NCBI RefSeq assembly: GCF_000385215.1
Contig: NZ_ARQK01000030.1
Location: forward strand, 1-39,886
DNA from: Thioalkalivibrio thiocyanoxidans ARh2
GTDB taxonomy: Bacteria; Pseudomonadota; Gammaproteobacteria; Ectothiorhodospirales; Ectothiorhodospiraceae
Length of the DNA: 39,886 nucleotides
Reading direction: 5' to 3'
Shown here: piece after piece, positions 1 through 39,886 of the stretch
Numbering within the stretch: position 1 is the stretch's first letter
Layout: each line of letters begins with the position of its first letter
Notes under the pieces: model-generated
Seen by the model: only the letters and a program-made list of their open reading frames with translations
Told to the model about the DNA's origin: nothing
Database searches by the model: none
Translations under genes and position numbers: made by a program

Positions 1-83
1 GCTTTTGCGTGCGAACAAGGCGCGGTGACCGCCGTGCAGTCATTCTGCACAAGGGAGCCGCAACGCCGTGCGCGCGCAAAAGC
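1..83 (-). repeat. Structured palindromic repeat, copy 1 (window left end)
   Basis: An 83-base imperfect palindrome. Bases 1-13 pair with 71-83 (GCTTTTGCG against CGCAAAAGC, then one G-T wobble and three more pairs). An inner hairpin has stem GTGCAG (34-39), loop TCATT and stem CTGCAC (45-50). Strand is assigned by the core shared with the element at 122-208: GCGTTGCGG then CACCGCGCCTTGT, both read on the minus strand here. Bases 1-82 are identical to 39805-39886. It lies downstream of pheA in non-coding DNA. Function is unknown; a REP/BIME-like or MITE-like dispersed element, or a structured RNA, are the candidates. Confidence 0.8.
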
Positions 84-121
84 GGCCGAGCCCCTGCATT
101 CAATAGCTTGTGGGGTTGGTG

Positions 122-208
122 CCCCAGGTTCCCCGATCCTGCGTTGCGGTCCTTGCCGGTAGAACCACTACCGGCTGCGCACCGCGCCTTGTCTCGGAAA
201 ACCTGGGG
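122..208 (+). repeat. Diverged member of the same structured repeat family
   Basis: An 87-base imperfect palindrome. The outer stem is CCCCAGGTT (122-130) with AACCTGGGG (200-208), then a 2x2 internal loop and CCGA/TCGG (133-136/194-197). The inner hairpin is GCCGGTAG (155-162), loop AACCA, CTACCGGC (168-175). It shares GCGTTGCGG (141-149) and the 13-mer CACCGCGCCTTGT (180-192) exactly with the terminal repeat read on its minus strand. The outer and inner stem sequences differ but remain complementary. It is in inverted orientation to copy 1 and 38 bp from it, which is a BIME-like arrangement. Relationship by descent is my inference from the shared core and architecture. Confidence 0.7.
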
Positions 209-215
209 TATCAAC

Positions 216-245
216 GCGAACGTGTGCATGAATCAGTGTTCCCCT
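216..245 (+). repeat. Conserved 3' tail of the structured repeat (left copy)
   Basis: GCGAACGTGTGCA followed by TGAATCAGTGTTCCCCT, 3' of the element at 122-208. The minus strand next to the right-end element carries GCGAGCGCGTGCA followed by CTGATCAGTGTTTCCCT, about 80 percent identical over 30 bases. The tail runs into the last codon region of the oppositely oriented pheA gene; its final base is part of the pheA stop codon. The tail therefore looks like part of the repeat module and not a promoter of a particular gene. Confidence 0.55.
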
Positions 246-1327
246 CAGGTAGCGGCCTGAGGATAGCTCCCCAGCACCTTGACGGTATCGGCGGTCTCGC
301 GCAGCTGCTCCAGACAATCGCGGATCGCCGGATCCTTCTGGTGCCCCACCAGGTCGAGGAAGAACACATAGGTCCACTGAGTGCAGCGCGAGGGGCGCGA
401 CTCGATCCGAGTCAGGCTGATGCCGGCCTCGGCGATCGGCTTGAGCAGTGCATACAGCGAGCCCGGGCGGTTGGCCGTACTCAGCATGATCGAGGTCCGA
501 TCCGCGCCACTCGGCTCGGTCGCCGCGGTGCCGATAATCAGAAAACGCGTGGTGTTGTCCGCGCGATCCTCGACATGCTGCACCCGCAGGGGAACGCCAT
601 AGTGCTCGGCGGCCACGCGGCTGGCGATTGCCGCGCTTTCCGGGTCTTTGGCCGCCACCTCCGCCGCCCGTGCGTTGGAGGACACCGCCTCGCGCTCCGC
701 ATGCGGCAGGTGCGTATCCAGCCACTGCCGGCACTGGGCCAGCGCCTGGGCATGCGCGCGGACGCGCCGAATCTGGCTCAGGTCTTCCGCCTGCGCGAGC
801 AGGTGATGATGAATTGGTGTCACCACCTCGCCACAGATCTGCAGCGTGGAGTCCATGAAGCAGTCCACGGTGTGGGTGACCACCCCCTCGGAGCTGTTCT
901 CGATCGGCACCACACCAAAATGGGCGCGCCCAGCTTCGACTGCGCCAAATACCTGATCGATCGAGGTCAGCGGGGTCGCCTGCACCGCGTGACCAAAGTG
1001 TTTGCGCGCCGCGAGATGGGTAAAGGTCCCCTCGGGGCCCAGGTACGCGACCGTCAGCGGATGCTCGAGCGCCAGACACTCGGACATGATCTCCCGGAAC
1101 AGCCGGACGACCGCCTCGCCGGACAACGGCCCGGGGTTTTCGTCGCGCACGCGCCGCAGGATCTCGGCTTCGCGCTCCGGACGGTAGAAGACCGGGTTCG
1201 GCTCGACATCGCGTTTGACTCGCGCCACGGCCTCGGCACAGCGGGCCCGCTCACTGAGCAACTCCAGCAACTGCCCGTCCAGCGCATCGATTCGATTGCG
1301 CAAAGACCCGAGGTCTTCCGCCCCCAT
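245..1327 (-). CDS. pheA: Bifunctional chorismate mutase/prephenate dehydratase (P-protein)
   Basis: Converts chorismate to prephenate and then to phenylpyruvate in phenylalanine synthesis, in the cytoplasm. From the ATG at 1327 the protein has 360 residues. It has an AroQ-type chorismate mutase domain in the first ~85 residues (LRNRIDALDGQLLELLSERA), a prephenate dehydratase domain from about residue 92 (AYLGPEGTFTH), and a C-terminal ACT domain with NRPGSLY and the ESRPS motif, the usual phenylalanine-binding region for feedback inhibition. A GTG at 1360 would add 11 residues but lacks an obvious ribosome-binding site; the ATG is preceded by GAGAG and matches the family's usual N-terminus. 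Last gene of the gyrA-serC-serA-pheA run; the serA stop lies only 36 bases upstream. Confidence 0.95.
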   Translation of the reverse strand: MGAEDLGSLRNRIDALDGQLLELLSERARCAEAVARVKRDVEPNPVFYRPEREAEILRRVRDENPGPLSGEAVVRLFREIMSECLALEHPLTVAYLGPEGTFTHLAARKHFGHAVQATPLTSIDQVFGAVEAGRAHFGVVPIENSSEGVVTHTVDCFMDSTLQICGEVVTPIHHHLLAQAEDLSQIRRVRAHAQALAQCRQWLDTHLPHAEREAVSSNARAAEVAAKDPESAAIASRVAAEHYGVPLRVQHVEDRADNTTRFLIIGTAATEPSGADRTSIMLSTANRPGSLYALLKPIAEAGISLTRIESRPSRCTQWTYVFFLDLVGHQKDPAIRDCLEQLRETADTVKVLGSYPQAAT

Positions 1328-1363
1328 GGTGGCTCTCGGCGATGACCCCTTCTCTGTCACGAT

Positions 1364-2527
1364 CTACAGCACCCGCGCACGCAGTACGCCATCAATCTGC
1401 CGCAATGCGTCCAGCGTGGAGGGGTCGGGCGTCCCGTCCACATCCAGCAGGGTATACGCCAGGTCTCCACGGGAATCATTCATCAGGTGCAGGATGTTCA
1501 GGTTAGATTCGCCCAGTACATGCGAGACCCTTGCCACCCGATCCGGGAGGTTGCGATTGACCACTGCGATCCGGGTATCCCCCTTGCGGTCCAGCACCAG
1601 GGTCGGCAGGTTGACGGAATTCACCACATTGCCGTTTTCGAGATAGTCCCGGAGCTGGTCGGCAATCATCACCGCACAGTTCTCTTCCGACTCGGTCGTC
1701 GAGGCGCCCAGGTGCGGCAGCGTGATGACCCGCGGGTGGCCCAGCATAGTCGGTACCGGGAAATCCGTGATGTAGGCGTGCAGGCGCTCGGCATCGAGCC
1801 CTTCCCGCACGGCCTCGTCGTCGACGATGCCCTCGCGCGCCAGGTTCAGGACCATCGCGCCTGGGTTCATACCCTCCAGGCCCTTGGCATTGACGATATG
1901 GCGAGTGTTCTCGGTCAGAGGAACATGGACCGTCACCGCGTCCGCACCTTCCAGTGCCGCCTCCACCGAGCGCGCCCGCTCGATGTCCGAATCGAGGCGC
2001 CAGGCGTTCTCGACCGTGACCTTGGGATCGAAACCGACCACCTCCATACCCAGGGCCTTGGCGGCATTGGCCACTCCGACCCCGATGGCACCCAGGCCCA
2101 GTACGGCGAGCTTGCGTCCGGGCAGCTCGAAGCCGGTGAACCGCTTCTTGCCGTGCTCGACCGCGGCCATGAAGTCGTCCTTGCTCGGATCCAGCTCCTG
2201 CACATAGCCGGCCGCCGGAAGCAGGTTGCGAGCGCCCAGCAGCAGGCCGGCGATCACCAGCTCCTTCACCGCATTGGCATTCGCTCCGGGGGCATTGAAC
2301 ACCGCGACCCCGCGATCGGACAGCTCCGCGACCGGGATGTTGTTCACCCCGCTGCCGGCACGCCCCACGGCCAGCACGGAGTCCGGGATGTCGATATCGT
2401 GGAGGTTGAACGAGCGCAGCATCAATGCGTCGGGCTGGTTGATGTCCGAGGCGACCTCGTAACGGTCACGAGGAAAGCGATCGAGTCCTCGTATGGCGAT
2501 GTTGTTGTAGGTCTGAATCCGGTACAT
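1364..2527 (-). CDS. serA: D-3-phosphoglycerate dehydrogenase (short form with ACT domain)
   Basis: Oxidises 3-phosphoglycerate to 3-phosphohydroxypyruvate with NAD, the first step of serine synthesis. 387 residues: a split substrate-binding domain, a Rossmann domain with GLGAIGVGVANAA near residue 145, the catalytic-arginine motif NLAREG near 230, the histidine in LPHLGAST near 275, and a C-terminal ACT domain. The EP-containing segment that carries the Glu of the His-Glu pair in E. coli SerA is here TDFPVPTM. I recall this as a feature of a short SerA subfamily, not a mutation of this copy. It follows serC after 37 bases and serves the same pathway, which suggests cotranscription. Confidence 0.95.
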   Translation of the reverse strand: MYRIQTYNNIAIRGLDRFPRDRYEVASDINQPDALMLRSFNLHDIDIPDSVLAVGRAGSGVNNIPVAELSDRGVAVFNAPGANANAVKELVIAGLLLGARNLLPAAGYVQELDPSKDDFMAAVEHGKKRFTGFELPGRKLAVLGLGAIGVGVANAAKALGMEVVGFDPKVTVENAWRLDSDIERARSVEAALEGADAVTVHVPLTENTRHIVNAKGLEGMNPGAMVLNLAREGIVDDEAVREGLDAERLHAYITDFPVPTMLGHPRVITLPHLGASTTESEENCAVMIADQLRDYLENGNVVNSVNLPTLVLDRKGDTRIAVVNRNLPDRVARVSHVLGESNLNILHLMNDSRGDLAYTLLDVDGTPDPSTLDALRQIDGVLRARVL

Positions 2528-2564
2528 CGGTGCCCTCCGTGATCGGTTCGGGGGAGTATCGCAA

Positions 2565-3650
2565 TCAGGCGTGGCGGTTTTCGAAATCCGCCATGAACTC
2601 GATCAGATCGTCCACTGCACTTTCCGGTACGGCGTTGTAGATGCTGGCACGCATGCCGCCCACCGAGCGATGCCCCTTCAGCGACGACAGCCCGGCGGCA
2701 TCGGCCTCGTTCAGGAACGTTCCATCCAGGGAATCGTCCGCGAGGATGAAAGGCACGTTCATCCACGAGCGCGCATCCGGCTCGACCGGGTTGCGATAAA
2801 ACGCCGAGTTGTCCACGAAATGATAGAGCTTCTCGGCCTTGCGCTGGTTGATTTCGGCCATTTTCTCCAGCCCGCCCTGCTCCAGCAGCCACTCGAACAC
2901 CAGCCCCGCCAGGTACCAGCCGAAGGTCGGCGGCGTGTTGTACATGGAGTCGTTTTTCGCCTGCAGCGCCCAGTCGACCACCGCCGGCAGGTTCGCATTC
3001 GATTCCTTCTCCAGCAGATCGTTGCGAACGATCACAACGGTCAGCCCGGCGGGGCCGATATTCTTCTGCGCGCCGGCATAGATAACGCCGAACTTTGATA
3101 CGTCGATCGGGCGCGAGAGGATGGTGGAGGACATGTCCGCCACCAGCGGCACGCCACCGACATCCGGAACCTCGTGGAACTCCACGCCGCCGATCGTTTC
3201 ATTCGGGGTGTAATGCACGTAGGCCGCATTCGGGTCGAGATTCCAGCTGTCGCGCGGCGGGATGGAGGCGTAGCCATTCGCCTGGGAGCTGGCAACGATG
3301 TTCACCGGACCGAACTTCTGGGCCTCCTTGATCGCCTTGCCCGACCAGGCCCCGGTGTCGATGTAGTCCATCGGCTTGCCGCCCGGCTGCAGGTTCATCG
3401 GGATCGCCGCGAACTGGCCGGTCGCCCCGCCCTGCAGGAACAGCACGCTGTAGTTGTCCGGGATGTTCATCAGCTTGCGCAGATCCTGCTCGGCCTTCTC
3501 GGCGACCTCCATGAACGGCTTGCCGCGATGGCTCATCTCCATCACGGACATGCCCGCACCATGGAAATCGATCAGCTCGTCGCGCGCCCGTTCCAGGACG
3601 GCCTGCGGCAGGGCGGCCGGCCCCGCGCTGAAGTTATGCACTCGGCTCAT
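2565..3650 (-). CDS. serC: Phosphoserine aminotransferase
   Basis: PLP enzyme that transaminates 3-phosphohydroxypyruvate to phosphoserine; the family also acts in pyridoxal phosphate synthesis. 361 residues, typical full length. It starts [15 protein letters not shown], the family's characteristic N-terminus, and carries the PLP-binding lysine in [11 protein letters not shown] (about K196). The C-terminal [10 protein letters not shown] motif is intact. Its ATG overlaps the gyrA stop codon (ATGA), so translation is probably coupled to gyrA. The gyrA-serC junction is common in gammaproteobacteria. Confidence 0.97.
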
Positions 3651-6253
3651 TCCGGATCTCCGTTGTCCGTCGTGTTCTGAGTAGATTCCGGGGTGTCTTC
3701 TTCCCCCGTGTCGTCCTCGTCCTCGCCCTGCAGCTTCTCGACCCGGGCCAGTTCCACCAGACGCTCGCCCTCGTCCAGACGGATCAGCCGCACGCCCTGG
3801 GTGTTGCGCCCGATCAGCGGGATCTGGTCCACCGGCGTGCGGACCAGTGTTCCTCCCGTGGTAATCAGCATCGCCTCGTCGTCTTCCAGCACCCGCGCGG
3901 CGCCGACCAGCGGCCCGTTGCGCCCTTCGGTCTGGATCGCGATCACGCCCTGTCCGCCGCGACGGTGGACCGGGAATTCGTCAAAGCGGGTACGTTTGCC
4001 GTAGCCGTTCTCGGTGGCCAGCAAGGCCGCCCCCTCGGCGACGTTCAGCAGCGCTATCACGCGATGATCCGACTCCATGCGCACGCCGCGTACACCGCAG
4101 GCGGTACGCCCCATCGGCCGCACGTCGTCCTCCGAGAAGCGGACCGCCTTGCCCGCCGTGGTGATCAGCATCACGTCCATCTGGCCGTCGGTCAGCGAGA
4201 CGTCCACCAGGTAGTCGTCGTCACGCAGGTCCACCGCGATAATCCCGGTGGAGCGCCGGCGCGAGAAGTCCGTCAGCGGCGTCTTCTTGACCGTGCCGCG
4301 CGCCGTGACCATGAACACGTAATGATCCGGGTCGTACTCGCGCACCGGCAGGATCGCATTGATGCGTTCGTCCGATTCCAGCGGCAGCAGGTTGACGATC
4401 GGCTTGCCGCGCGAGGCGCGCGAGCCCTGTGGCAGCTCGTAGACCTTCAGCCAGTACACGCGGCCGCGGCTGGAGAAGCACAGCACCGTGTCATGGGTGT
4501 TCGCGACCAGCAGCCGGTCGACGAAATCCTCTTCCTTGAAGCTCGCGGCCGCCTTGCCCCGCCCACCACGGCGCTGCGCGCGGTAATCGGCCACCGGCTG
4601 GTACTTCACGTAGCCGGCATGGGAGAGCGTCACCACGACGTCCTCCTCGCCAATCAGGTCTTCCAGCGTCAGGTTCGCCTGGCGTTCACGGATCTCGCTG
4701 CGGCGTTCGTCTCCGAACTGTTCGGCCACGGCCAGCAGCTCGTTGCGAATCTCCTGCTGCAGCCGCTCGCCGGAGCCGAGGATATCGAGCAGGTCGTCGA
4801 TCAGGTCCAGCAGCTCGCGGTATTCGTCGAGGATCTTGTCCTGCTCCAGCCCGGTCAGGCGGTGCAGACGCAGGTCCAGGATCGCCTGGGCCTGAGCCTC
4901 GGACAGGCGATAGCCGTCGTCGCCCACGCCGTATTCCGGCGCCAGGTCTTCCGGCCGCGACGCGCTGGCGCCGGCCCGGTCCAGCATGTCGCTGACCACA
5001 CCCAGCGGCCAGCTGCGCGCCAGCAACCCCGCCTTGGCCTCGGCCGGATTGGAGGCGGCCCGGATCAGCTCGATGACCGGGTCAATGTTCGCCAGTGCGA
5101 TCGCCAGGCCTTCCAGGATATGGGCCCGCTCGCGCGCCTTGCGCAGGTCAAAGATGGTGCGGCGGGTGACCACCTCGCGGCGATGCCGCAGGAAGGCCTC
5201 CAGCACCTGACGCAGATCCAGCACCTTGGGCTGGCCGTCGACCAGCGCGACGATGTTGATGCCGAAGACATTCTGCATCTGCGTATGCATGTACAGGTGG
5301 TTCAATACCACCTCGGCCATCTCGCCGCGCTTGAGCTCGATGACCAGACGCATGCCGTCCTTGTCCGACTCGTCGCGCAGCTCCGAGATGCCGTCGATGC
5401 GCTTTTCCTTGACCAGCTCGGCGATCTTCTCGGTCAGGCGGGCCTTGTTCACCTGGTACGGGAGTTCGGTGACGACGATCGCCTCGCGCTGTCCGCCCTC
5501 CAGCGGCTCGACATGCGAGCGCGCCCGGATCAGCACCCGGCCACGACCAGTGCGATAGGCCTCGCGCACGCCTTCCACGCCGTTGATGATCCCGGCCGTC
5601 GGGAAATCGGGGCCCGGCACGTGCTCCATCAGGCCTTCGATGGAGATCTCGGGGTCATCGATCAGCGCCACACAGGCGTTGATCACCTCGCGCAGATTAT
5701 GCGGCGGGATGTTGGTCGCCATCCCCACCGCGATCCCGGCGGAGCCGTTGACCAGCAGGTTGGGAAACTTGCTCGGGAGGACCGCCGGCTCCTGTTCGGA
5801 GCCGTCGTAGTTGTCGATGAAATCGACCGTTTCCTTGTCGATGTCGGCCAGCAGTTCGGCCGCGATGCGCGCCATGCGCACCTCGGTGTAACGCATGGCC
5901 GCCGGGGAGTCGCCGTCAATGGAGCCGAAGTTGCCCTGGCCGTCGGCCAGCATGTAGCGCATCGAGAACGGCTGCGCCATGCGCACGATGGCGTCGTAGA
6001 CGGCGGAATCGCCATGCGGGTGGTACTTACCGATCACGTCACCGACCACGCGCGCCGACTTCTTGTACGGCTTGTTGTAATCGTTGCCCAGCTCGCGCAT
6101 CGCGTAGAGCACGCGGCGATGGACCGGCTTGAGGCCGTCACGGACATCGGGGAGGGCCCGGCCCACGATTACGCTCATCGCGTAATCGAGGTAGGACTGC
6201 TGCATCTCGTCTTCGAGATTGACCGGGAAGATTTCCTTGGCAAATTCAGCCAT
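3647..6253 (-). CDS. gyrA: DNA gyrase subunit A
   Basis: Catalytic subunit of the type IIA topoisomerase that introduces negative supercoils with GyrB. 868 residues, close to E. coli GyrA (875). The active-site tyrosine is Y122 in [12 protein letters not shown]. The quinolone-resistance region reads [17 protein letters not shown], with the sensitive-type S83 and D87. The GyrA box QRRGGRGK is present at the start of the C-terminal DNA-wrapping domain, and the protein ends in an acidic tail. First gene of the operon leading to serC, serA and pheA, with its own promoter-like sequence just upstream. Confidence 0.98.
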
Positions 6254-6287
6254 CGAGGGTTACGCCGTCCGTCTGAACAAGCTCGCG

Positions 6288-6293
6288 ATCATA
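6288..6293 (-). promoter_or_regulatory. Probable extended -10 promoter of gyrA
   Basis: On the minus strand the sequence TGGTATGAT gives a good extended -10 box (TATGAT) about 35 bases before the gyrA ATG. No clear TTGACA-like -35 is seen at the right distance. The 139-bp gap between mtnA and gyrA holds no gene, so gyrA probably starts its own transcript here. Confidence 0.5.
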
Positions 6294-6392
6294 CCACAGG
6301 GGTAACCACTGGGGCCTAGCGAATGGCCCTGAAATCGCTCCTCTGTGGCTCTCAGCCGAGGGCTGCGCGTGAAACGGGCTAATGTTGCCTTG

Positions 6393-7472
6393 TCAGTCTT
6401 CGAGAACGGCGTCCTGAGCCGCCGCCGCTCGCTGCCGCAGCTCTGCCAATTTGTCATGGTCGGGCGCCTCGACTACGCCATGCTCCGTCACGATCGCATC
6501 GATCAGGTGCGCCGGCGTCACGTCGAACGCCGGGTTGTAGGCGCGTGCACCGGCAGCAGCCACGCGGGTCCCGGCGAGTGCCAGCACCTCGTCTTCGGCC
6601 CGCTGTTCGATCGGGATGCCGTCGCCGTCGGGCATGTCGAAGTCGATGGTCGACAATGGCGCCGCGACCATGAATCGGACCCCGTGGGCACGCGCCAGCA
6701 GGGCCAGTCCATAGGTCCCGACCTTGTTCGCCACATCGCCATTGGCCGCAATGCGGTCGGATCCCACAATCACCCAGCCCACGCGACCGGAACGCAGCAG
6801 GCTGGCGGCCGCCCCTTCGCACAGCAGCTGTACCGGGATACCGTCATGCACGAGTTCCCAGGCGGTCAGGCGACTGCCCTGGAGCCACGGGCGGGTCTCG
6901 TCGGCAAAGACCTCGGTAATCCGCCCGTCGTCCCAGGCCGCGCGGATCACGCCCAGCGCGGTACCATAGCCCCCGGTGGCCAGCGAACCCGTATTGCAGT
7001 GGGTCAGCACGGCCCGTCCCGGCTCGATCAGACCGGCTCCGTGGCAGCCCATGCGGCGATTGCCCGCGATGTCCTCGTCCAGCATCTGCCGGGCCGCGGC
7101 CGTGGTCGCCTCAATCGCGGCCTCCAGATCCGTCGCGGCATCGACCTCCCGCGCCATGCGGTCCAGGGCCCAGAAGAGATTCACCGCCGTAGGCCGCGCG
7201 GCGCGCAGGCGCTCCATGTCCGCGGCCACCCGTTCGCGCCAGCCGGCCTGCCCGCGAGCCTTCCGGCACGCCAGCACGACCCCGAACGCGGCCGTGATCC
7301 CGATCGCGGGTGCGCCGCGCACGACCATGTCGCGGATTGCCGCGGCGACCTCGCCAGCATCGGTATAGCACTGGCGCACGGTCTCGTCCGGCAGCAGGCG
7401 CTGGTCCAGCAGATAGAGGTTGCCGTCTTCAAACCGAATCGGGCGGATCGTGTCCGAGCTGTACTGTGTCAT
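6393..7472 (-). CDS. mtnA: S-methyl-5-thioribose-1-phosphate isomerase
   Basis: Isomerises 5-methylthioribose-1-phosphate to the ribulose form in methionine salvage. 359 residues, full family length. It resembles eIF2B-type isomerases, with [13 protein letters not shown] near residue 53. The catalytic cysteine is in [11 protein letters not shown] (about C159) and the catalytic aspartate in [11 protein letters not shown] (about D239). No other methionine-salvage gene is next to it. It lies 13 bases after comEC and 139 bases before gyrA, all on the same strand. Confidence 0.96.
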
Positions 7473-7484
7473 GGACCCATTCTA

Positions 7485-9851
7485 TCAGGGCACCGATGGA
7501 GGACCGAGGCCATCCCGGTTATCGGACGCCGATAAATGCCAGAACCGAGTACGCGATCGCCCCGTGGCCGGAATTTGATCGAGTTGCGCGCTGGTCGTGA
7601 CCAGTGCCCCGCTCTGCCCGGTCTCGTAAAGCGGTATGCCCCGCTTTTCGAGCCGTTCCCGTGCCTCGTCGGGCAGTCCCGCCCCGTCTGCGGTGGTCGC
7701 AGCCCAGACCTGACTGGGCGGGAAACGTGCCAGCCAATCGTCGTGCAAGGCGCGCGGACTGGAGGTCCTCGGCGCCACCAGCAAGTCGACTGAAAACCCC
7801 GCGTTCTCTCGGCGCATCACCGCCTCGCCAAGGCTATCCAGCCCGCCCATCATCAACAGGGTGGCATCTTTGCCCTCCACCTTGAGCACGCAGGACGCGG
7901 AAGCCTCGCTATTCCAGCCGGGCGGCGGATGAAGCACTTCGAAACGCACGCCGTCCCAGGTCCACTGCTGCCCTTGTTCGCACACCCCGTCGGAGCGGGG
8001 GTTCGCAGAGTTGCGGCGCAGCACACGCCCCACGGGCATTTGTTCGCGCACCGCCGCCACGCCCCCCGCGTGGCCACTGTGCTCGTGTGTCACCATCAGG
8101 GCATCCAGCGACTGGATTCCACTCGTGCGCAGAGCCGGCACCACGATCCGGTCGCCCGCGCTGAACCCGCCTTCCCGTGCCGGACCTGCATCGATCAACA
8201 AGGTGTGGCGCCGGGTCTGCACGATGGTGGCCTGCCCCGCTCCCACGTCCAGGGCCTGGACGCGCCACTGCCCGGCTGCCAGATCCGGTCGCAAGGGTGC
8301 CGCCAGCGCAATCGCGGCCATCGCGATCCAGGGCGTCATTCGCCGTGCCAGCGGTTGCAGCGCCAGGAGCACGGACACCGCCCCCAGCAAGGCCGCGGCG
8401 ACTGGCACATGGCGCTGATCCACCAGAACGGGGATCCCGGCCAGGGCCTCGAGCGTCATCACCAGCAGTGCCAGCAAGCCATCCGCCACCCCAAGCGGCA
8501 GCCCGCCGGCGGCCGGCCACCACCAGGCGAGCAAGGCCCCAATCAGCAGTAATGGGAGGATCAGCAGCGTCACCGTGGGCACCGCGACCAGGTTCGCCAC
8601 GGGTGCGACCCAGGACCCCAGCTGGAACCAGGCCAGGCTGAGCGGCAGCATGGCCAGCGCCAGGACGACCTGGATACGCATGCCCTCGCGCCATCCGGTC
8701 GCTCCAATCCGCCCCTGCAACAACAACAGGATCACGGCGACCGCGCCGAACGAGAACCAGAATCCCGGCGCCAGCACGCTTGGCGGATGCACGATCAGCA
8801 CCAAGGCGGCGGCCAGGGCCAGTGCCCGCCAGGCGACGCCCTCCCGGCGGGACAGCAGTGCGAGCGTGAATGCGACCAGCATCAGCAAGGCCCTCTGCGT
8901 CGGGATGCTGAAACCGGCGAGCACAGCGTAACCCGTGGCGGCCACGAGCCCGACCACACACACGAACAGCCAGCGCCGAATCCGTCGCAGCGGCGCGACC
9001 ACGGACCACAGCCATCCCGCAATGCCTCCGGCAAACCCGGCCACCAGGGCCACGTGCAACCCCGAGATTGCCATCAAGTGATTGGTTCCAGTGCGGAGGA
9101 ACGCCTGCCACTCGCTTTCGGTCATGGCTTGGCGATTGCCGATGACCAGGGCCTGCACGAGGCCCGGGTGGCGTAGATCCGGGGCAGCGTGTTCCAGTCG
9201 ATCCTGCATCCGGGCCCGAAGACTGTGCATGACCACGCGGGCACTCGCTCGGCATTCTGCGGCTTTCATTGGCGTCACCAAGCGGGCGACGGCGCTTCCG
9301 TGCAACCCCTCGCGATAGAACCAGGCGGCCGCATCGAATGCCCCCGGGTTGCGGGGGCCTTCCACACCACGCAACCGCAAGTCCAGCCGCAGGTGATCCC
9401 CCACCCGGATTGCCGGTCGCGCCGGGAAGGCACTCACCTGGAGTCTGCGTCCTTCCAGGTCCAGTCCGGGGGCGCCCTGCACGGTTTCCGACACCCGCAC
9501 ACGGAACCGACTGCGTCGCTCGTCGTGCTCCGGCAAACCGATCACCTGCGCCCGCACCGAGACTTCTACGCCCGACCACTCGGGGCCGAGGACCTTGTCC
9601 GACCAGGCCGCGGCATGCGGGGGCGCCAGCCACGCCCCCGCGAGCAGACCCAGCGAGGCCGCCGGCAGCCAGGCGAACGAGGGCGCCCATCGCGCCGTCC
9701 AGAACCAGGCCAGTGCGACCATCGCCGCAACGACGGGAACGAGTACTGTGAATGGGCCCGCGAGAACGGCGGGCGGCACAGGGACCTGATGGAGTCCCCA
9801 TATCCCCGCCATCAAACCCAGCACCGCGGCCATCATCGCACGCGGTACCAT
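7485..9851 (-). CDS. comEC: ComEC/Rec2-family DNA internalisation protein with a degenerate MBL domain
   Basis: Inner-membrane channel that passes single-stranded DNA into the cytoplasm during natural transformation. The ATG at 9851 gives 788 residues; longer starts would run into the region upstream of the divergent gene. An N-terminal membrane segment and DUF4131-like domain are followed by the Competence domain (NHLMAISGLHVALVAG, SIPTQRALLMLVAFTLALLS) and a C-terminal metallo-beta-lactamase-like domain. That last domain keeps its fold landmarks (QALDVGAG, WTWDGVRFEVLHP), but the metal motifs are altered. The usual H-x-D-x-DH reads HEHSGH, the GD motif reads GG, and HHGS reads PRTS. Nuclease-like activity of this domain is therefore doubtful (inference). 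Confidence 0.9.
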   Translation of the reverse strand: MVPRAMMAAVLGLMAGIWGLHQVPVPPAVLAGPFTVLVPVVAAMVALAWFWTARWAPSFAWLPAASLGLLAGAWLAPPHAAAWSDKVLGPEWSGVEVSVRAQVIGLPEHDERRSRFRVRVSETVQGAPGLDLEGRRLQVSAFPARPAIRVGDHLRLDLRLRGVEGPRNPGAFDAAAWFYREGLHGSAVARLVTPMKAAECRASARVVMHSLRARMQDRLEHAAPDLRHPGLVQALVIGNRQAMTESEWQAFLRTGTNHLMAISGLHVALVAGFAGGIAGWLWSVVAPLRRIRRWLFVCVVGLVAATGYAVLAGFSIPTQRALLMLVAFTLALLSRREGVAWRALALAAALVLIVHPPSVLAPGFWFSFGAVAVILLLLQGRIGATGWREGMRIQVVLALAMLPLSLAWFQLGSWVAPVANLVAVPTVTLLILPLLLIGALLAWWWPAAGGLPLGVADGLLALLVMTLEALAGIPVLVDQRHVPVAAALLGAVSVLLALQPLARRMTPWIAMAAIALAAPLRPDLAAGQWRVQALDVGAGQATIVQTRRHTLLIDAGPAREGGFSAGDRIVVPALRTSGIQSLDALMVTHEHSGHAGGVAAVREQMPVGRVLRRNSANPRSDGVCEQGQQWTWDGVRFEVLHPPPGWNSEASASCVLKVEGKDATLLMMGGLDSLGEAVMRRENAGFSVDLLVAPRTSSPRALHDDWLARFPPSQVWAATTADGAGLPDEARERLEKRGIPLYETGQSGALVTTSAQLDQIPATGRSRTRFWHLSASDNRDGLGPPSVP

Positions 9852-9949
9852 CCGCGAAGCGCAGGAATCCTCTCCCCAGGGGTCAGTCCTAGCAGGTAGG
9901 ATGCACGCCCAGGCTTGGGCCCGCGAGAGTCCCACAGGCACCCATAGAC

Positions 9950-10516
9950 ATGGCGAAGCACATCATCAGAAGGCTGTTCCCCGGCATGGAGGGCGTGCGC
10001 GGCCATCGCGCGCTCTCGCCGCTGGGGCCGCGCCTGCGGTCTCCGGATCTGTGGCATCTGAACCGCCGCTCCGTGGCTGGTGCGTTTGCCGTCGGGCTGT
10101 TCGTGACCTTTCTGCCCATCCCTATGCAGATGCTGGTCGCCGCGATCGTCGCGCTGATTGTGCGCGTCAACCTGCCCATCTCGGTGATCCTGGTCTGGAT
10201 CTCCAACCCGATCACCATGCCCCCCATGTTGTATATGGCCTATACGGTGGGCCGCAAGCTGCTGGGGGAACCGCCCCGCGATGTCCATCTCGACTGGAGC
10301 TGGGAATGGTTCAGTACCGAGCTGCTGACCATCTGGCAGCCGCTGCTGCTCGGCAGCCTGCTGTTCGCGACCCTGGCCAGTCTGTCCGGCTATCTGCTGG
10401 TGCGCGTGCTGTGGCGGGTCAACGTCGTGCAGCGCCTGCGCACCCGGCGCGCATTGCGACGATTGCGACAGGAGCGCCAGAAGGACAAGGCGGAAAACGA
10501 CGATTCGGGCTGGTAG
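9950..10516 (+). CDS. DUF2062 membrane protein
   Basis: 188 residues. A conserved N-terminal region (LWHLNRRSVAGAFAVGLFVTFLPIPMQM) and VWISNPITMPPMLY identify the DUF2062 family, whose molecular role is not established. Two or three hydrophobic segments lie at about residues 42-75, 80-100 and 125-150, and the C-terminus is basic and arginine-rich, probably cytoplasmic. It is divergent from comEC and convergent with lolD. A lol-DUF2062-comEC neighbourhood is also known in pseudomonads. Confidence 0.88.
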   Translation: MAKHIIRRLFPGMEGVRGHRALSPLGPRLRSPDLWHLNRRSVAGAFAVGLFVTFLPIPMQMLVAAIVALIVRVNLPISVILVWISNPITMPPMLYMAYTVGRKLLGEPPRDVHLDWSWEWFSTELLTIWQPLLLGSLLFATLASLSGYLLVRVLWRVNVVQRLRTRRALRRLRQERQKDKAENDDSGW

Positions 10517-10550
10517 CCGGCGCGCCACAAACGCCGACTGGAAGGTTGGG

Positions 10551-10580
10551 ATGCCGCTGCTCGGTGTTCCCGAGCGGGCG
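10551..10580. terminator. Hairpin between convergent DUF2062 gene and lolD
   Basis: GCTCGG, loop TGTTC, CCGAGC, extended by a T-G wobble, a C-G pair and, past a bulged G, CCG/CGG. It lies in the 66-base gap between two gene ends and could serve both strands. There is no T-tract, so intrinsic termination is unproven. Confidence 0.35.
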
Positions 10581-10582
10581 GG

Positions 10583-11299
10583 TCACTCGCCAGCGAGCTG
10601 GCCGTGGAAGTGCTCGTGTTCCAGATGCCCCTTGACCAGCTGTACCGACCGATCGAGCTCGCGCGCCAGGGTGATGTCATGGGTCACCAGCGCCAGGGCC
10701 GTGCCGGTAGAACGGTTCATCTCGCGCAGCAGCGCAAACACATGCTGGGCACGCTCCTGATCCAGGTTTCCGGTCGGCTCGTCGGCCAGGATGGCGGACG
10801 GCCGTGTGACCAGCGCACGCGCGATCGCCACGCGCTGGCGCTCGCCACCCGACAGTTCCGCCGGCTTGTGCGCACCGCGGTGCCCAAGGTCCACCTGGCC
10901 GAGCCAGTGCTCCGCCTCCTGCCGTGCCCGGCGGCTGGAGGCTCCTCGGATCAGCAGCGGCAGTGCCACGTTCTCGACGGCCGTCAGTTCGGGCAGCAGG
11001 TGATGGAACTGGTAGACGAATCCCAGATGCTGGTTGCGCATGCGCCCCCGACGCGCCTCGCTCATGCGGGACCACTCCTGGCCCAGTAGACGGACCTTGC
11101 CCGCCGTGGGCTGATCGAGCCCTCCAAGAAGATGCAGCAGCGTACTCTTGCCGGAGCCGGAGGCGCCGATAATCGCCGTCTGGTCGCCCGGCTCCAGCCG
11201 GAAATCGACCCCCTGCAGCACGGCCACGTCGAGCTTGCCGTCACGAAAGCGCCGCTCGACCCCCTCGGCCTCCAGTACTGGCATGGTGGCTTCAGTCAT
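10583..11299 (-). CDS. lolD: Lipoprotein-releasing ABC transporter ATPase LolD
   Basis: ATPase of the inner-membrane LolCDE complex that extracts outer-membrane lipoproteins for hand-over to LolA. 238 residues: Walker [10 protein letters not shown] near residue 45, Q-loop [10 protein letters not shown] (the Lol-typical region after the Q-loop), signature [15 protein letters not shown], Walker [12 protein letters not shown] and the H-switch THD. Its ATG overlaps the end of lolC by 8 bases and has GGAGG about 9 bases upstream, so translation is probably coupled to the permease. Confidence 0.95.
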
Positions 11300-12542
11300 G
11301 GCGCAGGGCCTCCGCCGGTTGCGTACGGGCGGCGCGCCAGGCCGGGAACAGCGTGGCCACGACGGTCAGCAGGAAGGCCAGCCCCCCGACCCGGAAGACA
11401 TCCGAAGCTTTCAGTTCCGAAGGCAAGTCACTGATATAATAGACATCCGCTGCCAGGAATTCGATGCCCATCGCGCGTTCAATGAACGGCACCACGACGT
11501 CGATATTGAGCGCCAGCGCGACGCCGGCGATCGAGCCGAGCAGGATACCGATCGCGCCGATCACCACCCCCTGGACCACGAACACCGCCATCACCCCCGA
11601 GGGGGATAATCCAAGGGTTCGCAGAATCGCGATATCCCCCTGCTTGTCGGTCACCAGCATGATCAGGGTGGAAACGATGTTGAAGGCGGCCACGGCGACG
11701 ATCAGGGACAGGATGATGAACATCACCATCTTCTCGATCTGGATCGCGCGGAACAGATTCGCATGCTGGCGTGTCCAGTCGGACACCCGGAACAGCCCGT
11801 CCAGCTCGCTGGCCACCTCGCGCGAGATCACGCCGGCCCGCATCATGTCCGTCAGACGCAGGCGCAATCCGGTGACGTTCTCGCCGGTCTGGAATACGGC
11901 CTGGGCATCCTCGAGGTGAATGAACGCCGTCCCGCGGTCGTATTCGTACATCCCCACCTCGAAGATGCCGGCCACCTCGAAGCGGCGCATCCGCGGCATC
12001 ACCCCGGCCGGAGAAACCGAGGCCTGTGGCGCCATCAGGATCAGAGAGTCGCCCACGCGCACGCGCAGCTCCGTCGCCAGTTCACGGCCCAGCACGATAC
12101 GATAGGCCCCCGCCTCCAGTTGCCCGAGACGGCCCTGGGTCATGTGTTCGCCGATCCGCGCCACGCGCTCCTCGGATTCCGGCTCCACCCCGCGAATCAG
12201 CGCGCCGGAGATGTTCCCGGTCGCACTGAGCATGGCCTCACCCTGGACGTACGGCGCGGCCGCCAGTACCCGGTCGTCGATCGTCTCGACCTGGTCCTTC
12301 AGTGATTCCCAATTGCGCAGACCGCCGTTCACATCCTGGATGGTCGCGTGCGAGGCCATTCCCAGGATGCGATCGCGCAGTTCGCGTTCGAAGCCATTCA
12401 TCACCGAGAGCACGGTGATCAGCGCCATCACGCCCAGCACCAGCCCCAGGATCGAGACGACCGAGATAAAGGAGATGAAGTGATTACGCCGCTTGGCGCG
12501 CGTATAGCGCAGACCGATGGCGAGCGGGAGCGGGCGGAACAT
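11292..12542 (-). CDS. lolC: Lipoprotein-releasing ABC permease, LolC/LolE family
   Basis: Transmembrane subunit of the Lol exporter. 416 residues with an N-terminal membrane helix (residues ~25-48, [21 protein letters not shown]), a large periplasmic domain, and three C-terminal helices (about 270-400), the FtsX-like MacB/LolC topology. It starts with the family motif [21 protein letters not shown]. Only one permease gene is present here next to lolD, where many enterobacteria have lolC-lolD-lolE. Either a second one lies elsewhere or this is a LolF-type single permease; the sequence alone does not decide. Confidence 0.93.
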
Positions 12543-12672
12543 CGGGAAATCATGCCAGAGTTACGCGTGCGCGCCTATCCCCAATGCCCCGGCGATCGCT
12601 CACGGGAGGCACGTGCGCGAGGATGTCGCTACCATGTACGTTAACGACCGCGAGCCACCGGAGATTCGTCTC

Positions 12673-13032
12673 ATGCAAGGGAATCATGCAAAGCCAATGC
12701 TCACCTGTCCGCGCAGCCTGACCGCCGCATCCGCCGTGGCCATGCTGCTCGCGACCACGGCACTCGCCACCTTCGTCCCAAGCGAGGCGCATGCCGAGAT
12801 CCTGCGGGGCACAGACGGAGACTTCCAGGTGCAGACCCGCGACGGGCTTCCCGAGCGCGGACAAAGCCAGTCCAGCGTCCGCGGGCAGCACGGCGAACCC
12901 GCCCAGCGCCACCCGACGGTCGGTGATCCCCCGATCACGCGCTGGGACTACGACGACTTTTCCGTGGTGTTCGAGGGCGAATACGTACTGCACAGCATCG
13001 TGCACGGCGAACAGACCCCGCGTCGGCCGTGA
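12673..13032 (+). CDS. Small exported protein of unknown function
   Basis: 119 residues from the ATG at 12673, chosen because GGAG lies 9 bases upstream. A signal peptide is evident: basic start, hydrophobic stretch (ASAVAMLLATTALATFV) and an AHA-type cleavage site near residue 41. The mature part is polar and ends with PPITRWDYDDFSVVFEGEYV followed by LHSIVHGE. This resembles a recurring motif in small gammaproteobacterial periplasmic proteins, but I cannot name a family. Its stop overlaps the GTG start of aguA (GTGA), so the two are probably translated together. A link to agmatine metabolism is only positional. Confidence 0.75.
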   Translation: MQGNHAKPMLTCPRSLTAASAVAMLLATTALATFVPSEAHAEILRGTDGDFQVQTRDGLPERGQSQSSVRGQHGEPAQRHPTVGDPPITRWDYDDFSVVFEGEYVLHSIVHGEQTPRRP

Positions 13033-14099
13033 CGGATGGCGCATCCCCCTCCAATACCCGGCGTCTACCAGCAGAGTGGGAACCCCAGGCCGGTGTTCAG
13101 CTCACCTGGCCGCATGACGGTACCGACTGGGCCCCGATACTGGATCAGGTCCATCCTGTCTTTGCCACGCTCGCGGCCGCGATCAGCCGCTTCGAGCCGG
13201 TGGTCATCGTCGCGCGCGACCCGGAGCACATCGAAGAGATCTCCGGCTTCCTGGTGGAGGCCGCCATCCGTAACGACCGCCTGTGGTTCGCGCTGGCCGA
13301 CTCCGACGACACCTGGGCCCGGGACCATGGCCCGATCACCGTAGTGGAAGGCCCTCGGCCTCGCCTGCTGGACTTTGCGTTCAACGGCTGGGGCAACAAG
13401 TTTCCGGCCGCACGCGACAACGCGATCACCGCCACACTGGCCCAGCAGGGCGTCTACGGCCCAAACGTCCCGGAGCCTATCGCAATGGTCCTGGAGGGTG
13501 GCAGCATCGAGTCCGACGGCGACGGCACCCTGCTGACGACCACTCAATGCCTGCTGCAGCCCACACGCAACCCGGATCTGGACAAGGCCGCGATCGAACG
13601 CCGCCTGCATGACCACCTGGGAGCACAACGGATCCTGTGGCTGGAGCATGGCCACCTCGAAGGGGACGACACCGACAGCCATATCGACACCCTCGCCCGC
13701 TTCTGCAGCCCGGACACCATCGCCTATGTCCAGTGCGACGACCCCGACGATCCGCATCACGGCGAACTGGCGGCCATGGAGGAGGAGCTGCGTTCGTTGC
13801 GCCAGGCCTCCGGCGAGCCCTACCGGCTGATCCCTCTCCCCTGGCCTCGCCCGCACTACGGTCCCGACGGCCAGCGCCTGCCAGCAACCTACGCCAACTT
13901 CCTGATCATCAACGATGCGGTCCTGATGCCGGCCTATGACGATCCCGCCGACGCCATCGCGCTCGATCGTCTCACCGAGGCCTTTCCGGGACGTGAGATC
14001 GTGGAAATCGACTGCCGGGCCTTCATCCGGCAAGGTGGCAGCCTCCATTGCCTGACCATGCAATATCCCAGGGGTGCCCTTGGCATCCCGGAAGACTGA
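13029..14099 (+). CDS. aguA: Agmatine deiminase
   Basis: Hydrolyses agmatine to N-carbamoylputrescine and ammonia in arginine-decarboxylase-dependent putrescine synthesis. 356 residues, a full-length member of the guanidino-modifying (PPAD) superfamily. N-terminal LPAEWEPQAGVQLTWPH, the WARDHGPI substrate motif near residue 95, GGSIESDGDG, the HGHLEGDDTDSHID histidine region and the catalytic cysteine in GGSLHCLTMQ (about C341) are all present. The start is GTG, overlapping the upstream stop codon. aguB follows after six bases, completing the two-step pathway. Confidence 0.96.
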   Translation: MTDGASPSNTRRLPAEWEPQAGVQLTWPHDGTDWAPILDQVHPVFATLAAAISRFEPVVIVARDPEHIEEISGFLVEAAIRNDRLWFALADSDDTWARDHGPITVVEGPRPRLLDFAFNGWGNKFPAARDNAITATLAQQGVYGPNVPEPIAMVLEGGSIESDGDGTLLTTTQCLLQPTRNPDLDKAAIERRLHDHLGAQRILWLEHGHLEGDDTDSHIDTLARFCSPDTIAYVQCDDPDDPHHGELAAMEEELRSLRQASGEPYRLIPLPWPRPHYGPDGQRLPATYANFLIINDAVLMPAYDDPADAIALDRLTEAFPGREIVEIDCRAFIRQGGSLHCLTMQYPRGALGIPED

Positions 14100-14105
14100 T
14101 CCGCT

Positions 14106-15005
14106 ATGACGACCGATACCCTGCCCGTGGCCCTGATCCAGCACCGCGATGCCGGCAGCGCCGAGGCCAACCTGGGCGCGACCGCCCAGGCCGTGGCCGA
14201 AGCCGCGGCAGGGGGTGCCCGCCTGGTCGTGCTGGCCGAGCTGCACACCGGCCCCTACTTCTGCCAGACCGAGGACCCGAGCGTGTTCGACCGGGCCGAG
14301 GCCATCCCCGGCCCATCCACCAAACGCCTGGGACAGATCGCCCGTGACAACGCCGTGGTGCTCGTGACCTCGCTGTTCGAGCGCCGGGCGGCCGGCGTCT
14401 ACCACAACACCGCAATCGTCTTCGAGGCCGATGGCCGCCCGGCGGGTCTGTACCGCAAGATGCATATCCCGGACGACCCCGGCTATTACGAGAAGTACTA
14501 CTTCACCCCCGGTGACACCGGCTTCGTCCCGATCGACACCTCGGTAGGGCGGCTGGGCGTGCTGGTCTGCTGGGACCAGTGGTATCCGGAGGCCGCGCGT
14601 ATCATGGCCCTGTCCGGGGCCCAGTGCCTGATCTACCCGACCGCCATAGGCTGGGACCCGCGCGACGAGGCGGGAGAGCAGACGCGCCAGCGCGAGGCCT
14701 GGATCACCGTCCAGCGTGGCCATGCGGTCGCGAACAACCTGCCGGTCCTCGCCTGCAATCGCACCGGGCACGAAGCCGATCCGTCTGAAAGCAGCCCCGG
14801 GGCGCGGTTCTGGGGCACCAGCTTCGTCGCGGGCCCGCAGGGCGAGTTCCTGGCGCAGGCGGGCGAGGATCAGCCCGAGATCCTCCGCGCCACCCTGGAC
14901 CTGGGCCGCACCGAGGCGGTTCGCCGCATGTGGCCCTTCCTGCGCGACCGTCGCATCGACGCCTACAGCCCGATTCTCAAGCGCTACATCGACCGCGCGG
15001 ACTGA
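14106..15005 (+). CDS. aguB: N-carbamoylputrescine amidase
   Basis: Nitrilase-superfamily amidase that cleaves N-carbamoylputrescine to putrescine, CO2 and ammonia. 299 residues with the Glu-Lys-Cys triad visible: E45 in VLAELH, K118 in YRKMHIPDD and C155 in VLVCWDQWYPEAAR. The segment PDDPGYYEKYYFTPGD and the tail YSPILKRYID are typical of AguB. It lies six bases after aguA and probably shares its transcript. Confidence 0.96.
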   Translation: MTTDTLPVALIQHRDAGSAEANLGATAQAVAEAAAGGARLVVLAELHTGPYFCQTEDPSVFDRAEAIPGPSTKRLGQIARDNAVVLVTSLFERRAAGVYHNTAIVFEADGRPAGLYRKMHIPDDPGYYEKYYFTPGDTGFVPIDTSVGRLGVLVCWDQWYPEAARIMALSGAQCLIYPTAIGWDPRDEAGEQTRQREAWITVQRGHAVANNLPVLACNRTGHEADPSESSPGARFWGTSFVAGPQGEFLAQAGEDQPEILRATLDLGRTEAVRRMWPFLRDRRIDAYSPILKRYIDRAD

Positions 15006-15057
15006 CCAATTCAGCATCTCCCCGACGGGGTTCCCGCCGCGACCGGGATCGAATCCG

Positions 15058-15063
15058 TATAAT
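15058..15063 (+). promoter_or_regulatory. Probable mfd promoter -10 box
   Basis: A perfect TATAAT lies in the 90-base gap between aguB and mfd, 33 bases before the mfd ATG. The -35 region is poor (no TTGACA-like hexamer at 16-18 bases). mfd is therefore probably transcribed independently of aguAB. Confidence 0.5.
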
Positions 15064-15095
15064 GCCGGGCCGTTTTCCCGGATCGCCGACACTGC

Positions 15096-18000
15096 ATGTC
15101 CGAACAGCCGCGCAACCCGCTACAACCCGGTCGCTTTCCCGGCGACGGCTTCGAGATCTGGTCGGGGCTCAATGCCTCGGTCGCTCCCCTGGCACTCGCC
15201 CGCGCCGCCGCATCGGCCGAATGGCCGCTGCTGGTCGTCGTCGAGTCGAACGAGGCCGCGGACCGCTGGCAGGAGGAGTGGGACTTCTTTGGTGCCGGGC
15301 TCGACCTGCCGGTCATGCGTCTGCCCGACTGGGAGACCCTGCCGTTCGATGTCTTCTCGCCGCACGAGGACATCATCTCCGAGCGGCTGCGCACGCTGTA
15401 TCACCTCCCCTCGCTGGAGCGCGGGATCATCCTGATCCCGGTCTCCACGCTGATGCAGCGCCTGCCCCCGCGCGACTGGCTGACCACCCAGGGCCTCTCC
15501 CTGCGCAATGCCCAGCGCCTGGACCGCATGCAGTTGCGGGAACGGCTGACGGAGGCCGGCTACAGCGCGGTCAACCAGGTCATCAGCCACGGCGAGTTTG
15601 CGGCACGCGGGGAGATCCTGGATCTGTTCCCGATGGGCGCCGAGGAGCCGGTGCGCATCGAGTTTCTCGACGACGAGATCGATTCGCTGCGCCATTTCGA
15701 TCCGGAGACCCAGCGCTCCACGGAAAAGGTCGAAAGCGTCGAGATCCTCCCCAGCCACGAGTTCCCGCTGAACGAGGACTCCATCCGCGCGTTCCGCACC
15801 CGCTACCGCGAGCAGTTCAGCGGCGACCCCAGCCGCCACCCGATCTACCGGGACATCAGCGAGGGTCTGGTGCCCCCGGGCATCGAGGCCTACATGCCCC
15901 TGTTCTTCGAGGGCATGGACAGCGTGTTCGACTACGCCCCCCAGGCGCGGGTGGTACAGGTCGGCAATATCGCCGGCGCCGCGCAGGAGTATGCGCGCGA
16001 GATCGCCGACCGCTTCGAGCAGCTGGGCCACCAGGTGGAACGCCCCCTGCTGCCGCCGGAGCGCCTCTATCTCGACGAGTCGGCCCTGAACGAGGCCCTG
16101 CGGGCCCGCGCCGGCATTGCCCTGGGCGGCGAGCCGCCGCAGCCGCTGCCGGCGGACCGAGGCAGGACCGTGCCCTTTACCTGCGATCCCCTCCCCGAGC
16201 TGGGAATGGAACACGGCAAGGATGCCCCCGCCCAACGCCTGAAGCGCTTTGTCGGGGAACAGGAACGGGTCCTGCTCACCGCCGAGTCCGCCGGCCGGCG
16301 CGAGGCCCTGCTCACACTGCTGCGCGAGCAGGATATTCCGCACCACGCGGTCGAAGTCTGGGAGGACTTCCTGAGAGGCGAGCCCGGCCTGAGCGTGACC
16401 GTCGGTGCGCTGAGCGAGGGATTCCGGCTGCCCGACGGGATCGTGCTCGTGCCGGAGTCCGCCATCCTCGGCGAACGCGCGCGGCAATCCCGCCGGCGCA
16501 ACCGTCCCACTCGCGATGCCGATGCCGTCATCCAGAACCTCAGCGACCTGACGATCGGGGCCCCGGTCGTCCACGAGGAACAGGGCGTGGGTCGCTACCT
16601 GGGCCTGCAGACGCTGGATTTCAACGGCCAGCCGTCGGAGTTCCTGACGCTGGAGTATGCCGATGGCGCCAAGCTCTATGTCCCGGTCTCCTCGCTGCAC
16701 CTGATCAGCCGCTATACCGGCGCCGACGCGGAACACGCCCCGCTCCACCGCCTGGGCAGCGAGCAGTGGAACCGCGCCCGCCGCAAGGCCGCCGAGAAGG
16801 CGCGCGACGTCGCCGCCGAGCTGCTGGAGGTCCATGCCCGGCGCGCCGCCAAGCAGGGCACGGCCTTCGCCACCGAGACCCCCGAGTATCACGCCTTTGC
16901 GGCGGCCTTCCCGTTCGAGGAAACCGCCGACCAGCTCCAGGCGATCGACGCGGTACTGACCGACATGGCCGACACCCGCCCCATGGACCGCGTGATCTGC
17001 GGCGACGTCGGCTTCGGCAAGACCGAAGTCGCCATGCGCGCCGCATTCGTCGCCGTGCAGAACAATCGCCAGGTGGCCGTGCTGGTACCCACCACCCTGC
17101 TCGCACAGCAGCACCACCAGAACTTCAGCGACCGCTTCGCCGACTGGCCGGTGCGTATCGAGTCCCTGTCGCGTTTTCGCAGCACCAAGCAGCAGGCCGC
17201 CGTGCTCGAGGGGCTGAAGGAAGGCAAGGTCGATATCGTGATCGGCACGCACAAGCTCCTGCAGTCGAACCTGGACTTCTCCAACCTCGGGCTCGTGATC
17301 GTGGACGAGGAACAGCGCTTTGGCGTGCGTCACAAGGAGGCGCTGAAGAGACTGCGCGCCGAGGTCGACATGCTGACCATGACCGCGACGCCGATCCCGC
17401 GCACGCTGAACATGGCCCTGTCCGGGCTGCGCGACCTCTCGGTGATCACGACCCCGCCGCGCGAACGCCTGGCGATCAAGACCTTCGTCAACGAGTGGAA
17501 CGACGCGATCATCCAGGAGGCCTGCCTGCGCGAGATCCGCCGCGGCGGCCAGGTGTACTTCGTGCACAACGAGGTCAACACCATCGAACGCATGGCGGAG
17601 CAGATTCGTGCGCTGCTGCCGGGCGCCCGCATCGGCATCGCCCACGGCCAGATGCGCGAACGCGAACTCGAACAGGTGATGCTCGACTTCTACCACCGGC
17701 GCTACAACATCCTGGTCTGCTCCACCATCATCGAGACCGGCATCGATGTACCCACCGCGAACACGATCGTGATGAATCGCGCGGACAAGCTGGGCCTCGC
17801 CCAGATGCACCAGCTGCGCGGCCGCGTCGGGCGCTCCCACCACCGGGCCTACGCCTACCTGATCACGCCGCCGGAGAAGGCCATGTCGGCCGACGCGCGC
17901 AAGCGTCTGGAGGCGATCGCCTCGCTGGAGGATCTCGGCGTGGGCTTCACGCTCGCCAGCCACGACCTCGAGATCCGGGGCGCTGGCGAGTTGCTGGGCG

Positions 18001-18569
18001 ACGAGCAAAGCGGCCAGATCCAGGAAGTCGGCTTCTCGATGTACAACGACCTGCTCAACCGCGCGGTCAACGCCCTGCGCTCCGGCAAGATGCCCGAACT
18101 GGAGACCCCGGAGAGCCCCGGAACGGAAGTCGAGCTGGGGCTGCCCGCCCTGCTCCCGGATGCCTACGTGCCGGATGTGCACACACGCCTGATCCTCTAC
18201 AAGCGCGTCAGCAGCGCCGAGAACAGCGATGCACTGCGCGAGCTGGAGGTGGAACTGGTGGATCGCTTCGGCCTGCTGCCCGATCCGGCGAAGGCCCTGT
18301 TCGAGGCCGCCCGCCTGCGGCTCAAACTGACGCCGCTGGGGATCCGCAAGCTGGAGCTGGGCCCGGCCGGCGGCCGCTTCGTATTTGGACCGAATCCCGA
18401 AATCGATATCGCCGCCCTGATCGAACTGGTGCAATCCGATCCGAATGCCTACAAACTGGACGGCCAGAAGGCTTTCCGCTTTTATGCCGATATGGAGACC
18501 CTGGAGGCCCGCTCGCAGGCCGTCCAGCGTCTGATTCACACCATCAGCCCGAAACAGCAGGCCGCCTGA
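15096..18569 (+). CDS. mfd: Transcription-repair coupling factor
   Basis: DNA translocase that removes stalled RNA polymerase at lesions and recruits UvrA. 1157 residues, full length. The N-terminal UvrB-homology module is followed by the RNA-polymerase interacting domain (about 470-550, GAPVVHEEQGVGRYLGLQTL) and RecG-like helicase motifs. These include Walker A GDVGFGKTEVAMRA, the DEEQRFGV box, TATPIPRTLNMA, and motif VI QLRGRVGRS. The C-terminal TRCF domain (ELGLPALLPDAYVPD) is present. The next gene begins immediately after the stop. Very long ORFs in other frames across mfd are shadows of its high-GC coding sequence. Confidence 0.98.
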   Translation: MSEQPRNPLQPGRFPGDGFEIWSGLNASVAPLALARAAASAEWPLLVVVESNEAADRWQEEWDFFGAGLDLPVMRLPDWETLPFDVFSPHEDIISERLRTLYHLPSLERGIILIPVSTLMQRLPPRDWLTTQGLSLRNAQRLDRMQLRERLTEAGYSAVNQVISHGEFAARGEILDLFPMGAEEPVRIEFLDDEIDSLRHFDPETQRSTEKVESVEILPSHEFPLNEDSIRAFRTRYREQFSGDPSRHPIYRDISEGLVPPGIEAYMPLFFEGMDSVFDYAPQARVVQVGNIAGAAQEYAREIADRFEQLGHQVERPLLPPERLYLDESALNEALRARAGIALGGEPPQPLPADRGRTVPFTCDPLPELGMEHGKDAPAQRLKRFVGEQERVLLTAESAGRREALLTLLREQDIPHHAVEVWEDFLRGEPGLSVTVGALSEGFRLPDGIVLVPESAILGERARQSRRRNRPTRDADAVIQNLSDLTIGAPVVHEEQGVGRYLGLQTLDFNGQPSEFLTLEYADGAKLYVPVSSLHLISRYTGADAEHAPLHRLGSEQWNRARRKAAEKARDVAAELLEVHARRAAKQGTAFATETPEYHAFAAAFPFEETADQLQAIDAVLTDMADTRPMDRVICGDVGFGKTEVAMRAAFVAVQNNRQVAVLVPTTLLAQQHHQNFSDRFADWPVRIESLSRFRSTKQQAAVLEGLKEGKVDIVIGTHKLLQSNLDFSNLGLVIVDEEQRFGVRHKEALKRLRAEVDMLTMTATPIPRTLNMALSGLRDLSVITTPPRERLAIKTFVNEWNDAIIQEACLREIRRGGQVYFVHNEVNTIERMAEQIRALLPGARIGIAHGQMRERELEQVMLDFYHRRYNILVCSTIIETGIDVPTANTIVMNRADKLGLAQMHQLRGRVGRSHHRAYAYLITPPEKAMSADARKRLEAIASLEDLGVGFTLASHDLEIRGAGELLGDEQSGQIQEVGFSMYNDLLNRAVNALRSGKMPELETPESPGTEVELGLPALLPDAYVPDVHTRLILYKRVSSAENSDALRELEVELVDRFGLLPDPAKALFEAARLRLKLTPLGIRKLELGPAGGRFVFGPNPEIDIAALIELVQSDPNAYKLDGQKAFRFYADMETLEARSQAVQRLIHTISPKQQAA

Positions 18570-19232
18570 ATGCACGCCAAAGCCGATCGCCCCGACCCGA
18601 ACCGCCGCAGGCTCGTCAGCGGCCTCGCCTTCCTGCCGCTTTTTGGACTGGGAACGACGGCCACCGCCCAGGTCGGCCGCCGCTACCGCATCGAGCTGGT
18701 CATCTTCGAGCACACGACCGCGGAAAGCCGCCGCCTGCAGCAGGAGATCGCGTCCGTACGCGAACCCAACCTGGCGGGATCGGAGCTGGGGGGCCGCATC
18801 TACCAGGATTCCCGGCGCGGGTTCGAGTTGCAGCGGGCCGCAAGCCGGGTCGAGGACTCCGGCGCCGGGCGGGTGATAGCACGTCTGGCCTGGGATCAGC
18901 TGGGGCGCGACCATACCGCCACGCCCTGGCTGAAGGTGCAGCAGGGCCGCCGCCTCGGGGCACGTCAGGCCGTGTTCGGCGACTCGGCCACCGCGGCCCA
19001 GCCGATTGTGGCGGACGAGGACCGCTACGAACTGGAGGGCCGGCTACGGGTATGGGTCGGGCGTTTCCTCCACCTGGAGACCGACCTCGTCTATCACATC
19101 GACCGCGACGGCTCCGAGCCGCTCGGGGTGACCGTGCGCGGCCACCAGCGCATGAACTCCGGCAGCCAGCTGTTCTACCTCGACCACCCGGTGGTCGGGA
19201 TCATCGCCCGCGTGACGCGGCTGGACAGCTAG
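18570..19232 (+). CDS. CsiV-like periplasmic protein
   Basis: 220 residues, starting one base after the mfd stop. The mature part begins GRRYRIELVIFEHT, the beta-strand motif typical of CsiV, a periplasmic peptidoglycan-associated protein first described in Vibrio. It ends QLFYLDHPVVGIIARVTRL, also typical. A CsiV-like gene directly after mfd is also seen in Pseudomonas aeruginosa. The signal peptide contains NRRRLVSGLAFLPLFGLG, a run of arginines before a moderately hydrophobic segment, which resembles a twin-arginine signal but could be an ordinary Sec signal. Family assignment rests on motifs and position. Confidence 0.75.
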   Translation: MHAKADRPDPNRRRLVSGLAFLPLFGLGTTATAQVGRRYRIELVIFEHTTAESRRLQQEIASVREPNLAGSELGGRIYQDSRRGFELQRAASRVEDSGAGRVIARLAWDQLGRDHTATPWLKVQQGRRLGARQAVFGDSATAAQPIVADEDRYELEGRLRVWVGRFLHLETDLVYHIDRDGSEPLGVTVRGHQRMNSGSQLFYLDHPVVGIIARVTRLDS

Positions 19233-19237
19233 CGAGG

Positions 19238-19271
19238 ACGGGAACAGGCAGTACCCCGCCGGCTTTCCCGT
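19238..19271. terminator. Inverted repeat between convergent csiV-like gene and sppA
   Basis: ACGGGAA (19238-19244) is complementary to TTCCCGT (19265-19271) across a 20-base loop that contains a weak GGC/GCC pairing. It fills the short gap between two converging genes. No T-tract; a bidirectional terminator is possible but weakly supported. Confidence 0.3.
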
Positions 19272-20237
19272 TCAGCGCCAGTTGGGCTTGGTCTCCATCG
19301 CCAGCCAGCTTTGCAGGGCCGACACGCCCAGGTCCTCGAACAGCAGTTGCAGTGCACCACGGCGCGGCTTGAACGTGACCATCTTCTCGATCCCGATCAC
19401 ATCGCGCGCGACCGACTGATCCGTCCCCAGACCATCGATCAGGCCCAGATCCACCGCGCGTTGCCCAGTCCAGATCAGGCCGTCGAACAGCTCCTCGTTT
19501 TCGGCCAGACGATCCCCCCGTCCCTGGCGGACCACATCGACGAACTGCTGGTGCAGGCCGTCCATCAGATCATGGATATGGCTCACATGACCCTCGTCGA
19601 GCGGCAGAAACGGATCCAGCAGGGCCTTGTTCTCCCCTGAGGTGAACAGCCGCCGTTCGACCCCAATGTTCTCCAGCAAATCCACCACGCCAAAGCTGTC
19701 CAGGCGCACCCCGATCGAGCCGACCATGCTGGCCTGGCTGGCGTAGATCTCGTCGGCCGCAACGGCGATGTAGTAGGCTGCCGAGGCCCCGATATCGGTG
19801 ACGACCGCATAGACCGGGATGTCCTCGTGCTCGTCCTTCAGCCGCAGGATCTCGTCATGGATCGCGGCGGCCTGTACCGGACTCCCGCCCCCGCTGTTGA
19901 TGCGCAGCATCACGGCCCGAGTGCCATCCGCTTCGAACGCCCGTTTTAGTGTCTTGTTGAGCTCTTCGGCGTTGGCCCTGGCACTCGACGCAATCAGCCC
20001 GTCGATCTCGACGACTGCCACGTGCTCCTCCGGCTCGCGGTCGTCCTCGAACCAGGCGGTCAAGCCCATATCGCCGCCCCGCACCAGGACCAGCAGGGCG
20101 AACAGATAGATGAACAGCAGCAGCTTGAAGAAGATGCCCCAGCGCCGGGCACGCCGCTGTTCCACCACCTGGGCCTGGACCAGGCGCTCCAGCGTCTCGC
20201 GCTCCCAGCCCGGCTTGTTCTCGTTCGACCAACCCAT
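19272..20237 (-). CDS. sppA: Signal peptide peptidase SppA-type S49 serine protease (short form)
   Basis: Membrane-anchored protease thought to degrade signal-peptide remnants. 321 residues with a cytoplasmic N-terminus, one membrane helix at about 34-52 (IFFKLLLFIYLFALLVLV), and a single S49 domain. The nucleophile serine is in TDIGASAAYYIA (about S152) and the general-base lysine in SGENKALLDPF (about K204), the Ser-Lys dyad of the family. It is half the length of E. coli SppA, as in the short archaeal/Bacillus-type enzymes. It ends the rluC-HAD-sppA run, an order shared with Pseudomonas. Confidence 0.92.
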   Translation of the reverse strand: MGWSNENKPGWERETLERLVQAQVVEQRRARRWGIFFKLLLFIYLFALLVLVRGGDMGLTAWFEDDREPEEHVAVVEIDGLIASSARANAEELNKTLKRAFEADGTRAVMLRINSGGGSPVQAAAIHDEILRLKDEHEDIPVYAVVTDIGASAAYYIAVAADEIYASQASMVGSIGVRLDSFGVVDLLENIGVERRLFTSGENKALLDPFLPLDEGHVSHIHDLMDGLHQQFVDVVRQGRGDRLAENEELFDGLIWTGQRAVDLGLIDGLGTDQSVARDVIGIEKMVTFKPRRGALQLLFEDLGVSALQSWLAMETKPNWR

Positions 20238-20246
20238 CGCTTGTCC

Positions 20247-20945
20247 TCAGTCCTCGGGAAGCGGCTCCGACTGCCGCAGGAGATCCAGCAGTTCCTTCAG
20301 GTCGCGGGCCACGGCCAGCGGGCGCTCGTCGCTCAGCCGGCGGTGATCGTGGACCCCATGTGTCACGGCCAGCGACGGGACGCCGGCGGCGCGAGCCATC
20401 TGCAGATCATAAACGCTATCACCGACCATCCGCGCCCGGGAACGTTCCACGCCGCAGCGCGCCATCACATGCTCCAGCATCACAGGGCTGGGTTTCGACG
20501 GATGCTCGTCCCCGCAGGCCGTCGCGACAAAACGCCCCATGAGGCCGGCGGCTTCCAGGGCCTGGTCCAGGCCCGCCCGCGACTTGCCGGTCGCCACGCC
20601 CAGCAGCACGCCGCGTTCGTCAAGCCAGTCGAGCAAGGGCTCGACATGCGCGAACAGGGGCGTCTCCGGCGCATCGGTGGCGCCCAGATAGCACTGGCGA
20701 TAGGTGGTGGCGAACGCCCGCACGAACGCAGCGTCGGCGCCCGGAAACAGTCTCTCCACCGCAGCCTCCACGCCCAGGCCAATAATATCGCGCAGCTCGC
20801 TTTCCGCGGGCGCCTCGCGCCCCAGTGCCGCACAGGCCCGCTGCAGACAGTGAACAATCCGGCGTGGCGAATCCATCAGCGTCCCGTCCCAGTCGAATAC
20901 GACCAGGCGCAGGGCATCCCCCTCCGGTGGCAGCAGTGTGTTCAT
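20247..20945 (-). CDS. HAD-IA hydrolase, phosphoglycolate phosphatase-like
   Basis: 232 residues. HAD motif I is VVFDWDGTLMDS, motif II lies around GVATGKS, motif III includes SKPSP, and motif IV is MVGDSVYDLQMARAAG. The C1 cap lies between motifs I and II. The fold and length fit Gph-like phosphatases, but the substrate cannot be read from sequence. Its ATG overlaps the rluC stop (ATGA), so it is translationally coupled to the pseudouridine synthase gene; this pairing recurs across gammaproteobacteria. Confidence 0.9.
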   Translation of the reverse strand: MNTLLPPEGDALRLVVFDWDGTLMDSPRRIVHCLQRACAALGREAPAESELRDIIGLGVEAAVERLFPGADAAFVRAFATTYRQCYLGATDAPETPLFAHVEPLLDWLDERGVLLGVATGKSRAGLDQALEAAGLMGRFVATACGDEHPSKPSPVMLEHVMARCGVERSRARMVGDSVYDLQMARAAGVPSLAVTHGVHDHRRLSDERPLAVARDLKELLDLLRQSEPLPED

Positions 20946-21928
20946 CCGGACGCTTCGGGGCTTGCGAGCGCATCGAGGACCGACTGCAGCTCGTCCGGCA
21001 GCGGCGCGGAGTACACATGCGACTCGCCGGTCGAATCCTCATACTGCAGGGCCTGGGCGTGCAGGAACAGGCGCTTCAGGCCTGCCCGGCGCAGTACCCG
21101 GTTCGCATCGGGCAACCCGTAGTCATGATCGCCGCCGACGGGATGGCCGATCGCCTGGCCATGCACGCGGATCTGGTGGGTCCGTCCGGTACCGATCCGA
21201 ACCTCAGCCAGTTGGAAGGACCCGTATCGTTCCAGCGGGACGAACTGGCTGATCGCCGAGCGCGCACTCTCGAGGTCGGCGTCCTCCCCCGAGCGCATGC
21301 GGCGTTTCCCGTCCTGGCCCCGACTGGAGGCAATCGGCTCGTCGCACACGATGGGCTGCTCGCCGGGAAATGCCCCGACCAGCAGCGCCAGGTAGCGCTT
21401 CTCCACACGCCCCTCGCGCAACGCCGCGTGAAAGTCCTGCAACCCCGAACGGGTCTTGGCCAACAGCAGGCAGCCGCTGGTCTCGCGATCCAGCCGATGC
21501 CCCAGCTCCAACTCGGAACCGGGACGCAACTGGCGCATCGCCTCGATGATCCCGAAGGCAAGGCCGCTGCCCCCGTGCACCGCGAGCCCAGAGGGTTTGT
21601 CGAGGACCAGGACCTGGTCGTCTTCAAACAGGATGGACCGCCGCAGACGGTCCAGAACCCCCGGGGGGATGTCGCGCTCGACGGCCTCGGGCCGATCCAG
21701 GTCCGGTATACGCACCTCCGAGCCGACGCTCAGCCGCTGGGTCACCTTGGCGCGGCGCCCATCGACCCGGATCGCCCCCTTGCGCACCAAGCGGTAGATC
21801 AGACTTTTGGGAACTCCCTTGAGTTCGCGCAGGAGGAAGTTATCCAGGCGCTGGCCATCCCCGCGCTCGGTGACCGAGAGCGTATGAGGCCCAGAGGGAG
21901 ATTGCGGCTGACGGGGACGTGCTTTCAT
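20942..21928 (-). CDS. rluC: 23S rRNA pseudouridine synthase, RluC-type
   Basis: Forms pseudouridines in 23S rRNA (RluC modifies 955, 2504 and 2580 in E. coli). 328 residues: an N-terminal S4 RNA-binding domain (about 27-75, RLDNFLLREL), then the RluA-family catalytic domain with HRLDRETSGCLLLAK (catalytic aspartate about D147) and the GRTHQIRVH motif. RluC rather than RluA/RluD is favoured by the S4 domain and by the position divergent from rne, as in many gammaproteobacteria. Confidence 0.92.
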   Translation of the reverse strand: MKARPRQPQSPSGPHTLSVTERGDGQRLDNFLLRELKGVPKSLIYRLVRKGAIRVDGRRAKVTQRLSVGSEVRIPDLDRPEAVERDIPPGVLDRLRRSILFEDDQVLVLDKPSGLAVHGGSGLAFGIIEAMRQLRPGSELELGHRLDRETSGCLLLAKTRSGLQDFHAALREGRVEKRYLALLVGAFPGEQPIVCDEPIASSRGQDGKRRMRSGEDADLESARSAISQFVPLERYGSFQLAEVRIGTGRTHQIRVHGQAIGHPVGGDHDYGLPDANRVLRRAGLKRLFLHAQALQYEDSTGESHVYSAPLPDELQSVLDALASPEASG

Positions 21929-22360
21929 CGGGCGCGATCCTACCTCAGGCGCGCCATCCTAACCATGTACCCTGGCATTTCCGCGACGAAAAAACTTGCC
22001 CAATCGGGGGGTTATGCCCTACATTGGCGCACGGTACCTGCTGGCGGATATTGCGCCCGGGCGCCTCGAATTACCCGCCGATCTGGTCCTGCACAGTGCG
22101 ACTACATGCGACCAGACGGCCATCGCCCAAAAGCGAACCTGTGACACTATTTCTTCTAACCCAGTCCTGTCTCCCCGGCCCCGCATCCCGCGGACGGCTG
22201 GTCCCGTGGCTATTGGTGAACACCTGGCTGGCGCGTTGGATTCCTCTTCGCGCCGCCATGGCGAGCATGCGTCTCGAAACGTCGACGTGCCGCCTTCGTT
22301 CCGCACCACGTGGCCCCGGGCTTGTGACCGACGTACAGGACGATCGACCGAGTCCATTGC
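21929..22360 (+). promoter_or_regulatory. 432-bp rne leader / rluC-rne intergenic region
   Basis: No gene is seen here. A long 5' leader precedes rne, as in E. coli, where the structured leader (Rfam rne5) mediates RNase E autoregulation. A possible promoter is TTGCCC (21996-22001), an 18-base spacer and TACATT (22020-22025). One clear hairpin pairs TCTGGTC (22082-22088) with GACCAGA (22110-22116), extended by GCC/GGC outside a small internal loop (22077-22120). Homology to rne5 is not established by eye; a function in feedback control is inference from position and length. Confidence 0.45.
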
Positions 22361-25237
22361 ATGAAACGCATCCTGATCAATGCCACGCAGCCCGAAGAGC
22401 TGCGCGTGGCCATGGTCGACGGCCAGCGGCTGTACGACCTCGACATCGAACTGCCTTCGCGCGAGCGCAAGAAGGCCAACATCTACAAGGCCAAGATCAC
22501 CCGCGTCGAGCCAAGCCTCGAAGCCGCGTTTGTTAATTTCGGCGCCGAGCGCCACGGCTTTCTCCCGTTCAAGGAGATCGCCCCCTCCGCAGTTGGCGCA
22601 CCGGCCGACAGCGACAAGCCCATCCGCGAGCTGCTGAAGGAAGGGACTCAGCTTCTCGTCCAGGTGGAAAAGGAAGAGCGCGGCAACAAGGGTGCGGCGC
22701 TGACCACCTATATCAGCCTGGCCGGGCGCTACCTGGTCCTGATGCCGAACAATCCCAAGGCCGGTGGCGTATCGCGGCGCATCGAAGGCGAAGACCGCGC
22801 GGAACTGCGCGAGGCCCTGTCCGGCCTCAACATGCCCGAGGGCATGGGCGTGATCGCCCGCACCGCCGGCGTGGGCCGCAGCACCGAAGAGCTGCAGTGG
22901 GACCTCGACTACATGACGGCCCTGTGGTCGGCGGTCACCGAGGCAGCGGAAAAGGCCAATGCCCCGGCGCTGATCCACCAGGAAAGCAACGTGATCATCC
23001 GCGCCCTGCGCGATCACATGCGCAACGACGTGGGCGAGGTCATCATCGACGATGAAACCGTCTACCAGCAGGCGGAGGACTTTGTCCGGCTGGTGATGCC
23101 GAACAGCCAGCGCAAGCTGAAGAAGTACGACGACCCGGTCCCGCTGTTCAATCGCTACCAGATCGAGAGCCAGATCGAGAGCGCCTTCGACCGCGAGGTG
23201 CAGCTCCCCTCCGGTGGCGCCCTGGTCATCGACCACACCGAGGCCCTGATCTCCATCGACGTGAACTCCGCGCGCTCCACCAAGGGCGGCGACATCGAGG
23301 AGACCGCCTTCCACACCAATCTGGAGGCGGCCGAAGAAGTGGCGCGCCAGCTGCGCGTGCGAGACCTCGGTGGTCTGATCGTGATCGATTTCATCGACAT
23401 GAACGCCAACAAGCACCAGCGCGAGGTGGAGAACCGCCTGCGCGAGGCGCTGGAACTCGACCGGGCGCGCGTGCAGGTCGGCCGCATCAGCCGCTTCGGG
23501 CTGCTCGAGATGTCGCGCCAGCGTCTGCGCTCGTCGCTCGGCGAGTCCAGCCAGATCACCTGCCCCCGCTGCCAGGGGCATGGCCAGGTGCGCAGCGTCG
23601 AGTCCCTGGCCCTGTCGATCCTGCGCCTGATCGAGGAAGAGGCCATGAAGGACCGGACCGGCCTCGTCCTGGCCCAGGTACCGGTCGATGTCGGTACCTT
23701 CCTGCTGAACGAAAAACGGGCATCGATCAACGACATCGAGGCCCGTCACCGGGTGGACATCAGCATCGTCCCGAACCCGCAGTACCTGACCCCGAAATTC
23801 GAGGTCCAGCGCGTACGTGGCGACGAGCGCGAAGAGGTCGTCAGCGGTCGCGGCTCGCACGAGCTGATGGAGACGGTCGAAGAAGACACCGACCCCCACG
23901 GCGAACGCCGGGGCAAGGTAGAGAAACCGCTGGTTCAGGGCGTGAAGGTCAAGGCACCGGCCCCGATGGCCGAGTCCCCTGCCCCGCAAGCACCGAGTGA
24001 ACCGGTTCAGCAACCCGGCTTCTTCACCCGCATCTGGTCGTCGTTGTTCCCCAACGCAGCCCGCAATCAGGAGGCCGAGGGCGAGCAACAGGAAGAGGGA
24101 CGCAAGGGCGGCAAGGCCGGGAAGGGCGCACAACGCACCGGTCGTGGTGGCGGCAACAATCGTGCAGGCGGGCCCGGTCGTCGTCGCGGCGCGCGTAGCG
24201 AAGCCGGCGACAGCCGCGAGACGGCCAAGGGTTCCGCAAACGGCAAGGGCGATTCCCGGCAGGACGCCAGCAGCAGTGGCGATGAGGGCGGCAAGGGTCG
24301 CTCGCGTCGGCGCGGCGGAGGCGCTGGCGGCAGCGACGCGGCCACCAAGACCCGCGACACCGAAAGCAGGGCCACAAAACCGAAGGCGGAGCCGGAAGAG
24401 CCTGCCGCGAAGGACAAGGAAACACCCGCCCCTTCAGGGGACGGATCGTCCACCGGCGACGACGATGGTTCCAAGGGCCGCACCCGTTCGCGCCGTTCGC
24501 GCCGAGGCGGTCGCCGCCGGGGAGGCCGTGGTCGCAACGGCAGCAGCGACGACAGCACGGGCAACGCAAGTGGCGGGACCCAGGGCGACGACTCGAGCAA
24601 CGAGTCCGACCAGTCCGCCGCCCCTTCAAGCCCGGAACCGCAGAAAGCCGGCAAACCCGCCAGAAAGGGTTCCGGCAAGGGCAGTGGCCAAACAGCCAGC
24701 ACCGAAGCCGATTCGGGCTCCAAGGCAAAATCCGGTGGTGCCGATACCGATGCCGGACCCTCCGGAACAACAGCCACGGACACGGGTTCCGAGTCCGGCA
24801 CCGGGGCCGAGAAGGCCCCTTCCCGGACGCAGCAGCCCCGCGCACCCGAGAGCGCGCAAAAGGAGGCCGAAACCCCCACGGCTGCCTCCGAGGACACGCA
24901 AAAGGAGCCCGCAGCCCCGCGCCGCTCGAAGGGTAGCGCAAAGCCGTCGAAATCGGCCGCTTCCGGGAATAAGGGCGATTCCGCCTCCTCCGAAGAGAAG
25001 CGTCCAGCGGGTGAATCCAGCGCGGGCGATGCGTCCACCCCGCCCAAGGCGCCCCGACGCAAGAAGAGCACTGACCAGGACGAGGGCGACAAGCGCACGG
25101 ACACGCCCGCGCCCGCCCAGACCGACGAGGGCTCCCAGGGCAGGTCAAATCAGGAGCCGCAGGCCGAGCAACCGGCCCGCAAACCCGAGTCGGTATCCGA
25201 ACCCACCGGCAGCTCGGACGACAAGACCCGCGATTGA
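22361..25237 (+). CDS. rne: Ribonuclease E
   Basis: Essential endoribonuclease of mRNA decay and rRNA/tRNA processing, scaffold of the degradosome at the inner membrane. 958 residues. The catalytic half has [20 protein letters not shown], an S1 domain (~35-120), catalytic aspartates at about D300 (SIDVNSA) and D343 (VIDFIDM), and the Zn-link cysteines C401/C404 in TCPRCQGHG. The C-terminal half is disordered and charged. An amphipathic stretch at 552-563 ([12 protein letters not shown]) resembles the membrane-targeting segment A, and arginine/glycine-rich clusters at about 590-612, 645-657 and 706-729 are probably RNA-binding. No enolase- or PNPase-binding motif is recognisable. Confidence 0.97.
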
Positions 25238-25246
25238 TCGCTCCGC

Positions 25247-25279
25247 GGGGCCGATAACCGTCAGACCGTTATCGGCCCC
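25247..25279. terminator. Strong hairpin downstream of rne
   Basis: GGGGCCGATAAC (25247-25258) is perfectly complementary to GTTATCGGCCCC (25268-25279), with a 9-base loop. It begins 10 bases after the rne stop and lies between convergent rne and the phosphatase gene. Neither strand has a T-tract, so it may terminate with help or protect the 3' end. Confidence 0.6.
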
Positions 25280-25317
25280 CGGGCCCATCCGGGGTCATTC
25301 TGATTGGGCAAAGCCCC

Positions 25318-25812
25318 TCAGGACACGCGTTCCAGCGCGTGCTCCCGGCAGACATGGTCCAGAAGACCGTCACTGGCAGCTTCGACCAGGTCCATGACGT
25401 GGACGAAACCATCCGCTCCCCCGTAGTACGGATCGGGCACCTCGCGTTCGGGGTGTTCCTGGGCAAATTCGAGAAACCGATGCAGCCGTGCGCGCGCGCC
25501 TCCAGGCCGAATCTCCAGGGCATTGCGATAGTTCGCCTCGTCCATGGTCAGGATATAGTCAAAGTGCTCGAAATCTTCTGCCTCGAGCTGCCTGGCGCGC
25601 AGGTGGTCGAGGTCGTACCCGCGACGCCGAGCCTCCTCCCGCGCCCGCGGATCCGGACGCGCCCCGATGTGATAGCCGGCCGTCCCCGCCGAATCGACCT
25701 CGATGCAGGAGTCCAGGCCCCGGTCCCGTACGCGCGTCTCGAAGACGCCGTGAGCCATGGGCGAACGGCAGATATTGCCCAGACAAACCATCAGCACTCG
25801 TATCTTTTGCAT
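25318..25812 (-). CDS. Low-molecular-weight protein-tyrosine phosphatase
   Basis: 164 residues from the ATG at 25812, which places the catalytic P-loop at the family's usual position. The CX5R loop CLGNICRSP (C10, R16) is intact, and the general-acid aspartate lies in VPDPYYGG. It could be a Wzb/Etp-like partner of a tyrosine kinase or a general phosphatase; no exopolysaccharide genes are nearby, so the substrate is unknown. Upstream codons of the open frame lack homology and are not included. Convergent with rne, divergent from the FliK-like gene. Confidence 0.92.
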   Translation of the reverse strand: MQKIRVLMVCLGNICRSPMAHGVFETRVRDRGLDSCIEVDSAGTAGYHIGARPDPRAREEARRRGYDLDHLRARQLEAEDFEHFDYILTMDEANYRNALEIRPGGARARLHRFLEFAQEHPEREVPDPYYGGADGFVHVMDLVEAASDGLLDHVCREHALERVS

Positions 25813-25959
25813 GCCTTCATCATGTTCGCGAAGTGAGCGCACAGCATAGCAAAGCAAGGCCCCGGCACCCGCCTGTAGGCGCCACCAGCGGGGTATGCGA
25901 TGCTGGAATGGTGTCTGTTTGGCCACATGCACGTTTTCGAGCAGCGCCCCGGAGACCCG

Positions 25960-27291
25960 ATGCCTGACTTTACCGGCCCCCGCCCTACCGGATTGCCCGC
26001 GATCGGCATTGATCGCACGGGCTCGCGCCCGGGCGGGATGCCGACACTGGAAACCGGTACTCGGCTTCAGGTCCAGATCATCGGGCAACTGGCCGAGCGC
26101 GGGGTGCAGTTGCGCCCGGTATCACCCTCCGGTGCCCAGAGCCCGGCGGCCCGCGCCCCCAGCTTCAACGCACAGCTGGCCACACCGCTTCCCAGCGCGC
26201 TGCTTCCGGGCAATCAGGCCGGACCACGCATGGCCCTCGCCGAGGTCGTTCGCACCGAACCGCGCCTTGAGGTCCGACTGCTGCCGCTGCCGGGATCCGG
26301 ACCCACGGGTGGCGCCTCGACCTCCGTCCCTGCCACGGGGGCGAACCCGGGCCAGGCGAGCACCAGCCTGCCTGCGACTGGTCACCAGGATCCCGCGCAA
26401 TGGTTGCTGCGCGAACTGCGCCACCAGATCCCCGGTGCGCGGGGCCTGGCCAACGGCATCCAAACCCTGCAAGCCACGCTGGCTTCGGCGACGGCGGCGG
26501 CCCCGCAGCCCGGGGCGAACGAAGGCCCGCTACTGCCGGCCATGAACCGCCTGCTCGATCTTGCGCCGCCCGCTGTTCGCCTGGTAACGCCGGAGGGTGT
26601 CCATCGGCACATGCAGCAGTCCGGCCTGTGGCTGGAGGCCATGCTGGCGCAGGGCGCACGCGCAAACGGATCCACCGCACCGGCACAAGACCTCAAGGCA
26701 CAACTGCTGCGGGTGGCCGAGCATCTTCGCCAGGCCGGAGAAAACCGTGCCCCGCCCCCCGCAACAACCAACCCCTCGACACCACCCGCCCCCGCCAGTG
26801 CGGCGGCACTGCCACCCCTTGGGCCACTGACAGGTCTCGTCGAGGGGATGCTGAAGCGCATCACCACCCTGCAACTGCAGTCGCTGCCATCCAGCGTTCA
26901 GGGTGACGACGAGGGCCAACCTCGCTGGTTCTTCGAACTCCCCTTTCGCAGCCCGCAAGGGATCCACGCCCTGGCCGGCCAACTACAGCACGAGGCAGGC
27001 CGCCCTCCGGACAGGCCGGAAGGCTGGACGCTGGTGCTGGACCTTGATCTGCAGGCCCTCGGGCCAACCCGTGTCGCCATCGCGCTGCGCGATGACCGGG
27101 TATCGGTGCATTTCACCGCCGAGCGGCCGGAAACCGCCGCAAGCCTGCAATCGGGCACCCCGGAACTGCGCCAGCGGTTGATCGGCCGTGACCTGAGCAT
27201 TGGCTCCGTCTCCGTGCGCGAAGGCCGGGTGGAGCCGCAGGATCCTGCGAGCGTCAACCTGCGCGACGGGCTGCTGGACGAGCGGGCCTGA
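25960..27291 (+). CDS. FliK-like flagellar hook-length control family protein
   Basis: 443 residues from the ATG at 25960, supported by GGAG six bases upstream. The first ~300 residues are rich in proline, alanine and glutamine with little predicted structure. The C-terminal ~130 residues (WFFELPFRSPQGIHALAGQL through LVLDLDLQALGPTRVAIALRDD) match the Flg_hook domain pattern of FliK. It is followed four bases later by a FlhB-tail-like gene, the usual partner of FliK C-termini. This looks like the second FliK-type gene found near che loci in pseudomonads, not the one in the hook operon. Its exact role is uncertain. Confidence 0.75.
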   Translation: MPDFTGPRPTGLPAIGIDRTGSRPGGMPTLETGTRLQVQIIGQLAERGVQLRPVSPSGAQSPAARAPSFNAQLATPLPSALLPGNQAGPRMALAEVVRTEPRLEVRLLPLPGSGPTGGASTSVPATGANPGQASTSLPATGHQDPAQWLLRELRHQIPGARGLANGIQTLQATLASATAAAPQPGANEGPLLPAMNRLLDLAPPAVRLVTPEGVHRHMQQSGLWLEAMLAQGARANGSTAPAQDLKAQLLRVAEHLRQAGENRAPPPATTNPSTPPAPASAAALPPLGPLTGLVEGMLKRITTLQLQSLPSSVQGDDEGQPRWFFELPFRSPQGIHALAGQLQHEAGRPPDRPEGWTLVLDLDLQALGPTRVAIALRDDRVSVHFTAERPETAASLQSGTPELRQRLIGRDLSIGSVSVREGRVEPQDPASVNLRDGLLDERA

Positions 27292-27295
27292 TGCG

Positions 27296-27655
27296 ATGAG
27301 CCAGCGCCGACGCCCCTACGACCCCGATGAACCGCAAGTTGCGCCACGCGACCCTGCGCAGCAGCGTGCGGTCGCACTGGAATGGGATCGCCAGCGCGCA
27401 CCACGGATCACCGCCAGTGGCAGTGGCGTAACCGCGGAAGAGATCCTTCGCATCGCCGAAGAACACGGGATCCCGCTGCATCAGGACCCTGGTCTGAGCG
27501 AGGCACTGGCGCAGGTGCCCCTGGGCGAGGAAATCCCGGAAAGCCTCTACGTTGCGGTGGCCGAGGTGCTGGCGTTTGTGTTCGTGCTGGCCGGCATTAC
27601 GCCCGACGACCGCGAACAGGGATACCGCCGCAACGACTCCGGCGCCGGCAACTGA
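27296..27655 (+). CDS. FhlB: FlhB C-terminal-domain-like protein
   Basis: 119 residues. After a basic, disordered start, APRITASGSGVTAEEILRIAEEHGIPL, then a proline and EEIPESLYVAVAEVLAFVF match the cytoplasmic part of FlhB that follows its NPTH self-cleavage site (EscU/YscU/HrcU family). The membrane domain and NPTH itself are absent. In Salmonella a similar FhlB can partly replace the FlhB tail. Being paired with a FliK-like gene suggests a role in export-substrate switching, which is inference. Confidence 0.85.
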   Translation: MSQRRRPYDPDEPQVAPRDPAQQRAVALEWDRQRAPRITASGSGVTAEEILRIAEEHGIPLHQDPGLSEALAQVPLGEEIPESLYVAVAEVLAFVFVLAGITPDDREQGYRRNDSGAGN

Positions 27656-27671
27656 AGACCGGCAGCGGGAA

Positions 27672-28091
27672 TCAGCGACGGCTGGCGGAACCGGGGGCGT
27701 GCAGGCTGTACAGGAGATCGAGTTCCGTGGTGGTCAGTCCGCACATCCGGCGCACCTCTTCCCGCTCGCGGCCCTCCCGGATGAGTTCGATCGCCTGCTG
27801 ATAGGCGCCGTCATCGGCGTCGCGGGCGCGCAACTCGCTTTGCTGGTCGTTCAGGCGCTCCAGCGCGCGCTGCACGGCAGATTGCGCCTGGCTGTGGTTG
27901 ACAACGCCCTGGGAGATGACCTTCATCGCGCCCTGCAGCGCCATCACCGAGGTGGCCTGACGCTGATAGTCCTGGCGCAGGGTCGCGAGCTGGCGCCGCA
28001 GGGTCAGCACCAGGGAGACGGCGAGCACTGCCACGACGGTCGCCACCAGGGCGATTGCCGCGACAATCCAAACCAGAATGCCTTCCCCCAT
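27672..28091 (-). CDS. DUF2802 membrane-anchored protein
   Basis: 139 residues from the ATG at 28091, which places the single N-terminal membrane helix (ILVWIVAAIALVATVVAVLAVSLVL) right at the start. A coiled-coil-like segment (about 25-85, LRRQLATLRQDYQRQATSV) follows, and the C-terminus carries YQQAIELIREGREREEVRRM and LTTTELDLL, typical of DUF2802. A longer start at 28148 is possible. It sits at the end of the che operon, as its homologue does in Pseudomonas (PA1465 region); function unknown. Confidence 0.8.
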   Translation of the reverse strand: MGEGILVWIVAAIALVATVVAVLAVSLVLTLRRQLATLRQDYQRQATSVMALQGAMKVISQGVVNHSQAQSAVQRALERLNDQQSELRARDADDGAYQQAIELIREGREREEVRRMCGLTTTELDLLYSLHAPGSASRR

Positions 28092-28185
28092 CGACCCAAT
28101 ACTCCAAACGGTCCAGCCGCGATTGTCGCGTGAATTGCCCGGATACACCAGCCGCCCCGATCCAGCGGCCCCGTGGAACGGGTGG

Positions 28186-28410
28186 TCAGGCGTAATCGTC
28201 GATCAAGCCCTTGCGGGGTCGCTTGCCACGATCACGCGGGGCGCGCTGCTGCGTGGGCTTCACGGCCGGACGCAGCAAAGGGTCGCGATCATGGTCATCG
28301 CTGAGCGTGCGACCGGGCACCGTGGTGTGGACCGGACGCACAGTGGTATTGCTCGTGGTCGAGGGGTTAACGGGCCGAACCGAGCGGTCCGGCTGAAGTT
28401 CATCCACCAT
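28186..28410 (-). CDS. Small hypothetical protein in the che operon
   Basis: 74 residues from the ATG at 28410, which has a strong ribosome-binding site (GGGAGG, about 7 bases upstream). It is polar, rich in Pro, Arg, Thr and Asp, and has no membrane segment. It begins MVDELQPDRSVRPVNPST and ends with a basic patch and KGLIDDYA. Disordered proteins with a similar IDxYA-type ending occur near flagellar genes in related bacteria (recalled, not checked). It lies between cheW and the DUF2802 gene on the same strand. I do not recognise a family. Confidence 0.6.
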   Translation of the reverse strand: MVDELQPDRSVRPVNPSTTSNTTVRPVHTTVPGRTLSDDHDRDPLLRPAVKPTQQRAPRDRGKRPRKGLIDDYA

Positions 28411-28507
28411 GATCCCACCTCCCGCCACCTGACGCGTTTTCGGGAACCCGCTCTTTTGATCCTCACCGATGCGAGCCGGTTCCCGTTTACCGAATCGCCG
28501 CCGGTTC

Positions 28508-28993
28508 CTACAGCTCCCGCAACTGGGCCCATTCCTCGTCGGAAAGGAGCTTGTTCAGATCCACCAGGATCGTCAGCCCCTGATCCGTACTGGTCACACC
28601 CTGGATGAACCGCGAACTGTCGTCGTTGCCGACCTCCGGTGCGGGCTCCACCGAATCGAGCGAGATCCGCACCACCTCGGATACGGAATCCACCAGGATG
28701 CCGACATTCTGGTTGTCCACATCGATGATCACGATGCGCGAGGCCTCGTCCGGCTCGCGATCCTCCAACCCCATGCGGCGGCGCGCGTCGATTACGGTCA
28801 CGACGTTGCCCCGCAGGTTGATAATCCCGAGGATATAGTCCGGCACACCGGGCACGGGCGCGATCTCGGTGACCTTCAGCACCTCCTGCACCTGCAGGAC
28901 GTCAATCGCGTAGGTTTCCTCCGCGAGACTGAACGTCACATACGGGGCGGTGTCGGCCTTGGCCATCGCTTCTACGTCTTGTGCGCTGCTCAT
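28508..28993 (-). CDS. cheW: Chemotaxis coupling protein CheW
   Basis: Links chemoreceptors to CheA in polar signalling arrays. 161 residues from the ATG at 28993, backed by GAGGA five bases upstream; the open frame extends further but without homology. A single CheW domain: YVTFSLAEETYAIDVLQVQE, then PVPGVPDYILGIINLRGNVV, a VIDARRRMGL strand, and the NVGILVDSVSEVVRI segment. It follows the CheW-like/ParP gene, separated by a palindrome-bearing 58-base gap. Confidence 0.96.
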   Translation of the reverse strand: MSSAQDVEAMAKADTAPYVTFSLAEETYAIDVLQVQEVLKVTEIAPVPGVPDYILGIINLRGNVVTVIDARRRMGLEDREPDEASRIVIIDVDNQNVGILVDSVSEVVRISLDSVEPAPEVGNDDSSRFIQGVTSTDQGLTILVDLNKLLSDEEWAQLREL

Positions 28994-29010
28994 GTCTTCC
29001 TCGTCGCTCG

Positions 29011-29031
29011 CGGGCCCGCGTCGCGGGCCCG
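29011..29031. repeat. Perfect 21-base palindrome between cheW-like gene and cheW
   Basis: GGGCCCGCG, a single T, then CGCGGGCCC, extended by one further C-G pair on each side. It is located in the 58-base gap upstream of cheW, inside the operon. As RNA it forms a very stable hairpin that could set relative expression or block 3' exonucleases; as DNA it could be a protein site. Function is inference. Confidence 0.6.
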
Positions 29032-29051
29032 GTGTTCGGTTCCTGAATACG

Positions 29052-29783
29052 TTATCGGCCGCGCTCGCCCTGGCTTGAGTCCGGAGCGCCGCCCACCTCC
29101 CAGTCGCCCTGGTCCAGGGTGCGATCGAGGGCATCCAGATCGAGCAACGTCGCCATCTGGTCCCGTTCGACCCCGGCCAGCCAGGGCAGCCGCTTGCGGT
29201 GGCTGCGCCAGCGCAGGTCCTGCGGTTCGATCACGCGGGTCCCCTGAATCGCGCGACAGGCCAGTGCGAAGCGGGAACCGGCCAGAAACACCACATGGCG
29301 CGCCGTTTCCGGTTCGTATTCGCGATCCTCGGGGGTCACCACGGCCGCGAGATCAATCAGCTGTACGCGCCCCTGTTTGGTATCGGCCAGGCCGAGATAC
29401 CAGACCGAGTGATTGGGCGTTGGGCGCACCTCCAGATCGTCCAGCGGGGCAACGCCCCCCAGGGACGCAAGCGGTGCCAGCAGGGTCAGATTCCCGGCTT
29501 CCAGCACCAGGGCGGAGAACCGTTCGGTCGGGCGTGGATACTCGTCACTCTCGATGACCGTGCGCGCTGGGGCCGGAGGTGCCACGGTTTCGGCCACCGC
29601 GGGGTGCTCCCTTTCGACCACCGGCTCCGACTCGGGGGGCGCCGGCCGGGGCTCCAGGATATCCGCGCGCAGCAGGTGGGCCGGCGCGGCCGGCTCGGGC
29701 TCGTCCAGCAGACTGCCAAAATAGTCGTGCAGGGCCTCGGGCTCGGCCTTCAGTGCCAGGTTGTCATCGCGAGAACCGTTCAT
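29052..29783 (-). CDS. CheW-domain protein, ParP-like
   Basis: 243 residues from the ATG at 29783, which overlaps the stop of the ParA-like gene (ATGA). The first ~90 residues are acidic and proline-rich. The C-terminal half is CheW-like: FSALVLEAGNLTLLAPLASL, VWYLGLADTKQGRVQLIDLA, HVVFLAGSRFALACRAI. In Vibrio, ParP couples the ParC ATPase to CheA and polar arrays and is encoded directly beside parC; the same order is seen here and in Pseudomonas (PA1462-PA1463). The ParP assignment rests on context and architecture. Confidence 0.8.
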   Translation of the reverse strand: MNGSRDDNLALKAEPEALHDYFGSLLDEPEPAAPAHLLRADILEPRPAPPESEPVVEREHPAVAETVAPPAPARTVIESDEYPRPTERFSALVLEAGNLTLLAPLASLGGVAPLDDLEVRPTPNHSVWYLGLADTKQGRVQLIDLAAVVTPEDREYEPETARHVVFLAGSRFALACRAIQGTRVIEPQDLRWRSHRKRLPWLAGVERDQMATLLDLDALDRTLDQGDWEVGGAPDSSQGERGR

Positions 29784-30580
29784 CCCTTCTGCCTCCGGGC
29801 ATGCGGCTGAGACAGCTGTCCGCCAATCGCCTCCAGCAAGTCCGAATACGCGAGTACGCCTCGTGCATCCGGAATCATGAAACACAGTGGCTGGCCGGCG
29901 CTCGATGCATCGCGAAACTTCGTATCGACCGGAATCACACCCGGCCATACCTCTTCGCCATAGAGACGGCGCAGCTCGGCAAGTGCCTCGTGCGCGGCGC
30001 GGGTACGCCGATCGAACAGGGTCGGGATGATCCGGTAGTGCAACTCGGCCTTGCGCGACTTCTGCACCATTTTCAGGGTGTTGATCATGCGCTCGAGCCC
30101 CTTGAGCGCGAGGAATTCGGTCTGGACCGGGACCAGCAGCTCGTCACAGGCAGCCAGCGCATTAACCATCAACACGCCCAGCATGGGGGGGCAGTCCATC
30201 AGCACATAGTCGTACTGGTCGGCGACCTGCTCCAGCGCCTGGCGCAGCACCAGCCCCATCCCGCTGCGCGTACCGAGCTGTCGATCCAGCGTCGCCAGCG
30301 CCGTGCTGGCCGTCAGCAGATCCAGCCCGGGGAAGCGTGTCTCGCGGATCAGGCCTCGCGGGTCCGGGCGCTTGCCCTCCGCGCACTGGCTGAAGAGCTC
30401 GTACACGCCGCGTGTGGCCGTCTCCGGGTCATGGCCAAAATAGGCGGTCAGGGAACCGTGTGGATCCACATCCACCATCAAGACGCGCTGCTCCGGCCCG
30501 GACAACAGGCCACTCAGGGTTACTGTTGTCGTGGTCTTGCCCACCCCGCCCTTCTGGTTGGCCACTGCCCAGATCTTCAC
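29780..30580 (-). CDS. ParA-family ATPase, ParC-like polar array positioning protein
   Basis: 266 residues, starting with GTG that overlaps the motD stop (GTGA). The deviant Walker A is QKGGVGKTTT (residues 9-18), the A' motif is VDVDPHGS and Walker B is VLMDCPPML. The sequence is of the Soj/ParA type, but there is no ParB gene or parS site. In this chemotaxis context the homologue (ParC in Vibrio) places signalling arrays at the old pole and recruits ParP. Chromosome partitioning is less likely for this copy. Confidence 0.88.
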   Translation of the reverse strand: MKIWAVANQKGGVGKTTTTVTLSGLLSGPEQRVLMVDVDPHGSLTAYFGHDPETATRGVYELFSQCAEGKRPDPRGLIRETRFPGLDLLTASTALATLDRQLGTRSGMGLVLRQALEQVADQYDYVLMDCPPMLGVLMVNALAACDELLVPVQTEFLALKGLERMINTLKMVQKSRKAELHYRIIPTLFDRRTRAAHEALAELRRLYGEEVWPGVIPVDTKFRDASSAGQPLCFMIPDARGVLAYSDLLEAIGGQLSQPHARRQKG

Positions 30581-31494
30581 TCGCCATCCCCCTCGTTCCC
30601 GTCCGTCCTCGGCGCCTCCAGCGACAGCGGCAGGTCTTCACGCAACTGCTCGGGCTCCTGCGCCCCGTCTTCGCGCGGACGTGCGCCCGGCAGGACCACA
30701 ATCGCCACCCGCCGGTTCTCGGCCCGACCTTGTTCCGTCTCGTTGCTGGCCACCGGTCGATGCTCCCCGTACCCGAGGGCCACCAGGTTTTCGGGTTCGA
30801 TACCCGCTTCCTCGAACACGCTGACCACCGCCGCCGCTCGCCCCGAAGAAAGCTCCCAGTTGGAAGGATAGACCGCGGTCTGTATCGGGACATTGTCGGT
30901 ATGCCCCTCGACATGCACCCTGGACACGCGCGGCGCCAGGATCTCCCCGACTTCATCGAGCAGGGTCCGCGCCTCGGGGTTCAGCGTGGCCGAACCGCTC
31001 GCGAACAGCAGACGACTGGTGATCTCGATCTCCAGCCAGTAGGCCTCGCGGCTTACGCGAAGATCGCCATCCTCGATCAGCGGCGCCATCGCCATCTCCA
31101 GCTCGTCCGCGACTTCGGCCAGCGCCTCCAGGAATTCCTGCAGTTCGTCGTCCGTTTCGGTTTCGTCGAGCAGCCCCGAGAAGGCCATGTCGATGGGTGC
31201 CACCCCCTCGTCGACCAGGCCCGGCTGCACATCGATCGGCACCAGCGCACGCATCTCGTCGAGGGAATGCTCGCGCGACAACGTCGGCTCTCCGACCTGA
31301 ATGGGGTCGGTCTGGGCCGGCGCGCGGAAGGCATCGACCAGTGACTCCGACAGCACGCGATACTTGCCGTCATCAACCGAGGAGATCGCATACATCACCA
31401 CGAAGAACGCCAGCAGCAGCGTAACCAGGTCGCCATACGGGATGGCCCAGGCCTCGTGATTCTCCGCTTCTTCCTGGCGTCTGCGCCGAGCCAT
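30577..31494 (-). CDS. motD: Flagellar stator protein MotD (MotB family)
   Basis: 305 residues. A short basic N-terminus precedes one membrane helix, WAIPYGDLVTLLLAFFVVMY, with the ion-channel aspartate at D22. An acidic linker (about 45-165) follows, then a C-terminal OmpA/MotB peptidoglycan-binding domain with RLLFASGSATL, HVEGHTDNVPI, NWELSSGRAAAV and ENRRVAIVV. It anchors the stator to the wall. Paired with motC, eight bases upstream. Whether H+ or Na+ drives it cannot be decided here. Confidence 0.94.
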   Translation of the reverse strand: MARRRRQEEAENHEAWAIPYGDLVTLLLAFFVVMYAISSVDDGKYRVLSESLVDAFRAPAQTDPIQVGEPTLSREHSLDEMRALVPIDVQPGLVDEGVAPIDMAFSGLLDETETDDELQEFLEALAEVADELEMAMAPLIEDGDLRVSREAYWLEIEITSRLLFASGSATLNPEARTLLDEVGEILAPRVSRVHVEGHTDNVPIQTAVYPSNWELSSGRAAAVVSVFEEAGIEPENLVALGYGEHRPVASNETEQGRAENRRVAIVVLPGARPREDGAQEPEQLREDLPLSLEAPRTDGNEGDGE

Positions 31495-31501
31495 CGCGAC
31501 C

Positions 31502-32245
31502 TCACTCGTGGATGAAGCCGCTAAGCTTGCTTTCGATGTTGCGCGGGTTTTCGCCCTCGGCGATGGCGATCAGGCCCTCCATCAGCATCAGCTGGTGCTG
31601 CGAGCGCTTCTGGATAATCGACTTCAGTTTGTTCGCCACCGGCAGGAACAGCAGGTTGGCCGACGCGATCCCGTAGATCGTGGCGACAAAGGCCGCAGCA
31701 ATCCCCGCCCCGAGCTTGCTGGGGTCCGCGAGATTCTGCATGACCGCCATCAGCCCCATCACGGCGCCGACGATGCCGAGCGTCGGGGCGTAGACCCCCA
31801 TGCTCTCGAACACCTTGGCACCCTGGGTATCGAAATGCTCGCGGTTGTCCAGATCGGCCTCGAGGATCTGGCGAATGGTCTGCGGCTCGGAGCCATCGAC
31901 CAGGAGCTGCAACCCCTTGCGCGCGAACTCGTCGTTCTCCTCGTCGGCCAGTGTCTCCAGCCCCAGGAGCCCTTCCTTGCGTGCCACATTGGACCACTCC
32001 ACGATGCGCCCGAGCATCGCCTCGTTGTCGATCCGGGGTGGCTTGAAGGCCCAGGGCAGGATGCGCATGCCGTGCAGAAAGACCGCCATGCGTGCCTGCA
32101 CCAGAGTCGCCCCCAGCGTTCCGAGGACCACGATCACGAACGCAGCCGCGTTCCACAGCGCCCCAAGACCGCTGCCTTTCGCGATGCTTCCCCCGAGCAC
32201 CGCGACGAGCCCCAGGGTGACCCCGATGAGGCTCAGGATATCCAT
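31502..32245 (-). CDS. motC: Flagellar stator protein MotC (MotA family)
   Basis: 247 residues with four membrane segments (about 2-20, 32-52, 147-170 and 180-203) and a cytoplasmic loop carrying the torque-region charges (NVARKEGLLGLE). The conserved YAPTLGIVGAVMGLMAVM motif with the channel proline is present. With MotD it forms the second stator type of pseudomonad-like bacteria. Its ATG directly follows the cheB stop (TAGATG), so translation is probably coupled. Confidence 0.94.
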   Translation of the reverse strand: MDILSLIGVTLGLVAVLGGSIAKGSGLGALWNAAAFVIVVLGTLGATLVQARMAVFLHGMRILPWAFKPPRIDNEAMLGRIVEWSNVARKEGLLGLETLADEENDEFARKGLQLLVDGSEPQTIRQILEADLDNREHFDTQGAKVFESMGVYAPTLGIVGAVMGLMAVMQNLADPSKLGAGIAAAFVATIYGIASANLLFLPVANKLKSIIQKRSQHQLMLMEGLIAIAEGENPRNIESKLSGFIHE

Positions 32246-33352
32246 CTAGCAAAACCCCTTCACCAGAGCCGGACCCACATCCGGCAATGGATAGACCTGG
32301 TCGACCAGCCCGGCTTCCGCTACCGCGGCCGGCATCCCGTAGACCACCGACGTGGCGGCATCCTGTGCCCAGACCTGAGCACCGGCGCCTTTCAGTGCGC
32401 GCGCACCTTCACGCCCATCCGCACCCATCCCGGTCAGCACCACGGCCAGTACCTGCCCGCGCAGGGCCTCCACCGCCGAACTGAACGCCGCATCCACACT
32501 GGGCTTGTAGATCGTGCCCAGCGGACTCTCGGCAACCCGTACGGTCGTCTGGCTGCCGCGCTCCAGGGTCGTCTGCATGCCACCGGGAGCCAGCAGGGCC
32601 ACTCCCGGGCGCATCACATCCCCATCCTGCGCCTGCTTGACGCGGATCTGGCACATCGCGTCCAGACGCTCCGCGAAGGCTGGCGTAAAGCTCGCGGGCA
32701 TGTGCTGAACCAGCAAGATGGGCTGCGGGAAGTTGGCGGGCAGGGCCTTGAGTACCTCCTGCAAGGCCACTGGTCCCCCGGTGGACGTCCCAATCAAGAC
32801 CGCTCGAACCTGGCGCAGCGGCACCGCCGGCCGACTGACCGGCGGTGCCTGTCGCTGTACCTCGGCCGCCTTGCGATCGGACTCTTCGCGACGCGCGGAC
32901 GGGCGTGCCTCGACCGCCGGTCGCGCACTCCCGGGCTGGCTCACCGAGCGGGCACGGCTGCGCGAAAGGCTGCGCACCCGCCGACGCAGTAGCATGCGCG
33001 CGCTGTCCTCGTCGGACGCGATATCGCTGAAGCGTTTCGGCAGAAAGTCCACCGCCCCGGCTTCCAGTGCATCCAGCGTCGCCTGAGCCCCCTCGGTGGT
33101 CAGGCTCGAGAACATCAGTACCGGCCGCGGGCTCTCCGCCATAATCCGCCGAACGGCCGTGATGCCATCCATCACGGGCATCTCGATGTCCATGGTCACG
33201 ACATCCGGGTCCAGTTCCTTGACCTTGCGAATCGCCTCCTCGCCGTTTTCCGCGCTACCGACGACCTCGATCCCTGCGTCGGCATCCAGAATCTCGCTGA
33301 TGCGGCGGCGGAAAAACCCGGAGTCGTCCACCACCAGTACCTTTACCGGCAT
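32246..33352 (-). CDS. cheB: Chemotaxis protein-glutamate methylesterase CheB
   Basis: Demethylates and deamidates receptors after phosphorylation by CheA, giving adaptation. 368 residues: an N-terminal receiver domain with the phospho-acceptor D55 in VVTMDIEMPVMDG, a long arginine/proline-rich linker (about 125-178), and the C-terminal esterase with S187 in IGTSTGGP, H214 in VQHMP and D309 in TGMGADGREG. No cheR is next to it, so the methyltransferase is encoded elsewhere. Two bases separate it from cheA. Confidence 0.96.
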   Translation of the reverse strand: MPVKVLVVDDSGFFRRRISEILDADAGIEVVGSAENGEEAIRKVKELDPDVVTMDIEMPVMDGITAVRRIMAESPRPVLMFSSLTTEGAQATLDALEAGAVDFLPKRFSDIASDEDSARMLLRRRVRSLSRSRARSVSQPGSARPAVEARPSARREESDRKAAEVQRQAPPVSRPAVPLRQVRAVLIGTSTGGPVALQEVLKALPANFPQPILLVQHMPASFTPAFAERLDAMCQIRVKQAQDGDVMRPGVALLAPGGMQTTLERGSQTTVRVAESPLGTIYKPSVDAAFSSAVEALRGQVLAVVLTGMGADGREGARALKGAGAQVWAQDAATSVVYGMPAAVAEAGLVDQVYPLPDVGPALVKGFC

Positions 33353-33354
33353 CC

Positions 33355-35502
33355 CTAGCCCTCAACCGTTTGCGCGGGTCGCCGGGTACGACCCGCCGAC
33401 GGGATCTTGTGGGTCAGCAGACCGACCAGATCCCCGACATCCAGGATCAGGGCGATCCCGCCATCGCCTGTGATGGTGGCCCCTGCCAGCCCCTTCACGC
33501 CTTGCAGATTCTGCCCCAGCGGCTTGATGACCACCTCTTCCTGGCCCACGAGATCGTCGACCACGAGCCCGACCTTCCGGTCGGCGGTGTGCACCACGAC
33601 CACATGCGAGTCGGGTTTCGCCTCGGGGATGAACCCCGGCTTCAACCACCGCTTGAGGTAATGTATGGGAAGCGCTTGATTTCTGACGACAATGACCTCC
33701 TGATCGTCGACATAGTGGGTCTGTGTCAGGTCAAGATCGAGGATCTCCGAAACCGACGCGAGCGGGATCGCAAAGCGGCGACCGTCGAGGATCACCATCA
33801 GCGCCGGGAGGATCGCCAGTGTCAGCGGCAGCTTGACCCGCAGTGTCGTCCCGACACCCACCTCGGAATCAATCTCGATGGTGCCATTGAGCTGCGAGAT
33901 CTTCGTCTTGACGACGTCCATCCCCACTCCGCGGCCCGACACGTCCGAGATCTCGGTCTTGGTGGAGAAGCCCGCCATGAAGATGACGTTGAAGGCCTCG
34001 CGGTCGGTCATCCTTTCCGCCATGGCCGGTTCCATCAGGCCCTTCTCGACGGCCTTGCGCCGCAGGGCCTGGGGATCCATACCGCCACCATCGTCCTTGA
34101 TGATCAGCGCGATGTGATCGCCCTCCTGTGCGGCGCCCAGCACGACCGTACCCTTGCGGGGCTTGCCGGCCTTCTCGCGCACGTCGGGGGTCTCGATGCC
34201 GTGGTCCACGGCATTGCGCACCAGGTGCACCAGCGGATCGGACAGCGCCTCCACCAGGTTCTTGTCGAGGTCCGTATCCTCGCCGAAGATCTCCAGATCG
34301 ATCTCCTTGCCGAGGCTGCGCGACAGGTCCCGAATGACGCGCGGGAAGCGGTTAAAGACCTTGTTGACCGGCTGCATGCGGGTCTTCATCACCGACGTCT
34401 GCAGATCGGAGGTCACCAGCGCCAGCGAACTGATCGCCTTGCCCAGCTCGTCATCCACATGCTGGCTGCGCAACATGCTGAGGCGATTGCGCACCAGCAC
34501 CAGTTCCCCGACCAGATTCATGATCTCGTCCAGGCGCTCGGTGTTCACGCGTACCGATGTCTCGCTCTGGGGCGCCTGACGCGAGCCACCCCCGGCCGGC
34601 GCCGGCTTTGACTGTTGTTTCGCGGCCTCCGGGGTCGCGGCCGGCTTGGCCTCCTCGACCGGCTCCGGCTCGGGCCCCGCATTCGGCTCCTCGGGCGTGG
34701 CCGGCTCGCTGGTCTCGGCCGATGATGCCACCGACTCGACCGCAGGAGGCCCGCCGCCCCGCGCCTGCAGTTCGTCCAGCAGGTTCTCGAACTCGTCGTC
34801 GGTGATCAGATCGTCGCCATCATCCCCGGCCGCGGCCTCCGCCGCGTCAGCGCCTGACTCGCCACCAGGAACATCCGCCGCACCGGCACCCTCTACCGCC
34901 TGCGGGGCCCCCTCTCCGTGCAGCGTGTCGAGCAGGGCCTCGAACTCGTCATCGGTGATCTCGTCATCTGCACCTACCAGACCCGACTCTTCGCCTCCGT
35001 CTTCACCCGTTGCCATGGCCGTGGCTTCCACCTCGGCGGGGGGTGCCGGTTCCGGCTCGGGGGATTCGTCCGCTGCCGGGGCAGCCTCTGATTCGGAATC
35101 GTCGGCCACGTCCTCGTTGTTGGCCATCTTCCGCAGATCTTCGACCAGGTCCGCCTCCGCGGGTGTCGGATCGACCCCGGAGCGCAGGTCGCCGAACATC
35201 ACGTTCAGCGTATCCAGCACCCGGAGCATCGTGTCCATCAGGTGGCCATCAACGCGGCGTTCCCCATTGCGCAGGAGGTTGAACACGTCTTCCGCGTGAT
35301 GGCAGACCGTCACCAGCGCATCGAGGCTGAGGAAGCCCGCGCCGCCCTTGATGGTGTGAAAGCTGCGAAATACCGCATTGAGCAGATCCCGGTCATCGGG
35401 ATTCTGCTCCAGGTCGATCAGCTGCTCGTTCAGCCCTTCGAGCAGTTCCCCGGCCTCGATCAGGAAGTCCTGAAGGATTTCGTCATTGGGGTCGATGGCC
35501 AT
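33355..35502 (-). CDS. cheA: Chemotaxis histidine kinase CheA
   Basis: Receptor-coupled kinase that phosphorylates CheY and CheB. 715 residues. P1/Hpt has phospho-His H49 in FRSFHTIKGGAGFL. An acidic, alanine-rich linker (about 130-310) stands where P2 is expected and contains two near-identical motifs, ITDDEFEALLDTL (182-194) and ITDDEFENLLDEL (233-245). The dimerisation domain (~315-375), the ATP-binding domain with N box (HLVRNAVDHG), G1 (DDGGGMD) and G2 (GRGVGMDVV) and the CheW-like P5 domain from ~550 follow. The usual folded P2 is not evident. Confidence 0.96.
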   Translation of the reverse strand: MAIDPNDEILQDFLIEAGELLEGLNEQLIDLEQNPDDRDLLNAVFRSFHTIKGGAGFLSLDALVTVCHHAEDVFNLLRNGERRVDGHLMDTMLRVLDTLNVMFGDLRSGVDPTPAEADLVEDLRKMANNEDVADDSESEAAPAADESPEPEPAPPAEVEATAMATGEDGGEESGLVGADDEITDDEFEALLDTLHGEGAPQAVEGAGAADVPGGESGADAAEAAAGDDGDDLITDDEFENLLDELQARGGGPPAVESVASSAETSEPATPEEPNAGPEPEPVEEAKPAATPEAAKQQSKPAPAGGGSRQAPQSETSVRVNTERLDEIMNLVGELVLVRNRLSMLRSQHVDDELGKAISSLALVTSDLQTSVMKTRMQPVNKVFNRFPRVIRDLSRSLGKEIDLEIFGEDTDLDKNLVEALSDPLVHLVRNAVDHGIETPDVREKAGKPRKGTVVLGAAQEGDHIALIIKDDGGGMDPQALRRKAVEKGLMEPAMAERMTDREAFNVIFMAGFSTKTEISDVSGRGVGMDVVKTKISQLNGTIEIDSEVGVGTTLRVKLPLTLAILPALMVILDGRRFAIPLASVSEILDLDLTQTHYVDDQEVIVVRNQALPIHYLKRWLKPGFIPEAKPDSHVVVVHTADRKVGLVVDDLVGQEEVVIKPLGQNLQGVKGLAGATITGDGGIALILDVGDLVGLLTHKIPSAGRTRRPAQTVEG

Positions 35503-35555
35503 TCGGTCTCTCCGTTCCGGTGAGGCTTGCCGTTGTAGGGTGGGTCCAGGGGAGA

Positions 35556-35575
35556 CGCCGATTCAGGAATCGGCG
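35556..35575. repeat. Perfect palindrome between cheZ and cheA
   Basis: CGCCGATTC, AG, GAATCGGCG. It lies six bases after the cheZ stop, in the 78-base gap before cheA. As RNA it gives an 8-bp stem with a tetraloop. There is no T-tract after it on the minus strand, so it is more likely a processing or stability element than a terminator (inference). Confidence 0.55.
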
Positions 35576-35580
35576 GTTGT

Positions 35581-36357
35581 CTAGAAGCCCAGACTGGACA
35601 ACAGATCGTCCACCTCGTCCTGTCCTTCAACGACATCCTGGCCGGAATCTTGAGTCTTCGGCACCGTAGGACCGTGACCGCGTCGATCGCCCTCGCGCCG
35701 ATCGTCGTTGTCGTCCAGTGTTTTCTCCGCGGCCTCGATCGCTTCCATGCGCCCACTGGACAGCCGGATCAGCGAGACCAGGTTCTCCTCGAGATCCGTT
35801 ACGAGCTGTATCACCCGCCGGATCACCTGCCCGGTTATATCCTGATAGCTCTGCGCCATCAGCACTTCCGACAGCAGGCGCCGGAGCTCATCGGTGTCGT
35901 GGCTGGCTTGCGCAAAGAACTCGTCCAGATCGCGCGCGAATTCGCGGAACTCATCCACCGACAGCTGGCGGTTGCGAAAACGGGTCCATTTGGCGGTCAG
36001 TTCGCCGGCCTGCTGGCTGAAGGACTCGGCGATCGGGAGGCTCGTTTCGATGGCGGTCAGGGTTTCATGCGCCGCTTTCTCGGTCATGGTGACCACGTAA
36101 TTGAGGCGCTCGCGAGCATCCGGGATCTCCGCCTGGGTCAGCTCGACCAGTCGCGAATCACCACGGAAACTCTGCAGGGCCTCATGAAGGTCACGCGTCA
36201 GCTTGCCGAGCTCGTCGAACAGTTCGCGATCATACGGACGCGCAAGGTCCTGAATCAGCGCTCGCGCCGTGACGTCATCCCCTGCTTCAAGCACCTGAAC
36301 AAGCTCGCGCGCGCGTGCGAGCTGCTGATCCCCCACCGGTTGTTCCTGGTCTGTCAT
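35581..36357 (-). CDS. cheZ: Chemotaxis phosphatase CheZ
   Basis: Dephosphorylates CheY-P to reset the flagellar switch. 258 residues, mostly a long helical hairpin. The active-site motif QSYQDITGQVIRR gives D173 and Q177, equivalent to E. coli D143 and Q147. The C-terminus EVDDLLSSLGF is the CheY-binding tail joined by a charged linker (about 215-245). A ~100-base gap separates it from cheY; no gene is seen there. Confidence 0.96.
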   Translation of the reverse strand: MTDQEQPVGDQQLARARELVQVLEAGDDVTARALIQDLARPYDRELFDELGKLTRDLHEALQSFRGDSRLVELTQAEIPDARERLNYVVTMTEKAAHETLTAIETSLPIAESFSQQAGELTAKWTRFRNRQLSVDEFREFARDLDEFFAQASHDTDELRRLLSEVLMAQSYQDITGQVIRRVIQLVTDLEENLVSLIRLSSGRMEAIEAAEKTLDDNDDRREGDRRGHGPTVPKTQDSGQDVVEGQDEVDDLLSSLGF

Positions 36358-36459
36358 CCAAAGCCCCTTGCTCGCTCCTCATCCCGGACGTACCGACCGG
36401 GACTGCCCCCCTGGCCGAGGCCTTGCTCGTGCCCGAGGATCCCGCCTGCCATACCCAGA

Positions 36460-36852
36460 TTACCCCTGAGATTCAATGCGTTCGAAGATTTTATCGATCT
36501 TTTCCTTGAGCGTTTCAGCGGTAAAAGGCTTTACCACGTACCCGTTTACGCCCGCCTCGGCCGCCTCGACAATCTGATCACGCTTCGCCTCCGCCGTCAC
36601 CATCAGTACCGGCATCGTCTTCAGCTTCTCGTCGGCGCGCACCGCCCGCAGCAGGTCGATGCCCGGCATATTGGGCATATTCCAGTCAGTGATCAGGAAG
36701 TCGAAGTCGCCGTTCTGGAGCATCGGCAGGGCCGTGCTGCCGTCATCGGCCTCATGCGTGTTGTTGAAGCCGAGATCACGCAGCAGGTTCTTGATGATCC
36801 GTCGCATCGTGGAGAAGTCATCCACGATGAGAATTTTCATTCCCTTGTCCAC
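36460..36852 (-). CDS. cheY: Chemotaxis response regulator CheY
   Basis: Single receiver domain that binds the flagellar switch when phosphorylated. From the GTG at 36852 (GGAG seven bases upstream) it has 130 residues. The internal ATG at 36840 fits other CheY starts (MKILIVDDF) but has its purine stretch too close. Acidic pocket DD at 11-12, phospho-acceptor D56 in ITDWNMPNM, the conserved Thr in MVTAEAK and Lys in YVVKPFTAE are all present. First in line after fliA in the operon. Confidence 0.96.
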
Positions 36853-36899
36853 AGGTCACTCCGGGATTGATTATGCATGTGGGTACTAGAGCGTGGCCG

Positions 36900-37661
36900 T
36901 CAGAATAACTGCAAAGCCTCGCCATCTTCGAGCCAGGAACCCAGGCGTGCGCGCAGCCGGATCACGGCCTGACTGCGGATCTGGCTGACGCGCGACTCGG
37001 TCACGCCCAGCACCGCGCCGATCTCGCGCAGATTGAGTTCCTCGATGTAATAAAGCGAGAGTACCAGGCGTTCCCGCTCGGGCAGATCACCCAGCGCGGC
37101 GGCCAGCTCCTCGCGAAACTCCCCGGCCTCGATCGTCCGCGAGGGCGAGGCCTCCGCCCCCTCGATCACCCGGTCGGCATCGCCGTCGGTGCCGCCCAGG
37201 TCGTCCAGCGCGAACAGATGGGCGCCGGCATGGTCCTGCAGCATCGTGTAGTACTCGTCGATCGGGACTCCGAGCTCCTCGGCCACCTCGACCCCGCGTG
37301 CCGCGCGCCCTTCCCGGGCCTCGACCGTCTGGATCGCCTCGGCGATCTTGCGGCTGTTGCGATGCACCGAGCGCGGCGTCCAGTCGCTGCGCCGCAGCTC
37401 ATCGATCATCGCGCCGCGGATACGGATCCCCGCATAGGTGGCGAAGGTCGCGCCCTGCCCGCCCTCGAACTGCCGCGCGGCCTCCAGCAGACCGATCATG
37501 CCCGCCTGGATCAGGTCATCGACCTGGACCGAGGCAGGCAGACGAGCCATAAGATGGTGCGCGATGCGGTGCACCAGCTCGATATGCTCCGCAACACGCT
37601 GCTCGTGGCCGGCCGCGGCGACGCTTTCGTAGCCTGGTAGTCGATTACGCGGCGACATCAT
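36900..37661 (-). CDS. fliA: Flagellar sigma factor sigma-28
   Basis: Directs transcription of late flagellar and chemotaxis genes. 253 residues from the first of two tandem ATGs (37661 and 37658), which overlap the flhG stop; either may be used. Region 2 includes VDDLIQAGMIGLLEAARQF and FATYAGIRIRGAMIDELR, and region 4 has the helix-turn-helix LREIGAVLGVTESRVSQIRS. The open frame extends upstream through flhG but without homology. I found no convincing sigma-28 promoter within this window. Confidence 0.95.
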   Translation of the reverse strand: MMSPRNRLPGYESVAAAGHEQRVAEHIELVHRIAHHLMARLPASVQVDDLIQAGMIGLLEAARQFEGGQGATFATYAGIRIRGAMIDELRRSDWTPRSVHRNSRKIAEAIQTVEAREGRAARGVEVAEELGVPIDEYYTMLQDHAGAHLFALDDLGGTDGDADRVIEGAEASPSRTIEAGEFREELAAALGDLPERERLVLSLYYIEELNLREIGAVLGVTESRVSQIRSQAVIRLRARLGSWLEDGEALQLF

Positions 37662-38482
37662 GCGCTCTGCAGCATCCGTTCGACAAAGAATCCGACGCCA
37701 CCATCGGCGCCGCGACCCACCGGCCAGCGATCGACCGTGCGGGCAAGCTCGGTAAAGGCCTTGGCCGCCGGGCTGCCCGGATACTGCTGCACCACCGGCG
37801 CCCGCTTCTGGACGGCCGTGCGCAGATTCTGGTCCATCGGGATGTATCCCGCCAGGTCCAGGATGACCTCCGGCAGATAGTTGCCACAAACCGTCGCGAG
37901 CTTTTGCAACAGACGCTCGGCCCCTGCGCGATCCTGCACCATGTTCGTCACCAGGCGGAAACGCCGCAAACCATGGTCCCGGTGCAGGACCTTGATCAGG
38001 GCATACGCATCGGTAATCGACGCCGGTTCGTCACAGACCACCACCAGGGTCTCCTGGACGGCCCGGCAGAAGGTCGTCACCGACTCCTGCAAACCCGCTG
38101 CGGTGTCCACGACGAGTACGTCCAGCGGTTTCGAATACGCGCTGAATGCATGAATCAGCCCGTTGTGCTCCACCTGCGAGAGGTTGGCCATCGCGGCGAT
38201 CCCCGACGCCGAAGGGACGACCTTGATCCCTTCGGGACCCTCCACCAGGATCTCCTCCAGCCCTTCCGCCTGTCCGGTTACCAGGTCATGCAGCGTGCGC
38301 TCCGGTCTCAGCCCGAGCAGCACATCGGCGTTCGCCAGCCCAAGATCGGCATCGAACAGCATCACCTCGCGACCCAGCCGGGCAAGTGCGACGGACAAGT
38401 TGACCGAGACATTGGTCTTGCCGACACCGCCCTTTCCGGAAGCAACGGCGATGACCTTCAACGGTGGATTAGTGCGTGGCAT
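37658..38482 (-). CDS. flhG: Flagellar number regulator FlhG (FleN), MinD-like ATPase
   Basis: Limits polar flagellar number and antagonises FleQ in pseudomonad-like bacteria. 274 residues: deviant Walker A ASGKGGVGKTNVSVN near residue 14, A' motif FDADLGLANADVLLG, Walker B LVVDTAAGLQ, and a C-terminal amphipathic tail (FFVERML) of the MinD-like membrane-binding type. Its start overlaps the end of flhF by 14 bases; its stop overlaps the fliA start. Confidence 0.95.
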   Translation of the reverse strand: MPRTNPPLKVIAVASGKGGVGKTNVSVNLSVALARLGREVMLFDADLGLANADVLLGLRPERTLHDLVTGQAEGLEEILVEGPEGIKVVPSASGIAAMANLSQVEHNGLIHAFSAYSKPLDVLVVDTAAGLQESVTTFCRAVQETLVVVCDEPASITDAYALIKVLHRDHGLRRFRLVTNMVQDRAGAERLLQKLATVCGNYLPEVILDLAGYIPMDQNLRTAVQKRAPVVQQYPGSPAAKAFTELARTVDRWPVGRGADGGVGFFVERMLQSA

Positions 38483-39743
38483 AGCGTCCCTTCCCCACTG
38501 GATGAATCATTTCCAGGGCCCCGCCATCCGGCGTCCCGCGCGCCGACGCCACGTGGCTGCGCGTGCCGGCGAGCTCCGCGAGCGTCTGATCAGTCCATCG
38601 TTCATCGCGCGAGGCACCACGCGCAGGACGCTCTTCTTCACCGAGCGCACGCCGCGTCAGATCCCCCGTCTCCACCCGGTGGAAATCTTCCGCGATGCGT
38701 TGACCATCGCTGACAAACGTGAGCCCAAGGTGCTGGTCGAGCAGTACCGACAACGTCTCCCCCAATTGTTCGGCCTCGTCGAGTTTGGTCAGCACCAGGG
38801 CCGATGGCTCCGTCTTCCGGAACGCCTCCAGCACCCTTTGCAGTGCCGCCGCCTGGGTGGTCGCGGAGACGACCAGCCAGCTCTCGCACCGGATACGGTC
38901 CGGCCAGCCGGCGAACAGCGACTCGTCGCCCACCGCCGCAGGTGCCTGCCCCGCCGTGTCGACCAGAATCAGGTGCCCATCCTCGGCTCGCCCGGTCATC
39001 TCCCGCAACTCGCGCGCGCCCTGCAGCACCCGCAGTGACACCCCTGCCATCTGCGCGAAGGCCTGCAGCTGGCGTGTCGCACCAATGCGCTGCGCATCCA
39101 GGGTGACCAGCGTAACCGAATCCGGCCCCATGCGGCGGATCTGGCGCAACGCAATCCGCGCAAGCGTGGTGGTCTTGCCCACGCCCGTAGGCCCCACCAG
39201 TGCCAGCACGCCCCCTTCGTCGAGGATATCGGGATGGCGCGTGGCAATTGCGCCCGACAGGCGTGCACGCAGGCGCTCCCAGGCCTGCTCTACGGTACTG
39301 TCATCGAGGATGCTGCCCGCCAGGCTGCGCGCCAGTGCCTCGCTGAAACCCCGGTCCATCAAGCGCGCCTTGCACTCCGCCGCCAGCGGATGACGCGCCG
39401 CCCATTGCGCCGCCTCGTTGTCGCTGTGCTGACGGGTAAGCAGGCTGCGCAGATCCCGCAGCTCCTGCCGCATCGCGGCCAGCTCCGGATCCGCGGGCCA
39501 GGCCGAGGCGCTGCTCGGGCGCGACGCGGCCACCGGCTCCTCGCGTGGTGCCTGGACCGCGTTCACGGCGGCCTGCTGTTCGCGTTCGGAGACCCCGGCA
39601 TCGCCATCCTCGAGAGCGGCAACCACCTCCAGCCAGCCGTCGACCCGACGGCTGGACAGGATTACCGCATCTTCGCCCTGCTGCTCGCGCACCTGGCGCA
39701 TCGCGTCGCGCATGTCGCGGGCCCGATACCGTCTCACATTCAT
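38469..39743 (-). CDS. flhF: Flagellar SRP-like GTPase FlhF
   Basis: Determines the pole at which the flagellum assembles. 424 residues from the ATG at 39743 (GGGAG nine bases upstream; starts further up have no homology and would lie in the repeat). It has an N-terminal basic/variable B domain (first ~110), a helical N domain, and an SRP-type G domain. That domain carries VGPTGVGKTTTLARIA (184-191 for the P-loop), TLDAQRIGATRQL, DTAGQ (262-266) and LTKLDEAEQLG. First gene of the minus-strand flagellar/chemotaxis run in this window; flhA is expected just outside. Confidence 0.96.
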   Translation of the reverse strand: MNVRRYRARDMRDAMRQVREQQGEDAVILSSRRVDGWLEVVAALEDGDAGVSEREQQAAVNAVQAPREEPVAASRPSSASAWPADPELAAMRQELRDLRSLLTRQHSDNEAAQWAARHPLAAECKARLMDRGFSEALARSLAGSILDDSTVEQAWERLRARLSGAIATRHPDILDEGGVLALVGPTGVGKTTTLARIALRQIRRMGPDSVTLVTLDAQRIGATRQLQAFAQMAGVSLRVLQGARELREMTGRAEDGHLILVDTAGQAPAAVGDESLFAGWPDRIRCESWLVVSATTQAAALQRVLEAFRKTEPSALVLTKLDEAEQLGETLSVLLDQHLGLTFVSDGQRIAEDFHRVETGDLTRRALGEEERPARGASRDERWTDQTLAELAGTRSHVASARGTPDGGALEMIHPVGKGRYATH

Positions 39744-39765
39744 CGCTGTTCTCCCGTTCCGCTCA

Positions 39766-39793
39766 AGGGAAACACTGATCAGTGCACGCGCTC
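39766..39793 (-). repeat. Conserved 3' tail of the structured repeat (right copy)
   Basis: Read on the minus strand: GCGAGCGCGTGCA then CTGATCAGTGTTTCCCT, matching the tail near pheA (216-245). It lies 11 bases beyond the element at the right end and about 23 bases before the flhF ATG, so it would form part of the flhF leader. It contains the 12-base perfect palindrome CACTGATCAGTG (39773-39784). Confidence 0.55.
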
Positions 39794-39804
39794 GCGCTCG
39801 AGTC

Positions 39805-39886
39805 GCTTTTGCGTGCGAACAAGGCGCGGTGACCGCCGTGCAGTCATTCTGCACAAGGGAGCCGCAACGCCGTGCGCGCGCAAAAG
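39805..39886 (-). repeat. Structured palindromic repeat, copy 2 (window right end)
   Basis: Identical over all 82 bases to 1-82, in the same orientation, with the same outer stem (less its last base, cut by the window end) and inner GTGCAG/CTGCAC hairpin. It sits upstream of flhF. Because the identity is bounded exactly by the palindrome arm, it is most likely a repeat at which an assembly stopped. A circular molecule with overlapping ends is the less likely alternative. Confidence 0.8.

What the first reader, a model, noticed from the sequence alone, without database searches (positions are those of the whole stretch)
122..208. Structure-conserving intergenic repeat family with covarying stems
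The element at 122-208 and the terminal repeat share the cores GCGTTGCGG and CACCGCGCCTTGT exactly. Their outer stems (CCCCAGGTT/AACCTGGGG against GCTTTTGCG/CGCAAAAGC) and inner hairpins (GCCGGTAG-AACCA-CTACCGGC against GTGCAG-AATGA-CTGCAC) differ completely while staying complementary. The 5-nt loop keeps the pattern AAxxA. Compensatory change around a fixed core indicates selection on a folded RNA or single-stranded DNA form, or a transposase-recognised hairpin. I cannot assign it to a named family.
Basis: partly seen in the sequence, partly recalled or inferred. Interest (0 to 1): 0.75.

Follow-up and report, generated by a model that had tools for sequence, protein, structure and literature searches.

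The report
Mobile folded repeat, possibly ERIC-related
The repeat is one half of a small mobile DNA element whose core and two-hairpin shape recur, with quite different stem and end sequences, in about a third of the gammaproteobacterial genomes sampled, and possibly in ERIC, a repeat of E. coli and its relatives whose function has stayed unclear.

Summary
Confirmed, and larger than stated. The 122-208 element ("B") and the terminal repeat ("A") are two inverted modules of one mobile element, mostly 268-312 bp, with ~24-bp terminal inverted repeats and a 4-bp YTAR target duplication; its ends match a ~1.2 kb IS5-family insertion sequence of related genomes. The exact core occurs 50 times in the genome (reversed control 0).

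The module recurs inside elements with other ends: a covariance model matched 96 of 274 gammaproteobacterial genomes (80 of 221 genera). Ninety non-redundant copies covary strongly (0.81; shuffles at most 0.21). All 50 detected module pairs are convergent, 45 of them 106-111 nt apart. No Rfam family matched at its gathering score. G.U exceeds A.C on one strand, and 39 of 50 independent sites between co-directional genes lie B-first: this points to RNA, though the terminal repeats look DNA-driven.

ERIC is a likely distant relative, not proven: one Pantoea copy carries the whole core; E. coli, Shigella and Vibrio copies do not score. No function was tested.

The parts
1..244 (-). Copy 1 of the element, cut at its module-A end by the contig start. 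On the minus strand it reads terminal repeat, module B, linker, module A.
   Evidence: R1 matches at 1-82 (+) and 125-208 (-); terminal-repeat match 228-244 (-); whole-element match C30:1-245 (-), 86% identity to L016.
1..82 (+). Module A (ACAAGGCG-sense on the + strand), cut 2 model positions short at the contig end; conserved core on the minus strand at 58-66 and 15-27.
   Evidence: R1 68.7 bits, E 7e-19.
83..124 (.). Linker between the two inverted modules (CCCC/GGGG-closed hairpin in the long-linker form).
   Evidence: Position between the two R1 matches; the same long linker in L049, L227, L231.
125..208 (-). Outer stem CCCCAGGTT/AACCTGGGG, core GCGTTGCGG / CACCGCGCCTTGT, inner hairpin GCCGGTAG-AACCA-CTACCGGC.
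   Evidence: R1 68.6 bits, E 7e-19; sequence.
223..244 (-). Terminal inverted repeat of copy 1, read on the minus strand GGGGAACACTGATTCATGCACA; it abuts the end of a 371-aa ORF (245-1360, -).
39767..39886 (-). Copy 2 of the element, cut by the contig end: terminal repeat 39767-39788 and module A (ACAAGGCG-sense on the + strand at 39803-39886).
   Evidence: terminal-repeat match 39767-39783 (+); R1 match 39803-39886 (+), 76.5 bits, E 3e-21.

Best explanation
The feature is half of a non-autonomous mobile element (a MITE). SHOWN: in this genus (inferred to be Thioalkalivibrio) the element has long terminal inverted repeats and a 4-bp YTAR target duplication, and its ends match those of a ~1.2 kb IS5-family insertion sequence; inside are two inverted copies of a conserved folded module around a small hairpin; the same module pair recurs inside elements with unrelated ends in many other Pseudomonadota. 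INFERRED: IS5-family transposase acts on the ends in trans and inserts the element at YTAR, sometimes exactly at a stop codon. The element is then transcribed with its neighbours and folds as a junction of three hairpins on the terminal stem, with module B in its sense form (ACAAGGCG...CAACGC) towards the 5' side. The unchanging bulges (AAG, CAA) beside the GCG/CGC helix are the part that is recognised, most likely by a conserved host RNA-binding or RNA-processing factor, so that the element sets the stability or processing of the messages around it, while the stems drift freely as long as they pair. The cassette has been picked up by transposon ends of several kinds; ERIC would be one branch.
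For: Copies: 50 exact cores, reversed control 0; 175 terminal-repeat-like sites at up to 2 mismatches, control 2. Ends: 76 copies type I/I, 41 II/II, 0 I/II of 119 (2 undecided); within-copy mismatch 1.58 and 1.17 of 24 versus 3.86 and 2.85 between copies, 0 of 10000 shuffles as low; identical flanking 4-mers 43 of 119 versus 16.3 shuffled (maximum 27). These 119 still held 3 false pairs, removed later. IS5 partner: 9 of 19 DUF772 loci carry both matching ends, one of them at the very start of its contig; NCBIfam IS5 319, 306 and 270 bits, cut-off 140, in the three transposases scanned. Fold of one copy -186.5 kcal/mol, z -14.4. Covariation: 39 of 84 pairs with two-sided change over 61 copies; A3 score 0.526 versus 0.153 shuffled and 0.10-0.15 slid; 90 copies below 80% identity 0.81 versus 0.18 shuffled mean. 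Breadth: 96 of 274 class genomes, 88 of them at best E of 1e-6 or lower; 80 of 299 phylum genomes. Architecture: 50 of 50 pairs convergent, 43 with a CCC-n-GGG linker. RNA strand: G.U 69 versus A.C 32 in Watson-Crick-majority pairs, 68 versus 17 without three core columns; G.A and A.G cells frequent at two neighbouring pairs (23 and 22 of 90). Orientation: 39 versus 11 of 50 independent tandem sites, p 9e-5.
Against: No RNA, binding partner or effect on expression was measured. The terminal repeats show A.C 32 and G.U 20, no RNA strand preference. Module A is in its antisense form in the favoured orientation. The covariance model came from sequences chosen by an exact core pattern, so core invariance is partly built in; alignment A4 was fitted to the model; and I left 9 copies out of A1, at least 6 of them with an insertion that breaks the B stem, which flatters the count. 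About half of 61 copies lack the intact outer stem of module A. The window's own genome has no DUF772 match, though it lies in 61 contigs. For one other end type (G241, G093) no autonomous transposon was seen. Gene calls were my own crude ones; 9 of 89 elements scored as intragenic, and the kinds of intergenic place (tandem 47, convergent 14, divergent 13) resemble the background gaps (147, 42, 49), so there is no preference for gene ends as such. No control was run for the stop-codon coincidence.
Confidence: 0.62

Rival explanations
1. An ordinary MITE whose palindromic interior has no function: arms stay complementary because hairpins template their own repair (template switching), or because element ends are converted to one another, not because a fold is selected.
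For: In 117 of 119 copies both ends belong to one type (2 undecided, 0 mixed), one type resembling one end of the IS and the other type its other end, as conversion would give. In the terminal stem two-sided changes (188 cells) far outnumber A.C plus G.U cells (52), without strand preference. Inserted segments are themselves self-complementary.
Against: It does not explain unpaired bulges kept while stems change across many families (partly built into the model), the 106-111 nt offset of 45 of 50 module pairs, the G.U excess on one strand inside the modules, or the 39:11 orientation bias. Likely right for the terminal repeats alone.
Confidence: 0.25
2. The module is recognised as single-stranded or cruciform DNA, for example by a transposase or nucleoid protein, and not as RNA.
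For: Two convergent modules make the element nearly strand-symmetric; G.T is also the mildest mismatch in DNA (recalled), so the strand bias does not exclude ssDNA.
Against: Orientation relative to transcription (39 of 50) has no simple explanation at the DNA level, except through an insertion bias tied to transcription.
Confidence: 0.2
3. A REP/REPIN system moved by a RAYT (Y1) transposase.
For: Inverted pairs of imperfect hairpins in intergenic regions; Y1_Tnp genes in 26 of 30 genomes of the genus; a published survey reports GTAG-1 REPs in Thioalkalivibrio sp. K90mix (PMC3733652, passages).
Against: Y1_Tnp genes occur also in genomes without a match to the element (for example G002, G003, G004, G020, G025-G028). 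The ends match an IS5 element with YTAR duplication.
Confidence: 0.04

Closest known systems
ERIC (enterobacterial repetitive intergenic consensus; also in Vibrionaceae)
   Same: Intergenic palindromic MITE. In 13 copies aligned, 2 (L328, L334, both Pantoea) carry CAAGGCG...CAACGCnG in full. L328 matches ACAAGGCG + CAACGCnGT with 0 mismatches (300 random resamplings: minimum 3) and R1 at E 0.005. The G168 elements, which R1 finds at E 5e-14 to 5e-13 in the six copies fetched, have the end TATACCCAAACCACCTCAAGATGC (L309), identical at 20 of 24 places to the end of a Vibrio ERIC copy, L336.
   Different: One module, not two; longer apical part; 4-5 core mismatches in the two E. coli, one Shigella and one Vibrio copies tested (10-65% of resampled sequences do as well), with no significant R1 match there.
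IS5-family MITEs
   Same: Ends, YTAR duplication and the IS5 partner in the same genus.
   Different: Both ends of a copy resemble one and the same end of the IS, unlike a plain internal deletion; no resemblance of the interior to the IS was noticed, but none was searched for.
Correia/NEMIS, RUP, BOX, YPAL and similar structured MITEs
   Same: Non-coding, structured, next to genes; RNase processing is reported for some (Correia RNase III, ERIC RNase E; PMC10969869, passages).
   Different: No sequence comparison with these was made; naming them rests on the papers' lists and on recall.
REP / REPIN
   Same: Inverted pair of imperfect hairpins.
   Different: IS5-type ends and target duplication, larger size, no specific RAYT association.

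Membership tests
MITE of the IS5 family | Terminal inverted repeats | tested here: met
   116 distinct elements with paired ends in held loci.
MITE of the IS5 family | Target duplication of the IS5 type (YTAR; the type is recalled) | tested here: met
   43 of 119 identical 4-mers versus 16.3 shuffled; mainly CTAG 24 and TTAA 13. The other 76 differ, as in old copies.
MITE of the IS5 family | Autonomous IS with matching ends | tested here: met
   9 of 19 DUF772 loci with both ends, in 5 genomes of the genus; IS5 by NCBIfam. None in the window's own genome.
MITE of the IS5 family | Transposition in trans shown | not testable with these tools
   Needs a transposition assay.
ERIC | Sequence similarity to ERIC | tested here: not met
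   The window's genome has no match to a Pantoea ERIC copy (1 weak partial match in 185 genomes).
ERIC | Shared folded core | tested here: inconclusive
   Perfect in 1 of the 5 copies tested with a null; R1 E 0.005 in that copy, nothing below 0.3 in the other five sources.
ERIC | About 127 bp, ends TATACCC | tested here: not met
   107 of 116 elements here fall at 268, 282, 297 or 312 bp (each +-5), ends GGRRAC. ERIC-like ends occur in G168 elements.
REP/REPIN | RAYT gene linked to presence of the repeat | tested here: not met
   Y1_Tnp in genomes with and without the element.
REP/REPIN | GTAG or CGTC tag at the foot of the hairpin | not tested
   GTAG lies inside the B hairpin stem in the copies read; no systematic test.
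Known RNA families (Rfam 15) | Match at the gathering score | tested here: not met
   0 matches in the window and in 20 loci; in 6 further loci at E up to 1, one match outside the element, 27.5 bits against a gathering score of 115.

The most novel reading that the evidence does not exclude
A Pseudomonadota-wide superfamily of mobile structured-RNA cassettes: one conserved two-module fold, carried by the ends of several unrelated DNA transposons and read by a conserved host factor, with the 35-year-old ERIC repeat as one of its branches.
Probability: 0.45. Interest if true: 0.88.

Novelty: new variant of a known kind. Interest (0 to 1): 0.76.

Why it matters
Small intergenic repeats such as ERIC are used for strain typing but their origin and role are open. 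If many of them carry one conserved fold swapped between transposon ends, they become one testable problem: find what reads the fold. The invariant bulges, the nearly fixed geometry, the free stems and the orientation bias give direct mutational predictions, and the end swaps give a way to watch non-autonomous elements change hosts.

Tried and rejected
Rfam: no assignment. RAYT/REP: rejected. Papers: searches listed no description of this family or of a core shared by ERIC and other MITEs; only titles and abstract starts of most were seen, and the library lacks most subscription papers, so this is no proof of novelty. PMC3733652 and PMC10969869 were read in passages only; PMC2267715 in outline and one section (its table lists ERIC and counts 67 families as then new, with no sequences that I could compare). 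ERIC DNA search over 185 class genomes: 1 weak match, so ERIC itself is narrow. Search for an autonomous transposon with the G241/G093 ends: no + / - pair 0.8-3 kb apart among the places listed. IS630 was considered as partner because of the TA; dropped when 4-bp YTAR duplications and the IS5 ends appeared. R1 on E. coli ERIC: nothing significant.

Rows dropped before counts: 3 false terminal-repeat pairs (L081, L082_2555, window_30813) were still among the 119 and were removed, leaving 116, of which 112 are at least 250 bp. A1 used 61 copies: 60 of the 69 non-redundant ones plus L016; of the 9 left out, 6 carry a segment that breaks the B stem and one (L038) a deletion. A2/A3 used 23 of the 29 representatives (left out: L191, a chance pattern match; L021, a hybrid; L069, L124, L151 and one of L158). 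One search used 90 of 141 rows of A4; of 116 elements 85 had a predicted gene within 300 bp on both sides (21 of 27 own, 64 of 89 in relatives), 80 after removal of orthologous sites. Several single matches of the pattern search are chance (seen on folding).

Full report
THE OBSERVATION. In the window alone they prove little, but the 13-mer CACCGCGCCTTGT occurs 50 times in the genome against 0 for the reversed control. Reading the copies with flanks shows that A and B are not independent repeats: they are the two inverted halves of one element, B first, then a small hairpin, then A in the opposite direction. The window starts inside one copy and ends inside another; its 83-bp identical ends are an effect of assembly at this repeat.

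THE ELEMENT IN ITS GENUS. Of 116 elements 107 fall at 268, 282, 297 or 312 bp (each +-5), the steps coming from small, often self-complementary insertions. They end in inverted repeats of two types, compared over 24 bp. Of 119 pairs, 76 are I/I, 41 II/II, none I/II, and 2 undecided; within a copy the two ends differ at 1.58 (I) or 1.17 (II) of 24 places, between copies at 3.86 or 2.85, and 0 of 10000 shuffles reach the observed sum (three of the 119 were false pairs and were removed). Flanking 4-mers are identical in 43 of 119 against 16.3 in shuffles, mostly CTAG and TTAA. A whole copy folds at -186.5 kcal/mol (z -14.4): a terminal stem, module B, a small hairpin and module A.

PARTNER TRANSPOSON. 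Of 19 DUF772 loci in the genus, 9 have both ends matching the element, L162 with one of them at its contig start. One IS end reads GGAAACRCTGATCAATG, like type I; the other has GATTTAATC, like type II. The three transposases scanned are IS5 family (319, 306 and 270 bits, cut-off 140). In L163 an element and an IS lie side by side sharing CTAG. The window's own genome has no such gene. By whole-element DNA search, 16 of 30 genomes of the genus carry the element; the five genomes with the matching IS (G005, G006, G009, G011, G016) are among them.

COVARIATION INSIDE THE FAMILY. In 61 full copies, 39 of 84 consensus pairs have two-sided changes; copies with a broken B stem had been left out. The B outer stem occurs as CCAGGTT/AACCTGG or CCCTGTT/AACAGGG, with mixed arms in 4 of the 73 copies (of 112) in which both arms are legible. 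In the terminal stem two-sided changes (188 cells) exceed A.C plus G.U (52), and A.C (32) is not rarer than G.U (20), so this part looks like a DNA-level effect; in module B G.U (199) far exceeds A.C (21), though the consensus fold itself favours G.U.

BEYOND THE FAMILY. The same core sits in palindromes with other ends in MAGs labelled Competibacteraceae, Chromatiaceae and others. A class-wide exact-pattern search matched 38 of 369 genomes; the reversed control matched in 8 genomes, once each, and some single matches are plainly chance. Cores of exactly 52 nt with new stems came from at least six further families. Read on the complementary strand the module is: P1 stem, internal loop, nAC, AAG, GCG, P2, P3 hairpin, P2', CAA, CGC, n, GU, P1'. 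On 23 representatives the covariation score is 0.526, against 0.153 shuffled and 0.10-0.15 with slid partners. The model R1 matched 96 of 274 gammaproteobacterial genomes and 80 of 221 genera at E 0.001 (88 genomes at 1e-6 or lower), and 80 of 299 phylum genomes, 56 of them outside the class, 43 of these in one family; several of the other 13 are weak. Only the best 15-16 candidates per genome were scored, so copy numbers are lower bounds, and E-values are rough.

ARCHITECTURE. In 89 sources with matches, 50 hold a module pair; all 50 are convergent (+ then -), 47 are distinct sequences, 45 lie 106-111 nt apart, and 43 have a CCC-n-GGG linker, with three of the genus having a longer CCCC...GGGG one. 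In nine further genomes (40 loci) the copies, read by eye, end in quite different inverted repeats, often with CTAG at the rim, and in G168 with ERIC-like TATACCC ends.

RNA OR DNA. In 90 copies under 80% identity the score is 0.81 against at most 0.21 in 300 shuffles; in pairs whose commonest state is Watson-Crick, G.U is 69 and A.C 32 (p 3e-4), or 68 and 17 without three core columns. These cells are not independent. G.A and A.G cells recur at two neighbouring pairs where P2 ends (23 and 22 of 90). With my own gene calls, 50 independent sites lie between co-directional genes, 39 with B upstream and 11 the reverse (p 9e-5); the window's genome alone gave 8 and 2, relatives 35 and 9 before removal of orthologous sites; an earlier run gave 39 and 8. 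The kinds of intergenic place do not differ visibly from the background. In 22 of 80 sites a reading frame ends one base inside the element (my count, no control), as expected if YTAR targets are stop codons. In the window, copy 1 lies B-first downstream of the 245-1360 ORF, in the favoured direction. Together these favour RNA, but no RNA was seen.

ERIC. The recalled ERIC sequence finds 5376 of 5426 E. coli genomes, confirming the query. R1 gives nothing significant in an E. coli copy. Of six sources only the Pantoea copy scores (E 0.0054; the next 0.36), with the core perfect. Thirteen aligned copies suggest that CAAGGCGGC...GCCAACGCnG could be the older state, kept whole in two. The match of 20 of 24 places between a G168 end and a Vibrio ERIC end was counted; no control was run for it. 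I hold ERIC to be a probable relative (about 0.7) but do not file this element as ERIC.

LIMITS.

Noticed in passing
window 1-83 and 39804-39886; contigs C11, C23, C25, C34, C42, C45 and others of G000: Many contigs of this assembly begin or end inside or close to the element, so the repeat probably fragments the assembly and copy counts are lower bounds.
   Followed up: partly
L163:446-770: An element and an IS5-family transposon lie side by side and share one CTAG.
   Followed up: yes
L021:415-573: A 159-bp single-module copy that is a hybrid: one outer arm from B and one from A, joined at the core, so its outer stem does not pair.
   Followed up: partly
L112:1756-1929; L130:695-884: Shortened copies (174 and 190 bp) that keep one module and matching ends.
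   Followed up: no
L057, L062, L077, L126, L146, L150: A subset of type II copies carries an inserted segment ending ATTCAGAATCGGG that breaks the 3' arm of the B outer stem.
   Followed up: no
G000:C45:57708-57977 and 58334-58552: One element lies about 360 bp from a Y1_Tnp (RAYT-like) reading frame; no general association was looked for beyond presence per genome.
   Followed up: no
G241:C55:5114-5196 and C78:33632-33706: Pairs of the G241-type end only about 75-85 bp apart, too close to hold any module: still smaller elements with the same ends.
   Followed up: no
L169:91-1262: An IS630-family transposon with a perfect 20-bp inverted repeat lies directly beside the IS5 element.
   Followed up: no
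L178, L199, L200, L206: Module variants with a 71-72 nt core instead of 52, like ERIC in their longer apical part; possible intermediates.
   Followed up: partly
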